Positions 1 to 64,000 of a stretch of 64,000 bases of DNA are shown piece by piece; positions within the stretch are counted from its first letter, which is position 1; each line of letters starts with the position of its first letter. The notes beneath the pieces were generated by a model. That model did no database searches. It was given only the letters and a program-made list of their open reading frames with translations, and was not told where the DNA came from. The DNA is from Gammaproteobacteria bacterium HGW-Gammaproteobacteria-1. GTDB lineage: Bacteria > Pseudomonadota > Gammaproteobacteria > Thiohalomonadales > Thiohalomonadaceae. Where the stretch lies: contig PGZL01000006.1 of NCBI GenBank assembly GCA_002840095.1, forward strand, positions 139,241 to 203,240, in the 5' to 3' direction. Position numbers and translations under genes: made by a program.

Positions 1-488
1 TTGACCCGCTGACGCTCGCCACCGGAGAAGGTGGCCGGCGAAACGCTCCACAAGCGTTCCGGCAGGTTCATGGCCGATAGCAATTCCGCTGCACGCTGCC
101 GCGCTTCGTCGCGTGACACACCGAGCACCAGGAGCGGCTGGGCGACCACATCGAGCGTCGCTTGGCGCGGCAGGCAGTGCAGGAACTGGGTGACGAAGCC
201 GATTTCGCGGCGCCGCAGCTCCAGGATCTGGTGTTCGCTGGCCAGGATCAGATCGAGTTCGTGACCCATTGCATCGCGATAGAGAATGCGGCCAGCGCTG
301 GGCAGGTAGGTGCGGTAGATGCCCTTCAACACCGAGGATTTGCCGGCGCCGGTGGGGCCGACCAGGGCGGTAAGACAACCGGCGCTGACGCTGAAATTGA
401 CATTGTGCGAGGACGGGATCAGCTTATTCTGCTCGTGAAGCTGGAAATGCTTGCCGTAGGCCTCGACCTGAAGAATGGGTTGGAGCAT
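1..488 (-). CDS. phnL: PhnL, C-P lyase ABC-type subunit (3' end cut by window edge)
   Basis: This is an ATP-binding-cassette protein of the phosphonate C-P lyase system. PhnL is needed with PhnGHI to make ribose-1-methylphosphonate-5-triphosphate-type intermediates from phosphonate and ATP; it is a cytoplasmic partner, not a membrane importer. The sequence reads from an ATG at 488. A Walker A motif (GPTGAGKSS) is near residue 40, a Q-loop (FVTQFLHCLPRQ) follows, and the ABC signature FSGGERQRV lies at the window edge, so Walker B and the C-terminus are missing here. It starts 11 bp after phnK, in the same operon. Family assignment rests on the motif set and on its position directly after phnK. 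Confidence 0.9.
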   Translation of the reverse strand, partial: MLQPILQVEAYGKHFQLHEQNKLIPSSHNVNFSVSAGCLTALVGPTGAGKSSVLKGIYRTYLPSAGRILYRDAMGHELDLILASEHQILELRRREIGFVTQFLHCLPRQATLDVVAQPLLVLGVSRDEARQRAAELLSAMNLPERLWSVSPATFSGGERQRV

Positions 489-499
489 ATATTTTTGCC

Positions 500-1330
500 T
501 CACAGAGCGGACGCCACCAGACGCTGGGTATAGGCGTGCTGGGGGTCTTCCAGGATTTGATCGGTCAACCCCGCCTCGATGACGCGGCCGTATTTCATGA
601 CGATGGCGCGACCGGTCAGCAGCCGGATCACGCCCAGGTCGTGGGTCACGACAACCATGGCGGTCTTGAGTTCCTGCTGGATTTCTAGGATCAGGTCGAG
701 AATGCGCGCCTGTACCGACAGGTCGAGGCCGGTGGTCACCTCGTCGAGGAACAGCAGCGGCGGCTGGGTCGCCAGCGCCTTGGCGATCTGCACCCGCTGT
801 TGCATGCCGCCGGAAAAGTTCTTCGGCAGGTCGTCGACCCGGGAGAGCAGTACCTCGGTGCGGGCCAGCAAGGCCTTGGCGCGTTCACGAATCGCGCCAT
901 AGTCCATCAGGTCGCTCATCAACAGGCGTTCGGCGATGTTGCCGCCGGCACTGATGTTGAAGTTCAGCCCGAGATGGGGGTTTTGATAGACCATGCCGAA
1001 GCGGTGATTGCGCAACCAGCGCTGTTGCGCGGCGTTGAGGGCGAACAGGTCATGCTGTTTGTCGCGGTCGTAGAAAATCGCCTCGCCGCTGGAGGGTGCC
1101 TGGTCGAAATAGAGGTTCTTGACCACGGTCGACTTGCCACTGCCCGATTCGCCCATGACGCCCAGAATCTCTCCTTCGAACAGATCGAAGGAAACATCAT
1201 GGATGGCGACCACGCTGCCGCAATGCGGACAGAGGTTGGTATCAGCCTCCGGGCCCGTGGATTCGAGGCACAGGGGACAGCCCGGGCCGTAAATTTTGCT
1301 GAGGTTGCGAACCTCGAGAATCTTGTTCAT
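500..1330 (-). CDS. phnK: PhnK, C-P lyase ABC subunit with a Cys4 insertion
   Basis: PhnK is the ABC ATPase that docks on the PhnGHIJ C-P lyase core complex. The 276-residue protein has Walker A GESGSGKST (about residue 60), the ABC signature NFSGGMQQRVQIAKAL and Walker B LLFLDEVTTGLD. Between the first beta strand and the usual start of the ABC fold there is an extra loop, residues about 17-40, with two cysteine pairs: CPLC and CPHC. I recall the E. coli protein as lacking this loop. The spacing looks like a zinc ribbon or iron-sulfur site, but metal binding is inference. The start overlaps the phnJ stop by 4 bp, so translation is probably coupled. Confidence 0.93.
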   Translation of the reverse strand: MNKILEVRNLSKIYGPGCPLCLESTGPEADTNLCPHCGSVVAIHDVSFDLFEGEILGVMGESGSGKSTVVKNLYFDQAPSSGEAIFYDRDKQHDLFALNAAQQRWLRNHRFGMVYQNPHLGLNFNISAGGNIAERLLMSDLMDYGAIRERAKALLARTEVLLSRVDDLPKNFSGGMQQRVQIAKALATQPPLLFLDEVTTGLDLSVQARILDLILEIQQELKTAMVVVTHDLGVIRLLTGRAIVMKYGRVIEAGLTDQILEDPQHAYTQRLVASAL

Positions 1331-2226
1331 GCCGGTTCTCCCTCGGTCTGTCGGGCAAGAAGCATTTGTTCATCGCACCAGTCGCTGTCGGAGCATTGAT
1401 AGGTCTTGCTGCCCGAATCGGCCGCGAATTCATCGAGGAACGAATCGGTGCAGCCACAGCGGGTGCAGGCGCGGCGGTGTCCATGTTCGTCACGGAAGTC
1501 CTCGACGCGGAACGGCACGTCGCTGAAGGCCAGCGGCTCCGCCTTTGTATGGGGCGGCACGGCGTAGATCTTCTTTTCGCGGCCGGCGCCGAACAGGATC
1601 AGGGCCGCTGAGGCATTGAGCTTGGGTACATCCCAGCGCGGGATCGGCGAAGGATCGATGACGTAATGGCCGTTGATGCGCGTCGGATAGCGGTGCGAGA
1701 TCGTGATCTCGTCGAACTTGACGATGTCCTCATACAGCTTGACCAGGAGGCGCGAGTAGTCCGCCTCACCGTGCATGGTCTTGCGCTTGTCCTCCGAAGG
1801 TTCCACTACAACCAGCGGATCGGGGTAGGGCACCTGCAGCACGACGATCTGATTGGACGTCAGTGGCAGCTCCGGGATGCGGTGGCGCGACTGAATCAGG
1901 GTGCACTCCGTCGTTTTCGTTGTCGTCGAAACGCCGGGGCAAGTCATCTCGATGAAGTGACGCAGGTTGACCGCGTTGACCGAATCGTCCGATCCCTGGT
2001 CGATTACTTTCAGGATTTCCTCCGGCCCGATCAGCGACAGGGTCAGTTGCAGACCGCCGGTACCGAAACCGCGTCCCATGGGCATCTCGCGCGAGGCATA
2101 GGGCACCTGGTAACCCGGGATGGCGATGGCTTTGAGAATGGCGCGGCGCACTTCCTTCTTGGCGTATTCGTCGAGAAAGCCAAAGTTGTAGGCGTTGCCG
2201 CTTTGGGCGTGGGAAAATGCGTTCAT
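1327..2226 (-). CDS. phnJ: PhnJ, radical SAM carbon-phosphorus lyase
   Basis: This is the catalytic subunit that cleaves the C-P bond of 5-phosphoribosyl 1-methylphosphonate with a [4Fe-4S] cluster and S-adenosylmethionine, releasing methane from methylphosphonate. The 299-residue protein matches the family along its length. PhnJ does not use the CxxxCxxC motif; its cysteines sit near the C-terminus. Here they are C254, C257, C278 and C284, with the same spacing pattern as the E. coli cluster and thiyl-radical cysteines, plus an extra C259. The gene overlaps phnI by 4 bp upstream and phnK by 4 bp downstream. Confidence 0.96.
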   Translation of the reverse strand: MNAFSHAQSGNAYNFGFLDEYAKKEVRRAILKAIAIPGYQVPYASREMPMGRGFGTGGLQLTLSLIGPEEILKVIDQGSDDSVNAVNLRHFIEMTCPGVSTTTKTTECTLIQSRHRIPELPLTSNQIVVLQVPYPDPLVVVEPSEDKRKTMHGEADYSRLLVKLYEDIVKFDEITISHRYPTRINGHYVIDPSPIPRWDVPKLNASAALILFGAGREKKIYAVPPHTKAEPLAFSDVPFRVEDFRDEHGHRRACTRCGCTDSFLDEFAADSGSKTYQCSDSDWCDEQMLLARQTEGEPA

Positions 2227-3332
2227 GCGGGTTCCCCTGATTTTTGTTGCGTGGTGCGCAAGCGATCGAGGTCGGACTGGAAGGTGACGTAGTGGGGCAT
2301 CTTGTAGTGCGAGGCGAAGCCCATGGAGTCGACGCCATCGACGTGGAGCAGCACGAACTCGGGGTCTTCCGATGGGTTGCCGGGGCCGTCCTTCATGCCT
2401 TTTTGCAAGGCGCGGTCGAGAATCGCCATGGAAATCGCCTTGACTTCGTTGTGGCCGAAGCAGGCGCCATAGCCAATGGTGAACATTGGTTTGCCGCCGG
2501 CATCGTCGGCTTCGTACATGGCCACCACTTCACACTCGGTGACCAGCACCTCGCCGACCTCGGTCGGTTCGCCGGTGATCGGGTGCGGCAGCATGACCGG
2601 CAGGTAGCCCACCCGCAGTTCGGCGACCGTCGGGTGCACGTCGCCGTAGCCGCGCATGTTGGAATAGGCGACGGCGAGTAGCGAGCCGGTTTCCGCCCGC
2701 GCCATAGTGGCCAATGCCGCCGAGCGAGGCACGGGAAAGACCAGGGGTTCCCGGGTAATGTCGAACGCCGCCTGCGTGCGGCCAGTGACGGGCGGCAGCA
2801 AGCCTTCCGCGCGCAGAGCGTCGAGCACCTTGGGGAAACTGTCGGGCAACCGAGCTTCCGGACAGCTATCCAGCCATGCGCGGGCAACGGCCCGGAAGGC
2901 ATCCGGCGATTCGTCCATCAGCTCCATGCGCAGCAGGCGCAAGGCATAGTCGGGCGTCGGCCCGAGCATCTGGCCGCCGGGAATTTCCTTGAAGGCCGAA
3001 GAGATGCGGCGGATCAGGCGCATCCGCGAGGTATCGAGCGGTGGCGTTGCCAACAAGCGTGGTCGCGTCGAGCGCCAGGCGCGCAACGCAAACGCGGCCT
3101 CCAGCGTGTCCCCCAGGCTCTGCTTGATGGCGAGCGCGGCAAATTTCGGGTGATAGACCCCTCCCTCGGAAACAACGCGATCGACCAGGTGGCGCAACTG
3201 GTGAAGAATGGCATCGATGCCGAGCGGCTCGGCAAGAGTTTCGCTCAGCCCTTCTTCGGTGCGCAGGAATTCGGTAACGGCGGCGGCGCCAGCGATGGCC
3301 CGACCGCCGCCCTTGATGGCTACATAACTCAT
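2223..3332 (-). CDS. phnI: PhnI, C-P lyase core nucleosidase subunit
   Basis: PhnI is the core-complex subunit that, with PhnG, PhnH and PhnL, displaces adenine from ATP with phosphonate. I start it at the ATG at 3332 (MSYVAIKGGGRAIAGA), which gives 369 residues, close to the usual 350-370, and leaves one base between it and the phnH stop. A longer reading frame extends into phnH but loses family similarity. The conserved N-terminal KGG motif and the C-terminal HVDGVDSMGFASHYKMPHYVTF-type segment are present. Its 3' end overlaps phnJ by 4 bp. Confidence 0.95.
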   Translation of the reverse strand: MSYVAIKGGGRAIAGAAAVTEFLRTEEGLSETLAEPLGIDAILHQLRHLVDRVVSEGGVYHPKFAALAIKQSLGDTLEAAFALRAWRSTRPRLLATPPLDTSRMRLIRRISSAFKEIPGGQMLGPTPDYALRLLRMELMDESPDAFRAVARAWLDSCPEARLPDSFPKVLDALRAEGLLPPVTGRTQAAFDITREPLVFPVPRSAALATMARAETGSLLAVAYSNMRGYGDVHPTVAELRVGYLPVMLPHPITGEPTEVGEVLVTECEVVAMYEADDAGGKPMFTIGYGACFGHNEVKAISMAILDRALQKGMKDGPGNPSEDPEFVLLHVDGVDSMGFASHYKMPHYVTFQSDLDRLRTTQQKSGEPA

Positions 3333-3333
3333 G

Positions 3334-3903
3334 TCAGCGAACCCCTCCGGAAATGTGTATCTGCGTGGTACGCGGCAGCGCAACGATGCGACGTGTATCC
3401 GAGAGCAACACATCCACCCCCAGGGGAAAACTGCCGACCCAATCGGCGCGGCGTGTCAGCCAATCGGGATGCAGGCCGGCCAGACGTAGTTGCCGCTGGC
3501 CGTTAATGCCTGGGCCGGCCAATTCCAGGGAGGTTTCTCCTTGGCCCAGGCGGTCGACCTCTATCAACACGGTGGCGCCGAACTCGGGGGATTCCAGTGA
3601 TCCCAGCGCGGGCTGGAAATCGGGAGCGCGGCCCCCACTCGCCGCCACATAGCGTGCGTGCTCGTTGGCGCTTGGCTTGGCCTGAAGCAAAGGCCAGTCC
3701 GCCGGGGCGATTTGCCCATGGGGGTCGGCCAAGGTCATTTCCCCGTCCATCAAAGTGGCCAGCACGGCGCGTTGGGCGACAGCGCCATCGATGCAGTCAC
3801 CGATCTCCCTGATGGCGCCGGGTCGCGAGAACGCCTCAACCAGTTCACGGAAGACGCGCTGCTGGACGTCGGCCCGCCAGATGTTTTCAACCTTCATCGT
3901 CAT
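3334..3903 (-). CDS. phnH: PhnH, C-P lyase core subunit
   Basis: PhnH is a non-catalytic but essential subunit of the PhnGHIJ core complex. The 189-residue frame has the family's N-terminal RVFRELVEAFSRPG segment and a Gly/Pro-rich C-terminal half (ELAGPGINGQRQLRLAGL). Two ATG codons, at 3903 and 3897, could serve as start; both lie inside the end of phnG (14-bp overlap or less), which suggests translational coupling. It sits between phnG and phnI, the standard order. Confidence 0.93.
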   Translation of the reverse strand: MTMKVENIWRADVQQRVFRELVEAFSRPGAIREIGDCIDGAVAQRAVLATLMDGEMTLADPHGQIAPADWPLLQAKPSANEHARYVAASGGRAPDFQPALGSLESPEFGATVLIEVDRLGQGETSLELAGPGINGQRQLRLAGLHPDWLTRRADWVGSFPLGVDVLLSDTRRIVALPRTTQIHISGGVR

Positions 3904-4357
3904 CGTTCTCCGCGTTGTTCAGCATCGCAAAATCCACCCGCGTGGCGGCGAGCATGGCGCGACGGCGGCGATCTTCCTCGGCGCGGATGGCCGCACCGGC
4001 GTCGATCTGAGCGGAAACCCGCTCCCAGCCGGGCAGTCGGGCGGCGACAACGGCGTCGAGGATGGCCAGCGCGCGGGCCAGGTCGGCGTCGTCCGCCATC
4101 ACATGGGCGCCACCGGCGGCAGTTCGGCCATCGGCCATGGAGAGTTCGACGCTGCACGATGACAGCGGAAACTCGCCCAGGTAGTAAGGTTCGTGAAATG
4201 CGCCATCGGTCAGGGTCAGCAGCCCGAGACCCGCCTGCGGCAAGCTCTTGAGCTTCACGTCGAACTCGCTCGCCAATTCATCGGCGAGTGCATTCAACAC
4301 CGATGCCGGATGGGCAGTCAGCGCCCGAATCCAGTGTTTTCTTTCAAGGTTCGTCAC
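3887..4357 (-). CDS. phnG: PhnG, C-P lyase core subunit
   Basis: PhnG is the small core subunit that with PhnI catalyses the nucleosidase-like first step of phosphonate breakdown. I prefer the GTG at 4357: it overlaps the phnE stop as GTGA, a GGGAG-like ribosome binding site lies about 8 bp upstream, and it gives 156 residues, close to the E. coli size of 150. Another GTG seven codons upstream (4378) would add MVAREIR. The motif GLGLLTLTDGAFHEPYYLGE is typical of the family. The C-terminus is rich in acidic residues (ENDDDEG). Confidence 0.92.
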   Translation of the reverse strand: MTNLERKHWIRALTAHPASVLNALADELASEFDVKLKSLPQAGLGLLTLTDGAFHEPYYLGEFPLSSCSVELSMADGRTAAGGAHVMADDADLARALAILDAVVAARLPGWERVSAQIDAGAAIRAEEDRRRRAMLAATRVDFAMLNNAENDDDEG

Positions 4358-5157
4358 CCTAATCTCCCTCGCAACCACGCCGAGGCGTAGTCGATTATCA
4401 AAATGGTGGCCAGAATGACCAGGATCAGCGCAGCCGATTGGCCATAATCGAACAGGCGCAAGGTGTCATGCAGCGCGAGCCCGATGCCGCCGGCGCCGAC
4501 CAGGCCCAGCACCGAGGCCATGCGCACGTTGCGGTCGAGGATATAGAGGACATACCCCATTGCCTCGCGCAGAATGGATGGCCACCCGGCATACATGACC
4601 ATTTGCGGAAAGTTGGCGCCGGTAGATGCCACGCCCTCGCAGACGCCCTTGTCCACCCGCTCCAGGCTTTCGGCGAAGAACTTGCCGAGAAAACCCGCCG
4701 TATGGACGCCAAGCGCGAGCGCGCCGGGCAACGGTCCGAGTCCGAGCGCCGCGACGAAGATCAACGCCAACAGCAAGTCCGGCATGGCGCGCATGAAATT
4801 GAGCATTTCCCGGGCGATGCGATAGGCCAGCGGACTGGGCGCAAAATTGCGGGCCGCCAACGGCGCCAAGAAGAACGCCACCAGCAGGGCAAACACGGTC
4901 CCCCACAGCGCCGTTGCCAGCGTGATTCCCATCAGTTCCAGATATCTAGACAAGTTCGAGAAATCAGGCTGCCGATAGCGGCTGAAATATTCCCCCATGT
5001 CCTCGACGCCGTAGGCCAGGGTCTCGAACGAAATCTCCAGGTCCCAGACGATCAGCCAAAGCACGGCCAGGGTCGCCGTCACCCAGACCGGGATCGGGTT
5101 GCGCGGCTTGGGCGGTAACGTTTGCGAACGAGCCGGTTTCAGGTCATGGATGTTCAT
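4354..5157 (-). CDS. phnE: PhnE, phosphonate ABC transporter permease (second copy)
   Basis: This is an inner-membrane permease of the PhnCDE phosphonate importer. The 267-residue protein has about six hydrophobic segments and the coupling motif with its conserved EGVASTGANFPQMV loop, followed by VLGLVGAGGIG. It is one of two tandem permease genes; the pair probably forms a heterodimer, as in other bacteria with phnE1/phnE2. The start overlaps the previous permease stop by 4 bp (ATGA), and the end overlaps the phnG start as GTGA. Confidence 0.93.
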   Translation of the reverse strand: MNIHDLKPARSQTLPPKPRNPIPVWVTATLAVLWLIVWDLEISFETLAYGVEDMGEYFSRYRQPDFSNLSRYLELMGITLATALWGTVFALLVAFFLAPLAARNFAPSPLAYRIAREMLNFMRAMPDLLLALIFVAALGLGPLPGALALGVHTAGFLGKFFAESLERVDKGVCEGVASTGANFPQMVMYAGWPSILREAMGYVLYILDRNVRMASVLGLVGAGGIGLALHDTLRLFDYGQSAALILVILATILIIDYASAWLRGRLG

Positions 5158-5969
5158 GCCTGTTTCCCATGGATGATGCGGCTGCGCAAACGGTCAGATG
5201 CGCGGTCGAGCAAGGTGACCACCAGATAGATGGCCAGTGCAATCAAGAGCAGCCGGTCGTACTGGAACAGGCGCATGGACATCACCAGGTCGTAGCCGAT
5301 GCCGCCGGCGCCGACCAGGCCGAGAATGGCCGCCGCCCGCAGGTTGTGGTCCAGGATGTACATCACGGTACCGACGAAATCGGGCAGGGCCTGCGGCAGC
5401 ATGGCGAACAGGCGGACTTGCAGCCATCCCGCGCCATGGGCGCGCACGCCTTCCACGGCCTTCCGGTCGACGACCTCGATGGCTTCGGCAAAGAACTTGC
5501 CCATGAAACCCACGGTGACAAACGCCAGGGCCATCACGCCGGGCAAGGGACCCAGGCCGACCGCCGACACGAAGACCAGCGCCCAGACCAGTTCCGGCAA
5601 CGCGCGCATCAGGCTCAGTACATCGCGCGTTAGTCGATACACAGCGATATGCGGCGTGGCATTGCGGGCCGCCAGGATGCCCATCGGCAGGCTGAGTACA
5701 ATGGCTATGGCCGTGCCGAGGATGGTCATCTCGATGGTTTCGAGCATCTTGGCCAGAAGTTGCGGCACATAGTTCCAATCGGGTGTGACGAACATCTGAC
5801 CCGTGAAGCCAACCATTTTGCCGAGCGAGCCGATCAGGCGGACGAAATCCACCTCCACGATCGGCGCCGTGAGCCAGAGTGCGCACAGCAGCGCCAGCAC
5901 CCCGCCAACGAGCGGGAGCGGCGGCCATCCGCTAGGCGTAGGCCAACGCCATGTCGAGACTGTTGTCAT
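5154..5969 (-). CDS. phnE: PhnE, phosphonate ABC transporter permease (first copy)
   Basis: This is the first of the two tandem permeases of the phosphonate importer. The 271-residue protein shows several transmembrane stretches, the cytoplasmic EAA-type loop (EGVRAHGAGWLQVRLF) and the same AAILGLVGAGGIGYDL motif as its neighbour, so the two are paralogues. The start at 5969 overlaps the end of phnC by 38 bp, in a different frame; a shorter start further in would remove the overlap but cut into the first hydrophobic segment region. Confidence 0.92.
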   Translation of the reverse strand: MTTVSTWRWPTPSGWPPLPLVGGVLALLCALWLTAPIVEVDFVRLIGSLGKMVGFTGQMFVTPDWNYVPQLLAKMLETIEMTILGTAIAIVLSLPMGILAARNATPHIAVYRLTRDVLSLMRALPELVWALVFVSAVGLGPLPGVMALAFVTVGFMGKFFAEAIEVVDRKAVEGVRAHGAGWLQVRLFAMLPQALPDFVGTVMYILDHNLRAAAILGLVGAGGIGYDLVMSMRLFQYDRLLLIALAIYLVVTLLDRASDRLRSRIIHGKQA

Positions 5970-6711
5970 CTTCGATGCCTTCCCGTTGATAGATGGTACG
6001 CAAAACCGACTGCGTCATTTGCTCGGGATTGCCGTCGAAAACGATCTTCCCGCTGTTCATGCCGATGATGCGATCGGCAAAACGCCGCGCCAGCTCCACC
6101 TGATGCAGGTTGACCACGACGGTAATGCCGTCCCGGTCGCAGATTTCCCGCAACAGGGCCATGATCTCCTCGCTCGAAACCGGGTCGAGGCTGGCGACCG
6201 GTTCGTCCGCCAGGATCACCTTGGGCTGCTGCGCCAGAGCCCGGGCAATGCCAACGCGCTGCTGCTGGCCGCCGGAAAGTTTGTCGGCGCGGTTCCAGGC
6301 CTTGTCGGTGAGGGCGACACGGGCGAGCGCCTCTTGGGCGATCTCCATGTCTTCCTTGCGGAAGAGGTAAAACACGCTGCCCACCCATGAACGGTGCGCC
6401 AAGCGCCCCGTCAGGACGTTGGTGACCACCGACAGCCGGTCGACCAGATTGAATTGCTGGAAAACCATGGCCACCTTGGAGCGGATATGCCGCAGCTTGT
6501 GTGCGTCGACAGACTCGCCGCCGATGCGGACTTCACCGGAAGTCGGGGTTTCCAGGCCATTCATCAGCCGCAACAGGGTGGACTTGCCGGCCCCGCTGGG
6601 GCCCAGCACGACGGTGAAACTGCCCGATTTGATCTCCGCATCGATACCCTTCAGGGCTTCAAAGCCATTCGGAAAGCGTTTCGTTACGGATTGAATGGAA
6701 ATTGCGGACAT
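5932..6711 (-). CDS. phnC: PhnC, phosphonate ABC transporter ATPase
   Basis: PhnC powers phosphonate import through the PhnE permeases. The 259-residue protein starts at the ATG at 6711, with an AAGGAG site just upstream; a longer frame to 6756 has no support. Walker A is GPSGAGKST, the signature is [15 protein letters not shown] and Walker B is [13 protein letters not shown]. It follows phnD by 56 bp. Confidence 0.95.
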
Positions 6712-6767
6712 GGGTTTTCTCCTTTGCCAAGGATGGCAGGCCATGCGGCCTGCCATCTCTTGAGCGA

Positions 6768-7640
6768 TTACTTGAGCAAGTCGTTCTTCTTCAGGCCCAA
6801 GTCTTTCACCATGTCGCGGATCATCTGGTAGTCCTGCGGGCCGACCGCCACGTAGTGGCTCAGGTTGCCGTAGCCGGTGACCTTGATCTCCTTGTGAGCC
6901 GTCAGGATGGCGTCCTGAATCTTTGTCTTCATCGCGGCCGGCAGATCGCCCCGATAAACCAGCGGCGAGCCGGGCAGCGGATCAGATTCCTTGACGACGC
7001 AGTTGGTCTGCTTGGAGATGAGCCCCTTGGCCAGCATCTTCTCGTAGGTGATGTCGTTGTCGGCGGCGGCATCGACGGTCTTGTTCTTGACCGCCAGTTC
7101 GGCGGCGTCGTGGGAACCGGAATAGGTGAACTTGCCGAAGAAGTCCTGCGGCATCATGCCGGTTTCCTTCTTTACCATGTAGGTGGGCATCAGGCCGCCG
7201 GAGGTCGAGGCGGGATCGACGAAGGCCACGCTCTTGCCCTTCATGTCCTTGATCGATTTGATGCCGGAGTCGCAGGGGGCGATGATGATGCTCTTGTAGG
7301 TGTGAGAGGTGCCGCCCTCGCGGATGCCGACGGCGAAGGCTTCGGCGCCGGCTTCCTGCTCGGCCAGATAGTAGGAAAGCGGGCCGAACCAGGCGATGTC
7401 GACGCGCTTCTTCTTCATCGCCTCGATCACGCCGGCGTAGTCGGTGGCGGTGAACACCTTCACCTTCTGGCCCAGCTTCTTCTCCAGGTGGACGCGCATA
7501 GGCTCGAACTTCTGGATCATCTCTTCATTGTTCTCGGCCGGAATCAGGCCCATGACGATGTCGCGGGCCTGGGCGGCCGTGGCGTTCAGGGCCAGGGCCA
7601 GCGCCAGCGCGCTTGCCGTGAGAGTGGATTTCAAATACAT
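6768..7640 (-). CDS. phnD: PhnD, periplasmic phosphonate-binding protein
   Basis: PhnD captures phosphonates in the periplasm for the PhnCE transporter. The 290-residue precursor starts at the ATG at 7640, which has a GGGAG site, and opens with a signal peptide (MYLKSTLTASALALALAL, cut probably after AQA). The mature part has the family's MGLIPAENNEEMIQKFEPM start and the FVDPASTSGGLMPTY ligand-loop region. It lies 35 bp after phnF. Confidence 0.95.
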   Translation of the reverse strand: MYLKSTLTASALALALALNATAAQARDIVMGLIPAENNEEMIQKFEPMRVHLEKKLGQKVKVFTATDYAGVIEAMKKKRVDIAWFGPLSYYLAEQEAGAEAFAVGIREGGTSHTYKSIIIAPCDSGIKSIKDMKGKSVAFVDPASTSGGLMPTYMVKKETGMMPQDFFGKFTYSGSHDAAELAVKNKTVDAAADNDITYEKMLAKGLISKQTNCVVKESDPLPGSPLVYRGDLPAAMKTKIQDAILTAHKEIKVTGYGNLSHYVAVGPQDYQMIRDMVKDLGLKKNDLLK

Positions 7641-7675
7641 TGCAGTAGCTCCCGTAAGGTTGATCAAGAGATAGG

Positions 7676-8404
7676 TCAAGGATTGATGCGCAGTTGGATC
7701 CGGTCGGCGCGAAACCGGGTCAGGGCGTATTCGAGCGGGGTGCCATCCCGCTCGGATACATTGACGCTTTTGACCCGCAGCACCGGCTGGTTCTGGGGCA
7801 TGCCCAGCAGCGAGGCATCATCTCCTTGCGGGAGCACCGCGCTGACCAGGCTCTCGATTCGTCGCAACGTGAACTGGTAACGAACGGCGAGATGTTCGTG
7901 CAGTGATCCTCCGCGGTATTCCGTCAGGAGTTCGGGGAAGACTTGCTGCGGCAGGAAATGGGAAATAACGCAGATGGGCCGATCGTCGGCCAGGCGCAAT
8001 GACTCGAGCCAGATGACCGGCTCGTTCTCCGCCAGCCGCAACCGCGCGGCGACGCCACCGCGGGCGGGAATCGCCAGCTTGCGCAGAATGCGGCTGCTGG
8101 CCGTTTTTCCGAGCGATTCGAAGGTTTCGGTAAAGCGCGTGCCACTGCCCAATACGTAGTCGGCGGGACCATCCAGGACGAAGGTGCCTTTACCGTGGCG
8201 GCGCTCAAGCAATCCCGAGGCAATCAAGTCTTCGATGGCGCGCCGCACCGTGTGGCGGTTGACGCCGAAGCGTTCCGCCAGCTCGTTTTCTGAAGGCAGG
8301 CATTGGCCTGGCGAGAAGAAAGAGACGACCTCTTCCTTGAGCAGTTTGGCGATCTGGCTATAGATCGCCTCGCCACCATTTCGTTGCAGCGCCACAAGAC
8401 TCAT
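7676..8404 (-). CDS. phnF: PhnF, GntR/UTRA-family regulator of phosphonate genes
   Basis: This is a GntR-family repressor: an N-terminal winged helix (residues about 10-75, LPSENELAERFGVNRHTVRRAI) and a C-terminal UTRA ligand-binding domain ending in the usual YALTRFRADRIQL motif. It is the first gene of the phn operon, so it probably controls the operon and itself. The ligand is unknown; phosphonates or phosphate signals are inferred from context. Inverted repeats immediately upstream (8415-8430) could be its operator. Confidence 0.9.
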   Translation of the reverse strand: MSLVALQRNGGEAIYSQIAKLLKEEVVSFFSPGQCLPSENELAERFGVNRHTVRRAIEDLIASGLLERRHGKGTFVLDGPADYVLGSGTRFTETFESLGKTASSRILRKLAIPARGGVAARLRLAENEPVIWLESLRLADDRPICVISHFLPQQVFPELLTEYRGGSLHEHLAVRYQFTLRRIESLVSAVLPQGDDASLLGMPQNQPVLRVKSVNVSERDGTPLEYALTRFRADRIQLRINP

Positions 8405-8918
<514 letters not shown>

Positions 8919-9229
8919 AGCACGTATTTCCGAGGCGCCGCTGCTGCAATTCACGCATTTGTGTGTCACGTCACGCATTCTCCCGGCGCGCTTGCCGTAG
9001 CCAGCAGTCCGCGGTGCGGCTGCTGGCTGCTCCCTCCTCCTGATAATCATGAACGCAAAATCCAGCCATGACGGATAGTTACATCTCGCCAGCGAAGCAC
9101 GAACCACTCGGTCGCGCCAAAGTGCAACAAGTTGGCAAGAAATGTGCTCGTTTCAACTGCTAATGTCTTGCCCGCAGCAAGGGGATGCCCCCCGCACGGC
9201 GAGACGCATGACCCACGGCGGCGTCTTCC
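8919..9229. other. Intergenic region before the sigma factor
   Basis: No gene is visible in these 311 bases. A GC-rich hairpin with AGCCAGCAG (8999-9007) pairing to CTGCTGGCT (9020-9028) could end transcription from the left, though no T-run follows. GATAATCAT at 9042-9050 matches half of the Fur box consensus and is followed by only a partial match, so iron control of the sigma factor is possible but weakly supported. Confidence 0.35.
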
Positions 9230-9742
9230 ATGGCTGAGAAGAAAAACTGCATATCCGAGCTCTATAAAAAGCATTACGAAGAATTGCGGCGTTTCGTGGC
9301 CGGAAGATTGTCGGGCGGCGAGGCCGCGGACGTGGTGCAGGACGTCTTTGTGCGCACCTTGTGCCTGGAGTCGGGCTACGAGATCCGAGAGCCTCGTGCG
9401 TTCCTCTTTCAGGTGGCGTCCAATATCGTACTTGACCGCCTGCGAATGCAGCAGCATCGGCATGACGCGTGTGGTGCGGTGGGTGCCGATACCTGTCATG
9501 ATGAACCTGCTGACGAGATATCTCCCGAGGCAACCCTGGCGGCGCAGCAACGCCTGGATATTCTCCGCGAAGCGATCGACGAACTTCCACCCCGTTGCCG
9601 CGAGGTGTTTCTGCTGCACAGATTCCATCATCACAGCTATGCCCAGATCGCCCGGCAGTGTGGTATTTCCGTCAATATGGTGGAAAAACACGTTATCAAA
9701 GCGCTTGCGCACTGCCGTAAGCGTTTGGCTGGTTTGGCATGA
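9230..9742 (+). CDS. FecI-type ECF sigma factor
   Basis: The 170-residue protein has sigma region 2 (YKKHYEELRRFVAGRLSGGEAADVVQDVFVR) and region 4 (AIDELPPRCREVFLLHRFHHHSYAQIARQCGISVNMVEKHVIKAL), the layout of iron-starvation (FecI) ECF sigma factors. These direct RNA polymerase to a TonB receptor gene after a signal from outside the cell. Here it is followed by fecR-like and fecA-like genes, with an ATGA overlap to the first, so it should drive the downstream receptor and perhaps the peptide locus. No strong ribosome binding site is seen before the ATG at 9230. Confidence 0.92.
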   Translation: MAEKKNCISELYKKHYEELRRFVAGRLSGGEAADVVQDVFVRTLCLESGYEIREPRAFLFQVASNIVLDRLRMQQHRHDACGAVGADTCHDEPADEISPEATLAAQQRLDILREAIDELPPRCREVFLLHRFHHHSYAQIARQCGISVNMVEKHVIKALAHCRKRLAGLA

Positions 9743-10791
9743 TGTCCATTTCCAAGATGGCTTCTGTATTGACAACGCCGCGTCGGTTGGTCGACATTTC
9801 GGCAAAGACCCCTGACAATTATCGTTCCATGCACGAACAAAGCCCATCGGAATCGCCGGTTTCGTTTGCCCGTCGGCAGGCCGCGGAGTGGTTTGTACGT
9901 CTGCGAGCGGACGATTGCGCGGTAACCGAACGGCAGGCGTTCGAGCTGTGGCTGGCAGAAGATGAGGGCAACCGCCGGGAGTACGATGCGGTGCATCGGC
10001 TGTGGGATGAACTGGACGGACTCGCTCCCAGCTTCAGGACATTCGCACCGGAGGCGGCTACTCGGAGCAGAAGCCGCCTCCGGCAGGCCTGGGCCGCTGC
10101 GGCCGTAGTTGTCCTCGTGCTGGGCGGGTTGCTATTTTTCCTGTCGCATGAGCCCGGCGTTTATCGGACGGCGAAGGGGGAGCAACAGAGCGTACAGTTG
10201 GCGGACGGTACCATCATTCACCTGAACAGCGACACGGCCTTGCAGGTGGCCGACAGCGTGCGCGCTGTCTCCCTCCGCCAAGGGGAGGCGCTGTTTGAGG
10301 TGTATTCGGATCCCGCACGGCCCTTCCATGTAAATACGGGGGCGGGCGTGATCCGCGTCCTCGGAACCCGGTTCAATGTCCGCAGCCATGCGGAATACGT
10401 GCGGGTGGCCGTGCTGGAGGGACGTGTGGAGGTCGAATCGCCCCAAGGTGAAAAACGCCTGCTGTCCGCCGGCCACGCCACGGCCTGGGCCGTGGGAGGA
10501 GCGTTCACCGTCCCGGTGGAATCTTTCGATCAACGCACTGTACTTGCCTGGCGCGAGGGCAAAATGATTTTCGATGCCACACCGTTCAGCGATGTGGTCG
10601 AGGAATTCAATCGCCATAGCACTTCCCCGCTGCATCTGGGCGATCCCGCCCTTCGGGACATCACATTGAGCGGCACCTTCCGTATCGCCAACCGGGAGGA
10701 ATTCCCCCGATTGCTGGAAAGGATGTTGCCGATTACGGCGCGGCAGACCGATGATGGCGCATGGATACTGCGCGAGGCGCATAGACCATAG
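9739..10791 (+). CDS. FecR-type anti-sigma factor / signal transducer
   Basis: This is an inner-membrane protein that holds or activates the FecI-type sigma factor in response to an occupied outer-membrane receptor. The cytoplasmic N-terminus has the typical AAEWFVRLRADDCAVTERQAFELWLAEDE segment (residues about 48-75), a single membrane span lies at about 117-136 (AAAAVVVLVLGGLLFFL), and the FecR domain follows (DGTIIHLNSDTALQV, VAVLEGRVEV). The ATG at 9739 overlaps the sigma stop and gives 350 residues; ATG codons at 9742 and 9829 are also possible. Confidence 0.92.
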   Translation: MMSISKMASVLTTPRRLVDISAKTPDNYRSMHEQSPSESPVSFARRQAAEWFVRLRADDCAVTERQAFELWLAEDEGNRREYDAVHRLWDELDGLAPSFRTFAPEAATRSRSRLRQAWAAAAVVVLVLGGLLFFLSHEPGVYRTAKGEQQSVQLADGTIIHLNSDTALQVADSVRAVSLRQGEALFEVYSDPARPFHVNTGAGVIRVLGTRFNVRSHAEYVRVAVLEGRVEVESPQGEKRLLSAGHATAWAVGGAFTVPVESFDQRTVLAWREGKMIFDATPFSDVVEEFNRHSTSPLHLGDPALRDITLSGTFRIANREEFPRLLERMLPITARQTDDGAWILREAHRP

Positions 10792-11030
10792 CGGAAGGGA
10801 AGCATTTTCCTCCGCGCCGCTTCTTCCCTAAGTCTATCCCTGATTCCGTGTGCAGCTCGTAACACGTTTTGCGCCTCCCCCCACGGGATAGTGGTGGGCC
10901 GCGTTGGCATATAGGCCATGCGCTCGAAAAAAAATCCCACAGGCACGTCAGGGTTTTAGCGTTTCATCCGTCTCATCTGTGTTGCGGCCACATTTTCGCC
11001 GGCCGCTGTTCCAGATGGAGACAAGAAACA
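10792..11030 (+). promoter_or_regulatory. Upstream region of the STN-type TonB receptor, likely sigma target
   Basis: These 239 bases separate the fecR-like gene from the receptor and hold no convincing gene. In FecIRA systems the sigma factor's own promoter lies here. CGTCT at 10969-10973 resembles the -10 element of several iron-starvation sigma factors and is preceded by the T-rich stretch GGGTTTTAGCGTTTCATC. The assignment is by position and resemblance only. Confidence 0.35.
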
Positions 11031-13322
11031 ATGAATGAAAGCAGCCCCCGCCGGTTTGCCTTCCCCATACCGACATGGCCCGTCCTCGCCCTGGCGGTTA
11101 GTTTGCCACTCGCCGCCCCGATGGCCCTTGCCGCTGATACGGTGGCATTACAGATCGCACCTCAATCTCTGGATGCCGCACTGCGCGCCTTTGCCGAACA
11201 GACTGGCGTGGATCTGCTGTATGCCCCCGGCCTGGTTCGGGGGCGCCAGACGGAAGGATTGAGCGGCACGCATACGGCGGATGAGGCGCTGCACCACCTG
11301 TTGGCGAGCTCCGGGATCGTGTTCGAACGCACCGCTGATGGTACCTATCTGCTGCTGGCCGCGGAAACCGCGAAACCGCGTGGTGAAAATCTGTCCACCG
11401 TGGTGGTGACCGCGACCCGCACGGAGCGTGAAATCATGGATGTGCCGGCGAGCATCTCGGTCGTCACCGCCGAGGATATCGCCCGCCAGCATGTGACCAA
11501 TCCTGAGGATGTATTGCGCTCCCTGCCGGGCGTGGATGTGACCTATCTGTCCGGTCCCGCAGCCGCTGGTATACCCGTTCTGCGAGGCCTGGGGCTGACG
11601 TTCGCGGGCACCACTACCCAGTCGTTGTTGAACGGCATGCCTGTTGAGCCGCTGGCGATAACCCGGCGTTATCTCTGGCACCTGGTCGACCCGGCGCACA
11701 TCGAGCGCATTGAGGTCGTGCGCGGCCCCAGCTCGGTGCTCTATGGGCCGGGCGCGATGGGGGGCGTGATCAACGTCATCACCAAGCGCGGCAGCGGCGA
11801 CCCGTATGCACAGGTGCAGATGGGTGGCGGGTCCCATAACGCCCGTTCCGTTGCCGCCTCGGCAGGTGGTTCGGTGGGGGACGTGGATGTCTATTTCGGC
11901 GCCAGCACCTATCAGACGGACGGCTTCAAACAGCTTACGGAAACACCGGCTCCGTGGGAGGCGTGGTATCCATCCGGATACACCGATCTGGACGGCCGCG
12001 ATGGCAAGGAAAAGAAGCTCAACGCGCGTCTTACCTGGTGGGCTAGCGAAGACACGGATATCTCCGCGGGAATGAGCTATTTCGAGAATGAGGGTGCTGT
12101 CCTGGGTGGCCATCCCAATTACCGAACCGAACAGGAGGGTACGGTATTTGACATGATGCTCACCCATCGATATGCCGGTGGGCAGGTACTCAAGGCCAAG
12201 CTGGCCCAATCGGATATGAGAGCCCCCAAACGTACGTTTGATGAAAATTACTGGTACGGCGATGGTAGCCTCGCGGAGGTCGCGCATGACCGGGAGGATG
12301 AGAATACTGTTTCTGCGGACATGCAACTGGAACTGCACCCATCCTCGGATAACACGCTGACACTGGGCACCACATGGTGGGATGGGAAATATGAAACCAC
12401 CGAATACGATCCGGACGGAACCGTAACCTGGGAAATGCAGCACAAGAGCCGCACCTATGGCGTTTTCGTGCAGGACGAGCATCGTTTTGACCGGCTCACT
12501 GTGACAGTAGGTGGCCGCTACGACGTGTATGAGCACTATAATTTTGAATCGAACGGCGCTGCACGACCTGATGCCGACGACAAGGTCTTCACACCGCGTG
12601 TCGCGCTCAATTATGGTTTGCGGGACGGACTCGCCCTCTATGCATCCGCGGGTACCGCCTATCTTGCCGCCCCGAATTCCCTGAAGTATCGAAACAGCCC
12701 TTGGTGGCTGGACAATCCAGACCTAAAGCCGGAGACCGCGACATCCTATGAGGCGGGCGTCAAGTTCCGGTCCGCTGGCGGGGTCCTCGATGGAAGTGTG
12801 GCAGTCTATCACACCCTCTTCAAGGACAAGATCGCGAGCACGCAGGTTGACACGAAATGGCAGTTTCAGAACCTCGGCGAAACCCGCGTGCGAGGGCTGG
12901 AGCTGGATCTGAACACTCGCCTCGGCGAGTACTGGCGGCCGTTCCTCAACTACACCTATACCGATTCGGAAATTACGAAGAATCCCTCGAATCCGGCATG
13001 GGAAGGGAATGAGACCGCAAACACCCCGAAGCATAAATTCAATGTTGGCTTGGCCTATGACGGCCCGCAGTCGGTGAACGCGCAGGTTAACGGACGCTAC
13101 GTGGGTGAACGCTATTACATGGACAGTAATGCCGACAACACCAAAGCCGACAACCATTTTCTGGTCGACATGAAGGTGTCGAAGGTGTTCCGTCTCGGCA
13201 GCGGCCCGGAGTGGACGGCGTCCCTTGCGGTAAACAACGCATTCGACGGCACGGGATACGGCTTCTGGTACGAAAAACTGGATGGGCGGAATTACTGGCT
13301 TGAGGTGGGGGCCAAGTTCTGA
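11031..13322 (+). CDS. TonB-dependent receptor with STN signalling domain (FecA type)
   Basis: This is an outer-membrane receptor that both imports a ligand and signals to FecR. The start is the ATG at 11031 with a GGAG site, giving 763 residues. A signal peptide ends near ALAA (residue about 34). The STN domain follows at about 37-105 (IAPQSLDAALRAFAEQTGVDLLYAPG), then a TonB-box-like STVVVTATRTE, the plug domain (EDVLRSLPGVDV) and the beta barrel, ending in phenylalanine (WLEVGAKF). The ligand is not evident from sequence. Its position between fecR and a modified-peptide locus suggests that the peptide product, free or metal-bound, is the ligand. Confidence 0.93.
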   Translation: MNESSPRRFAFPIPTWPVLALAVSLPLAAPMALAADTVALQIAPQSLDAALRAFAEQTGVDLLYAPGLVRGRQTEGLSGTHTADEALHHLLASSGIVFERTADGTYLLLAAETAKPRGENLSTVVVTATRTEREIMDVPASISVVTAEDIARQHVTNPEDVLRSLPGVDVTYLSGPAAAGIPVLRGLGLTFAGTTTQSLLNGMPVEPLAITRRYLWHLVDPAHIERIEVVRGPSSVLYGPGAMGGVINVITKRGSGDPYAQVQMGGGSHNARSVAASAGGSVGDVDVYFGASTYQTDGFKQLTETPAPWEAWYPSGYTDLDGRDGKEKKLNARLTWWASEDTDISAGMSYFENEGAVLGGHPNYRTEQEGTVFDMMLTHRYAGGQVLKAKLAQSDMRAPKRTFDENYWYGDGSLAEVAHDREDENTVSADMQLELHPSSDNTLTLGTTWWDGKYETTEYDPDGTVTWEMQHKSRTYGVFVQDEHRFDRLTVTVGGRYDVYEHYNFESNGAARPDADDKVFTPRVALNYGLRDGLALYASAGTAYLAAPNSLKYRNSPWWLDNPDLKPETATSYEAGVKFRSAGGVLDGSVAVYHTLFKDKIASTQVDTKWQFQNLGETRVRGLELDLNTRLGEYWRPFLNYTYTDSEITKNPSNPAWEGNETANTPKHKFNVGLAYDGPQSVNAQVNGRYVGERYYMDSNADNTKADNHFLVDMKVSKVFRLGSGPEWTASLAVNNAFDGTGYGFWYEKLDGRNYWLEVGAKF

Positions 13323-13649
13323 CGCATGCCGGAATCAGGGGGTGGATGGTTGCGTATGAATGCGGTTGAAATGGTGTATGCAGTTTATGTTCCGTTCAAA
13401 CACCCGCGTCATGGGTTGGGGCGCGCCTCTGCATAGAAATTCGTAACTAGTCGCCCAGCGATTTTCGCCGTCATTTTCGTGTGGGCGGGAATACAAAAGG
13501 CACCAACGTTGACGCCTCAGTGCAGCCTGGAGCGTCAAGGTTGGCGCTCGCCTACGCGGGAATAACGGAGGAAAGTAGTTACAGAAATTCAAGTTTTGCC
13601 CAGCCACAGGGTTATACCTGCAAGTAGTACATACACAAAGGAGAACATC
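13323..13649. other. Intergenic region before the precursor peptide
   Basis: These 327 bases carry no convincing gene. They hold a 101-bp imperfect palindrome (13468-13568), the left arm of the inverted repeat that brackets the peptide gene (13597-13611), and the peptide's ribosome binding site (13638-13643). Any promoter for the peptide operon must lie here or upstream of the receptor; I could not identify one with confidence. Confidence 0.5.
13468..13568. repeat. 101-bp imperfect palindrome, MITE-like
   Basis: The left end CCGTCATTTTCGTGTGGGCG is, with four mismatches, the reverse complement of the right end CGCCTACGCGGGAATAACGG. The pairing continues inward with CACCAACGTTGACGC (13501-13515) against GCGTCAAGGTTGGCG (about 13532-13546), leaving a short central loop. 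The outer arms resemble the widespread CGTCATTCCCGCG-type intergenic repeat. As RNA it would form a long hairpin between the receptor gene and the peptide gene, able to attenuate read-through or protect a transcript end. Confidence 0.7.
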
Positions 13650-13842
13650 ATGGAAATCAATGAAATCGTGTTTGAGTCTTTGGAAGGGTGCAATGAGGCG
13701 TTTGAGGTGATGACGAAGTGTGCCTGTTGTGGCACGCAGGGCGGAAACATGTGCGGTTGCGGACCGAAGGTCTGAACCAAAATCCACCGGCAGTAAGATT
13801 ACGTAACATCAACGCGTAGTGTCTGCGCCCTGTGGCTGGGCA
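13597..13842. repeat. Perfect 15-bp inverted repeat bracketing the peptide gene
   Basis: TGCCCAGCCACAGGG at 13597-13611 is the exact reverse complement of CCCTGTGGCTGGGCA at 13828-13842. The left arm lies 38 bases before the peptide start and the right arm 52 bases after its stop, immediately before the ribosome binding site of the first maturase. In RNA the arms could pair and enclose the peptide message; in DNA they could mark a unit that was inserted or inverted. Confidence 0.8.
13650..13775 (+). CDS. Cys-rich 41-residue RiPP precursor peptide (putative)
   Basis: This short gene has a good ribosome binding site (AAAGGAG, 6 bases before the ATG) and encodes 41 residues. The N-terminal half is acidic (Glu at 2, 5, 9, 12, 16 and 19) and could be the leader. 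The C-terminal half is KCACCGTQGGNMCGCGPKV. Cysteines are at 14, 24, 26, 27, 35 and 37: six in 41 residues, a density like that of SCIFF/ranthipeptide precursors, with two CxC pairs. There is no Trp or Tyr. Three radical SAM/SPASM enzymes follow directly, which strongly supports a precursor role. The likely modification is Cys thioether cross-linking, but this is inference. No known precursor family was recognised. Confidence 0.82.
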   Translation: MEINEIVFESLEGCNEAFEVMTKCACCGTQGGNMCGCGPKV

Positions 13843-13863
13843 TCCATGTGAGGAGAAACCGGC

Positions 13864-15297
13864 ATGCCGGAGAGAAAAGATTTTCACACGTTTTCCAAAG
13901 ATGGTCAGGCCTATCTGTTCCTGACCCAACCCGTGTCGATATTCAAGATCGACGACGATACCGCGCGGGTGGTGCGCGCGGTGGAACTGGGCGAGCCCCT
14001 CAACGGGAATTTTGAACGGCAGCGCTGGCAGGAAGCCCACACGTTCATGCAGCGTTACTGCGGCGGGATGCCGCAGGCAAAGGTGTTGCGCGGGCCGGAA
14101 GACATCGACGAGCGTGTGGCGGGGATATACCTGTTCACCTCGCAGAAGTGCAACCTCAGGTGCGCCTACTGCTATGGTGACGAAGGGGAATACGGCCAGC
14201 GCGGCGTGATGAGCGAGCAGGTGTTGAACGACACGTTCGACCGCCTGTTCAACGACGGATGGGACAGGTATTTCATCACCTTCTTCGGCGGCGAGCCGTT
14301 GATGAACCTGCCCATCATGGACAAGACGGCCCAGCTCGCCGAGGAGTACCGCAAGGAGCGGAAGGCGGATATCTCCCTGGGTATCGTCACCAATGGCACG
14401 ATGTACAGCCGAAAGATCAAAAACTTTTTCCGCAAGCACATCAGCGACGCCACCTTCAGCCTGGATGGCCCCAAGGAGCTGAACGATAGTCAGCGCCTCA
14501 GCAAGTCAGGCCTAAGTGTTTATGACCGGGCGGTGAAAAATATACGCAAGCTGACCGAAGACGCGTCCTTCAATTGGGCATTCCGCACCATCGTCACCAA
14601 CCGTGGCTGCGAACAGGTAGAGGAAATCTACGACCACCTGGGTGGATTCGGGGCGGGAGGGATCGGGGTCGTGAATGTGGACGTGCCCAAGGACAATCCG
14701 TTGTTCCTGGATGACGCCCAGTATCGGCGCTTCATCGAGCAAATCGTGGCGGTAAACCGCAAGGGGCTGCGCAGCTTCATCGAGGGCGGGCAGGCGGTGG
14801 CGTTCGAGTATCCCTTCTACATCCTGTTTTACTTCATCTCGCGCAGCCGCGCCCTGTATCACTGCAATGCGGGCACCAACCTGCTGGCCGTCACCGCCGA
14901 GGGCGATGTTTACCCCTGCCATCGTTTCGTGGGCGCGGAGGAGTTTTGCATGGGCAACGTGAGCGATCCCGGGTTGCGGCAGAGCAAGCGTTATCGAGCC
15001 TTGCGCCAGCGGTTCATCGATTCCACTGTGGATAACCGTCCGGGTTGCAGGGATTGCTGGGCACGCTATCTGTGCGGCGGATCATGCGCCAAGTATTCCC
15101 ACGCCGAGCATGGCGACATCGATCCGCCGGTGGCGCGGCACTGCCAGTACATCAAGACCATTATCGAGGAGTTGTTGCCCGAGATCGTCGGGATCATCGA
15201 GCGGCCGGAGGAAAAACAGGTGCTTATGCGCCGTCTTGGTGCGGCGGTATCCAACCGCTGGGGCAGCAAGGGGATGAATACCGATTATGTTTCGTGA
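13864..15297 (+). CDS. Radical SAM/SPASM peptide maturase 1
   Basis: This 477-residue enzyme has an N-terminal segment of about 85 residues (FSKDGQAYLFLTQPVSIFKID) like the one before the radical SAM domain in SCIFF and QhpD-type maturases. The radical SAM motif CNLRCAYC follows (C96, C100, C103), then FFGGEPL and TFSLDGP, and a SPASM domain with GDVYPCHRF and CRDCWARYLCGGSC, where auxiliary iron-sulfur clusters bind. The CxxCWARYxCGGxC form is typical of enzymes that join cysteine sulfur to another residue. A GAGGAG-like site precedes the ATG, 88 bp after the peptide stop. It overlaps maturase 2 by 11 bp. Confidence 0.93.
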   Translation: MPERKDFHTFSKDGQAYLFLTQPVSIFKIDDDTARVVRAVELGEPLNGNFERQRWQEAHTFMQRYCGGMPQAKVLRGPEDIDERVAGIYLFTSQKCNLRCAYCYGDEGEYGQRGVMSEQVLNDTFDRLFNDGWDRYFITFFGGEPLMNLPIMDKTAQLAEEYRKERKADISLGIVTNGTMYSRKIKNFFRKHISDATFSLDGPKELNDSQRLSKSGLSVYDRAVKNIRKLTEDASFNWAFRTIVTNRGCEQVEEIYDHLGGFGAGGIGVVNVDVPKDNPLFLDDAQYRRFIEQIVAVNRKGLRSFIEGGQAVAFEYPFYILFYFISRSRALYHCNAGTNLLAVTAEGDVYPCHRFVGAEEFCMGNVSDPGLRQSKRYRALRQRFIDSTVDNRPGCRDCWARYLCGGSCAKYSHAEHGDIDPPVARHCQYIKTIIEELLPEIVGIIERPEEKQVLMRRLGAAVSNRWGSKGMNTDYVS

Positions 15298-16678
15298 TTT
15301 CCACTTGATTCGATGCGGGGAGAACGATGTACTCTTTTTCCCGGAAAGCGTGAAAATTTACGGCGTACCCAAGGTCTATGCGCCGGCGATTGTCGACTAT
15401 CTGGAACACGGCGGGGAAGTGCCGGATGCCGTCGCGTCGATTCTGGAAAAAGAGGCTGGACAGGCACAAGCGCAGGCAGGCGTGCTCGCGCAACGCATCG
15501 AAAACGACGGCAACGCGGAGACGGACAGCCTCTGTCTCTATCTTGCACACGATTGCAATCTGGCCTGCACCTACTGTTATAACAACGGTGGACGCGTGTC
15601 CGACTCCGTGCCAATGATGGATGCGGAAGTTGCCGAAGCCGCATTCCGCCGCTATTTCACCGAACCCGGACGTACCTACGGGGTGAGTTTCTATGGCGGG
15701 GAGCCGTTACTGAACTTCAGGGCCATGAAACATGTGGTAACGCGTGGCGCGGCGCTGGAGCGTGAACGCGGCATACGAATCATCTACAGCATGACCACCA
15801 ACGGCACGGTTCTGAACAAGGATATCCTGCAGTTCATCGATCGGAATATCGATAACGTGACGGTAAGCCTCGACGGTCCCATGGAGGTGAACGACCGCTA
15901 TCGGGTGCGTGAGACCAGGGGCGCGCCACAGGGGTCGTACGCCAAGGTGCTTGCCAATCTCCAGCGGCTGAGGGAGAAAACCAAGGCGAAGTTGACCATC
16001 AAGGCCACACTCACCGGCACCGGTGTCCCACTCTATGAACAATCGTTGCAACACTTGCGCTCCCTGGGGACAGACGGGGTGGCGATGACGCCAGTAAATA
16101 CTGCTCCCGACAATCCCGCGGCTATCGCAGATGGCGCCTTCGCGGATTACGTGGAGCGAGAGGCCGAACACTGCCGGCGTTTCTTCGCGGCCGATGTGCC
16201 CGAACCGGTGATGGGGCAGGAAACGACACTGAACATGCTTGCCAACCTGCTTACCAAGCGGAAGTTTCTCAAGCACTGCGATGCAGGCAAAAACCCGGCG
16301 GTCACGGCGGACGGCTCGCTCTACGCCTGCCACGGCCTGACTGGAATGTCCGAGTTCCACATGGGCACGCTCGCGCAGGTGTCGCCGCGGGAGTGGGATA
16401 TTCGTTCCATGTTCGCGGCGCTGAACGTCCGTGACATTCCCGAATGCAGCCGCTGTTGGGCGCGCTACCTGTGTGGCGGGGCCTGCTACGCCCACGCGTA
16501 TACCAACACAGGCAGCGTCGCGCGCCCCGATCCTCGGCACTGTATGCTCACCCGTCGCCAGGCGGAGGCGGTGATCGCGGGATTCGCCGGGGCAATGGCG
16601 GAGCCGCGTCAGCTCGCGCGCATCTATCGCACGGTGAAAGAGATGATCAATCCCGCCCAGGACACGCCCCATGCATAA
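15287..16678 (+). CDS. Radical SAM/SPASM peptide maturase 2
   Basis: This 463-residue enzyme is a paralogue of maturase 1. It also has an N-terminal domain of about 80 residues before the cluster motif CNLACTYC (C90, C94, C97), then FYGGEPLLNF, TVSLDGPMEVND, and a SPASM domain with GSLYACHGL and CSRCWARYLCGGACYAHAY. The start overlaps the end of maturase 1, and the end overlaps maturase 3 by 8 bp. That three related enzymes serve one short peptide suggests several distinct cross-links or a multi-enzyme complex. Confidence 0.92.
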   Translation: MFRDFHLIRCGENDVLFFPESVKIYGVPKVYAPAIVDYLEHGGEVPDAVASILEKEAGQAQAQAGVLAQRIENDGNAETDSLCLYLAHDCNLACTYCYNNGGRVSDSVPMMDAEVAEAAFRRYFTEPGRTYGVSFYGGEPLLNFRAMKHVVTRGAALERERGIRIIYSMTTNGTVLNKDILQFIDRNIDNVTVSLDGPMEVNDRYRVRETRGAPQGSYAKVLANLQRLREKTKAKLTIKATLTGTGVPLYEQSLQHLRSLGTDGVAMTPVNTAPDNPAAIADGAFADYVEREAEHCRRFFAADVPEPVMGQETTLNMLANLLTKRKFLKHCDAGKNPAVTADGSLYACHGLTGMSEFHMGTLAQVSPREWDIRSMFAALNVRDIPECSRCWARYLCGGACYAHAYTNTGSVARPDPRHCMLTRRQAEAVIAGFAGAMAEPRQLARIYRTVKEMINPAQDTPHA

Positions 16679-17807
16679 CAGCCTGAGCAACGTCTATCTG
16701 CTGTTGTCCCAGAAATGCAATCTTTCCTGCAGCTACTGCTATGCCAACGGCGGCGATTTCGGGCAGGAGTCGCGCCTGATGGGATCGCGCGTCCTGCGGC
16801 GTGCGCTGGAGCGCATGTTGCCGCTCGCCGATGAGGTGCTGGTGGTTTCATTTTTCGGCGGTGAGCCGTTGTTGAATTTCGAGCGGATGCAGGAGGCGGT
16901 TGCCATTGGCGATGGGCTGGCGCGGGAGTCGGGGGTGGAGTTGCGCTACGCGCTTACCACCAACGGTACCGTAGTCACGGACGAAATCATCGCCTTCCTC
17001 AAGGCGCATGTCGATTACGTGGCGGTCAGTTTGGATGGCGAGGTGCGATTAAACGATCGCGAGCGGCGCTTCCGCAATGGTACGCGCGGTGTGCACGATG
17101 CGGTGTGTGCGACCCTGGCGCGGTTCCGGGAGGCGGGTATCCGTTTCGGCATTCGCGGTACGGTGACGGAAGACGGTGCGGGGATGGTTGATGCCACTAC
17201 CCGCTATCTGCGCGGGCTCGGTGCCGATTCGGTACGCATTGTCCCTGCGTTTCACGCCGACGGCTGGCCGCTGCCAGCGCTGGATGTGCTGGCGGAAAGC
17301 ATGTGCGCCCTCGAACTGGAGGCGCTGGCGCAGGTCGCCCGTGGCGAGGAGCCGGTACGCGGCGAATCCTTTTACAAGACACTCGCCTGCACCATTGGCG
17401 GGGAACGCAGGGACCATCCCTGCGCGGCGGGAGATGCGATGCTCGCCGTGGCGGTCGACGGCGGTGTCTATCCCTGCGATCACTTCGTCGGTGTGACGGA
17501 CTATTGCATGGGCAATGTGTGCGACGAATCCTGGCCGGGGCAACGTTTCGCGCAGGTGCGTGCAAAGCTCAACGGGAATTCGGTGACGCAACGCGCGGCC
17601 TGCCGTGAATGCGCCGTGCGGCATGTTTGTGGCGGGGAGTGCCATGCCCACTCTCTCGCAGCGCATGGCAACATCGCCACGCCATCGCCCTCTCATTGTA
17701 CCTTGATGCATCGCGTGTATTCACGTCTGACAGCGGAGGTGGAGAAATTGGTGGCGGACGAAACTGCGCGCGGTCGGATGCGGGATTTTCTGGGGGAGGA
17801 ACGATGA
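16671..17807 (+). CDS. Radical SAM/SPASM peptide maturase 3 (short form)
   Basis: This 378-residue enzyme begins almost at the radical SAM motif (CNLSCSYC, C16, C20, C23), so it lacks the N-terminal domain found in maturases 1 and 2. If that domain binds the leader peptide, this enzyme may depend on its partners for substrate. FFGGEPLLNF and VSLDGEVRLND follow, and the SPASM domain has GGVYPCDHF and CRECAVRHVCGGECHAHS, in which the WARY of the other two is AVRH. The stop overlaps the ABC ATPase start as ATGA. Confidence 0.92.
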   Translation: MHNSLSNVYLLLSQKCNLSCSYCYANGGDFGQESRLMGSRVLRRALERMLPLADEVLVVSFFGGEPLLNFERMQEAVAIGDGLARESGVELRYALTTNGTVVTDEIIAFLKAHVDYVAVSLDGEVRLNDRERRFRNGTRGVHDAVCATLARFREAGIRFGIRGTVTEDGAGMVDATTRYLRGLGADSVRIVPAFHADGWPLPALDVLAESMCALELEALAQVARGEEPVRGESFYKTLACTIGGERRDHPCAAGDAMLAVAVDGGVYPCDHFVGVTDYCMGNVCDESWPGQRFAQVRAKLNGNSVTQRAACRECAVRHVCGGECHAHSLAAHGNIATPSPSHCTLMHRVYSRLTAEVEKLVADETARGRMRDFLGEER

Positions 17808-18556
17808 CACCGGCGCTCGCGGTGGAACATCTGCAGTGCCGTTACCCAAACGGTACGCTTGCGCTGCGCGATCTTTCTCTCGACATCGGCGTTGGGGAAG
17901 TGTTCGGGCTGCTCGGCGTCAACGGCGCCGGGAAGACCACCATGATCAAGGTACTGGGCACACTGTTGCGTCCCAGCGCCGGCAGGGTCAGGGTGCTGGG
18001 ACTGGATGTGGGCAGGGATAGGGTCGAAATCAAGCGCCGTATCGGCGTCATGCCGCAGGACATCAATTTGGACACCTATCTGGACGTGCGCCAGAATCTG
18101 ATTTTTCACTGTCGCTTTCACGGGGTGGCGAAACGGGAGAGTGCGCTACGCGTGGAACGCTGGCTGGAGGTTCTGGGGCTGCGCGACAAGGCGCAGGAGC
18201 CGGTGCTGCGGCTGTCCGGGGGGACGAAGCGGAAGGTGATGCTGGCCAAGGCGTTCCTGACCGAGCCCGAGTTTTTGATCCTCGATGAGCCGACGGCGGG
18301 GCTGGATCCGGAGATGCGCGCCTTTGTGTGGAACAGCGTGCTGGACTTCCGGCGCACGCGGCGTACCGTCTTTCTGTCCACCCACTACATGGAGGAGGCG
18401 GAACGGCTGTGCGATCGCGTCGGCATTCTGCACGGAGGAACCCTGGCGGCGCTGGGGCGGCCTAGCGAGCTGACGCACAAGGTAGGAGAGGATGGCCGGC
18501 CGCTGTATATCGAGATGCATGACGTGTTCAGCAACGTCGTCGGGAGCGCGGCATGA
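17804..18556 (+). CDS. ABC-2 type exporter, ATPase subunit
   Basis: The start is the ATG at 17804, overlapping the stop of maturase 3; an upstream extension of the frame is not coding. The 250-residue protein has Walker A GVNGAGKTT, signature RLSGGTKRKVMLAKA and Walker B FLILDEPTAGLDP, and resembles DrrA/NodI-type ATPases. With the next gene it makes a simple exporter. It has no peptidase domain, so leader removal must be done by another protein or not at all. The stop overlaps the permease start (ATGA). Confidence 0.93.
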   Translation: MTPALAVEHLQCRYPNGTLALRDLSLDIGVGEVFGLLGVNGAGKTTMIKVLGTLLRPSAGRVRVLGLDVGRDRVEIKRRIGVMPQDINLDTYLDVRQNLIFHCRFHGVAKRESALRVERWLEVLGLRDKAQEPVLRLSGGTKRKVMLAKAFLTEPEFLILDEPTAGLDPEMRAFVWNSVLDFRRTRRTVFLSTHYMEEAERLCDRVGILHGGTLAALGRPSELTHKVGEDGRPLYIEMHDVFSNVVGSAA

Positions 18557-19311
18557 AGTTCGTATTCATAATGCTGCTGCGCGACCTGACGGCGGATGCC
18601 AAGGCCATCAATCTCGCGGCCGTCAGGCTCGTGCTGCAACCGGCGGTATACCTTTTCGTGTTCGGCTACGTGGTCGGCGGCATGCTGCCCACGGAGGGCG
18701 GGCGTTACTCCGAGATTATCGCCCCCGGCATCATCGCTATCACGGTGATGACCGGGCCGTTCGTCACTGTCGGCGGCTCCATCCTGTCGGGGTATTACTT
18801 CCGCACCATGGAGGCGTGGCTACTGGCGCCGGTTACGTTGCGCACCCTGATGCTGGCCAAGGTGCTGAGCGGACTGTTCTACGGCCTGGTGAGCGGCACC
18901 ATCGTCGGTCTGCTGATCTGGCTAATCCTTGGCCTGGCGCCGCAATCGCTGCTCATGCCTTATCTTCTCGGCGCATCCGGAGCGCTTTTCTTTTCCTTTC
19001 TGTCAATTGTGATCCTGCTGTTTCCCGAGACACCGGACAAGGGGCAGGAGCTATTTTCCTTCCTGCTCATGCCCATGACCTTTTTCGGCTGCACCTTCTA
19101 CTCGTATTCGATGCTCGCCCCGCCGTTCAGCTACCTCGCCCTCCTGTTGCCGACGACCTATATCAGCGAGGGGTTGCGCGCCGCCTACAATCCGGCGCTT
19201 CCGCACATGGACAGCACCTTCGTCGTTCTGGGCCTGCTGCTGGCGGTGGCTCTGCTGTATCCGCTTGCCGGCTGGGTGTTTCGTCGGAGGTTCAGGGACT
19301 TTACATGGTGA
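18553..19311 (+). CDS. ABC-2 type exporter, permease subunit
   Basis: This 252-residue membrane protein has six hydrophobic segments and the ABC-2 family's pattern, including the PGIIAITVMTGPF stretch and the late FGCTFYSYSMLAPPF motif. It should form the channel with the preceding ATPase and move the finished peptide across the inner membrane. Its final codons overlap the ATG of the next TonB receptor by 7 bp. Confidence 0.91.
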   Translation: MKFVFIMLLRDLTADAKAINLAAVRLVLQPAVYLFVFGYVVGGMLPTEGGRYSEIIAPGIIAITVMTGPFVTVGGSILSGYYFRTMEAWLLAPVTLRTLMLAKVLSGLFYGLVSGTIVGLLIWLILGLAPQSLLMPYLLGASGALFFSFLSIVILLFPETPDKGQELFSFLLMPMTFFGCTFYSYSMLAPPFSYLALLLPTTYISEGLRAAYNPALPHMDSTFVVLGLLLAVALLYPLAGWVFRRRFRDFTW

Positions 19312-21236
19312 GTTGGTTTCGGGGCGTGTTTGGGCATGTTGTCGTGCCGTTATTATCGCTGACCATGTTGTTTTTCGTCGCTCTGACCGCCACGGCGGAG
19401 GAGGCGGAATCCAACCACGTGACGACGCTCACCACCGAGGATATACGTCGGGAACGGCCAACCGATCTGGTTGATTTGCTGCGTTCCCGCGTCGGGCTGG
19501 ATGATCGGAGCGGCACCTTGAGCATGCGCGGCGTACCCGGGGTGGTGGTACAGATCGATGGTTTCGTGTCCAGCATGGAAGCCTTGCGCCTGTTGAAACC
19601 CGAACAGGTCGTAGAGATAAAGATACTGCGGGGCGCGGCCTCTGCGCACTTCGGCGCGGGCGCCATGGGGGGCGCCATTGTTGTGACGACGGAAAGGCCA
19701 TCTCTCGGCCGCCGCTTCGAATGGGTGCTTGGCCTGGACTCTTCGGGCAGCACCTCCACGCGCTTCATTGGCAGTCATCAGGAACGGGGGTGGGGAGGAA
19801 CGCTTGTCGGAGAATTGCAAGACAGGCAGGGGTATCGGGCCACACCGGAGGCACCGTTTCCGGGCCAGATCACGGTGGAGAAGGAGAGCGGCCACCAACA
19901 AACCGTGGATGCGCGGTTTGATTTTCAGCGCGGCGGCAGCCAAACGCAACTTTCCCTCAAACACGCGGACAGCGTGGACCGTTTCGGACGTCCCAACTGG
20001 TGGTGGCAGCGAAGCGTCAACCGTGTTGGCGTGACCTCGGCCGTGGCCGGTGACACGCCCTGGACCTTCCAGGCCTCCGCCGCCTATGAGTCCTCGTCGG
20101 ATGATGCGCTGCGTGATCGGGGCAGCGGGATCGATCCGGATGGCCTGGCGGCGGATCGCTACATCTTTGCCAAGCAGCGGCAGGCGGAGCTGGAAGTCAC
20201 GGCTGAGAGGCGCGGTGAGCGCAATGTGCTGCGTGTCGGCATGTTGGGAAAACAAGTGGATGAGTCGCATGAAATCGTTGCTTTCAGTACACGGGAGCCG
20301 CGTTTCACCCTGGAGTCCGGCATCTTCAACGGTGCCGCCCATTTCCGTTACGAACACGAAGCGGATGATGGCTTGGTGCTGGACCTGGGGGGGCGTTACG
20401 ACCTCTACCGGTATGGCGACACCACGATTCATGATGTGGCCTCCGGCGGCGAGCCGATCGCGGGGGCTACCCTCGACAAGACTGCCTTCAGCCCGCGTCT
20501 TGGTCTGCGTCGGCAGTTCGGCGGCACGCTGCTCAGCCTCAATGTCGGCACGGGATTCGTTCCGCCCACTCCGGGACAACTGTATTACGAAGACATCACC
20601 GATTCGGCCCAGTTTCTCGCCAACCCGGGGTTGAAGCCGCAGCGTTCCGTCACCTGGGACGTGGGCATGCGGCGGACGGTTGGGGGCATGCGCCTCGGCG
20701 CGACCCTGTTCCATTCCCGCTGGGAGGAAAAGCTCGGCGTGATGATCGTCGATTACGGCGACCCTGTGAAACGGCAATGGCGGAACATCGGCGCGGCGGA
20801 GGCCCAGGGCGTCGAACTGGAACTGGAAGGGCGCCTGTGGGAACGCTGGGATCTCACATTCAATTACACCTTTAACCGTACCCGCATCGTTGAAGACGGG
20901 GCAAATCCCGACTTAGTGGGTAACGAACTGCCGGGTATGCCGCGGCACAAGGCCAATCTCGTCCTCACCTACGAATGGACGGATATCACCGGTCGGATGG
21001 CGTTGCGTTATATGGGGGCCGCCTACACCGACGAGCGCAATACCGTTGTGGATACTGCAGGTTATCGCTGGCGCAAGGATGAGTATGCGGTCGTCGACGT
21101 GTCGGCAACGCGGCGATTCGGTGCGGCGCGCCTCACTCTGGCGGCCGACAACCTGTTCGACGAAATCTATATGACCGGCTTCTTTCGCCGGAGCCCGGGG
21201 CGTGTGCTGCGCGCCGAATTTTCCTATCTGTTCTGA
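19305..21236 (+). CDS. TonB-dependent receptor of the peptide locus (no STN domain)
   Basis: This 643-residue outer-membrane receptor starts at the ATG at 19305, inside the end of the permease gene; the reading frame stays open further upstream but that part overlaps the permease gene in another frame. A signal peptide (LLSLTMLFFVALTATAEEAE) is followed by a short plug domain (DLVDLLRSRVGLDD, RGVPGVVVQIDGF, ILRGAASAHFGAGAMGGAI) and a 22-strand-type barrel ending in phenylalanine (RAEFSYLF). It lacks the STN domain of the first receptor, so it is probably a transporter only. Its overlap with the exporter genes ties it to the same peptide. Confidence 0.92.
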   Translation: MVSWFRGVFGHVVVPLLSLTMLFFVALTATAEEAESNHVTTLTTEDIRRERPTDLVDLLRSRVGLDDRSGTLSMRGVPGVVVQIDGFVSSMEALRLLKPEQVVEIKILRGAASAHFGAGAMGGAIVVTTERPSLGRRFEWVLGLDSSGSTSTRFIGSHQERGWGGTLVGELQDRQGYRATPEAPFPGQITVEKESGHQQTVDARFDFQRGGSQTQLSLKHADSVDRFGRPNWWWQRSVNRVGVTSAVAGDTPWTFQASAAYESSSDDALRDRGSGIDPDGLAADRYIFAKQRQAELEVTAERRGERNVLRVGMLGKQVDESHEIVAFSTREPRFTLESGIFNGAAHFRYEHEADDGLVLDLGGRYDLYRYGDTTIHDVASGGEPIAGATLDKTAFSPRLGLRRQFGGTLLSLNVGTGFVPPTPGQLYYEDITDSAQFLANPGLKPQRSVTWDVGMRRTVGGMRLGATLFHSRWEEKLGVMIVDYGDPVKRQWRNIGAAEAQGVELELEGRLWERWDLTFNYTFNRTRIVEDGANPDLVGNELPGMPRHKANLVLTYEWTDITGRMALRYMGAAYTDERNTVVDTAGYRWRKDEYAVVDVSATRRFGAARLTLAADNLFDEIYMTGFFRRSPGRVLRAEFSYLF

Positions 21237-21257
21237 CCCTTACCCTGGAGGCATAGC

Positions 21258-22610
21258 ATGACCATCACGCTGATGAGGCAATACCTGGCCTTGGGACTCA
21301 TGTTCCTGGTTCTGGCGCCGCAGGCGGCCCAGGCCTGCCGTCCTTTCGGTTCGTACCAGTTCGTGGAGGACACGGACGGCGGGATCTGGTTTACCGAAGG
21401 CGACAACAACGCCATCTCCCGCCTTGCGCCGGATGGGACCGTAACCGCGCACTCGTTGCCGACGCCGCATTCCGAGCCGAGCTCGCTCGCCCTGGATGGG
21501 GTCGGCAACGTCTGGTTCGTGGCCATGGATGCGGCGAAGATCGGTCGCTTGGGTCGAGATGGCCGGATTGTCGAATACGCAACTACCGATGGCCATCCCA
21601 GCCTGGTCGCGGTGGACCGCAGGGGCGAAGCCTGGTTCACCCAAATGGCGGGCAACGAGGATGGCGGCAGCCACGCCGGACACGAGAGTCACGGCATCGC
21701 CAAGATAGGGCGCATCGACGGCAAGGGAGAAATGCATTCCTACCCGACGCCGGAAGGTTGGCCGACATCGATTGCCTTCGACGGCCAGGATCGCGCCTGG
21801 GTCACGCTGCTTGTTCCCGGCGTCGGGGACGCACCACCCAAGGGCCGGCTGGCCCGCCTGGGACCGGATGGAAATTGGGAGATCGCGGCCGGCTGGACCG
21901 GGAGCTGCCCGAGCAACATGACTCGGGCGCCGGATGGCGGCTTGGCCTATTCCGATCACTGCCGCGGCGTCCTCGGCCGGGTTTCCGCCAAGGGCGTGAT
22001 CAGCGCAGAAAAACTGCTTGAGGGCACCTATATCCAGCAAATGTCGGCGGCTGCGGATGGTACGCTGTGGTTTACCGGTGACAGCAAGAGTCGCCTGGGG
22101 CGGATAGACCGCTCCGGCAGGGTCAGCTACCTGGAGCGCCCGGAGAACGGCGATCAGACCATGGCAGTACTTGCTACACGCAACGGCGACGTGGTGTTCT
22201 CCGAATTCTACAACTACAACATCAACCGCCTGACCCGAGACGGCACTTACATCGAACACCTGATCAATGTCGACGAGCGGCAGGGGACGCGGGAGGTGAA
22301 AAAGGGCGAGGTCTGTTACATCCAGTTCGCGGCCCGCATAGTTTCCAAGAAAGAGATGGACGCGAAGCGCGCCGAGGAGGTGCGCAGCGGCCGCTTCAAG
22401 CCCGACGGCAAAGGCACCGAGAAACTGGTCGAGGAGAAATGCCTGGTCTGCCACGATGCCCGCCGCCTGCTGCTGTCGCGGCGCAGCGACTGGACCCCAA
22501 GTATTACCCGCATGCATGCGTACAGGGATGTGCGCAACGTGGAGGCGCTGACCGCGGACGAGTCGACACGACTGGTGCAATATTTCAACGAATATTACGG
22601 GCTGCGGTAA
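21258..22610 (+). CDS. Secreted Vgb-like beta-propeller fused to a c-type heme domain
   Basis: This 450-residue protein starts with a signal peptide (MRQYLALGLMFLVLAPQAAQA) and has repeated propeller blades of the virginiamycin B lyase/SMP-30 kind (GGIWFTEGDNNAISRLAPDG, GNVWFVAMDAAKIGRLGRDG, GTLWFTGDSKSRLGRIDRSG). The last 70 or so residues hold one heme-attachment site, CLVCH, followed by W, TRM, LTADE and a final LVQYFNEYYGL. That tail resembles the heme domain of the quinohemoprotein amine dehydrogenase alpha subunit. It follows the receptor by 21 bp with a GGAGG site, so it is part of the operon. A redox role or cleavage of a cyclic peptide are both possible. Confidence 0.85.
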   Translation: MTITLMRQYLALGLMFLVLAPQAAQACRPFGSYQFVEDTDGGIWFTEGDNNAISRLAPDGTVTAHSLPTPHSEPSSLALDGVGNVWFVAMDAAKIGRLGRDGRIVEYATTDGHPSLVAVDRRGEAWFTQMAGNEDGGSHAGHESHGIAKIGRIDGKGEMHSYPTPEGWPTSIAFDGQDRAWVTLLVPGVGDAPPKGRLARLGPDGNWEIAAGWTGSCPSNMTRAPDGGLAYSDHCRGVLGRVSAKGVISAEKLLEGTYIQQMSAAADGTLWFTGDSKSRLGRIDRSGRVSYLERPENGDQTMAVLATRNGDVVFSEFYNYNINRLTRDGTYIEHLINVDERQGTREVKKGEVCYIQFAARIVSKKEMDAKRAEEVRSGRFKPDGKGTEKLVEEKCLVCHDARRLLLSRRSDWTPSITRMHAYRDVRNVEALTADESTRLVQYFNEYYGLR

Positions 22611-22741
22611 TAAGGCTGTTGCAAAACATTACGGCGGCGCACTGGGATATACCCCGTTCCGCGCTTAATCAGGTATGCGGCCCCACCTCTCGTCCAACAG
22701 CAAGGCGCTCACCTGCCGTATTAACGCGGCCGCCCGGCCGG

Positions 22742-23887
22742 TTACCAGCGCAGTCCGCCTCCCGTCTGGTACTCGGTGACCCGGGTTTCGAAGAAGTTCT
22801 TCTCCTTGCGCAGGTTGGCCTGCTCGTCCAGCCATGGCAACACGTTCTCCGCGCTGGGGAAGGGTTCGGTCACACCGAGCTGGCGGGCGCGGCGGTTGGC
22901 GACGTGGCGGAACTGCTCGATGTGCTCCTCCGCCGAGTAGCCGAGGATCGGCCGGGGCAGCAGGAAACGGGCGTAGGCGTTCTCGGCCTCCAGTGCCTCC
23001 TGCCACATCTGCGCCAGCGTGTCGGCATCGGGCTGGATGTTTTCTTCGCGCATGATCTGCTTGACTACGCGGATGCCGAAGCCGCAGTGCAGCACCTCGT
23101 CGCGCATGATGTACTGCAACTGCTCGGCGGTACCCTTCATCAGGCCGCGCCGTTGCAGGGCGAAGATGGGCGAAAAGCCGTTGTAGAACCAGCAGCCCTC
23201 GAATACCGCGGCGAAGAAGATGTAGGCCATCAGAAACTCCTGCAACGCCGCCGGGAAGGTGAGATCAAGGTCGCTGCGCAGGATCGAATGGAGGCGGCGG
23301 TTGGCGATCTGGATCTTGCCGTTGATGGCCGGGACCACGCGGTAGCGGTTGTAGATTTCCCCCTGTTCGAGGCCGAGGGTCTCGATGCAGTGCTGGTAGG
23401 TCCAGGTGTGCAGCGCCTCCTCGTAGACCTGGCGCGCCTGGTAGATCTGCAGTTCGGGTGCACTCATCTTCTCCATCACCGCCAGGCCGATGTTGCGCAT
23501 GGCGAGGATATCCGAGGTGGTGAGGTAGGCGAGCACGTTCTCGTAGACGTGGCGTTCCTCTGGAGTCAGCTTGTGGTGATAGTCGTGGACGTCCTGGGCC
23601 ATGTTGATGTCCAACGGCGTCCAGTGGTTCCTGTTGGCGTTGAGGAAATACTCCCAGGCCCAGGGGTATTTGAACGGCGCCAGCTGGTTGATGTCGGTGT
23701 GGCCGTTGATGACGCGCTTGTCGTCCGGATTGATCGGCGCCATGGTCGCCGCCGCCGCGACGGGCGGCGTGTGCCGCGGCTCTGCCGCTATCGCGGTGAT
23801 CGGCGCAGCGGCCGGTTCGACATGCTCTGCCGTCGGCCGGGCCGGCGCCCGCACTGCGGCGATCGGATCGTCCCAATTCAGAAACAT
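22742..23887 (-). CDS. nrdB: NrdB, class I ribonucleotide reductase radical subunit
   Basis: NrdB houses the metal-radical cofactor that activates NrdA for making deoxynucleotides in air. I start it at 23887 (MFLNWDDPIA), with an AAGGAG site; the open frame continues upstream without coding features. The 381-residue protein has a Pro/Ala-rich N-terminal stretch (residues 13-50), the ligand set EEALHTWTY with E157, H160 and the candidate radical tyrosine Y164, and the later RDEVLHCGF motif. The C-terminal YQTGGGLRW probably docks to NrdA. It is the last gene of the nrd operon, 101 bp after nrdA. Confidence 0.94.
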   Translation of the reverse strand: MFLNWDDPIAAVRAPARPTAEHVEPAAAPITAIAAEPRHTPPVAAAATMAPINPDDKRVINGHTDINQLAPFKYPWAWEYFLNANRNHWTPLDINMAQDVHDYHHKLTPEERHVYENVLAYLTTSDILAMRNIGLAVMEKMSAPELQIYQARQVYEEALHTWTYQHCIETLGLEQGEIYNRYRVVPAINGKIQIANRRLHSILRSDLDLTFPAALQEFLMAYIFFAAVFEGCWFYNGFSPIFALQRRGLMKGTAEQLQYIMRDEVLHCGFGIRVVKQIMREENIQPDADTLAQMWQEALEAENAYARFLLPRPILGYSAEEHIEQFRHVANRRARQLGVTEPFPSAENVLPWLDEQANLRKEKNFFETRVTEYQTGGGLRW

Positions 23888-23988
23888 TTTGGTATCTCCT
23901 TGTAATGGAGGTTGTTGGGTTACACGGCCCATCGGGTCTTGTGCCGTCGTCGGGGCCGGTGCTTGGGCCGCTAACCTAATACATTTGT

Positions 23989-26778
23989 TTATTGGCATGC
24001 CTCGCAATCGGGGTTGTCGATGGCGCACAGCTTCGGCGCTTCTTCCACTGCCACCGACTTTTCCACGTGGGTGGCGCCCAGGGTGCGCAGGTAGTAGGTG
24101 GTCTTGAGGCCGCGCAGCCAGGCCAGCTTGTAGAGGCTGTCGAGCTTGGGGCCGGAGGGTTCGGCCAGATAGAGGTTGAGGCTCTGTGCCTGGTCCAGCC
24201 ACTTCTGCCTTCTTGATGCGGCCTCCACCAGCCAGCGCGGGTCGATCTCGAAGGCGGTGGCGTAGAGAGCCTTGAGTTCGCCCGGGATGCGGTCGATGGC
24301 GACGAGGCTGCCGTCGTAGTACTTGAGATCGTTGATCATCACCTCGTCCCACAGCCCCAAGGCCTTGAGATCGGCCACCAGGTGCGGGTTGACCACGGTG
24401 AACTCGCCCGACAGGTTCGATTTGACGAACAGGTTCTGGTAGGTGGGCTCGATGGACTGGCTCACGCCGCAGATGTTGGAGATGGTGGCGGTGGGGGCGA
24501 TGGCCATGGTATTGGAGTTGCGCATGCCCTGCTTCAGCACCTTGTGGCGCAGCACCTCCCAGTCCAGCGTGCTTGACGTGTCTATTTGCAGGTAGTCGCC
24601 GCGGACCGCTTTCAGCCGGGCGATGGAGTCGATGGGCAGCACGCCCTCGCTCCACAGCGAGCCGTCGTAGCTCGGATAGCGGCCGCGCTCGGCAGCGAGA
24701 TCGCTGGAGGCCTGGATGGCGAACCAGCTCACCGCCTCCATGGAGCTGTCGGCGAACTGCACCGCCTCCGGCGAGGCGTAGGGCTGGCGCAGTTTGTAGA
24801 GCGCATCCTGGAAACCCATGATGCCCAGCCCCACCGGGCGGTGGCGCAGGTTGGAGTTCCGCGCCTGCGGCACGCTGTAATAGTTGATGTCGATGACGTT
24901 GTCGAGCATGCGCATGGCGGTGGTCACCGTGCGCTCCAGCTTGGCCAGATCGAGGCCGTTTTCAGTCACGTGCGCGGCGAGGTTGATCGAGCCCAGGTTG
25001 CACACGGCGATCTCGCGGTCGTTGGTGTGCAGGGTGATTTCGGTGCATAGGTTGGAGCTGTGCACCGTGCCCATGTGGTGGTTGGTGTAGCGCAAGTTGC
25101 ACGGGTCCTTGAAGGCGATCCAGGGGTGGCCGGTCTCGAACAGCATGGAGAGCATCTTGCGCCACAGGGTGAGCGCCGGCAGCCGCTTGTGCACACGCAG
25201 CTCGCCGCGTGCGGCCTTCTCCTCATAGCGCAGGTAGGCCGCTTCGAACGCTTTGCCGGTCAAGTCGTGCAGCTCCGGCACCTCGTCGGGGGAGAACAGC
25301 GTCCATTCGCCCTCCTCGGCCACGCGCTGCATGAACAGGTCGGGCACCCAGTTGGCGGTGTTCATGTCGTGGGTGCGGCGGCGTTCGTCGCCGGTGTTCT
25401 TGCGCAGTTCGAGGAAATCCTCGATGTCGATGTGCCAGGTCTCCAGATAGGCGCACACCGCGCCCTTGCGCTTGCCGCCCTGATTCACAGCCACCGCCGT
25501 GTCGTTGGCCACCTTGAGGAAGGGCACCACGCCCTGTGAGCTGCCATTGGTGCCCTTGATGTGCGCGCCGAGGCCGCGCACCCGGCTCCAGTCGTTACCC
25601 AAACCGCCGGCGAATTTGGATAGCAGGGCGTTGTCCTTGATCGCGCCGAAGATGCCGTCCAGGTCGTCGGGCACGGTGGTCAGGTAGCAGGAGGAGAGCT
25701 GCGGGCGCAGCGTGCCCGAGTTGAACAGGGTCGGCGTGGAACTCATGAAATCGAAGGACGAGAGCAGCTCGTAGAACTCGATGGCGCGCGCCTCCCGCTC
25801 CAGCTCGTTGAGGGCGAGTCCCATGGCGACACGCATGAAGAAGGCCTGCGGCAGCTCGAAGCGGACGTCGCCCTCGTGCAGGAAGTAGCGGTCGTAGAGG
25901 GTTTGCAGGCCCAGGTAGGTGAAGTCGAGATCGCGCTCGTGCCTGAGCGCGGCGCCGATCCGCTCCAGGTCGAACAGCAGCAGGCGCGGATCGGCCAGCC
26001 CCGAGTCGGCAGCTTTTTGCAGGTAGGCGGTGAAGTACTCGCCGTAGTGCTCGCCCATCTGTGCCTGGCCGTCGACCGCAGCTAGGTCGAGGAAGCCCAG
26101 CGCCTCACGGCGCAGACGATCCAGCAGCAGGCGTGCCGCGGCGCGGCCGTAGTCGGGGTCGCGCTCGATGAGGCCGCGTGCGGCGAGCACCAGCGCCTCG
26201 GTCACAGCGCCCTCGGGCATGCCGTCGAACAGGTTGCGTTGCAGATTGTCGCGGATCAGCGCCGCATCAACCCCGGAAAGCCCCATGCAGGCCTCATCCA
26301 CCAGCCGCGTGAGGCGCTCAAGGTCGAGCGGGGCGCGGCTGCCGTCGGCGCGCACCATGTGCAGAACCGGCGCTGCGGGCGCGGCGGCTGGCGCCTCCTG
26401 GGCGCGCAGGCGGGCGTGCTCCTCGCGGTAGAGCACGTAGGCGCGCGCCACCTTGTGGTGGCCGGAACGCATTAGCGCCAGCTCCACCTGGTCCTGGATG
26501 TCCTCGATGTGCAGGGTGCCGCCGCTAGGCAGGCGGCGGGAGAGAGCACTCACCACCTGATTGGTCAGTTCGGCCACCGCCTCGTGGATGCGGCGCGAGC
26601 CGGCGGCACCGGTGCCTTCCACGGCGAGGAAGGCTTTGGTCACCGCGGCGGCGATCTTGGCCGGCATGAAGGCGGTTACCGAACCGTTGCGGCGCACCAC
26701 CTGAAGCTGAACGGTGAAAATTTCAGCTTCGGTCGCTGCCGGATGCGTGGTGTGGGGCAAGACTGTTTTCATATCCAT
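23989..26778 (-). CDS. nrdA: NrdA, class I ribonucleotide reductase catalytic subunit
   Basis: NrdA reduces ribonucleoside diphosphates using a thiyl radical supplied by NrdB. The 929-residue protein is long because it has two N-terminal ATP-cone domains in tandem (about residues 25-125 and 138-230), which set overall activity by ATP/dATP. The catalytic barrel includes SSCYLTTVPDDLDG and, later, NLCTEITLHT and TPTATISNICGVSQSIEPTYQNLF. The C-terminus CAIDNPDCEACQ holds the redox cysteines. The start codon is followed by a second ATG two codons later. It lies 21 bp after nrdG, so both reductase classes appear to share one transcript. Confidence 0.95.
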   Translation of the reverse strand: MDMKTVLPHTTHPAATEAEIFTVQLQVVRRNGSVTAFMPAKIAAAVTKAFLAVEGTGAAGSRRIHEAVAELTNQVVSALSRRLPSGGTLHIEDIQDQVELALMRSGHHKVARAYVLYREEHARLRAQEAPAAAPAAPVLHMVRADGSRAPLDLERLTRLVDEACMGLSGVDAALIRDNLQRNLFDGMPEGAVTEALVLAARGLIERDPDYGRAAARLLLDRLRREALGFLDLAAVDGQAQMGEHYGEYFTAYLQKAADSGLADPRLLLFDLERIGAALRHERDLDFTYLGLQTLYDRYFLHEGDVRFELPQAFFMRVAMGLALNELEREARAIEFYELLSSFDFMSSTPTLFNSGTLRPQLSSCYLTTVPDDLDGIFGAIKDNALLSKFAGGLGNDWSRVRGLGAHIKGTNGSSQGVVPFLKVANDTAVAVNQGGKRKGAVCAYLETWHIDIEDFLELRKNTGDERRRTHDMNTANWVPDLFMQRVAEEGEWTLFSPDEVPELHDLTGKAFEAAYLRYEEKAARGELRVHKRLPALTLWRKMLSMLFETGHPWIAFKDPCNLRYTNHHMGTVHSSNLCTEITLHTNDREIAVCNLGSINLAAHVTENGLDLAKLERTVTTAMRMLDNVIDINYYSVPQARNSNLRHRPVGLGIMGFQDALYKLRQPYASPEAVQFADSSMEAVSWFAIQASSDLAAERGRYPSYDGSLWSEGVLPIDSIARLKAVRGDYLQIDTSSTLDWEVLRHKVLKQGMRNSNTMAIAPTATISNICGVSQSIEPTYQNLFVKSNLSGEFTVVNPHLVADLKALGLWDEVMINDLKYYDGSLVAIDRIPGELKALYATAFEIDPRWLVEAASRRQKWLDQAQSLNLYLAEPSGPKLDSLYKLAWLRGLKTTYYLRTLGATHVEKSVAVEEAPKLCAIDNPDCEACQ

Positions 26779-26799
26779 TGGGGGTCTCTCTCGTAGCGA

Positions 26800-27438
26800 T
26801 CAGAGTTGGCGTGGGACAGTTGTCAGGGTGGGATCGAACATGCGCTCTTCACGGCAAGGCTGTTCCAATACCCGTTGCGCGCCCATGGCACGCAGACGTG
26901 TTTTGATTGATTCTGCCTGTCGGCGGTCGGTCAGCGCCGGATGCGCGGTAATGCGCAGTTCGTGGGCGACGCCGCTGTCGATGAGTAGCCGGGCGCTCTC
27001 CCACGCGGACTCGCCACTCCCTTCCGCCCCGGTGAGGGCGGGGTAGTTTTCCGGCAGGGCCTTGACGTCCAGTCCGACCCAGTCGAGCTTGGGCAGCAGG
27101 GCGGCCAGCCGTCGCGGGTAGATGCCTGCGGTGTGCAGCCCCACTTTGAATCCCAGTTCTTTCACCTCATCGACGGTCGCCTCCAGCGCCGGCTGGAGGG
27201 TCGGCTCGCCGCCGGAAAAGACCACTGCGTCCAGCAGGCCGCGGCGCCCTTCGAGAAACCGGATGACCTCGTTCCAAGGAATGGTGGTCTCGCCCCCCGG
27301 GGGCAGCAGCTCTGGGTTGTGGCAGTAGCGGCATCGCCAGGGGCAACCCTGGCAGAACACCACCGCCGCCAGCTCGCCCGGATAGTCGATGGTGGTGAGG
27401 GGGGTGAGCCCTCCCACCCTCAGCTCAGCGCGCCCCAT
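26800..27438 (-). CDS. nrdG: NrdG, class III ribonucleotide reductase activase
   Basis: This radical SAM protein makes the glycyl radical on NrdD under anaerobic conditions. The 212-residue protein has the motif CPWRCRYC and FSGGEPTLQ and is of the pyruvate-formate-lyase-activase-like type found with this group of NrdD. Its start overlaps the end of the small nrdD C-terminal gene by 14 bp. Confidence 0.93.
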   Translation of the reverse strand: MGRAELRVGGLTPLTTIDYPGELAAVVFCQGCPWRCRYCHNPELLPPGGETTIPWNEVIRFLEGRRGLLDAVVFSGGEPTLQPALEATVDEVKELGFKVGLHTAGIYPRRLAALLPKLDWVGLDVKALPENYPALTGAEGSGESAWESARLLIDSGVAHELRITAHPALTDRRQAESIKTRLRAMGAQRVLEQPCREERMFDPTLTTVPRQL

Positions 27439-27589
27439 GCGGCTCCTCGAAGAAGCGGCGCTCGGCGTGTTCCGACTGCTTGCCGGGGTTCCAGGCGGAG
27501 ACCGGGCGGTGGTAGCCCATCACCCGGGTCCAGACCTCGCAGCGGGTGCGTTCTTCGGGTTTCAGTTCGATGTGTTCAGCGGCAGACAT
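27425..27589 (-). CDS. Separate glycyl-radical tail of class III reductase (NrdD C-terminus)
   Basis: This 54-residue gene starts at the ATG at 27589, inside the last codons of nrdD, with an AAAAGGAG ribosome binding site. It reads RTRCEVWTRVMGYHRPVSAW in the middle, followed by NPGKQSEHAERR. This matches the C-terminal tail of NrdD, where RVxGY holds the radical glycine (G25 here) and NxGK follows. The main nrdD gene stops just before this tail, so the glycyl-radical part is made as a separate polypeptide in another frame. Its own ribosome binding site and the tight overlap with nrdG argue for a true gene rather than a sequencing slip. Confidence 0.8.
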   Translation of the reverse strand: MSAAEHIELKPEERTRCEVWTRVMGYHRPVSAWNPGKQSEHAERRFFEEPHGAR

Positions 27590-29657
27590 GCGCGTTCTCC
27601 TTTTGTTTGCGGGTGATCAATTCCTCGTCGCAGCGGGGGCAGTATTCGTGCTCACCGCTCAGGTAGCCGTGCACCGGACAGATGGAAAAGGTGGGTGTCA
27701 CGGTGATGTAGGGCAGGCGGAAGTTTTCCAGGGCGCGGCGCACCAGGTGGCGGCAGGCATCGATGCTGGAGAGGCGCTCGCCCATGTAGAGGTGTAGCAC
27801 CGTGCCGCCGGTGTACTTCGCCTGTAATGCCTCCTGGCGTTCCAGCGCCTCGAAGGGGTCGTCGGTGAAGCCGGCCGGGAGCTGGGAGGAGTTGGTGTAG
27901 TAGGGCCGCTCCGGCGTGCCCGACTGGAGGATGCCGGGGAAACGCTTGCGATCCTCCTTGGCGAAGCGGTAGGTGGTGCCTTCCGCCGGGGTGGCCTCCA
28001 GATTGTACATATGCCCGGTCTGTTCCTGGAACGCGGTCATGCGGGCGCGGATGTGATCGAGCAGGCGCAGGGCGAAGGCGTGGCCCCGCGGCGTGGTGAT
28101 GTCCTCGGCGTCGCCGCTGAAGTTGCGGATCATCTCGTGAATGCCGTTCACGCCGAGGGTGGAGAAGTGGTTGCGCAGGGTACCGAGGTAGCGCTTGGTG
28201 TAGGGAAAGAGCCCGGCGTCCATGTGGCGCTGGATCACCTTGCGCTTGATCTCCAGGCTGTCGCGGCCCAGCTCCAGCAGGCGGTCGAGCGCCCGGTAGA
28301 GGTCTGCCTCGTCGCCCCGGTGCCGGTAGCCCAGACGGGCGCAGTTCACCGTCACCACCCCCAGCGAGCCGGTCTGCTCGGCCGAGCCGAACAGGCCGTT
28401 GCCGCGCTTGAGCAACTCGCGCAGATCGAGCTGCAGGCGACAGCACATGGAGCGCACCATGTTGGGCGAAAGCTCGGAGTTGACGAAGTTCTGGAAGTAG
28501 GGAAGACCATACTTGGCGGTCATGGCGAACAGCCGCTCGGCGTTCTCGCTCTCCCAGGGGAAATCCGGGGTGATGTTGTAGGTGGGGATGGGAAAGGTGA
28601 AGACCCTTCCCTTGGCATCACCCTCGGTCATCACCTCGATGTAGGCGCGGTTGATGAGGTCCATCTCTACCTGCAGATCGCCGTAGGTGAACGGCATTTC
28701 CTCACCGCCGATCACCGGCACCTGTTCGCGCAGGTCCTCCGGGCAGACCCAGTCGAAGGTGAGATTGGTGAAGGGGGTCTGGGTACCCCAGCGGGAGGGG
28801 ACGTTCAGATTGTAGATCAGTTCCTGGATGTACTGGCGTACCTGCGCGTAGCTCAGCCCGTCCTTGCGTACGAAGGGCGCCATGTATGTGTCGAAGGAAC
28901 TGAAGGCCTGGGCCCCCGCCCACTCGTTCTGCAGCGTACCGAGGAAGTTGACGATCTGCCCCACGGCGCTGGACATGTGGCGCGGCGGCCCCGCCTCCAC
29001 CTTGCCGGGTACGCCGTTCAGTCCCTCGTGCAACAAGGTGCGCAGGGACCAGCCAGCGCAGTAGCCGGAGAGCATGTCGAGGTCGTGGATATGGATGTCT
29101 CCATCGCGGTGGGCCTGGCCGATCTCCGGCGGGTAGACGTGGTTCAGCCAGTAGTTGGCGATCATCTTACCGGCGCTGTTGAGGATCAGGCCGCCCAGCG
29201 AGTAGCCCTGATTGGCGTTGGCGGCCACCCGCCAATCCTCCCGCTCCAGGTATTCGTTCACCGCCTGCGAGACGTCCACTAGGGTCCTGCGATCCTGGCG
29301 CAGGCGCGCGTGCTGCTCGCGGTAGACGATGTAGGCGCGGGCGGTCTTCAGATGGTTGGCGCTGATCAACACCTGCTCGACGATGTTCTGGATGCGCTCG
29401 ATGTCGGGGGCTTCGATGCGGGCGTGGGCCAGTACCTTAAGTACCTGGGCGGTGAGCAGGGCCGCCTCGGGCGCATCGAACTCGCTGCTGGCGCGGCCGG
29501 CCTTGAGGATGGCCGCCTCGATGCGCTTGGCATCGAAGGGCGCGCTGGCGCCATCGCGCTTACGCACTGTGACGGGCGTGCCGGTGCGCGGCGGGAAGAG
29601 AGGAGTGGCGGTGACGGCGGAACTTGCCGCCGGCGGAACGGGGATTTCAGTGTGCAT
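27576..29657 (-). CDS. nrdD: NrdD, class III (anaerobic) ribonucleotide reductase, lacking its glycyl-radical tail
   Basis: NrdD reduces ribonucleoside triphosphates without oxygen. I start it at the ATG at 29657, which has a GGGAGG site, giving 693 residues. An ATP-cone (RKRDGASAPFDAKRIEAAIL to RAYIVYREQHARLRQDRRT) opens the protein, and the catalytic barrel follows. Near the end a zinc site is visible (CPVHGY and CPRC), but the protein ends at ENAHVCR without the RVxGY glycyl-radical motif, which is encoded by the next small gene. It is the first gene after the cobalamin riboswitch. Confidence 0.94.
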   Translation of the reverse strand: MHTEIPVPPAASSAVTATPLFPPRTGTPVTVRKRDGASAPFDAKRIEAAILKAGRASSEFDAPEAALLTAQVLKVLAHARIEAPDIERIQNIVEQVLISANHLKTARAYIVYREQHARLRQDRRTLVDVSQAVNEYLEREDWRVAANANQGYSLGGLILNSAGKMIANYWLNHVYPPEIGQAHRDGDIHIHDLDMLSGYCAGWSLRTLLHEGLNGVPGKVEAGPPRHMSSAVGQIVNFLGTLQNEWAGAQAFSSFDTYMAPFVRKDGLSYAQVRQYIQELIYNLNVPSRWGTQTPFTNLTFDWVCPEDLREQVPVIGGEEMPFTYGDLQVEMDLINRAYIEVMTEGDAKGRVFTFPIPTYNITPDFPWESENAERLFAMTAKYGLPYFQNFVNSELSPNMVRSMCCRLQLDLRELLKRGNGLFGSAEQTGSLGVVTVNCARLGYRHRGDEADLYRALDRLLELGRDSLEIKRKVIQRHMDAGLFPYTKRYLGTLRNHFSTLGVNGIHEMIRNFSGDAEDITTPRGHAFALRLLDHIRARMTAFQEQTGHMYNLEATPAEGTTYRFAKEDRKRFPGILQSGTPERPYYTNSSQLPAGFTDDPFEALERQEALQAKYTGGTVLHLYMGERLSSIDACRHLVRRALENFRLPYITVTPTFSICPVHGYLSGEHEYCPRCDEELITRKQKENAHVCR

Positions 29658-29786
29658 GGCGCCTCCCAGGTCAATTTGGTCCGGTCGGGCCATCGATCAA
29701 GTTCAGGGGCGAGGGACCGGACGATAAGGCCGGAAGGACGCGCCCCCGAGACCTTTGACGCGAAGGCTCGGGTAGTGCCCGTTCGG

Positions 29787-29948
29787 GGAGGCTGTCGGAT
29801 TATGGATGCTCCTACTGCGCCGGCGGGAGAGCGGCCCAAATTTCCCCGATTTCTCGTTGCGTAGGCTCACTATGCGCCTCGAAATCGTGAAAATTTGTTC
29901 TCGCTCTCCCACCGTGCTCGCTACGGGCACCATAACCCGACAGCCTCC
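29787..29948. repeat. 162-bp near-palindrome between riboswitch and nrdD
   Basis: The two halves are about 80 bases each and are reverse complements with scattered mismatches. GGAGGCTGTCGG at 29787-29798 pairs perfectly with CCGACAGCCTCC at 29937-29948; GGGAGAGCG pairs with CGCTCTCCC, AAATTT with AAATTT and CGATTTC with GAAATCG further in, with almost no loop. The transcript would fold into a very long hairpin immediately upstream of the nrdD start. It may be the expression platform of the riboswitch, or a MITE-like insertion. Confidence 0.75.
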
Positions 29949-29962
29949 CAGCCACGGGTCGC

Positions 29963-30165
29963 TCCTCGGCAGGTATTCGGACTCGGGGGCGCGCTCTTGC
30001 GAGCACCTACGGCCGCGGCTTCCCACCCCCCCTTTGTGATCAGGCGGGCAGTGCCTGGTGACTGACACCTGGCGGCCTTCGTTCCCCCACACCGCTGCGC
30101 GACAGTTCCGGATTCACACCGGATTCCCTGTTATCGCAACCACAAGATTTAGTGGGTGCACCGAA
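29963..30165 (-). ncRNA. Cobalamin (B12) riboswitch upstream of nrdD
   Basis: On the minus strand the leader contains the conserved core AGGGAATCCGGTGTGAATCC, continued by GG (about 30109-30130), as in cobalamin riboswitches. Further 3' are a GC-rich stem region, then CCGAGTCCGAATACCTGCC (about 29968-29986), matching the family's closing GAxACCTGCC element. Boundaries are approximate. With B12 bound it should lower expression of the downstream B12-independent reductases, a logic known for the nrdABS operon of Streptomyces coelicolor. This implies that the genome also encodes a B12-dependent class II enzyme. Confidence 0.88.
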
Positions 30166-30221
30166 GATGGGCCACAAGATAGCGATAAGCGGCGGTCATG
30201 GCAAGGGCGAAATACAACCGC

Positions 30222-31136
30222 TCATTCGGTCGGCAACACTCCTTCCAGGCGCTCGAAACAGTCCGTCCGCGCGCCATCGATGAACGCTTCCAGATAGGCA
30301 AGTTCCTGTTCTTCGCGGCGTACGGCGGCATAGAGGGTGCTCCAGAGGCCGTGTTCGCCGAGTGGTCTGGCGAGCACCTGGCCGGCGACGACGGCCTGGC
30401 TGGCGGCCCATTGCGGCAGGGCGGCGAGGCCCCGGCCGCTGGCGACCAGTTGCAGGATCATCACGGTCAGCTCGCTGGAGCGCCGTTCGACGGCGACGCC
30501 GGCGGGGTCGAGAAAGCGGCGGAACAGGTCGAGGCGGGTGGTATCCACCGGGTAGGTGATGAGGGTCTCGTCGGCGAGGTCCTGCGGTGCGATCCAGTTA
30601 CGCGCCGCCAGGCGGTGACGTGGCGGCAGCAGCAGCAGGTTCTGGTAGCGGAACAGCGGGCGATAGGTGATTGCCGCGTTGTCGTCGGGGTCGGCGGTGA
30701 CGACCAGATCGACCTCGTTTTGGGCGAGGGCCGCCAGCGGCTCGAAGCTGTGGGCCATGGAGATGTCCAGGGTCACCCGCGGCCATTGGTGGCGATAGTC
30801 TTCCAGCACTGGCATCAGCCAGTCGAAGCAACTGTGGCACTCCACGGCGAGGTGTAGCCGTCCGCCCTGGCCGCCGCGGATATGGCCGAGGTCGCGCTTG
30901 GCCTGGCGGATCAGCGGCAGTACCTCGTCAGCTAGGGTCAGCAGTCGCTCCCCGGCGGCGGTGAAGCGGGGCGGCCGGCTCTTGCGTTCGAAAAGCGTTA
31001 CCTCCAGCCGTTCTTCCAGCTCCTTGAGCTGGTGTGAAAGGGCTGATTGGGTCAGGTGCAGCCGCTCTGCGGCGCGTGCCAGATTGCCGCTATCGCGCAG
31101 GGCGGTAAGGCTGTGGAGGTGGTGCAGCTTTATCAT
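30222..31136 (-). CDS. metR: MetR, LysR-type regulator of methionine genes
   Basis: This 304-residue LysR-family activator has an N-terminal helix-turn-helix (LHSLTALRDSGNLARAAERLHLTQSALSHQLKELE) and a substrate-binding domain that in MetR senses homocysteine. It is divergent from metE with 100 bp between them, the classical arrangement, so it probably controls metE and itself. Confidence 0.9.
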   Translation of the reverse strand: MIKLHHLHSLTALRDSGNLARAAERLHLTQSALSHQLKELEERLEVTLFERKSRPPRFTAAGERLLTLADEVLPLIRQAKRDLGHIRGGQGGRLHLAVECHSCFDWLMPVLEDYRHQWPRVTLDISMAHSFEPLAALAQNEVDLVVTADPDDNAAITYRPLFRYQNLLLLPPRHRLAARNWIAPQDLADETLITYPVDTTRLDLFRRFLDPAGVAVERRSSELTVMILQLVASGRGLAALPQWAASQAVVAGQVLARPLGEHGLWSTLYAAVRREEQELAYLEAFIDGARTDCFERLEGVLPTE

Positions 31137-31236
31137 GAAAAAATCTCAAGTTAAATTCAAAAATTCATCGTTTGATTCATTTTAGCCCGCTCTCCAGACT
31201 AGGCGCAAACCGAATAACTGGAGAAGGAGTATCCCT
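31137..31236. promoter_or_regulatory. Divergent metR-metE promoter region
   Basis: This AT-rich 100-bp spacer has repeated TTCA/TGAA half-sites (around 31151-31182), the building block of MetR boxes (TGAA-N5-TTCA). No exact full-length box is present: the best candidate, beginning TGAAAAAATCTCA inside the metR start, has one mismatch. A GGAG site precedes metE. Confidence 0.5.
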
Positions 31237-33528
31237 ATGTGTGTCGCCCATTCCCTTGGTTTCCCCCGTATCGGTCATCGCCGCGAGCTGAAGTGGGCGC
31301 TGGAGTCCTACTGGAAGGGGGAGTCCGATCGAACCGCCCTGTTGGGAACCGCACGGCAGTTACGTGAGCGTCACTGGCGGCTTCAGCAGGAGGCGGGCCT
31401 GGACCATGTTCCGGTGGGGGATTTCTCGCTCTATGACCATGTTCTGGATCACAGTGTGATGTTCGGTGCGGTGCCGCCGCGCTTCGGTCAGGTGGAAGGG
31501 GCTGTCGATCTGGACACCTATTTCCGCATGGCCCGCGGACGCGCACCGAGCGGCGAGCCGACCCATGCCTGCGAGATGACCAAGTGGTTCGACACCAACT
31601 ACCACTACATCGTCCCGGAGCTGTACCGGGGCCAGACCTTCCACCTCGCCTCCAGCAAGCTGTTCGACGAGGTGACCGAAGCACAGGCGCTGGGGCTGAC
31701 CCCGCGCCCCGTGATTATCGGGCCGCTCACCTGGTTGTGGCTGGGCAAGGTCAAGGGTGAGGAGTTCGAGCGCCTCGATTTGCTCAATGCCCTGCTGCCA
31801 GTCTATGGCGATATCCTCTCCCGTCTGAAGGCGCAGGGGGTGGAGTGGGTACAGATCGACGAGCCGATCCTCGTCCTCGATCTGCCTTATCCCTGGAAGC
31901 GCGCCTTCGAGTCGGTCTACACCCGGCTCGGGGGCAATCGGCCAAACCTGCTGCTTACCACCTATTTCGGCGCGCTGGAGGACAATCTCAAACTCGCATG
32001 CCAATTACCCGTGGACGGGCTGCACGTGGACCTGATACGGGCATCCGAGCAACTGCAACAGGCGGTGGACTGGCTGCCTGGGCACAAGGTTCTCTCCGCT
32101 GGTGTCGTCGATGGTCGCAACATCTGGCGTAGCGACCTGTCACAAAAACTCGACCTTCTCGAGCCTCTGAATGAGCGCCTCGGCGACCGGCTCTGGCTTG
32201 CCCCCTCCTGTTCGCTACTGCACGTGCCGGTGGACCTGGACGGCGAAGAGCAGTTGGATGCGGAGCTGCGCGGCTGGCTCGCCTTCGCGGTGCAGAAGCT
32301 GGACGAGTTGCGCATCTTGCGGCGGGCCCTGGATCAGGGACGCGGCGCGGTGGCGGCGGAGCTGGCGGCCAGTGCGGCGGCGGTGGCGTCGCGTGGTAGC
32401 TCTGGGCGGTTGCACCGTCCCGATGTGCGCGCCCGCGTGGCGGCCATCGATGAGTCGATGGAGCGCCGCCGCGGCCCCTATCCGATCCGCGCCGAGGCCC
32501 ACAGGCAGCGCTTCCGCCTGCCGCCGTTTCCCACCACCACCATCGGCTCGTTCCCGCAGACCGCGGAGATTCGTGCTGCCCGCCGCGACTTCAAGGTCGG
32601 GCGTATCGACGCCGTCACCTACGAAGGCCTTATGCGCGAGCAGATCGCCCATGTCGTGCAGAAGCAGGAGGAGTACGGTCTCGACGTGCTGGTCCACGGC
32701 GAGCCCGAGCGCAACGACATGGTGGAGTACTTCGGCGAGCAGATGGACGGTTTCGCCTTCACCGCCAGCGGCTGGGTGCAGTCCTACGGCTCGCGTTGCG
32801 TCAAGCCGCCGCTGCTCTACGGCGACGTGGCGCGACCGGAGCCGATGACGGTGGCGTGGGTGCGTTATGCGCAGTCGCTGACGGACAGACCGATGAAGGG
32901 CATGCTCACCGGGCCGGTGACGATCCTGAACTGGTCCTTCGTGCGCGACGACCAGCCGCGCGCCGACACCTGCAGGCAGCTGGCGCTGGCGATCCGCGAC
33001 GAGGTGCTGGACCTGGAGCGGGCCGGGATCGGCATCATCCAGATCGACGAGGCCGCGCTGCGCGAGGGTTTGCCGCTGCGTAAGGGGCAGTGGAAAGGTT
33101 ATCTGGACTGGGCGGTCGGTGCTTTCAGGCTCGCTGCCAACGGTGTGCGCAACGAGACTCAGATCCACACCCATATGTGCTACTCGGAGTTCAACGACAT
33201 CATCGAGTCCATCACCGCGATGGATGCCGATGTGATCACCATCGAGACCGCGCGCTCGGATATGGAGCTGCTCGACGTATTCAAGGAGTTCCACTACCCG
33301 AACGAGATCGGCCCCGGCGTCTACGACATCCACTCGCCCAACGTACCGGAGGTTGGGCAGATGGTGCGGCTGATGGAGTTGGCCGACAAGCGTATCCCAG
33401 CCGAACGGCTGTGGGTCAACCCCGATTGCGGCCTGAAGACCCGCGGCTGGCCCGAGGTGGAGGCGGCCCTGCGCAACATGGTGGAGGTGGCTCGCCAGCT
33501 GCGTGAGGGGAGTGTCGCCGTGGGCTGA
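31237..33528 (+). CDS. metE: MetE, B12-independent methionine synthase
   Basis: MetE moves a methyl group from 5-methyltetrahydropteroyltriglutamate to homocysteine without cobalamin. The 763-residue protein has the usual two-barrel structure: the N-terminal [17 protein letters not shown] start and, in the C-terminal catalytic barrel, the zinc ligands HTHMCYSEF and NPDCGLKTR, and [14 protein letters not shown] ribosome binding site precedes the ATG. Together with the neighbouring riboswitch-controlled reductases it makes this segment a B12-independent fallback set. Confidence 0.97.
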
Positions 33529-33702
33529 ATCAGCGGTGAAAAAAACGCGGGCAGGCGTCCACAACATCCCTTGGGGTAACTTGATGAAGGTAAACTCCTT
33601 TCTTCAGGTTCCCTAGAGATATTCTAAGTTGTCTTACTACTGCCATAAACCCTTACTTATGAGGTAGAATCGCCCGGTCAACAATTGCTACGTCAGCACG
33701 TC

Positions 33703-34878
33703 ATGTCTGGAAAGAATAATAAAAATTCCCGGCATGCACTCGACCCACATCGTGTGGGATGTATCCGGCTGGCCCGTGCCCTGGAGCTGCGCCCTCGGGC
33801 GTTTGAGCGAATGGTGCGGGAGATGGAGGTTTCGCCGACATTTGTGGCAGTGAGGCCCTATGTGCATGTGGGACAGGTGATGGAGACAACCCTTGCCGCC
33901 AGCGGCAGGGTTGACCGTGGGCGCATGCTGCCCATAGCCTGGTTCGACGGGGCTGGGGCGTTTCGGTACACCTCCGAGTTTTTTACCCGGCATTACGGTT
34001 TTGAGACAGAGGCGTTGTCCAGCCTCGGCCCAGCCGTGGGAAGCCTCCTGCAACAGATGCGGGCGATAAACAGCCGCAATCTACTCACCACCAGCCTGCT
34101 GCGTTCCCTGGTACGATTGCAGCGGGATTTTCTTGAAACCCGCGATCCGCTCGCGCTCGAGACGCTGGCATTGGACGAGCTTGCCGCCGACATCAACGCC
34201 GATCCGCTGTGCCCGATCACGGCAGACGCCAGCCGCCTGTCGCGCCTGATGCGCCACCTGACGCTTGGTTTGGCGGACGGTGAGATGGTAATGGCGCCCA
34301 CCTTATGCCCGCGCCCGCGCGAATTGCACCGGCGCTACGTGGACAGTGTGGTCCGCGCCGAACAGGCGGCTCTGCTTGAGCATGCCGACACGGGCGCTCT
34401 CAGCGATGACGCAATCGCGATGGAGGTACAGGAGCGTTACGGCATGGTGCTGTCCCGGCGTACAGTGGCCAACGTCCGCCGTGATTTGGGTATCCCCTGC
34501 AGCCGCGGACGGGGGGCGAATGATGGATATCTGGGGGCAACCCACGGGTTCAGCCCATTGCAGCTACTGGCACGCGAGGTGGTGCGTACGGCGGCGCCGG
34601 CAGTGGGCGGCGTCTACGAACTACATGCCCGCGGTCCCGACGCCCGGCGGGCTGGCGTCATCTACATTGGCAGCGCCGGTGACCTGCGCAAGCGGTTGAT
34701 GGACCATCTGCGCGGCACCGGTACCAACACCTGCCTGGCGGCCCATGTCGCCGAAGGCCGGGTGTGGTTCCGCTATCGGCCCGTGGTTCATCGCTGGCGC
34801 GAGACCGAGCGGCAGGTGTACCGGGCATTTAGGGAAAGTTTCGGCGACCGGCCGGCCTGCAACCGGATGAGCCCCTGA
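33703..34878 (+). CDS. RpoN DNA-binding domain fused to a GIY-YIG nuclease-like domain
   Basis: This 391-residue protein starts at the ATG at 33703. Residues about 120-270 resemble the C-terminal DNA-binding half of sigma-54: INSRNLLTTSLLRSLVRLQR, LSDDAIAMEVQERYGMVLSR and the RpoN-box-like SRRTVANVRRDLGIPCSRGR. The sigma-54 N-terminal activator and core-binding parts are missing. Residues about 303-388 form a GIY-YIG domain: GVYEL, then VIYIGSAGDLRKRLMDHL with its arginine, and a late ETE...PACN with the expected glutamate. I know of no characterised protein with this combination. A sequence-specific DNA endonuclease or a regulator with a DNA-cutting arm are both possible. Confidence 0.8.
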   Translation: MSGKNNKNSRHALDPHRVGCIRLARALELRPRAFERMVREMEVSPTFVAVRPYVHVGQVMETTLAASGRVDRGRMLPIAWFDGAGAFRYTSEFFTRHYGFETEALSSLGPAVGSLLQQMRAINSRNLLTTSLLRSLVRLQRDFLETRDPLALETLALDELAADINADPLCPITADASRLSRLMRHLTLGLADGEMVMAPTLCPRPRELHRRYVDSVVRAEQAALLEHADTGALSDDAIAMEVQERYGMVLSRRTVANVRRDLGIPCSRGRGANDGYLGATHGFSPLQLLAREVVRTAAPAVGGVYELHARGPDARRAGVIYIGSAGDLRKRLMDHLRGTGTNTCLAAHVAEGRVWFRYRPVVHRWRETERQVYRAFRESFGDRPACNRMSP

Positions 34879-34890
34879 CAGGGAGGGACG

Positions 34891-36960
34891 ATGACAGCGA
34901 TGGATTCGATGGACGCCACAGCGCCGCTTCGGCTACAGGACTTCAAGGAATACGCCGAACGTGTGTTCGCCAATATTCCCAGTGGATTGGTCATCCTTTC
35001 GGCAAGGCTGCGTATCCTGACCGTCAATCGTGCCTTTCTGCAAATGTTCGGTGTCCCCCAAGGGGATGTCGAGGGACGCTTTTCGCATGAAGTAATTTCG
35101 GCAGAGGGGTTTGCCGACCAGTTAGCTGCGGTACTGGGCGGCAGCGTGCCGCGGGCCGATGGCATGCTGCTGATGCGGGTGTACGGCGGCGAGGAGCGCC
35201 TTATGCGCTATGCCGTCACTGGTATGTACCTTGAAGAAGAAGAAGAAGAAGAAGAAGAAGCGCGTTTGCTCGTCGCGCTCGAAGATATCACCGAACAGGA
35301 ACGCGCTTTTCAGGCGCTGGCCCGCTCTGAGGCCCGTCTGGCTGAGGCCCAACGCATCGCCCGGCTGGGGCATTGGGAATGGAATGTCGCCACCGGCGAG
35401 TTGTGGTGGTCCGACGAGGTGTACAACATCTTCGAGCGGGAGAAGGGGCGCTTCGTCCCCGGTTACGAATCCTTCCAAGCCTGTCTCCATCCGGATGATC
35501 GTGCCCGCGTCGAGGCCGCCGTGCAGAAATCGATCGAAGACGGCAGTGACTACCGCCTCGACCACCGCATCGTGCTGCCCGGCGGCGCCGTACGCCACGT
35601 GCACGAACAGGCGCGCTGCATATACGGTGTGGATGGCACCGTCGAGCGAATGGTGGGCACGGTTCAGGACATCACCGATCGCAAGGAGACGGAGGCGCGC
35701 CTGGCCCATTTAGCGCACCATGATCCGCTGACCTGTCTGCCCAATCGCATGCTGCTGCGCGACCGTATCAGCCAGGCCATTGCCTACGGCCGCCGGCACG
35801 ACCGGTTGGTGGCGGTGCTGTTTCTCGATCTTGACCGCTTCAAGCGTATCAACGACAGTCTGGGGCACGATGTGGGCGATCGCCTGTTGCAGGCCATCGC
35901 TGAACGTCTGCGCAAGTCAGTGCGCGACGGCGATACGGTGGCCCGGCTGGGCGGCGACGAATTCGCCATCGCCCTGACCGACGTCGCCGATGTGGACGAC
36001 GTGGCCAAACTGGCGCGCAAGCTGCTCAACGCCATCAATCAACCCATCGTCATCGAAGGGCGCGAATTCTATGCCACCGCCAGCATCGGTATCAGCCTGT
36101 TTCCCCACGACGGCGGCGACGTGGAAACCCTGCTGAAGAACGCCGACACCGCCATGGAGGAAATGGACTTCAACATCCGCGCCCATTTGGAACTGGAGCA
36201 GTCGCTGCGGGGCGCCCTGGAGCGTGGAGAATTCGAGGTGCACTACCAGCCCCAAATACGCCTGCAGGACGACACGGTGACCGGTGTGGAGGCGTTGCTG
36301 CGCTGGAACCGGCCCGATGGCAAATTTATCGGACCGGATATATTCATCCCTGTCTTGGAAGAAACCGGCCTGATTGTGGAGGTTGGCGCCTGGGTGATGC
36401 GTCGCGCCTGCGCCGACGCGGTGCGCTGGAACAAAACCCTCGGACGCGAGCTACTGGTGGCCGTCAACCTGTCACGGCGCCAGTTCGACGATGCACACCT
36501 GGCGGAGACGGTAGAGGAGGTGTTGCGAGAATCGGGACTGCCGCCGGCGCTTCTGGAATTGGAGGTTACCGAAAGCGTCGTGATGTCGAATACGGCGCGG
36601 GCAGGGCATGTCATGGAGACCCTGCGTGGCACGGGTGTTCACCTGGCGATGGACGATTTCGGCACCGGCTATTCCTCCCTGGTTTATCTCAAGCGCTTCC
36701 CCCTGGATCGTCTCAAAATTGATAAGGAGTTTGTGCGCGATATCGGGGTCGACGCCAATGACGATGCCATCGTACGCACGATCATTGCTCTTGCGGAAAA
36801 TCTGGGGCTTGAGGCCGTGGCCGAGGGTGTGGAAACGGAGCTTCAGCGCGATTTTCTTCGGCGCCATGGCTGTCAGCTTGCCCAGGGGTATCTTTACAGC
36901 CGGCCATTACCCATGGCGGAGTTGGAGGCATTTCTTGCTCGTGAGACGATTCAAGGTTGA
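34891..36960 (+). CDS. PAS-PAS-GGDEF-EAL cyclic-di-GMP enzyme with poly-Glu stretch
   Basis: This 689-residue cytoplasmic protein has two PAS domains (about 18-135 and 150-265), a GGDEF domain with intact GGDEF at 354-358, and an EAL domain with EAL at 467-469, so both synthesis and breakdown of cyclic-di-GMP are possible. Nine consecutive glutamates lie at the end of the first PAS domain. The end of the GGDEF domain reads NADTAMEEMDFNIRAHLELE; the usual YxAKxxGRNxYQFF segment after NADTAM is missing, so the GGDEF half may be impaired. It follows the RpoN/GIY-YIG gene by 12 bp and may be co-transcribed. Confidence 0.92.
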   Translation: MTAMDSMDATAPLRLQDFKEYAERVFANIPSGLVILSARLRILTVNRAFLQMFGVPQGDVEGRFSHEVISAEGFADQLAAVLGGSVPRADGMLLMRVYGGEERLMRYAVTGMYLEEEEEEEEEARLLVALEDITEQERAFQALARSEARLAEAQRIARLGHWEWNVATGELWWSDEVYNIFEREKGRFVPGYESFQACLHPDDRARVEAAVQKSIEDGSDYRLDHRIVLPGGAVRHVHEQARCIYGVDGTVERMVGTVQDITDRKETEARLAHLAHHDPLTCLPNRMLLRDRISQAIAYGRRHDRLVAVLFLDLDRFKRINDSLGHDVGDRLLQAIAERLRKSVRDGDTVARLGGDEFAIALTDVADVDDVAKLARKLLNAINQPIVIEGREFYATASIGISLFPHDGGDVETLLKNADTAMEEMDFNIRAHLELEQSLRGALERGEFEVHYQPQIRLQDDTVTGVEALLRWNRPDGKFIGPDIFIPVLEETGLIVEVGAWVMRRACADAVRWNKTLGRELLVAVNLSRRQFDDAHLAETVEEVLRESGLPPALLELEVTESVVMSNTARAGHVMETLRGTGVHLAMDDFGTGYSSLVYLKRFPLDRLKIDKEFVRDIGVDANDDAIVRTIIALAENLGLEAVAEGVETELQRDFLRRHGCQLAQGYLYSRPLPMAELEAFLARETIQG
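35233..35259 (+). repeat. (GAA)9 trinucleotide repeat inside the GGDEF-EAL gene
   Basis: Nine perfect GAA codons encode nine glutamates between the first PAS domain and its final strand. Such a tract can change length by slippage without shifting the frame, so it could vary linker length between strains. Confidence 0.9.
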
Positions 36961-37083
36961 TGGGTATATTTACCAAGGGTCGTAGTCGGGATTTCGTCGT
37001 TACATGGCATAAGGTATGGGTGTGGTCTACGGTTACTCGTGCTGCGTTAAGGTTCTTATCATTCGCATCACAGGAGGTACGCC

Positions 37084-37287
37084 ATGAACACGAACCAGAT
37101 CAAGGCTATTGCCAAGAAAATGCACGTTGATACGACAGCGGCGGACAAAGCAGAACTTGTGCACCGCATCCAGCGTGCAGAGGGAAACTTTGACTGCTTT
37201 GCCTCGCCAATCAATGGTATATGTGATCAGACAGGTTGCCTCTGGCGAGACGACTGCTTTGAGTCCGCTAGGATTGGTGCGCACTAA
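37084..37287 (+). CDS. Small SAP-like protein with conserved Cys motif
   Basis: The 67-residue protein has an excellent ribosome binding site (AGGAGG, 8 bp before the ATG). The N-terminal half (IKAIAKKMHVDTTAADKAELVHRIQ) resembles a SAP helix-extension-helix motif, and the second half has AEGNFDCFASPINGICDQTG followed by CLWRDDC, with four cysteines. I recall similar small proteins as common but uncharacterised in proteobacteria. Function is unknown; nucleic-acid binding is a guess from the SAP-like half. Confidence 0.7.
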   Translation: MNTNQIKAIAKKMHVDTTAADKAELVHRIQRAEGNFDCFASPINGICDQTGCLWRDDCFESARIGAH

Positions 37288-37446
37288 GGGACGCGCGTCA
37301 GTTGTTTTTTGTCCCTCAAATAACCTATCGGCCGGTACAACGTCTGCGCAGGACTATCCCCTTGTGAAAGGGAGGGGGTGATTAATAGTGTTGCGCGTGA
37401 GCGCAGCATCATGACTCTACGGGTTATTCGGGGAAAGGGAGATGCT

Positions 37447-37557
37447 ATGAGCAAGGACGCAGGAACCATCAAGCTATTTTCACTCATCGTCATAATCACT
37501 GGTTTTGGGCCAGCATATGCCGAACTGGCAACCCCCTCTCCCCGAGTGACTGAATAG
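37447..37557 (+). pseudogene. Truncated N-terminus of a secreted protein at a rearrangement junction
   Basis: A GGGAG-like site precedes a 36-codon frame whose first 25 residues look like a signal peptide (IKLFSLIVIITGFGPAYAE). It ends at TPSPRVTE, exactly where the opposite strand changes into the end of a membrane-protein fragment. The simplest view is that a gene was cut here by recombination and only the secretion signal remains. Confidence 0.5.
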
Positions 37558-37790
37558 CTGCTCTGCAACCAGCCGGAGAGGAAATAGATGGCCAGCGGAT
37601 AGCCGTACATCTCGCTGAACAAGGTCGCCAGAAACGCCGAAAAATCCCCGAACGAACGCCACTCCCGCTTGGATTGCGGGTTGAAGAAGCTGAAGGCGAA
37701 CAGGATTAAGATCACCGAATTGACGATCACCAGCATCCATAGTCCGTAAGACGGCGCGGCATTGGTCTCGGTCGATCTCCATTGCCCGGT
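37558..37790 (-). pseudogene. Fragment of an isoprenylcysteine methyltransferase-like membrane protein
   Basis: On the minus strand the frame reads SYGLWMLVIVNSVILILFAF, then FFNPQSKREWRSFGDF and EMYGYPLAIYFLSGWLQS, the N-terminal part of a family of methyltransferase-like membrane proteins often found beside copper-resistance genes. The similarity stops at SGWLQS (about 37560), where unrelated sequence begins, and no clear start codon precedes it. It is a broken remnant at the left edge of the copper island. Confidence 0.6.
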
Positions 37791-37984
37791 TCGGCGCCGC
37801 CGTGCATGAACACGTGCATGCCGACACTCAGCGTGAGCAATACCAGCAACAAACCGTTCCCGCCGAACAGATGGGGTTGATGCTCGTACCCCAGAAGCAT
37901 GGCTGCGCTGACGACGAAAACCATCATCACGATGCCTGCGCGGGACTTCCAAAACGACCCGGGTGGCACCGGCCTGTGGCGCAA
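37727..37984 (-). CDS. DUF2933-like small membrane protein, possibly damaged
   Basis: The frame SFWKSRAGIVMMVFVVSAAM to LFGGNGLLLVLLTLSVGMHV and FMHGG matches the small DUF2933 family: a WxSRAG start, a tail of hydrophobic segments and HxFMHGG. These are common in copper and silver resistance clusters, with unknown function. No ATG is available in frame; the only start is a TTG at 37984, and an ATG out of frame lies upstream, so the beginning may be frameshifted. The 3' end overlaps the methyltransferase-like fragment. Confidence 0.55.
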   Translation of the reverse strand: MRHRPVPPGSFWKSRAGIVMMVFVVSAAMLLGYEHQPHLFGGNGLLLVLLTLSVGMHVFMHGGAEPGNGDRPRPMPRRLTDYGCW

Positions 37985-38103
37985 GTTGTCATGTTCGCTT
38001 ATGCACGACTCCTGTTCATGCTGCCGTTGCCGGCGGCAGGCTCAATCCGCTCGTCCGGAAGTCCGGCGGCCGTCGTCCGGCCGCCGTATTCCAATCATTC
38101 AGC

Positions 38104-38580
38104 TCAACGGCGCGGCATTTGCTCGTATTGCTGCTGATGCTCCAGCATCTGGTCCATCATCATCTGCATCATGTCCATGCGTTGCTGCATCTGGTCGACA
38201 CGCTGCTGCATCATCTCCGGCGTCATACCCTTGCCGGTGCCGGCCTGGCTGCCGCCCATCATGCCGCCGCCGCCCATCATCCCCCCACCCGGCGTGCTGG
38301 CTCCGCTCTGCCCCATCATGCCGCCGCCCATTTGCTGCATCATCTGCTGGCGGCCGCCCATCATCTGGTTCATCTGGCCCATGGTCTCGCGCATCTGCTC
38401 CATATGCTGCTGCAAATATTCCATGCGCTGTTCGCGCCTTTCGGCATTGCGCGCCTGTCCCATGGTCCGATCCATATTCTGCAGTCGGTCCTGCATGCCC
38501 ATGCCGCCGCCGGGCTGGGCGGCATACGCCGCGGCACTGGCCAGGATCAATGCGCCGGTAAACACGGTAATTCGTTTCAT
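38104..38580 (-). CDS. Met-rich periplasmic protein of the copper island (1)
   Basis: The 158-residue precursor starts at the ATG at 38580, with a GGAG site, and has a signal peptide (MKRITVFTGALILASAAAYA). The mature protein is full of methionine and glutamine: QMNQMMGGRQQMMQQMGGG, GGGMMGG repeats and MDMMQMMMDQM. Methionine clusters bind Cu(I) or Ag(I) in the periplasm; that role is inferred from composition and neighbours. The C-terminal MDMMQMMM block is shared with the second Met-rich protein at 41533-41964, so the two are probably paralogues. Confidence 0.75.
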   Translation of the reverse strand: MKRITVFTGALILASAAAYAAQPGGGMGMQDRLQNMDRTMGQARNAERREQRMEYLQQHMEQMRETMGQMNQMMGGRQQMMQQMGGGMMGQSGASTPGGGMMGGGGMMGGSQAGTGKGMTPEMMQQRVDQMQQRMDMMQMMMDQMLEHQQQYEQMPRR

Positions 38581-38703
38581 TTTGGTCTCCTCCGACAGGT
38601 TGAATGGCGGGATTGCCTTCACACCATCACTTGCTTCTCAATAATCCGTACTCTGGGCGACCTGCCGTATCGCATGCAGGAGCGGGAGTTTTTCAGCCAC
38701 CGG

Positions 38704-41100
38704 CTAAAGATGCCGGCGTCGCAGCCGCAACGCGTTGGTGATCACCGACACCGAACTGAAACTCATCGCCGCGGCGGCAATCATCGGCGACAGCAGTAGG
38801 CCGAAGGCGGGGTAGAGCACGCCGGCGGCCACCGGCACGCCGAGCGCGTTGTAGATGAAGGCGAAGAACAGGTTCTGCCGGATGTTGACCATGGTGGCGC
38901 GGGACAGCCGGCGGGCGCGGACGATGCCGCGCAGGTCGCCCTTGACCAGGGTCACCCCGGCGCTTTCCATGGCTACGTCGGTGCCGGTGCCCATAGCGAT
39001 ACCCACCTGGGCCTGGGCCAGGGCCGGCGCGTCGTTGATGCCGTCGCCGGCCATCGCCACCATGCGGCCCTCGGCCTGCAGCTGCTTGACCACCGCGGCC
39101 TTCTGGTCCGGCAGCACCTCGGCCTGCACGCGATCGATGCCGAGCTTGGCGGCCACCGCCTCTGCGGTCTTGCGGCTGTCGCCGGTGAGCATGACGATTT
39201 GTATCCCCTCCTCGTGCAGGAAGCGGAGCGCTTCGGCCGTGGTTTCCTTGATCGGATCGGCCACGCCGATGAGACCGGCGGCGCGGCCATCCACGGCGAG
39301 GAACATCACGGTCTGTCCCTCCGCGCGCTGCCCCTCGGCCACAGCCGTCAACGCGCCGGCATCGATACCGGCTTCTTCCAGCAGCTTGACGTTGCCCAGC
39401 GCGACGGCGCGGCCTTCGACTTTGCCGACCACGCCTTTCCCGGTGACCGATTGAAAGTCCGCGGCGGCCGCCGGCTCCAGGCCCCGGGCCTGCGCGCCGC
39501 GCACGATCGCCGCTGCCAGGGGGTGTTCGCTGGATCCTTCGATGCCGGCGGCAAGGCGAACGATTTCATCTTCGGTGTATCCACCCGCGGCCGTCACGCT
39601 CACCAGTTCCGGGTGCCCTTCGGTCAGAGTGCCGGTCTTGTCCACCACCAGCGTATCGACCTTGCGCATTACCTCCAGCGCCTCGGCGTTCTTGAACAGT
39701 ACGCCCATGGTGGCGCCGCGACCGGTGCCGACCATGATCGACATGGGGGTGGCCAGGCCGAGGGCGCACGGGCAGGCGATGATCAATACCGCCACCGCAT
39801 TGATCACCGCATGGGCCAGGCGCGGCTCCGGCCCCCAGCCGCCCCAGACCACGAAGGTCACGATGGCGACGAGCACCACCGCCGGTACGAAATAGCCAGC
39901 AACGATGTCCACCAGCTTCTGGATTGGTGCACGCGAACGCTGCGCCTCGGCCACCATTTGTACGATCTGCGCCAGCAGAGTGTCGGCGCCGACCTTCTCC
40001 GCGCGCATCAACAGCGCGCCGGTGCCGTTGATCGTCGCGCCGATCACGCGGGCCCCCGCCGTCTTCTCCACCGGAATCGGCTCGCCGGTGACCATCGATT
40101 CGTCGACGCTGCTGTCGCCTTCGATCACTGTGCCGTCCACCGGCACCTTTTCGCCGGGACGGATACGCAACACGTCGCCGGGCTTGACGTGTTCCAGGGG
40201 GATGTCCTCCTCGCGGCCGTCCGGGCGCACGATTCTGGCGGTCTTCGGTGCCAGCCCCAGCAGCAGCTTGATGGCGGCGTTGGTGCGGCTGCGCGCGCGC
40301 AGTTCCAGTACCTGGCCCAGCAGCACCAGCGCGGTGATCACCGCCGCCGCCTCGAAGTAGACCGGCACCGTACCGTCGTCCATGCGCACCGCGGCGGGGA
40401 AGATGCCCGGCAGCAGCACCGCCACCACGCTATAGCCCCATGCCACCGCGACGCCGAGGCCGATCAGGGTGAACATATTGAGGCTGCGGTTGAGCACCGA
40501 CTGCACCGCGCGCACGTAGAATATCCAGCCGCCCCACACCACCGCCGGGGTGGCCAGGATCAGCTCGCCCCACTGGCGCAGCCTGGGGGCGATGAGCGCC
40601 GCCACCGGCTCCGGCCAGAACTCTGCCGCCATGGCGCTGAGAAAGACAGGGATCGCCAGCGCGGTACTGAGCCAGAAGCGCTGGCTCATGGCGCGCAGCT
40701 CGCCGCTCTCTTCCGCCACCGCGCTGACGCTGCGCGGCTCCAGCGCCATGCCGCACTTGGGGCAATTGCCGGGATGGTCCTGCACCACCTCCGGGTGCAT
40801 GGGACAGGTATATTCGGTCGTCGTCGCCGACGCGGGCACGCCTGCCGGTTCCAGCGCCATGCCGCATTTGGGGCACGTGCCTGGCCCGCTCTGCCGTACC
40901 TCGGGATGCATGGGACAGGTGTAGATGCCGACCACACCGGCGGTGGCCGCCGCCGTCGCCGGTTTCAGATACTTGCCGGGTTCGTCGCGAAACTTGCCCG
41001 CGCAGTGCGCGCTGCAAAACCGATAGGTCGCTCCCCGGTGGACATGCCGGTGCGCGCTGTCCTCGGGGACCGGCATGCCGCAGACGGGATCAGTGGCCAT
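38704..41100 (-). CDS. Copper/silver P1B-type ATPase with YHS and two metal-binding domains
   Basis: This 798-residue inner-membrane pump exports Cu(I)/Ag(I). In order: a YHS domain (DPVCGMPV to CSAHC, residues 1-47), two heavy-metal-binding YTCPMHPEV...[10 protein letters not shown] modules (about 60-85 and 97-122), membrane helices, the actuator TGE (338-340), the transport motif CPC (443-445), the phosphorylated aspartate in DKTGT (D487), and the TGDS/GDGIND hinge. It lacks the usual CxxC ferredoxin-like metal-binding domain. It lies between a cytochrome c gene (11 bp upstream) and a Met-rich protein gene. Confidence 0.94.
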
Positions 41101-41111
41101 GGTGCGACTCC

Positions 41112-41516
41112 TTAACGAAATCCGCTGCGGCGCTGCTCCATGCGGATGTAGGCGGCGATGTGCGCCACGTCGTCGGGATTGAGTTCGGGCAGCGGCGCCA
41201 TGTCGCCGAAGTTCCAGTGATGCGCGCGCACACCGTTTCTCACTGCCAACTGAAATGCAGCGTCACTGTGGTGCGATGGCTCGTACACCCGGTGCAGAAA
41301 CGGCGGTCCCTGGTCCGTGCCGCGCATATCCCGGCCATGACAGGCGGCGCAGGTCTGTGCGTACATGGCCATTCCCTTGGCGGGGTTGGGCGTCAGTCCG
41401 GGGGACGGCTTCGGTATCTGCCAGGGCTGCGCCGGCGCAGCGGCGGGCGCCAAGCCCAGCGCCAAGGCCACCAGCACGACGCAGCAGGTCTTGTGCAGGT
41501 GACGGATTAGCATCAC
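41112..41516 (-). CDS. Small periplasmic cytochrome c
   Basis: The 134-residue precursor has a signal peptide ([20 protein letters not shown]) and one heme-binding CAACH motif followed by G-x-D, with a methionine late in the domain (GDMAPLPEL) as the probable axial ligand. Such monoheme cytochromes accompany copper genes in several bacteria. Its role here is unknown; electron transfer for the multicopper oxidase is a guess. Confidence 0.88.
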
Positions 41517-41532
41517 GGTGTCCTCACCGTGC

Positions 41533-41964
41533 CTATTTGCCCTGTCCGCGCTGCATCTGCTCCATCATCATCTGCATCATGTCCATGCGTTTTTCCATCT
41601 GTTGCATGCGATCGGTCTGGGTGCCGCCCATCATTCCGCCGCCCATCATGCCATCCTCCATCATCGGACAACCGGTCATGGCCGCCTGCATACCGCGGCC
41701 CATCGTCATGTTCTCGCGCATGGTCTGCATGTGTTCGGCCATGGCCTTCTGCCGCTCGCCGTCGGTCTTGGCCTTGACGACGCGGTCGAGCTGCGCCTGC
41801 ATTTTCTTGACGTTGTCCTGCATCTTCTTCACGGTCTGTTCGGGCGACTTGGCCTCGGCTGTTGCCGCGCCTGTCGCCGGCGCAGGATGGTGGGCGTCGT
41901 CGGCGTAGGCCGGCAGGGCCAGGGTGAAGAAAATGGCGAAGACTAAGAGGTTGGCTGGTTTCAT
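41533..41964 (-). CDS. Met-rich periplasmic protein of the copper island (2)
   Basis: The 143-residue precursor starts at 41964 (MKPANLLVFAIFFTLALPAY). A predicted helical, lysine-rich segment (EQTVKKMQDNVKKMQAQLDR) is followed by MTMGRGMQAAMTGCPMMEDG and by MMGGGMMGG and MDMMQMMMEQM. It carries one cysteine. It resembles the other Met-rich protein downstream, so a duplicated Cu(I)/Ag(I)-binding protein is likely. Confidence 0.75.
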   Translation of the reverse strand: MKPANLLVFAIFFTLALPAYADDAHHPAPATGAATAEAKSPEQTVKKMQDNVKKMQAQLDRVVKAKTDGERQKAMAEHMQTMRENMTMGRGMQAAMTGCPMMEDGMMGGGMMGGTQTDRMQQMEKRMDMMQMMMEQMQRGQGK

Positions 41965-42039
41965 GGTCGAACTCCTCATTGTGTGTATGTAGACGGCTCG
42001 TGTTGTGCCGGGGTGGTATCGTTCGGTCGGCAACCGAAT

Positions 42040-42519
42040 CTATGGGGCGACCGTCACCTTGCCCCGCATTCCGGCCTCCATATGGCCGGGGATCAGGCAG
42101 GCGAAATCGACCGTGTCGGCTTGCCCGAATTGCCATACCAGGCCGCCGCGCTGACCCGGCTGCAGGGTGATCGTGTTGGGCTCGCTGTGCTGCATGCCGG
42201 GCATGTCACGCATGGCTGCGGCGTGCGCCTGGAGTTCCTCCAGGGAGCCGATCACCATCTCGTGCGGAATCTTGCCCACGTTGCGGACGAAGAAGCGCAC
42301 GGTTTCGCCGGCCTTGACGCTGATTTGATCCGGCGTGAAGCGCATGGTGTCGTCCATGAGTATCTCGATGGTCCGCGAGACGCGGGCGGGATCCCCCGGT
42401 TGGCCGGCCGGCGACCGGCTGTGCATGGCGTCCATGGCGTGGCCCGGCATGGCGTGTCCGCCATCGGCGAGGGCTGGGAGCGTAACGAACAACAGCAGCG
42501 GGATGACGTATTTCAGCAT
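42040..42519 (-). CDS. Periplasmic cupredoxin (plastocyanin-like copper protein)
   Basis: The 159-residue precursor starts at 42519 with a signal peptide (MLKYVIPLLLFVTLPALADG) and a His/Met-rich linker. The cupredoxin fold has the copper ligands H in KIPHEM and C, H and M in FACLIPGHMEAGM. Such proteins carry or scavenge copper in the periplasm. It follows copB. Confidence 0.88.
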   Translation of the reverse strand: MLKYVIPLLLFVTLPALADGGHAMPGHAMDAMHSRSPAGQPGDPARVSRTIEILMDDTMRFTPDQISVKAGETVRFFVRNVGKIPHEMVIGSLEELQAHAAAMRDMPGMQHSEPNTITLQPGQRGGLVWQFGQADTVDFACLIPGHMEAGMRGKVTVAP

Positions 42520-42544
42520 GATGAATTCCTCGAAACATAAACGT

Positions 42545-43390
42545 TCAGAACCAGAAGCGTAGCCCAACCATCCAGCGTGTCTCTCCGGTGGATTCGCCGT
42601 TTGCGCGGGCCAGGTCCGCGGTTTCGCCGTACTTGCCGGCCCATTCGACGCCCAGATAGGGGGCAAGGCGGCGCGACGGTTCGTAACGCAGGCGCAGGCC
42701 GATGACGGCATCGGTCAGGCCGCTGCCGAGACCGCGCGCCGCGTCGCCCTTGCCGTGGAATGCGACCTCCGCCCGCGGTTGCAGCACCAGGCGCTGGGTG
42801 AGCAGCAGCTCGTAGTCGGCGGCGAGGCGCAGCGCGGTGCGGCCGTCGCCGTCGACGTAGGCGGTGGCGTCCACCTCGAACCAGTAGGGTGCCAGGCCCT
42901 GAATGCCTACCGCGAGCCAGGTGCGCGCCGGGCCGGTGCCGCTGTCGTGGCGCAGGCCGAGCTGGGCATCCCAGTAGCCGGCCACCGCATGGCTCCACAG
43001 CAGTTCGGTGCGCGCCTCGTGCAGCGTTCCTTCAGCGTAGTCACCCTCGGCCTTGAGCGCGAGGCGGTCGTAATCGCGGCCGTACCAGGCTTGCAGGTCA
43101 TAGGTAGTGGATACGCCGTCTTCCGTGTGCACCCGTTCGAGACGCTCGACGCGCAGGCTGCCGCGGCGGTGTTCGTCGCCGAGGCGAAGCTGGCGCGTGT
43201 CGGCCACGGCATATTGGCCGGTGCCCAGCGTATGGCCGCCGGACCAGGCATGGGGATCGCGCGCATCGGGAGGTGCTGCGCCGCCCTGCGCGGCAGGAGT
43301 GTCCGTCTGCGCCCACGCGGCGGGGAGGCCTGCCAGCAGGAGCGCGGCGGCGAGGATCGACCGGGCCTGCAATGCGGTCGCGCGCTTCAT
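42545..43390 (-). CDS. copB: CopB, outer-membrane copper-resistance protein
   Basis: The 281-residue precursor has a signal peptide (about 28 residues, ending AAWA) and repeated amphipathic beta strands, ending in the aromatic RWMVGLRFWF, as expected for an outer-membrane barrel of the CopB/PcoB family. The Met/His-rich N-terminal region of typical CopB is short here. Its start overlaps the copA stop by 4 bp. Confidence 0.88.
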   Translation of the reverse strand: MKRATALQARSILAAALLLAGLPAAWAQTDTPAAQGGAAPPDARDPHAWSGGHTLGTGQYAVADTRQLRLGDEHRRGSLRVERLERVHTEDGVSTTYDLQAWYGRDYDRLALKAEGDYAEGTLHEARTELLWSHAVAGYWDAQLGLRHDSGTGPARTWLAVGIQGLAPYWFEVDATAYVDGDGRTALRLAADYELLLTQRLVLQPRAEVAFHGKGDAARGLGSGLTDAVIGLRLRYEPSRRLAPYLGVEWAGKYGETADLARANGESTGETRWMVGLRFWF

Positions 43391-45195
43391 GACACCACCA
43401 CCTCGCGGAACATGCCCGCCTCCATGTGCAGCGCCAGGTGGCAGTGCCAGGCCCAGCGCCCGAGGGCATCGGCGGTGACGAGGAAGCTCAGGCGCTGCGC
43501 GGGCTGCACCGGGATGGTGTGGCGCCGCGCCAGGAAGCGGCCGTCGGGCGTTTCGAGTTCGCTCCACATGCCGTGCAGGTGCATCGGGTGGGTCATCATG
43601 GTGTCGTTGTGCAGGATGACGCGCAGCCGCTCGCCGTAACGAAAGTGCACCGGGGTGCTCTTGCCGAATTCGAGGCCGTCGAAGGACCAGGTGTAGCGTT
43701 CCATGTTGCCGGTCAGGTGCAGTTCGATCTCGCGTTCGGCGCCGCGCGGATCGAGCGGGCCGCCGCGGCTGGACAAATCCGCCAGGGTCAGCACCCGCCG
43801 GCCGTTGCGGCGCAGGCCGATGCCCGGATCGTCGAGATTGGTGCGCGGCGTATCGACGCGCATGTCCACGCTGGGGCCGTATTCGCTGCGCGCATGCCGC
43901 ACCGTCGTGCCGGCCTTGGCGAGAGGGCCGGCGGGTCCGTGCATCATGTGCTGCCCCTGGTCCATCGCCATGGTGTCGTGGCCCATCGCGCCGTGATCCA
44001 TGCCGCCCATCGCCATGGCGCCCTGCCCCATCGCGGCGTGATCCATAGCCCCCATCATGTCGGTCATGGTGAGCCATTCCACCGGATCGTGTGTGGGCAC
44101 GGGGGCGTCGAGCCCGCTGCGCACCGCCAGCGTTCCCCGCGCATAGCCGCTGCGCTCCATCGACTGGGCGAAAATGGTATAGGCGTCGTCCCGCGGTTCG
44201 ACGATCACGTCGTAGGTTTCTCCCGGGCCGAAGCGAAACTCGTCCACCGTGACCGGTTCGACGTCGACGCCGTCGGCCTGGATTACGGTCATCGCCAGGC
44301 CGGGGATGCGCACATCGTAAAAGGTGTTGCCGGCGCCGTTGATGAAGCGCAGCCGCACCTTCTCGCCCGGCCGGAACAGTCCGGTCCAGTTGCCGGCCGG
44401 GGTGGTGCCGTTCATCAGGTAGGTGAGCGTCGCGGCGGACAGATCGGCCAGGTCGGTGGGGCTCATGCGCATCGCGTTCCACATGCGGCGTTTGTCGAGC
44501 GCTGCGCCGAGGCCGCTGCCCGATACGTCACGGAAGAAATCGGCCAGGGTCGGTTGGTTGTAATTGTAGTAATCGCCCTGCGTCTTGAGGGTGGTGAATA
44601 CCCTCATCGGATCGTCGTCGATCCAGTCGGACAGCAGCACGACATGATCACGCTCGGTGCGGACCTTGCCGCCGCGCGGTTCGACGATGATCGCACCGTA
44701 CATGCCGGTCTGTTCCTGCATGCCGGAGTGGGAGTGATACCAGTAGGTGCCGCTTTGCTCCAGCCGGAAGCGGTAGGTGAAGGTTTCGCCGGGCGCGATA
44801 CCCGTAAAACTGATGCCCGGCACGCCGTCCATCCGGTAGGGAAGAATGATGCCATGCCAGTGTATCGACGTCGTTTCCGGCAGGCGGTTGGTGACCCGGA
44901 TGGTCACGGTGTCGCCCTCGCGCAGGCGCAAGGTCGGCGCCGGAATCGAGCCGTTGATGGTGGTTGCCAGTCGCGGGGTGCCGGTGAAGTCAACCAGCGA
45001 CTGCGCGATCTCCAACTGGATGTCGGTTCCGGACAGAACCGGCGCGCTGCCGGTGGACGTGACCGCGGGGCCTCCGGTGGCTGCCCGCGTCAGGGGCGGC
45101 AGCGCGGCGATCACCCCGCCCGCGACCAGGCCCTGGACGAAGCGCCGGCGTGCCTTGTCCGGGGGTATTCCGGCGATAAAGGATTTTCGTATCAT
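43387..45195 (-). CDS. copA: CopA, periplasmic multicopper oxidase
   Basis: This 602-residue enzyme is exported folded by the Tat system (RRRFVQG at 16-22) and oxidises Cu(I) or binds copper in the periplasm. The start at 45195 has an AAAGGAG site; earlier ATGs lack one. Copper ligands are in SIHWHGI, YWYHSHSG, HPMHLHGM and the C-terminal HCHLALHMEAGM, covering type 1, 2 and 3 sites. A Met/His-rich insertion (DMMGAMDHAAMGQGAMAMGG) binds extra copper in this family. It is the first gene of the minus-strand copper operon, divergent from copRS. Confidence 0.94.
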   Translation of the reverse strand: MIRKSFIAGIPPDKARRRFVQGLVAGGVIAALPPLTRAATGGPAVTSTGSAPVLSGTDIQLEIAQSLVDFTGTPRLATTINGSIPAPTLRLREGDTVTIRVTNRLPETTSIHWHGIILPYRMDGVPGISFTGIAPGETFTYRFRLEQSGTYWYHSHSGMQEQTGMYGAIIVEPRGGKVRTERDHVVLLSDWIDDDPMRVFTTLKTQGDYYNYNQPTLADFFRDVSGSGLGAALDKRRMWNAMRMSPTDLADLSAATLTYLMNGTTPAGNWTGLFRPGEKVRLRFINGAGNTFYDVRIPGLAMTVIQADGVDVEPVTVDEFRFGPGETYDVIVEPRDDAYTIFAQSMERSGYARGTLAVRSGLDAPVPTHDPVEWLTMTDMMGAMDHAAMGQGAMAMGGMDHGAMGHDTMAMDQGQHMMHGPAGPLAKAGTTVRHARSEYGPSVDMRVDTPRTNLDDPGIGLRRNGRRVLTLADLSSRGGPLDPRGAEREIELHLTGNMERYTWSFDGLEFGKSTPVHFRYGERLRVILHNDTMMTHPMHLHGMWSELETPDGRFLARRHTIPVQPAQRLSFLVTADALGRWAWHCHLALHMEAGMFREVVVS

Positions 45196-45283
45196 CACCA
45201 CTCCTTTCGTCAGGTTATCGGCTGCACTCATGACGGTCTCGGTAAACAGTGTGGTCGACGGTGACGAACAGTGGGCTGACGGG

Positions 45284-45305
45284 AGGATTACAATTTTGTA
45301 ATCCT
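45284..45305. promoter_or_regulatory. CopR-type operator (cop box)
   Basis: Two perfect 10-bp arms, AGGATTACAA and TTGTAATCCT, flank two T bases. It lies between copA and copR, 89 bp from the copA start and 54 bp before copR, so one site can serve both promoters. The ACAA-N2-TTGT core matches known CopR/CusR boxes. Confidence 0.85.
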
Positions 45306-45359
45306 GGCCGGCGGCGACGTTGATACACTGCGGATAAGACACCGACGGAGATATTCCCA

Positions 45360-46037
45360 ATGAAAGTCCTGATCGTCGAAGACGAAACCAAGACCGGGGA
45401 CTATCTGCGCCAGGGGCTTACCGAGGCCGGATTCACCGTGGATCTGGCGCGCAGCGGCGCGGACGGCCTGTACCTGGCGCAGAGCGGCGACTACGCACTG
45501 ATCATCCTCGACGTCATGCTGCCGGGGCTGGATGGCTGGCAGGTGCTGGAGTCCTTGCGCCGCGGCGGTAGCGAAGTGCCGGTGCTGTTTCTGACCGCCC
45601 GGGACCAGGTGGCGGACCGGGTGCGCGGGCTCGAGCTCGGCGCTGACGACTATCTGGTCAAGCCCTTCGCGTTCGCCGAGCTGTTGGCGCGGGCGCGCAC
45701 CCTCCTGCGCCGGGGCAGGAACGGCATCGACGCCACCGTGTTGCACGCCGCCGATCTCGAACTCGACCTGTTGCGCCGCCGCGTCACCCGCTCCGGCCGG
45801 CGCATCGAACTGACCGCCAAAGAATTTGCCCTGCTCGAACTGCTGCTGCAGCGCCAGGGTGAGGTGCTGCCGCGCTCGCTCATCGCCTCCCAGGTGTGGG
45901 ACATGAACTTCGACAGCGATACCAACGTGATCGAGGTAGCGATACGCCGCCTGCGCGGCAAGGTAGACGACGGCTTCGAGCCCAAACTGATCCGCACCGT
46001 GCGCGGCATGGGCTACGTGCTGGAGCTGCCGGAGTGA
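45360..46037 (+). CDS. copR: CopR, copper-responsive response regulator
   Basis: The 225-residue protein has a receiver domain with the phosphorylated aspartate in IILDVMLPG (residue about 51) and the conserved lysine in VKPFAFAEL, followed by a winged-helix OmpR/PhoB domain. It activates the copper genes on phosphorylation by the next gene's kinase. The operator at 45284-45305 lies upstream. Confidence 0.95.
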
Positions 46038-47416
46038 GGCTGTCGCTCACTGCGCGCCTGACGCTGCTGTTCGCCGCCGCATCCAGTGTCGTGTTGCTGG
46101 CGCTGGGATGGCTGATTGGCGTTGCCATCGAGCGCCATTTCGAGGAACTGGATCGCGACGTGCTGGTGGGCAAGATGATGCTGGCGCGGCAGGTCATCGG
46201 GGGCATCGCCACCACCGGGGACTATGCGCAGTTGCCGGCGCAGATCGATGCCGTGTTCGCCGGGCACCACGAAATCGTGGTGCAGGTGCTGGACGGCACG
46301 GGGAAAACGTTGTACGTGACACCCGGCGTCGCCTTTCCCGACAACTGGGCCACACGCACCGGGAACACGCCGGAGACGCGCCTGTTTGCGTGGTCGGCCG
46401 GGGGGCGCGCCTATCGGGGGCTGGCCGAAACCGTGGCCACGGCCATCGTCGGATGGCCGCCGTCGCGGGTAGCCATCGCGGCCGACGTCGGCCACCACGC
46501 GGCCTTCATGGCAGCATTCCTGCGCATCCTGTGGCTGTTCGTCGCCGCCGCCGCGCTGCTGACCGGCCTGCTGGGCTGGTATGCGGCACGACGCGGACTG
46601 GCGCCGCTGCGGGGGATGCGCGATCAGGCGGCGGCGATTACCGCCCATAAACTGGATCGGCGCCTGGCCGCGGAGGCAGTGCCGGTGGAGCTGGCCAGCC
46701 TGGCGGCGGCGCTGAACGACATGCTGCAACGGCTGGAGGATGCCTTCCGTCGCCTGTCCGATTTCTCCTCCGATCTGGCCCACGAACTGCGCACCCCCAT
46801 CAACAACCTGATGATGCAGACCCAGGTGGCGCTGTCCCGCGCGCGCGATGCCGCGGCCTACCGCGAGATACTGGAGTCGAACGCAGAGGAGTACGAACGT
46901 CTGGCGCGCATGATCTCCGACATGCTGTTCCTGGCCAAGGCGGAACACGGCCTGGCCGTGGTCACACCGGAGCGCGTCGATCTCGCACGGGAACTGCGCG
47001 ATCTATTCGAGTTCTACGACGCGTTGGCGGAGGAAAAGGGTATTCGCCTGCTACTGGCCGGCGCAGGCAGCGTCCGCGGCGACCGGCTCATGCTGCGCCG
47101 TGCCCTGAGCAACCTACTGTCCAACGCCCTGCGTCACACGTCGGCGCAGGGCGGCATCACTGTGACCATCACAACGGAAGATGCAGCGCTGGTAGTGGCC
47201 GTGGAGAATCCGGGTGAAACGATTCCCGCGCACCAGCTGCCACGGCTGTTCGAACGCTTTTACCGTGGCGATCCGGCGCGGCAGCACGCGGATGGCGAGG
47301 GCATGGGCCTGGGGCTCGCCATCGTCAGGGCCATCGTGCAGGCGCATAAGGGGACGATTGCCGTGACGTCGAGTGGCGGGCGCACTTGCTTCACGCTGCG
47401 GCTGCCGTCCGAGTGA
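46034..47416 (+). CDS. copS: CopS, copper-sensing histidine kinase
   Basis: The GTG at 46034 overlaps the copR stop; the 460-residue product has two membrane spans ([19 protein letters not shown] and about residues 165-190) with a periplasmic sensor between them, a HAMP region, the phospho-acceptor histidine in [13 protein letters not shown] and a C-terminal ATP-binding domain (GMGLGLAIV). It senses periplasmic copper or silver in this family. Confidence 0.93.
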
Positions 47417-47495
47417 ATAACCCACCGTAAAGAACAGCGCGTGATCCGCGCGTAGGGTGTGCATTGCGCGTCCTAGATCGCTGGCATGTTCAGGT

Positions 47496-47825
47496 TTATC
47501 GGGTGGACGGCGGTAGCTGGTCGGGCATCTTCGCCGGTGTCTTGTGCCGGACGAAGGCTTCGCGCAGGATTTCACGCAACTGTTCATTGTCCCAGGGCTT
47601 GAAGAGGAACTTGTAGACCGCACCGTCGTTGATGGCGTCAGCGATGATGCGGCTGTCGATATAGCCGGTGAGCATGATGCGCACGGTATCCGGGTGCAGC
47701 CGGCGGGCCTTGCGCAACAGTTCGAGTCCGCTCATCTCCGAAAGCGGAAGCCTCATGCCTACCATGCCGTCCGAAAATCCGGTGGGCGCCATATGCAAAG
47801 AAGCCTTGGCATTATTGTTATCCAT
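47496..47825 (-). pseudogene. Response-regulator receiver remnant without its phosphorylation site
   Basis: The second two thirds of a receiver domain are present: MRLPLSEMSGLELLRKARRL, VRIMLTGYIDSRIIADAIND and FLFKPWDNEQLREILREAF, the form seen in regulators of the HD-GYP/EAL type. The start of the domain is lost and, in place of the usual SDMRMP, it reads VGMRLP, so the phosphorylated aspartate is missing. The ATG at 47825 has no ribosome binding site and lies directly after the terminator of the histone-like gene. It is probably a decayed gene. Confidence 0.6.
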
Positions 47826-47826
47826 C

Positions 47827-47856
47827 AAAAAAAGGGGCCTCGCGGCCCCCTTCTTT
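47827..47856 (-). terminator. Rho-independent terminator of the histone-like gene
   Basis: On the minus strand GGGGGCC, a 4-base loop and GGCCCC are followed by a run of seven or more T bases. It lies 25 bp after the stop of the histone-like gene. A-rich sequence on the other side could let it act in both directions. Confidence 0.85.
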
Positions 47857-47880
47857 GAGTAACAGTACGACGGATGAGTA

Positions 47881-48312
47881 TCAGACAGCAGCTTTCTTGC
47901 GGGCCACGCGCCGCTTCTTCTTCGGCGCAGCAGCCTTCTTCTTCGCCTTCGCCTCGGCAGCATCCAGCTTCTTTACCAGGGCGGCGAGAGCGCGGCCAGC
48001 GGCCTTCTTTTGAGCGGCATCCAGCTTTTCCAGCGCAGCGCAGCGTTTTGCCGCCAGCTTTGCGGGGAGGGCGGCTGCCTTCACTGCGGCGCGGGCTGTG
48101 GTAACACGGGCAGCGGCCTTCTTCTTCGCGGCCGCGGTCTTTGCCTTGTCCTTACCGGCCTGGGCCTTGGCCAGGGCGGCGTTGGCTTTTTCCAGCGCTT
48201 TCGCGGTAGAGGCGCTGGCGGCCTGTGCGTTCTTCAGGGTGGATTCAGCGGAGGCGGCTGATGCGGCTTTGGGGGCGGCCTTTTTCACTGCGCGTTTCTT
48301 CTTCACTGCCAT
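47881..48312 (-). CDS. Histone H1-like Lys/Ala-rich protein
   Basis: The 143-residue protein is almost wholly lysine, alanine and arginine: KKKRAVKKAAPKAASAASAE at the N-terminus, a coiled middle, and KKKAAAPKKKRRVARKKAAV at the C-terminus. Such proteins resemble eukaryotic histone H1 tails and AlgP, and bind DNA non-specifically. It has a strong terminator, so it is probably a single gene. Low complexity makes finer homology unsafe. Confidence 0.75.
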   Translation of the reverse strand: MAVKKKRAVKKAAPKAASAASAESTLKNAQAASASTAKALEKANAALAKAQAGKDKAKTAAAKKKAAARVTTARAAVKAAALPAKLAAKRCAALEKLDAAQKKAAGRALAALVKKLDAAEAKAKKKAAAPKKKRRVARKKAAV

Positions 48313-48511
48313 TCTTGTTTCTCCTTATGCCTGTCAGAAATGAGGCGACATCGTGGTGGATAAAACTGCGGGTCATATCCGCACAGCGGGAATCATACCT
48401 GCTGCGCCTATAGAGTCCAATTCCGGCAAAATGCGGCGTATCCACTGCTTGATACACTTGCGCACGAATAAGGCGAAAAAAATTGAAACGCTAGGGATAG
48501 GCAAAGAGTGC

Positions 48512-49033
48512 CTAAGGGATGATGCCGAGGCGGAATTTCACCCGTATCTCGTCAAGCCAGCCCGCTCGGTAGTGACGGGCCAGGCTCTCGATCTGTCCCC
48601 GTGTCACGCCTGATTGCTGAGCCAGAGCCTCAAGGGACGTGAGCGAATCGAGCCATCCGATCCTGCCGGTGGCCACGATCGCTGCCTTGTCGGCCGTCGA
48701 AACCAGTATCAAGGCGCCTGGCTGCATTCCGTTGGCATGCAGCCAAGCGAGCAGGTGCAGCTCGCCATCGTCGAGGCCTTGGCATTCGGGATGAGAGAGG
48801 GCGAGGGTGGCGAGTTCTCGCTTCCCGACGACGTGTCGACCAGCGAGGCCACCAACCAGAGCGTCTCTGTCAATGTGGACGCGACCAGGTTCGTCAGGAT
48901 TACCGGTCAATGCTTCTTCGACGCACTTATCGACCGTCTCGATCGAGAAGCTGTTGCAGATCGCCGTCCAGCACCCCGTGCGGAACGCTTCAATGATGAT
49001 ATTCGTGTCAATGAAGACTCGGGGCTTCGCCAT
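48512..49033 (-). CDS. PIN-domain protein (putative toxin or partner of XRE-ImmA)
   Basis: The 173-residue protein opens with VFIDTNIIIEAF, the first acidic motif of PIN ribonucleases (D9), and continues with conserved acids (DDGELHLLAW, STADKAAI). It lies 13 bp after the XRE-ImmA gene on the same strand. The pair looks like a toxin-antitoxin or phage-defence style unit; target and activity are unknown. Confidence 0.75.
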   Translation of the reverse strand: MAKPRVFIDTNIIIEAFRTGCWTAICNSFSIETVDKCVEEALTGNPDEPGRVHIDRDALVGGLAGRHVVGKRELATLALSHPECQGLDDGELHLLAWLHANGMQPGALILVSTADKAAIVATGRIGWLDSLTSLEALAQQSGVTRGQIESLARHYRAGWLDEIRVKFRLGIIP

Positions 49034-49046
49034 GCCGTCCGCGCTC

Positions 49047-50168
49047 TCACAACTCGAATGGCGCGGCGAGCGAGTGCTCGGCGAACAGGTCGACCAGCTG
49101 CGATAGGTTCATGCCCATGGTCTTGGCGGCCTTGCGGGCGGAGAGCCGGCCTCGGTCGATCGCGTGGTGGAGCATGCCAACGAAGGTGGGCGAGAAACGC
49201 TTGGGCGTGCCGGCGACGGATGGGCGCTGGTACTCTTTTCTGAGCGCTTCGCGAGCGGCCTCGTCAATCCACTTCAGATTGAACAGGCGCCACGCCAGGG
49301 ATACCGGGGCGACGCGCAGCTGTGCGGCAACCTCCGCGAGGTGCGCGACGTCACCGATACGGCGCTGATCGATCAGCTGCTCCAAGGCCTTGCCAGGCAT
49401 CAGCAGGGCGGCCGCAAAGTTGTTTGCGAGCTGCTCGATGCGCTTGCCCTTGGCCCGGTCTTCGATCGAATTGGACTCCCGGTGATCCGGCTCCATGGCG
49501 TCCCAGGTCAGCGCATGAAACAACTCATGCGCCAGGTCATAGAAGCGTCGGGCTTCCGACTCGTTGCGATTCACCAAAATCACCCCGAGGTCCTGCAGGT
49601 GGCAGGTCGCCCCCGAAATCGAGTTTCCTTCAGGGGTTTCCAGCGTATCGACGAAAAGCACGGGGATGTCCAGGGCCTGCTCCACGCGCTCGATAAGGCG
49701 TTCGGCCGGAATCGCACCGAGGTCCAGGGCGTCCACCAGATCTTCGGCACGCGCGATCGCGTCCTCGAACGAGGACTGGGAGGTCAGGCGTAGACTGTGC
49801 TTGAGTGGATTCGCTCGGCCCTGCTCGCTCTCACGTAGCCAGCGAAGCAGGCCGATCCACTGTCCGGCCCGGTGTTCGAAGCCGTCCAGGTTGTCCTCAT
49901 CCAGGCCCGGCGAGGCACGCCAGGAAAACTGGGCTTCGCCGGCGACGGAGAACGGATCGAGGAAGAACTCGATGTCCCGACCCAAGGCATCGGTCAACAG
50001 CACCAGCTCGTCGGGCTTCAGGGCGCGCTTGCCGTTCTCGATGTCAGAGACGCTCTGGCGGTCGTTTAGCCCCAGGGTCTCGGCCAGGCGGTCCTGGTTC
50101 CAGGCGAGTGCCTCGCGAGCGGCCTTAACGCGATAGCCGATCAGTTTTTGCGACAGGCGTTCAGACAT
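49047..50168 (-). CDS. XRE regulator fused to an ImmA/IrrE metallopeptidase domain
   Basis: The 373-residue protein has an N-terminal XRE helix-turn-helix (RLAETLGLNDRQSVSDIENG, about residues 20-60) and a zinc peptidase domain with HELFH at 214-218. In ImmA-like proteins the peptidase cleaves a repressor or antitoxin. It is the first gene of a pair with the PIN protein. A palindrome upstream (50204-50225) is a likely operator for self-control. Confidence 0.88.
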   Translation of the reverse strand: MSERLSQKLIGYRVKAAREALAWNQDRLAETLGLNDRQSVSDIENGKRALKPDELVLLTDALGRDIEFFLDPFSVAGEAQFSWRASPGLDEDNLDGFEHRAGQWIGLLRWLRESEQGRANPLKHSLRLTSQSSFEDAIARAEDLVDALDLGAIPAERLIERVEQALDIPVLFVDTLETPEGNSISGATCHLQDLGVILVNRNESEARRFYDLAHELFHALTWDAMEPDHRESNSIEDRAKGKRIEQLANNFAAALLMPGKALEQLIDQRRIGDVAHLAEVAAQLRVAPVSLAWRLFNLKWIDEAAREALRKEYQRPSVAGTPKRFSPTFVGMLHHAIDRGRLSARKAAKTMGMNLSQLVDLFAEHSLAAPFEL

Positions 50169-50203
50169 GGCAGTACCCCCATTTAAGGGACAGCATTCTA
50201 TTC

Positions 50204-50225
50204 TTGCGAATTATAGTTCGCAAGA
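50204..50225. promoter_or_regulatory. Operator-like palindrome upstream of XRE-ImmA
   Basis: CTTGCGAA and TTCGCAAG are perfect 8-bp arms around a 6-base spacer, 35 bp upstream of the gene's start. A third half-site (CTTGCG) follows at 50231-50236. The AT-rich context and position suit an XRE repressor site. Confidence 0.7.
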
Positions 50226-50305
50226 TATACTTGCGTATATGTGAAAGTGCTTGACGCAGGGTCTGCGAAGGGATAATAAGCAATCAAGGAAAGTAGGGGA
50301 TTACC

Positions 50306-50554
50306 ATGAACGCACGGATTGTTTTCGTTTTTGGGCTGGTGTTTACGCTGCTGAACGTCGTCATGGCGTTCACCACCCATGGGGGGCTGTTCATCATGGC
50401 CGGCCTCGGCCTGATAATCACGCTGGGTTCGGCCAACTACATTTGGGGAACTCCGGCCGGCGCTATGGGCGAGGACGATGATGGTAGTTCCGCATTTGAT
50501 GACGCTCCCTGCGGAGCTGAAGAAAGCATGGCGGGCCATACTTTTACCGACTAA
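50306..50554 (+). CDS. Small membrane protein of unknown function
   Basis: The 82-residue protein has two hydrophobic segments (IVFVFGLVFTLLNVVMAFTT and GLFIMAGLGLIITLGSANYI) and an acidic cytoplasmic or periplasmic tail with one cysteine. A GGAAAG/AGGGG-like site precedes the ATG. It lies alone on the plus strand between the XRE gene and the transfer genes and may belong to the conjugative element. No family was recognised. Confidence 0.55.
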   Translation: MNARIVFVFGLVFTLLNVVMAFTTHGGLFIMAGLGLIITLGSANYIWGTPAGAMGEDDDGSSAFDDAPCGAEESMAGHTFTD

Positions 50555-50567
50555 TTGCGCCCCCCGT

Positions 50568-53474
50568 TCACTTCTTCCAATTCGCCGGCCGTAGACCTTC
50601 GGTTTCGTGCCGGCCTTTTCCAATCGTTTCTTCAACTAAGCCAGTCGCAACGCCAGTTGCCCCCTGCTGCTTGGCTTCATCTTCTGCGATCGCTCTGGTT
50701 CCCTTGCCGGTCACTGGATCTGTCTCTTGGGCAATGCCTTGCTTGAAATCTGTCAGATCGTGTCGGTCAGTGAGCGGGATCTGCCCCAGCTTGCTTGCGC
50801 CCATGCCCAACGCGCCAGCGCCAGTGTGGGGGCTTCCGGCACTCAGCGGTTTGTGCAGTACCGTATCCTCGGCACGGGCATTGGTGCCAGTAATTGAGTC
50901 AGGCCCCCGTACCTTTTTCTGCGCGTCCAGCGCGGCGGCGTCCACCGTATCGCTGGCCGCATCGAGCCGTCGATCCACCTCGGTAGCAGTAGCATTTCCC
51001 ATTTGCCCAGAACCTGGATTCATGGCGAAATTGGCGCCCGCCTTCGCGGCGTCAAAACCATCTGCCCCGAGTATGTATTTTTGCGAATACCACTCTTGTG
51101 CCGACGCCGCCAGTTTGGATTCGTTCCCTGTTGCCGTCAGCTGGTCACGGTATGCGTAGCCGGACTTGTTGAGGTCGCCCATGAACTCGTACATGAGCGT
51201 GGCCGCCGCTGTGCGATCCGACGACTCCAGGCGCTGCACGGCCTCTTGTGCCTGAGTCTGCCGGGTACGGGCTGCCTGCCATGTTTGCTCGTGACGGACC
51301 GTGTCCTGCAGATCGGCGCGCAGCGACGCGCCCAGGCTGTTGCTGCCAGTTTCCGTGTTTTGCACAGACGTATTCGTCGCGTAGTTCTTGAGCGCTTCGA
51401 CGCCTCTCCTCACGATGTCCGATTCTGCGCTCTTGCGTGCGGTCTCATAGGCGTCAGTGACTTTATCAATATCCCCGTGTTCTCCATATGTCTTAACACC
51501 GGCTTTTGCTTGCCCGCTGATACCAGTGGCGCCGGCAAACACTTTACCGGCTAAGGACTTGCTGGAATCAATACCCACTGAGGCGTCTGCATAGGCCTGA
51601 TGAACGACCTTGTCCGCCTGCTCCTTGGTAAATCCATGTTTCTCCTGCAACTCGGAACTCAACGTCTGTGCGCGCTCCGACATTTCCTTGTAGGCTGTGG
51701 AATCCTGTTCACTCCAGCCATCCGATTTTGTGGTGCCCCATCCGGTGCTGCGCGACATATCGAGCGACTTTCCGAGATTCGAGGCCAGGCCGTCCGCATA
51801 TTGCCGGCCTGCGCTTTGTGTCGCTTGGTCGAGGTGCGCCAGGGTGTTGTTCTTCGCGTGGCTCACCGTTGCTCCGATATCAAGGCTTGCGCCGACGTTC
51901 TGTGCAGCCTTTGATAGGTATTCCGATCCATCTCTCGCATTAGTCACCGCGGCGCCGTCGGAACGGTTCCATCCGCCCTGCCCATAATTGGTCATGGCGT
52001 TCGTGTCGTACTTGAACATCCCGGTGTTGTAGGCGCCGAGATTGGCGAGGTTGATGTTACCCGTCGATGCGGCTGCACCGGCCTGCTGCGCTGCGCTCTG
52101 GGCGACCGCGCCGACCTGAGAAGCAAACTGTGTAAGCGCCATCTGTCCGCCAGACACCAGCCCGTACGCGATGAGGGGGATGGACATGCCCATGTAGCCC
52201 GCAAGGATGGCAATGTCGGCGTTGACGGCCGCGAGACCCGAGTGGGTGGCCAGCGAAAGGGCCTGCCCGCCAAGCTGGGCGGCCGCGGCCGCAGATGCCT
52301 TGCTCGCATACAGCGTCATCAACAGGTTCAGGATGGCATAGAGGGGCGCCCACAGCTGTAACCAGATGATGTTCTTGAGGTAGGAGAGGAATATCTTGAC
52401 GCCGATGGGCAGCATGAAGATCAGGAACAGGAATGGGAACATCCCGAACAGAATGCCCTCGTAGATGTTCTTGAGCAGTGGCAGGAACTTCGCGGCCAGT
52501 TGCCCCATGACGGCATAGGTGGAGCGCTGCTGCTGCTCGGCCTGGGCAAGGGCGAAATCCTGGGCGGCGGCATTGGCGTCTGTTGCCGCGGCGGCATTGC
52601 CGAAGGCGCGCCGGAACGAGTTGGCCATCATGTTGGCCCGGATGATATCGCCGCCCGACCTGGATATACCTGCCAGGTAGTCGTAGCTGGTGGGTAGGTC
52701 CGCCATGAGTTTGGCCGACGCATCGGCCATGCTCAGGTGTTTATTGAACCGGACACCATAGAGACTGGCGGCCCGGCTTATTTCTGCCGTCCAGTCAGTT
52801 TCCAGCACGGATTCCGCTCCAGTCTTGCAGGCATATATCTGCTGCGTGCCGTTGGCGTGGACATAGGCAAACGCCCTGGCGTTCTCGGCGGTATTCTCCT
52901 TGATGAACTGCCAGGTGTCTTCGGCCTCCAACAACTCCGTCCATGTGTAGCGGCGGAACAGAACGTCATAAAACACGCACTGACGCATGAACTCGCTCAT
53001 ATTGCCCTTGAGCCGACCGTCTGTGATCTCGAACTGAGAAGCGGCCTGCACCAGGCTCGAACCAAATACCATCCCGTTCCGGTGATACTTCATGTCATCC
53101 GGCAGCGTCATGACGGTTTCAGTGCCGCGTGTGAACCAATCGCCGACCTTGCTCGCAGCCCCGGCGAATACCCCCAACCCATATGGCACGTTGGCTACAA
53201 CACGGGTCTGGTTGTTATCGAGCCTGTCGACGACAACCACGTCGACCTTCGGTACGAACAGCACACCGTAGATCAGCACAAACCAGATAAGCCAGGTCCA
53301 CTCCACCTGGGTACGGAAAAGCCCTGCTTTCAACGATACCCAGATAAGGCCAACGATGCCAGCGAGCCGCATCAAGGTAACGAAGTCGCCATCGCCCATG
53401 AGGGCGACGACGGCATTGAACACCATGGCCAGGAACTCGCCGTTCCCGTAGGTAAAAACTTCCCAGACAGGCAT
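50568..53474 (-). CDS. traG: TraG, mating-pair stabilisation and entry-exclusion protein
   Basis: The 968-residue inner-membrane protein begins with the TraG N-terminal domain (VFTYGNGEFLAMVFNAVVAL and VDVVVVDRLDNNQT), has several membrane segments (about 335-450) and a long hydrophilic C-terminal half rich in Gln, Ala and Ser. In F and SXT elements TraG stabilises mating pairs and is the target of exclusion. It is the last of the transfer genes here and separate from the traC-traH run. Confidence 0.92.
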   Translation of the reverse strand: MPVWEVFTYGNGEFLAMVFNAVVALMGDGDFVTLMRLAGIVGLIWVSLKAGLFRTQVEWTWLIWFVLIYGVLFVPKVDVVVVDRLDNNQTRVVANVPYGLGVFAGAASKVGDWFTRGTETVMTLPDDMKYHRNGMVFGSSLVQAASQFEITDGRLKGNMSEFMRQCVFYDVLFRRYTWTELLEAEDTWQFIKENTAENARAFAYVHANGTQQIYACKTGAESVLETDWTAEISRAASLYGVRFNKHLSMADASAKLMADLPTSYDYLAGISRSGGDIIRANMMANSFRRAFGNAAAATDANAAAQDFALAQAEQQQRSTYAVMGQLAAKFLPLLKNIYEGILFGMFPFLFLIFMLPIGVKIFLSYLKNIIWLQLWAPLYAILNLLMTLYASKASAAAAAQLGGQALSLATHSGLAAVNADIAILAGYMGMSIPLIAYGLVSGGQMALTQFASQVGAVAQSAAQQAGAAASTGNINLANLGAYNTGMFKYDTNAMTNYGQGGWNRSDGAAVTNARDGSEYLSKAAQNVGASLDIGATVSHAKNNTLAHLDQATQSAGRQYADGLASNLGKSLDMSRSTGWGTTKSDGWSEQDSTAYKEMSERAQTLSSELQEKHGFTKEQADKVVHQAYADASVGIDSSKSLAGKVFAGATGISGQAKAGVKTYGEHGDIDKVTDAYETARKSAESDIVRRGVEALKNYATNTSVQNTETGSNSLGASLRADLQDTVRHEQTWQAARTRQTQAQEAVQRLESSDRTAAATLMYEFMGDLNKSGYAYRDQLTATGNESKLAASAQEWYSQKYILGADGFDAAKAGANFAMNPGSGQMGNATATEVDRRLDAASDTVDAAALDAQKKVRGPDSITGTNARAEDTVLHKPLSAGSPHTGAGALGMGASKLGQIPLTDRHDLTDFKQGIAQETDPVTGKGTRAIAEDEAKQQGATGVATGLVEETIGKGRHETEGLRPANWKK

Positions 53475-53580
53475 TCGCTATTTCTCCCTGAAAGATTGAG
53501 GCGGGACTCCCCTTTGTGGCAGATTGCTGGAGCCAGGGTTCGCAGCTCCGGTTCCAACATCTATCGAAAGGAGGAGTCCC

Positions 53581-53871
53581 ATGACAGATCGCAACCCCGA
53601 CATCGAACGATTCGCAGCGGATGCCATCCAAGCAGCCGCAGTGCTAACCCAGGCCAGGATGGCATTCGACGCATTTGCACCGCATACGGGAGGTAGTGCT
53701 AATGACGAGGTTTTCGCTATGTGCTTCAACTGGTCGTTGATAATGGTGCTGGATCGATATAGCTCGTTGATGTTCGCGCTTGATGGTGTCGATCGGGCGT
53801 CAGTGTTACGTGCCAGGGATAGCCTCGTTGAAAAATTACGGGACAACACGGGAGTCGCCTTCAAGTATTGA
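53581..53871 (+). CDS. Small unknown protein inside the transfer region
   Basis: The 96-residue protein starts at 53581 after a strong AAAGGAGG site. It is predicted mostly helical (DIERFAADAIQAAAVLTQAR), without signal peptide or membrane span. It is the only plus-strand gene among the transfer genes; its promoter must lie in the 106 bp between traG and itself, and it converges on the next gene with an 11-bp overlap. It might be an exclusion or regulatory protein, but nothing in the sequence shows this. Confidence 0.65.
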   Translation: MTDRNPDIERFAADAIQAAAVLTQARMAFDAFAPHTGGSANDEVFAMCFNWSLIMVLDRYSSLMFALDGVDRASVLRARDSLVEKLRDNTGVAFKY

Positions 53872-54430
53872 CTTGGCAGCGGACATTAACGGCCACAGGA
53901 GGTAGCCTGGATGCCAATGTCGGCAGCGCTTGGCCGAGTATTGCCGCGGCGTCCAACCGCAGCAGCTGTAGCGAGCTTGTCCAGTCTCCGACCGTCACAA
54001 TCGTTGTCCAGAAAGAGCCGGCCGGCGGCGCTATTAGCCTCCCTTCGTCCCGGAGGGCGTTGGCAAGCGATTCAACAAGTCGAGGGATTGCGCTGTATCC
54101 CTGCCGGCGAAGCTGGCGCGATACCGTGCGCACTCCATGCCGCGTTAGCCATAGGCCATTGTCTGCAAGGAATGCAGGGGCGCCGGGGGCGCTCATTGGC
54201 AGCTCGGTTGTCGCGGCCAATTGGCAAAGTGCTGTAGCAAATACCTCACCCAGTGAGCGGCTGGTGTCAAGTTCAGGTGTGAGGAATACCACAATTTCGT
54301 CCCTGACTCGGTCGGCGTCCTCATCTTTCTCCGCTAGGAAGGCGCTGAATTCGGCGGGGTGACGCTGAGCAAATTCAGCCAGGTACCGCTTCAAGTAGGG
54401 TTTGCTGATTGGCGTACCGCTTTCGATCAT
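53861..54430 (-). CDS. Unknown protein of the transfer operon
   Basis: The 189-residue frame starts at 54430 (MIESGTPISKPYLKRYLAEF), overlapping the stop of the preceding gene as ATGA. It appears soluble and helical, with the motif RHPAEFSAFLAEKDEDADRV near the N-terminus. No family recognised. It is the last gene of the long traC-traH transcription unit. Confidence 0.65.
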   Translation of the reverse strand: MIESGTPISKPYLKRYLAEFAQRHPAEFSAFLAEKDEDADRVRDEIVVFLTPELDTSRSLGEVFATALCQLAATTELPMSAPGAPAFLADNGLWLTRHGVRTVSRQLRRQGYSAIPRLVESLANALRDEGRLIAPPAGSFWTTIVTVGDWTSSLQLLRLDAAAILGQALPTLASRLPPVAVNVRCQVNT

Positions 54431-55131
54431 TGATGTTCTCCGTTGTTGATTGGCCATGCGCGGAACACCCGCGTGAACCAAGGGCCCTCGAACCAGGTAA
54501 TCACGCCTCGCGCTGCGGCTGCGTCAATGCGAAACACGCGCCCGTCGCGGCGAAGGTTGATCTCCGGCCGGTAGACTTCCCGCATCCATCCTGCGTTGTC
54601 TTCCCGCGACACGGTAGCCCGTGTCACTTCGAGGCGAATGGGTAGGCTGCGTTCTGCTGCCAATTCGGCCAGCCGCATCATGGCGCTGAGCAAGTCGTGG
54701 TCGAAGCGCCAGTCGTGGAGAGACAGCCCGCGGAGCTCGGTCAGGCCGCTGTAATGGAAGTCGAATTTGGCAATGCAGGTGCGGTGATTGCCGTCGCAAT
54801 GCACAAACCAGTCGTGGCCATCGGTCGTTATGAAGGACATGGTCGGCTCTTTCTTTTCGTCCGACAGGTAATAACCGCGATTCGATTCGTGTAGCGGAAG
54901 GTTGAGCGCCATCCGCTTGCCATTGCGGAGCAGCCACGCCCATGTCTGCCCCTGGTAGTCGGGATGATCGGTGCCAACCACCCGGAAGATGTTCAATGAA
55001 CCTGAGTTCGTCCACATATAGCTTGTGGCGAACGGTTCCAACTGTTTGAAGTGGTCGTTGTCCCAGCGTGTAATGACGTTTTCGCCCCAGTGTGGCGGAT
55101 TGGCATCATGGAGTTTCACGAGCGATGACAT
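54427..55131 (-). CDS. Unknown protein of the transfer operon
   Basis: The 234-residue protein starts at 55131 (MSSLVKLHDANPPHWGENVI); a longer frame to 55164 runs into traH. It is rich in tryptophan and histidine (HDWFVHCDGNHRTCIAKFDF, GLSLHDWRFDHD) and has no signal peptide. No family recognised. It lies 11 bp after traH. Confidence 0.65.
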   Translation of the reverse strand: MSSLVKLHDANPPHWGENVITRWDNDHFKQLEPFATSYMWTNSGSLNIFRVVGTDHPDYQGQTWAWLLRNGKRMALNLPLHESNRGYYLSDEKKEPTMSFITTDGHDWFVHCDGNHRTCIAKFDFHYSGLTELRGLSLHDWRFDHDLLSAMMRLAELAAERSLPIRLEVTRATVSREDNAGWMREVYRPEINLRRDGRVFRIDAAAARGVITWFEGPWFTRVFRAWPINNGEHQ

Positions 55132-55142
55132 GGTAAATCCCC

Positions 55143-56549
55143 TTACTGCATCGCCCGCGACCACTGAACCGACCCAGCGAGGCCGGGCGACATGCCGGAG
55201 ATCAGCATTCGCTCGATGGTCATGGACTCTTGCATCATCTGGATGGTCTGGTTGACCTTGGCCACCTGCTTGCTGTGCGCCCTCTCCAGGGCGAGACGCG
55301 ACTCCCTCGTCTGCCGCTGGAAATCTTCGCTGATCTCCTTCGGCAGTAGCATTAGCGTCGAGCCGTTCTGGGCCGCCTTGAGCAAGGTGTCGAAATATTG
55401 GTATATGAGGTCGATAGCAATCGCCTCGGCGTACTGGTTTTTCCAGTTCTGCGCATAGTTGTAGTTGTAGGCTGTGGCCACATTCAGCATTTTGTAGACC
55501 GGCAGCGAAGTCTCATTGAGGAGGTTGAGTTGCGCCTGTGTGAGCTGGGTATCAGACTGCATGGCATCGATCATGCCTTCCAGGAATACCCGAACCTTGG
55601 CGGCATAGGCACTGTCGGCAGGGACTGCATAGTCTTGGGGGAATGGATTCAGACACTCAAATTCTGCTGTGCCGTCGAGACAGCGCAGCGTTTTAACATC
55701 GCCTCCGTACAGGAATGCCCGAATGTCGCTGCTCGAGAACTTGATCGACGCCGGAACATAGCGAGGATTCCCAGGCGTACCATCATTCGCGGCCAACGGG
55801 TAGACGATGGCGCCCACCATGGACATGGTCATCTGGGCCAGCTCGGTATCGCTCGATGTCAGAGAGAGTTTCTTGAGAGCGCGCCAGGTTATGTTGCCGT
55901 CGACCAGGACGTCCTTGAACTCGTTATTGTTGCGCGCTGCCGCCAGGGTGGACGTCCTCTGGCCGCCCGTACCGCATCCCTGCCGGGCCGCGGCATAGTC
56001 GCTGAACGACCCCATCGCCGACCCCATACTCTTACACAGGGCATTATTGGAGGCGTCCGATTGCGGTAGCACGCCGCCGAGCATGGTGGCCGCAGTTTCG
56101 CAGGAATTTAGGCTGGCGGAGTTGATATCATTCGCCATGTTCTGCATGTCTTGCAGCAGGCCCGACAGCTTCGGGCTGATGGTGGATAGGGCCACCTGGA
56201 AAGCGAGACCTACGGCATTTGAGCCGATGTTTTTCATCATGGCGACCAGCTGGTCGGAGTTGATGAAGGAAAAGCCGCCGGCGAACAGGTCGATACCGCC
56301 GCAGCCAGCGCGGGCACTCGGCATCTGCACAGTCATCAGGTTGTAGTTACGCACCGGCGCCCGGGCAAACAGGTTGCCGCCCGTGTAGTAGCCTGCTGTC
56401 TGCCCCTCGTAGGCCCCTGGCGGGGTTACGTTCGAGTTGAGCCCCATCGAATCGAAGAAGGAATTCAGGTCGGACTGGATGCTGGCGGTCGCCGGCATGC
56501 AGGTGATGGCCATCGCGGCGGCGATGAGGGTCTTCTTGAACTTTCGCAT
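55143..56549 (-). CDS. traH: TraH, F-type pilus assembly protein
   Basis: The 468-residue precursor has a signal peptide (MRKFKKTLIAAAMAITCMPA) and the family's GGxxxxRxPVRNYNLMTVQMPS and CGGIDLFAGGFSFINSDQLV segments. TraH works in the periplasm with TraF and TraW in pilus extension. It starts 11 bp after traF. Confidence 0.93.
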   Translation of the reverse strand: MRKFKKTLIAAAMAITCMPATASIQSDLNSFFDSMGLNSNVTPPGAYEGQTAGYYTGGNLFARAPVRNYNLMTVQMPSARAGCGGIDLFAGGFSFINSDQLVAMMKNIGSNAVGLAFQVALSTISPKLSGLLQDMQNMANDINSASLNSCETAATMLGGVLPQSDASNNALCKSMGSAMGSFSDYAAARQGCGTGGQRTSTLAAARNNNEFKDVLVDGNITWRALKKLSLTSSDTELAQMTMSMVGAIVYPLAANDGTPGNPRYVPASIKFSSSDIRAFLYGGDVKTLRCLDGTAEFECLNPFPQDYAVPADSAYAAKVRVFLEGMIDAMQSDTQLTQAQLNLLNETSLPVYKMLNVATAYNYNYAQNWKNQYAEAIAIDLIYQYFDTLLKAAQNGSTLMLLPKEISEDFQRQTRESRLALERAHSKQVAKVNQTIQMMQESMTIERMLISGMSPGLAGSVQWSRAMQ

Positions 56550-56560
56550 GGTGTTCTCCC

Positions 56561-57361
56561 TCAGTAATCCTTGCCCGGGGTGGTCTGGGTCAGCACGTAG
56601 ATGCGCTCGACCAGCTCGTCGACGCTCATGACGCCAGCGCCGACCGGAATGACGTTGCGGCCGCGGGGGTCGACCAGGTAGACGCTCGGCACGACCTCCA
56701 CGCCCAGCTCGGCGGCCACACGGGCATCGACTCGTGGGGCTGGATATTCGGGCAGGGCTCCCCCGTCCAGACTGACCGGCAGGACCTCAATGCCGTAGGC
56801 CTCGCTGAACTGTTTCAGGATGGGTGCGAAGGTATGGCAGTACGGGCACGAGCCACGGAAAAAGAAAAACAGTCCGTGCGTGGTTGCCACCTGGGCTACC
56901 GCCTGGGTCTTGGCTTCCTTCCGCTGGTCCTGGAACTGATGGATGGCCAGGCTGGTGGTGGGCCGCTGCAGGCTGTAATCGAGGTTGGGGTCTTGCCACA
57001 CGGTCCGGCGCCAGACGTCCGAAAACAGGGACGCCTGGTTGAGCTGCCATTGGTTGGCGAGGAGGTATTCCCGCACATTGGCCTCGGTGGGATTGAGCAC
57101 CGCCTTGGCTTCTGCACGCGCGATGGCCTCCTGGACGCGCTTGAGCTGCTCCAGAGGATCATCAGGCACAGTAGTGGTTGTCACGGTTGGCACTGCCGGT
57201 GGCGTCTCCTGTGGCACCTCCTCCTCGGCCAGGGGAGGGTCCTGATACCAGAACCAGCCCTGTGAGTTGTTCTTCCAGTAGCCAGGGGCAGAAGCGACTG
57301 CGGCCGGTGCGTGTGAGACCAGCAGGAGCAGAGCAACAGCAAAGGCGCGAGTTCTGGTCAT
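56561..57361 (-). CDS. traF: TraF, thioredoxin-fold pilus assembly protein
   Basis: The 266-residue precursor has a signal peptide (about 23 residues) and a C-terminal thioredoxin fold with an intact CPYC motif (FFFRGSCPYCHTFAPILKQF). F-plasmid TraF lacks that motif, whereas related elements keep it, so disulfide chemistry is plausible; many cysteines in TraN and TraU would be clients. The start overlaps the traN C-terminal ORF by 4 bp. Confidence 0.92.
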   Translation of the reverse strand: MTRTRAFAVALLLLVSHAPAAVASAPGYWKNNSQGWFWYQDPPLAEEEVPQETPPAVPTVTTTTVPDDPLEQLKRVQEAIARAEAKAVLNPTEANVREYLLANQWQLNQASLFSDVWRRTVWQDPNLDYSLQRPTTSLAIHQFQDQRKEAKTQAVAQVATTHGLFFFFRGSCPYCHTFAPILKQFSEAYGIEVLPVSLDGGALPEYPAPRVDARVAAELGVEVVPSVYLVDPRGRNVIPVGAGVMSVDELVERIYVLTQTTPGKDY

Positions 57362-58299
57362 GGCATTTGCTGGGTCATGCGGTCGGTCATATGGTTCTGG
57401 AGGTCATCGGCATTCAGTGTCGGCATCGAGGCAATGACGTCCGCGTAGAACTCGGACAGATCCATCGCGTCGAAATCGAGGGATGCCACCTCTTCCATGG
57501 TGAACCCGCTGCAATCCGGATTCGTGGCACTACCCCACCCCTTGCCCAGCTGGGGCCGGCCCTGCTCGGCGATAATGCGAGACAGCTTGGAGTTGAAGCA
57601 GCAATGCGTCTGGGTGTTGACCCAGCAGACGCCTAACCAGTCCTTGTTGGAACAATACGTGCCGACATGGTGACAGCGTTGAGCCTTGCGGAGGTCTGCC
57701 AGCAATTTCTCATTGAAGCTGCACTCAAAAACGCCCTCCGCCCAACCTGATACCGAACAGCAGTTGTGGGCACCTACGGCGTCGAACAGGGAGATGCCGC
57801 AGCGACGGTCCTCGCCTTTGAATACCTGAACCGTATCCACGGCGAGTTCGTCGGACAGCGCCTCCATCACCGACAGCATGGCGCCCACTCGACCCATGTT
57901 GGTGTTTGGTGGATAGCCCGTGTCGAAACAGCTTCCCTCCAGACAAAAAAGCTGCCCACCACAGTCGAGAACGGCCTGCTCTACAGGCGGTTGATCTGAG
58001 GGGCATTCGTACGTCTGCTCATATGTCAGACAGCCGTAATCCGATGGGCTTATGCATGCTGACGAAAGCTGGGAACATCCCCTGGACCGCAATTCGGCGC
58101 AGTATTGATGCTCCACGGTTTCCGCGGCGAGGCACTCGTATTCCGAGTGGTAACGCCAACACTCTCGATAGACCTCAAGGCCGTTGATAACCCGTGTCTC
58201 GGGGCCTTCGGCGCACACGGTCGAGATGTTCCGGCAGTCCCCGGCTACGGCGTCAACCGATGTCACAAACAAGGCGACCACGAGGATAAAGGCTCTCAT
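57358..58299 (-). CDS. traN: TraN, C-terminal ORF of a split mating-pair protein
   Basis: The 313-residue frame starts at 58299, overlapping the previous ORF's stop as ATGA. It has its own signal peptide (MRAFILVVALFVTSVDAVAG) and is rich in cysteine (more than 20), with CCSVSGWAEGVF and CCFNSKLSRIIAEQGRPQLG, the conserved TraN C-terminal region. TraN is an outer-membrane adhesin of the recipient-contact step and is normally one long protein. Here two short exported proteins replace it. Confidence 0.85.
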   Translation of the reverse strand: MRAFILVVALFVTSVDAVAGDCRNISTVCAEGPETRVINGLEVYRECWRYHSEYECLAAETVEHQYCAELRSRGCSQLSSACISPSDYGCLTYEQTYECPSDQPPVEQAVLDCGGQLFCLEGSCFDTGYPPNTNMGRVGAMLSVMEALSDELAVDTVQVFKGEDRRCGISLFDAVGAHNCCSVSGWAEGVFECSFNEKLLADLRKAQRCHHVGTYCSNKDWLGVCWVNTQTHCCFNSKLSRIIAEQGRPQLGKGWGSATNPDCSGFTMEEVASLDFDAMDLSEFYADVIASMPTLNADDLQNHMTDRMTQQMP

Positions 58300-59324
58300 T
58301 GCGAACGCGCCTCCAACTCCGAACAGCCGTTGTTCCACGTGTCTGTGACGGTATATACATGCCGTGGCTTACCAAATCTCAGGCGTATGCTCCAGGGATA
58401 TGACTCGTGGTTAGTGCAGACAGTCCCATAACACATAAAGCTAGGGTCGCCTGGGCATGGATAGTTCTGCTCTGTGCATGAGGTCCACTCGAAGCCAAAC
58501 TCAAACGTGTAATCGCAATCATCACTGACACATCCAGAGCCAGATTTCACGCGAGCATATGTGTTCTGGCAACTACCTCCCCAGTGCGGCCTTGTGGTGG
58601 CAACCCGTGTTGGGGTCGACACGTGAAGAGGGAGAAGAAACTCCTGCCATCCAACACATGCACCAGCGCCACCATGAGCGTATGCCCGGAAGCGTAGCTT
58701 GTCGTCGCTACGCGGTTCGCAATAACTCTGCGTATACATAATGTCACTGCCACTCCTGTATGCGGTGCCTTGCGCGTGCCACGTGCCAGCAGAGCAACTG
58801 AACTCCACATCGACATTAACATTCAGCCTGTTGTCGCAGGTGTTCGTCTCGGCCGGGCGGTTTTCGTAGCAGGTCTCAGTGGTAGGTGGGTATGGCGTTT
58901 CCAAGACTACCGGCTCACACGATGAATACTCCCCCTGGAGGGCCCCAGCGATGGATGCGGCATTGGCCTCAACCTGCCCCATGCGAGTGAACATCGGGTC
59001 GGTTTCGCGGTCGATGGTAAATAGCGGTCGCGACACGAATCCTTCAGTAACGGTCTGGGCTGCTTCGTTGTCGTGTGCAGCCTGTACGGCCGCGTCGCTC
59101 ATCGCTCCCTCGTCACCGTAATACGCAGCCTGCGGAGGCGATGACGTCTCGAACCCGGGCACGGCGGCAGCATCAAGTTCCGCCGCATTGGGCATGGCCG
59201 CATTGGTCTCCGCCCCATAAGCCTTGCCCTCCTCAATGCCGGCCGAGAACCCCGACGAGTCAGCGGCCACGACGGACAGGGAACACGCCATCAGAAGCAC
59301 AAACAGGAAATAACGAAAGATCAT
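58296..59324 (-). CDS. traN: TraN, N-terminal ORF of a split mating-pair protein
   Basis: The 342-residue precursor has a signal peptide (MIFRYFLFVLLMACSLSVVA), a Gly/Ala/Glu-rich start (GFSAGIEEGKAYGAETNAAM) typical of TraN N-termini, and a Cys-rich middle with receptor-binding-like loops (CVGWQEFLLPL, CPGDPSFMC). It ends where the second ORF begins. Together the two ORFs give about 650 residues, near the size of TraN. Confidence 0.82.
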   Translation of the reverse strand: MIFRYFLFVLLMACSLSVVAADSSGFSAGIEEGKAYGAETNAAMPNAAELDAAAVPGFETSSPPQAAYYGDEGAMSDAAVQAAHDNEAAQTVTEGFVSRPLFTIDRETDPMFTRMGQVEANAASIAGALQGEYSSCEPVVLETPYPPTTETCYENRPAETNTCDNRLNVNVDVEFSCSAGTWHAQGTAYRSGSDIMYTQSYCEPRSDDKLRFRAYAHGGAGACVGWQEFLLPLHVSTPTRVATTRPHWGGSCQNTYARVKSGSGCVSDDCDYTFEFGFEWTSCTEQNYPCPGDPSFMCYGTVCTNHESYPWSIRLRFGKPRHVYTVTDTWNNGCSELEARSQ

Positions 59325-60085
59325 TGAGCGGCTCCTTTCGTGTCGCGTCGTGCGTCCAGGCGTGCCAAGAGGTGTGTTGCGGCTGCACGGAACTCCGGCC
59401 GCGTGCGGGCGATGTAATCCAGTGCGTAATCCAAGGTGACGTCGCCGGCAATATGGACGTGGACGGGTGTGCTGTCCGGGCAGTTGCGTACGCCGGCAAC
59501 GCAGGCTCCCGACGGCACCAGCACGAATGCCGGCGCCTGGCGGACGTCGAAGCGGCCGAACAGGGTCGGGTCGATCATGGCGCGGGCACGAAGCTCGTCG
59601 TCGCCGTAAACTTCGCGCATGAACTCGGCTGTCGCTGGGAAACTCTCGCCCGTTACCCCGCGCAGCACCAGAGGCGCGCCCACGGCCGCCGCCTGCCGCG
59701 CCAGCAGGCGCAGGGAGGCCTTGGGCATGCTTGATGAGATGAATACCAGCAGCTGTTCTCCGTCGGCCTGCGACACCATGCCCAGCTCGTCGTAGCGGGC
59801 CAGGAGCGCATTCACGTCCACGCCGACCGGGGAGGGTTGAACTCCGTCGATGCTTCCCAGGAGCGCCGGCTGTACCGTCCCAAGCCGCGCACGCTCTTCC
59901 TGTACGGCCTTGCTTTCCGTCATCGCCTGCAGGGCCTGTTCCACGGCATTGCCAGCATTCCGTTGGTGTTCAGCCGCCACAGCGCTCGCCCGGCCGAGAT
60001 CCGCAGCACGTACAGCGGCATCGCCGGCAAAGGCCGGCGAAAGGAAGCACAAGGCAAACACCAGGCTCAGTTGCTGACGCAGCAT
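59321..60085 (-). CDS. trbC: TrbC, pilin assembly protein
   Basis: The 254-residue precursor starts at 60085 (MLRQQLSLVFALCFLSPAFA), overlapping traU by 19 bp. It has the TrbC segment LLVFISSSMPKASLRLLARQ and a thioredoxin-like C-terminal domain. It acts in the periplasm in F-type pilus assembly. The stop overlaps the traN start (ATGA). Confidence 0.9.
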   Translation of the reverse strand: MLRQQLSLVFALCFLSPAFAGDAAVRAADLGRASAVAAEHQRNAGNAVEQALQAMTESKAVQEERARLGTVQPALLGSIDGVQPSPVGVDVNALLARYDELGMVSQADGEQLLVFISSSMPKASLRLLARQAAAVGAPLVLRGVTGESFPATAEFMREVYGDDELRARAMIDPTLFGRFDVRQAPAFVLVPSGACVAGVRNCPDSTPVHVHIAGDVTLDYALDYIARTRPEFRAAATHLLARLDARRDTKGAAQ

Positions 60086-61029
60086 CGACGCTTCCTCCAA
60101 ATCAGGTATCCAAAGTCCTCGCCCGAATATGGAACCTCCTGCCCCATGGCCGTCGGCACCTCGGTGGCGCCATAGGACGGGCAACCATTGGCGGTGCGAG
60201 GGATGGGATAGGTAACTTGGGTTCGGTATTGGCTCTTCTTGATGATCGGCATCGGGCTGTTACCGCACTCCCAGCCGGTGGTATCCCACGCCAGCATCTG
60301 GCGGTGCATCTTGGCGACCAGGCGCTCGGCGAGCAGGTTGGAGGCCATGATGCCGCCGGTTTGCTCGGAGGTGTTCCCGCCCATGGGATACAGCGATCCT
60401 TGGCAGCCGGCGCACCAGAAGAGAGGGTCAAGCGGATTGCCTACAGTGGCCGCCACGCAGTCGGCGGCACAGGCCGCTTGTGCGACGGTGTTGGCGAACA
60501 GCGCCGACTCCACAGCGAGAATGAAGGCCAGTTCATCGTCAGCCCACAGAGGGTCGAACTCGGTGAACCACTCCACGCCGTAGTTGCCGCCGCCCGAGTA
60601 GGACAGCTTGCAGGCGTTGTCGATCATCGAACCAAACGAGGCCGTCCAGAAGAAGTTCTCATAAATGTGTGCTTGATAGAACGCCTTCTTGTCACGGCTC
60701 CCGGCGCTATTGGTGGGGTAGCCGGCTGTGGCGCTGAACCCGGGATCAATTTCCATTCCCAAGTTGGTGAAGCAATAGGGTTCGCGGGTGATATCCACCA
60801 GCCACACCGGCTCCCAGAAGGAAAACACGATGCCGTAGCGCACGAACTGCGGCCAGGGCGCCGGGCAGATACAGATACCCGGCGAGTCGATCATGATCGG
60901 CAGCACGCATTCCCAGCAGATGTCGGTGATGGGGTTAATGAACCGACCCACGCACGGCTCCGACCGCACAGGTCCGGCGATCACCAAGGTCAGCGCGATA
61001 GCCACCACCAGGTTCCTTACGACGCTCAT
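60067..61029 (-). CDS. traU: TraU, pilus and DNA-transfer protein
   Basis: The 320-residue precursor has a signal peptide (MSVVRNLVVAIALTLVIAGP) and the family's GRFINPITDICWECVLPI start and EPYCFTNLGMEIDPG region, with conserved cysteines. TraU acts in the periplasm in the mating-pair complex. The start overlaps the traW stop (ATGA). Confidence 0.94.
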   Translation of the reverse strand: MSVVRNLVVAIALTLVIAGPVRSEPCVGRFINPITDICWECVLPIMIDSPGICICPAPWPQFVRYGIVFSFWEPVWLVDITREPYCFTNLGMEIDPGFSATAGYPTNSAGSRDKKAFYQAHIYENFFWTASFGSMIDNACKLSYSGGGNYGVEWFTEFDPLWADDELAFILAVESALFANTVAQAACAADCVAATVGNPLDPLFWCAGCQGSLYPMGGNTSEQTGGIMASNLLAERLVAKMHRQMLAWDTTGWECGNSPMPIIKKSQYRTQVTYPIPRTANGCPSYGATEVPTAMGQEVPYSGEDFGYLIWRKRRCCVSN

Positions 61030-61640
61030 GGCGCCACCTCGTCAATGCGCAGCTGCTTGCCGTCCTGGCGAACACTGGCCGGAACCTGCTGAATGCCGAA
61101 CTTCTCGATCAGGATGCCCTTCTGGTCGAAGAACACCTGCCGTTGCCACCGACGACCGAGTTCGAGCGGTGGACCGGACACCAGGATCACCATGGCACGG
61201 CTGATGTCCTTGGCGCCCATAGCCTCGGCCCACGCCACTTGCTGAGAGTCGTCACCGTCGATAAAGAGCAGCTGGCGCGTGAGTGGGCGCCAGTCCAGTG
61301 GGTTGATGGTGGTGCCGGCCGCATGGATCAGCCGACCTTGGTGATCGCGCAGGTCATAGGGCACGGTCATGGACGGATCGAACCAGCGTATGGCCGGCTC
61401 CTGTGTGCGTGACAGCCGCCGGCCGGTGGGACGCTCGGCGTACTTCCGTGTGGCCTCCTGCCGCTCCTTCTTCAGTTCCTCGATACGCTCCGCCGTGAGC
61501 TGGCGGCTCATCTGGTCTTTCATCCAGGCCACCATGTCCGGCTCGACCACCGGATAGACGGTGCCGATCACCTCCGGCGCCGCATTGGCAGCGCCGTACA
61601 CCAGGAACACGAGGGAGGCCGCAGCCTTACGGAAACGCAT
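61026..61640 (-). CDS. traW: TraW, pilus assembly protein
   Basis: The 204-residue precursor has a signal peptide (MRFRKAAASLVFLVYGAANA) and the characteristic EVIGTVYPVVEPDMVAWM start, followed by a thioredoxin-like domain with the end FDQKGILIEKFGIQQVPASV. It partners TraF/TraH. It overlaps the preceding peptidase gene by 14 bp. Confidence 0.92.
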   Translation of the reverse strand: MRFRKAAASLVFLVYGAANAAPEVIGTVYPVVEPDMVAWMKDQMSRQLTAERIEELKKERQEATRKYAERPTGRRLSRTQEPAIRWFDPSMTVPYDLRDHQGRLIHAAGTTINPLDWRPLTRQLLFIDGDDSQQVAWAEAMGAKDISRAMVILVSGPPLELGRRWQRQVFFDQKGILIEKFGIQQVPASVRQDGKQLRIDEVAP

Positions 61641-62148
61641 AGGCCGTTCCTACGATCTGGTGGCACCCCACCCAGCCGATATCCTGGTAGCGGCTGTCGT
61701 ACCCATCCGGGTGGTCGGTGGCTACGAAGTAGCGGCATTCGGGCAGCACGCCGACGGGGCCGGGCACCAGGGCCTGGCCGTCCTTGGCGGTGGGATTGGT
61801 CTTGGCCACCGCCACACCGTTGATGTGGAATACGCCGTCGACATAGGTGACGGTGTCGCCTGGCAACCCGACCAGCCTCTTCACGAAAAATCTGTTGTCC
61901 GCGTAATAGCGGTTCGGGCCGGGAAAGAACCCGACATAGCCCCCGCGCTCGGGCACTTTCCCGTTCTTGAGGATCACAAAAATAGACTCTGGCAGACTGC
62001 CGGTGAGGTTGGGGCCGATGACGACGTAATGGTTCAGCACCAGCGCTGCCAGCAGCGCAGCTGTGACCGACTTCATCCGCGGCGCGGTCTGCAGCTGCTC
62101 CCGGAGTGGCCGGCGCCACATCGGTAGCGGTTTCGCCTGAGCGGTCAT
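61627..62148 (-). CDS. S26-family signal peptidase of the transfer region (TraF/TrsF type)
   Basis: The 173-residue protein has one membrane span (SVTAALLAALVLNHYVVIGP) and the S26 catalytic pair: serine S51 in TGSLPES and lysine K90 in FFVKRLVGLPGD. This group matures pilin or other transfer proteins, as TraF does in RP4 and TrsF-like proteins in SXT. It overlaps trbI (ATGA) and traW. Confidence 0.9.
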   Translation of the reverse strand: MTAQAKPLPMWRRPLREQLQTAPRMKSVTAALLAALVLNHYVVIGPNLTGSLPESIFVILKNGKVPERGGYVGFFPGPNRYYADNRFFVKRLVGLPGDTVTYVDGVFHINGVAVAKTNPTAKDGQALVPGPVGVLPECRYFVATDHPDGYDSRYQDIGWVGCHQIVGTAYAFP

Positions 62149-62477
62149 TTCCGCAGCCGCTCCCGCACGCGCTCAGTCATGTCCGGCACATCCGCCACGG
62201 CACCAGCCACCAGTGCCTGGCGTGCGATGAGTACCCGCCCGGACTCCTGCGCCACAGCCGCCACGGCGTCCTGTATAAGGCGGGCGCGGCCCTCGGCGTC
62301 GATGTCCTCGCCGCCCATCTTGCGGCGGGCCATGCCCTCGACCTCCCCTTCCATGATGGCCACCAGGTCGACCTGGCCGAAGCGCGGGGGCTGAGGGATG
62401 GCCATCCAGACCATGCCCTGGATGGCGACGGCGCCCACGGCGCCGAACAGCATGGAGAACAGTGCTGCACGGATCAT
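62145..62477 (-). CDS. trbI: TrbI, F-type transfer protein
   Basis: The 110-residue protein has a single N-terminal membrane span (MIRAALFSMLFGAVGAVAIQ) and a helical periplasmic tail with the QVDLVAIMEGEVEGMARR-like segment. TrbI is an inner-membrane protein of pilus outgrowth. It sits between traC and the S26 peptidase with 4-bp overlaps on both sides. Confidence 0.8.
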   Translation of the reverse strand: MIRAALFSMLFGAVGAVAIQGMVWMAIPQPPRFGQVDLVAIMEGEVEGMARRKMGGEDIDAEGRARLIQDAVAAVAQESGRVLIARQALVAGAVADVPDMTERVRERLRK

Positions 62478-64000
62478 CGGCGACTCCTTTTGACCAGTTC
62501 CTCTATGGCCTGCTCCAGGGTGAGGCCTTGGGCGAGCATCCGCTCGATGGCCTCGTATTCATCTGCCTTGGTGGAGTACAGCTTCTCGGAGAACGGGTCG
62601 ACCACAAGACGGCCGATGGTCCAGCCACTCGGGCCGTACACCATTAGTTCGGAATACTGCCCTTGCTTGGTGTCCACCGACTTGAGTGCCCGGTTCATGA
62701 AATCGTTCATGACCAGACGGTCGCTCTTGGCGAGCTGCTGAATCGATTCCGGTTTCTGACGCAGCAGGTACACCCAGTCGGCGTTCTGCAGCGCCGCCGT
62801 GGCGGTGGCGGACTTGTAGTAGTCGTCGATGCCCTGGGTAATGGTGACGAAGTTGCCGCCGTGTTTACGTGCCACACGGTAGCCCTCTTCGATGAACTTC
62901 CCGGCGTTACCACCGGACATGAGACGCCACGCCTCGTCAATGATGGCCATCTTGCGCACCGAGCGGTCGCCCAGGTACATCGCCTGAGCGATCTGCATCA
63001 TCAGAATGAGCACCACGACCGATTGCAGGTCGGGTTTGTTGTTGAGCTCGCCCAGTTCGAGAACCACGAAGGGATTGTCGAACTTGATGGTCGACGGACC
63101 CTCAAAGAAGCGGGCATACATGCCGTCCTTGGTGTACGGGTAGAGCTGCACGCCAAGGTCCTGGGCGCGGGGGTCGCTGTGATTCAGCAGGAACTGAGCA
63201 ACCGGCGTGATGGTGGCGTCGTTTTTGTACGCCGCCCACGCATGGTTGAGGGCCTGCTCGATGTAGGACGCCTGAATATCGCCGACCGGCGCCGACGGCG
63301 AGGCCATCTGCGCAAGCAGCGGCTTGAGCATCGGGAGGCCTTCGTCGATCCAGTCTTCGATGTGCGTGAACGGATTGAGGTTGATTTTGGAGTCCGGGCC
63401 GAACTCCAGGTACATGCCGCCGATAATGTGGGCGAGACGCATGTACGAGCGTCCGACATCGATAATCCATGTGCGGCCGCCCATGCCGCGGATGGCCAGG
63501 GCCAGTTCCTGGACGAAGAAGCTCTTGCCGGCACCGGAGGCCGCTGCCACCGCGACGTTGTAGTTGCCTTTGTCGTTGTCGTAGGGGTCGGTGTAGAAGA
63601 GCTGTCCCCGCCGTCCCACCAGCATCAGGACTGGGGAGCCGCCTCCTTTCCACTCGCCGATCACCGGTAGCAGATTTGCGGCCGTCCACGTCAGCATGGT
63701 TCGCATCCGGCCCAGCTTCTCCATCTCCTTCACCAGGATGGGGGACAAGGTGAAGGGGAGCGAGGACAACAGATTGTGGACCTGGATGAATCGATCCAGC
63801 ACGATGTCCCAGCCCTTGGATTTGAAAAGGCTCTTGACCGAATTGGCCGCGGTATCGCCTTCGCCCGGCGGCGCAAACAGCACCAGCTGGTGATTCACGC
63901 GGCAGAGGGTATGCCCTTCCTCCACTTTCTTGTTGACGAAGTCCCACTCGGCCTTCTTGTCGCGCCAGACGGGTACGAACCGTCCCAGTGGCGATTCGGA
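62474..64000 (-). CDS. traC: TraC, transfer ATPase (N-terminal part outside window)
   Basis: TraC/VirB4 is the ATPase that drives pilus assembly. The frame is open to the right edge, so the start is missing. The visible part has Walker A (AAASGAGKSFFVQELALAIR) and Walker B (MAIIDEAWRLMSG), a later TQGIDDYYKSATATAALQNA region and the final EQAIEELVKRSRR. It overlaps trbI by 4 bp. Confidence 0.94.
   Translation of the reverse strand, partial: SESPLGRFVPVWRDKKAEWDFVNKKVEEGHTLCRVNHQLVLFAPPGEGDTAANSVKSLFKSKGWDIVLDRFIQVHNLLSSLPFTLSPILVKEMEKLGRMRTMLTWTAANLLPVIGEWKGGGSPVLMLVGRRGQLFYTDPYDNDKGNYNVAVAAASGAGKSFFVQELALAIRGMGGRTWIIDVGRSYMRLAHIIGGMYLEFGPDSKINLNPFTHIEDWIDEGLPMLKPLLAQMASPSAPVGDIQASYIEQALNHAWAAYKNDATITPVAQFLLNHSDPRAQDLGVQLYPYTKDGMYARFFEGPSTIKFDNPFVVLELGELNNKPDLQSVVVLILMMQIAQAMYLGDRSVRKMAIIDEAWRLMSGGNAGKFIEEGYRVARKHGGNFVTITQGIDDYYKSATATAALQNADWVYLLRQKPESIQQLAKSDRLVMNDFMNRALKSVDTKQGQYSELMVYGPSGWTIGRLVVDPFSEKLYSTKADEYEAIERMLAQGLTLEQAIEELVKRSRR

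Follow-up and report, generated by a model that had tools for sequence, protein, structure and literature searches.

A gene for a sigma-54-like protein with a predicted GIY-YIG nuclease domain, linked to motif-flanked microsatellites of a sensor gene

Phase variation at bacterial microsatellites is explained by passive slippage. In diversity-generating retroelements and phase-variation invertases, a dedicated enzyme diversifies a linked gene, and in the Penelope-like elements a GIY-YIG endonuclease is associated with microsatellite targets; in these respects both resemble the locus described below, as we model it. To our knowledge, no dedicated site-specific nuclease has been described in combination with the microsatellites of a gene linked to it. 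The promoters of sigma-54 (RpoN) carry conserved GG and TGC elements at -24 and -12 (PMC3844500), read by the RpoN box at -24 and the helix-turn-helix (HTH) motif at -12 (PMC7057263). We discuss here a bacterial cassette in which a sigma-54-like DNA-binding region, a GIY-YIG domain and microsatellites occur together, and which lies in a 64,000-nucleotide stretch of DNA (the window) from Gammaproteobacteria bacterium HGW-Gammaproteobacteria-1 (contig PGZL01000006.1, positions 139,241 to 203,240). Its features are:

33611..33702, + strand: gene 1 leader, common to the second copy in the assembly (blastn between copies); left cassette boundary
33703..34878, + strand: gene 1, Sigma54_DBD-GIY-YIG protein, 391 aa (open reading frame, Pfam, AlphaFold model and fold match)
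34057..34512, + strand: sigma-54 DNA-binding part, residues 119-270, with extra-long helix, HTH and RpoN box (Pfam, hhalign)
34570..34866, + strand: GIY-YIG domain, about residues 290-388, with G303-V-Y305, Y321-I-G323, R331, E369 and N387 (family invariance, UvrC fold match)
34891..36960, + strand: gene 2, PAS-PAS-GGDEF-EAL signalling protein, 689 aa, starting 12 bp after gene 1 (Pfam; linkage conserved across loci)
35220..35234, + strand: site B, TGGTATGTACCTTGA, a -24/-12-like motif (TGG-N8-TTGC in sister copies; -12 GC changed to GA in the window)
35233..35260, + strand: microsatellite (GAA)9, encoding poly-Glu in the gene 2 PAS domain (7 and 6 units in sister copies)

The reading frame of gene 1 is intact, and its product had been read in the initial annotation as a sigma-54 DNA-binding half fused to a GIY-YIG domain; profile searches support both domains. 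The Pfam Sigma54_DBD profile matches residues 119-270 with an E-value of 4.8e-10 (39.8 bits, cut-off 22.8), and hhalign aligns family residues 15-278 with RpoN 257-510 at 97% probability, the RpoN sequences being drawn from the sigma-54-like loci found by the gene 1 family profile; in 135 of 369 genomes (the family's own two excluded) this profile picks up open frames resembling sigma-54. The helix SRRTVANVRRDLGIP, singled out earlier as RpoN-box-like, does lie in the RpoN-box region. An AlphaFold model of the protein (mean pLDDT 82) matches sigma-54 over residues 11-274 (Z 14.3), with residues 71-270 predicted to correspond to sigma-54 269-472, and its residues 290-386 fit the GIY-YIG domain of UvrC (Z 8.9, rmsd 2.0). 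Pfam GIY-YIG is sub-threshold in the window copy (E 0.017), reaches E <= 0.1 in 21 of 21 family members scanned, and in a plasmid homologue exceeds the gathering cut-off (26.1 against 22.6 bits). The GVY and YIG positions, R331, E369 and N387 are invariant across the family; we take Y321, R331, E369 and N387 to be the counterparts of the catalytic Tyr, Arg, Glu and Asn of UvrC. By modelled fold and by motif, the gene 1 product is a predicted GIY-YIG nuclease. Every relative ends in the same six residues, CNRMSP, a conservation beyond the apparent need of a GIY-YIG fold.

The claim that the activator- and core-binding parts of sigma-54 are absent needs to be narrowed. Matching begins at about sigma-54 residue 257-269 in both the hhalign and the fold comparison, the core-binding domain is incomplete, its N-terminal subdomain being missing, and Pfam at E <= 1 finds no core-binding or activator-interacting domain; the structural match nevertheless enters the core-binding region, and in the model the protein retains the extra-long helix along with part of the C-terminal end of that region. 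The sigma-54-like part is larger than first stated. It may even extend to region I, which a modelled N-terminal hook matches weakly (Z 4.7) and with no support from sequence, so that the first ~60 residues may form a region-I-like hook.

About 25 relatives of gene 1 were found, mostly betaproteobacterial. The window's own assembly holds the gene twice (92% identical, with different flanks), a genus-mate of the window organism holds one copy, and two betaproteobacterial plasmids carry relatives annotated merely as ‘GIY-YIG nuclease family protein’; another 20 loci, mostly from Betaproteobacteria, include Thiobacillus, Polaromonas, Rhodoferax, Sideroxydans and Glaciimonas, a 21st match (L030) being left out of this count since it covers the sigma-54 part only. 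A viral origin was rejected, no relative having been found among IMG/VR contigs or phages, and the few motif matches in viral contigs, all lacking gene 1, look like chance. Membership of a defence system was also set aside, a defence library having given a weak match to the GIY-YIG part only. The cassettes of L012 and L013, from a Thiobacillus isolate assembly and a Polaromonas metagenome-assembled genome (MAG), respectively, are 99.9% identical, which reflects either recent transfer or mis-binned or contaminant DNA.

The next same-strand gene after gene 1 is nearly always a large sensor, either a PAS/globin GGDEF-EAL protein or a histidine kinase. Among 16 gene 2 products scanned, PAS occurs in 15, GGDEF and EAL in 13, protoglobin in eight and a PilJ-type histidine kinase in two; the histidine-kinase genes also bear site B, as AGG-N8-TTGC. 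In the second copy of the window's assembly (L086, G000:C24), gene 1 is intact and gene 2 is broken in GGDEF by a ~60-bp deletion ~2.3 kb after the gene 1 start. A small open reading frame (MNTNQIKAIAKKMHV...) follows gene 2 at about 37084-37287 in the window, inside the segment homologous to that second copy, and may be part of the cassette.

The cassette motif, TGG-N8-TTGC, has the -24/-12 layout of sigma-54 with GG-N10-GC spacing and is followed directly 3′ by a microsatellite. At site A, which lies between genes 1 and 2 in the loci from other genera than the window's, TGG-N8-TTGCGC precedes (AAGC)3-9, with ~30 units in one genome and an overall range upstream of gene 2 of (GCAA)3-32; the identical loci L012 and L013 have N9 there in place of N8. 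At site B, found in 21 loci and missing from several others, the motif lies inside gene 2 and precedes in-frame (GAA)6-14, which encodes poly-Glu in the PAS domain. The window genus has site B alone. Sister copies of the window cassette carry TGGTATGTACCTTGCA with (GAA)7 and (GAA)6, whereas the window carries TGGTATGTACCTTGAA with (GAA)9 (35220-35260), its -12 half having decayed from GC to GA; this (GAA)9 is the only tri- or tetranucleotide array of at least five units in the window. A translational on/off switch, in which the AAGC array would be read from an xTG in site A, was rejected since the frames are inconsistent across loci, and no RNA elements were found in the cassettes.

The 285 kb of loci contain 113 TGG-N8-TTGC strings, 32 of them immediately next to a microsatellite, as many as there are cassette sites of that form. 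Cassette sites also account for 44 of the 45 tri- or tetranucleotide arrays of at least five units in the loci and the window as a whole (two with N replacing the left side and one missed by the script on the reverse strand, where the motif is readable); the exception is GCG x5 in L014. Genome-wide figures, which rest on pattern searches, agree: in 23 carrier genomes or records the motif patterns match nearly only cassettes, with reversed-pattern controls giving zero, and in a sample of 399 genomes from a single order the five with site B all carry gene 1 and only one other genome has gene 1, as a truncated copy, a pattern owed in part to physical linkage, the reversed control for site B again giving zero. 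Unlinked copies of TTGCGCAAGCAAGC in three genomes lack the TGG. Mere protein conservation does not account for site B, whose Leu codon is CTT in 21 of 21 genes that otherwise use CTT at 4-18% and is the only single-codon column among seven invariant Leu columns, the others having mixed codons; selection therefore acts on the DNA, beyond the protein alone. Whatever the mechanism, the three-way association of gene 1, a -24/-12-like motif and a microsatellite needs explanation.

Repeat number is the sole difference between several otherwise identical cassettes. Over 3,997 bp, L027 and L028 have 0 mismatches and only one GAA unit sets them apart; L005 and L028, also free of mismatches (3,981 bp), are separated by one AAGC and five GAA units. 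Over ~4 kb these three cassettes vary only in unit numbers at sites A and B; one AAGC unit is likewise the sole indel between L022 and L025 and between L023 and L025. The arrays are therefore the fastest-changing positions of the cassette, variation that slippage alone could also yield. L010 has DNA in common with L011 and L013 from the start of gene 1 through the end of the array, beyond which the gene 2s are unrelated, and breaks therefore occur there. On the left, blastn homology between the two copies in the window's assembly stops sharply at ~33611, and the boundaries are sharp in other compared loci too; a search of genus-mates for the empty site of the window insertion did not find the flank. 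Exceptionally long arrays, (GCAA)28 and (GCAA)32, occur at the two G451 loci (L118 and L119), one of the two combining (GCAA)28 and (GAA)9 with a gene 1 remnant only while an intact gene 1 lies elsewhere in the genome; in G517, where gene 1 is truncated, there are six GCAA units. A LysR-metE pair lies upstream of the cassette both in the window (30222-33528) and in a Sideroxydans MAG (L016, 3357-6673), whose gene 1 proteins are ~37% identical, and this position is either a shared insertion spot or a coincidence.

The most economical account, which we regard as about equally likely to prove right or wrong, is that of a nuclease acting on its own cassette, which makes the arrays unstable and in this way diversifies the linked sensor. 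The gene 1 product would be a site-specific nuclease whose sigma-54-derived part recognises TGG-N8-TTGC in its own cassette and whose GIY-YIG domain introduces a nick or cut at the tandem repeats next to this motif, and repair of the break would gain or lose repeat units. Changes at site A would vary the leader of the linked c-di-GMP or histidine-kinase signalling gene and those at site B a poly-Glu loop within the gene 2 PAS sensor, making the cassette a contingency locus whose variation comes from a dedicated mutator enzyme and not from passive slippage. Against this stand the ability of microsatellites to vary unaided by slippage, the window copy, with no site A and no -12 GC in site B, and the loci that have no site B. 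Moreover, with the C-terminus of sigma-54 positioned near -24, a nuclease at that end of the protein has no obvious way of reaching repeats downstream of -12, and 28 GCAA units persist at the locus where gene 1 survives only as a remnant, for which the nuclease model requires action in trans or slow decay.

Might the sites simply be sigma-54 promoters, with passively slipping contingency repeats and gene 1 as an unrelated neighbour? The spacing of the motif fits, and simple repeats do vary passively in many bacteria (PMC11868660). Scored with a matrix from 29 Salmonella sigma-54 sites (PMC3844500), however, the cassette sites reach only -7 to 9 and the training promoters at least 16.4, too low for ordinary promoters; site B, moreover, is intragenic, and motif with repeat hardly occurs in genomes that lack gene 1. 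We consider this reading highly improbable. The sites keep only the GG/GC frame, as would be expected of a diverged reader and not of RpoN, and the likely targets of the protein are therefore its own cassette sites and not promoters generally. To that extent the earlier proposal of a nuclease directed to -24/-12 promoter sequences must be revised: aim at a -24/-12-like sequence has strong circumstantial support from the sites in its own cassette, each abutting a microsatellite, and sigma-54 promoters at large are unlikely targets.

A regulator of transcription would make a different use of the same sites, binding A and B so as to repress gene 2 or adjust its expression, perhaps by blocking sigma-54 polymerase; the repeats would then arise by slippage and either determine spacing or be tolerated, and nuclease activity would be secondary. 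The sigma-54 DNA-binding domain with its -24/-12-like sites, the place of site A in the gene 2 leader and a partner that is nearly always a signalling gene all speak for it, yet it leaves the hypervariable arrays without a reason and sits poorly with the invariance of the catalytic GIY-YIG residues and with sites that both abut microsatellites, one of them intragenic; we deem it unlikely, if still worth serious attention. A selfish or mobile homing-type module, in which targeting of TGG-N8-TTGC and repeats by the nuclease would propagate either gene 1 or the entire cassette, with the repeats left as repair scars, would explain the sharp left boundaries, the gene 2s swapped at the array, and the presence of nearly identical cassettes in more than one host and also on a plasmid. 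Homing, though, would interrupt its target with gene 1, whereas here intact sites lie beside gene 1, and no reservoir of targets is seen, the site B pattern not being found in genomes without gene 1 in the 399-genome sample; we rate such a module as improbable. Our full reading, in which a sigma-54 DNA-binding half has been recruited to steer a GIY-YIG nuclease to microsatellites of a linked sensor, for an enzymatic, programmed diversification of repeat length in c-di-GMP or kinase signalling, is tentative and, in our estimate, falls slightly short of an even chance.

If correct, it would mean that a linked sequence-specific nuclease drives repeat change, a new mechanism of targeted genome diversification, that a sigma-54-derived DNA-binding module has been reused outside transcription, and that cells diversify their own sensor through enzyme-driven changes in repeat length. 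In literature that included few subscription journals, we found nothing relevant on a Sigma54-GIY-YIG architecture and no described counterpart, and the newness of the mechanism depends on experiment. The nearest systems each share a part of it. Like sigma-54, the gene 1 protein has the extra-long helix, the HTH and the RpoN-box region (by profile, hhalign and fold) and is associated with GG-N10-GC sites; unlike sigma-54, it is without the N-terminal core-binding subdomain, carries a nuclease domain and is accompanied by sites that are poor promoters. With GIY-YIG nucleases of the UvrC N-terminal domain, R.Eco29kI and I-TevI type it has the fold and catalytic positions in common, but its presumed targeting domain is a sigma-54 half, of which we found no description, and its candidate sites adjoin microsatellites. 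Diversity-generating retroelements and invertases differ in that no reverse transcriptase, template repeat or invertase was seen here, the variation being in repeat number, and Penelope-like elements in being eukaryotic retroelements, no reverse transcriptase having been identified in the cassettes. With its hypervariable arrays in and near a gene, the cassette has the array layout of a simple-sequence contingency locus, and it resembles those of Haemophilus, Neisseria and Campylobacter (PMC11868660) in its variable tetra- and trinucleotide arrays in leader and coding region; there, however, slippage and recombination operate, whereas here a linked predicted nuclease gene and a fixed motif accompany the arrays.
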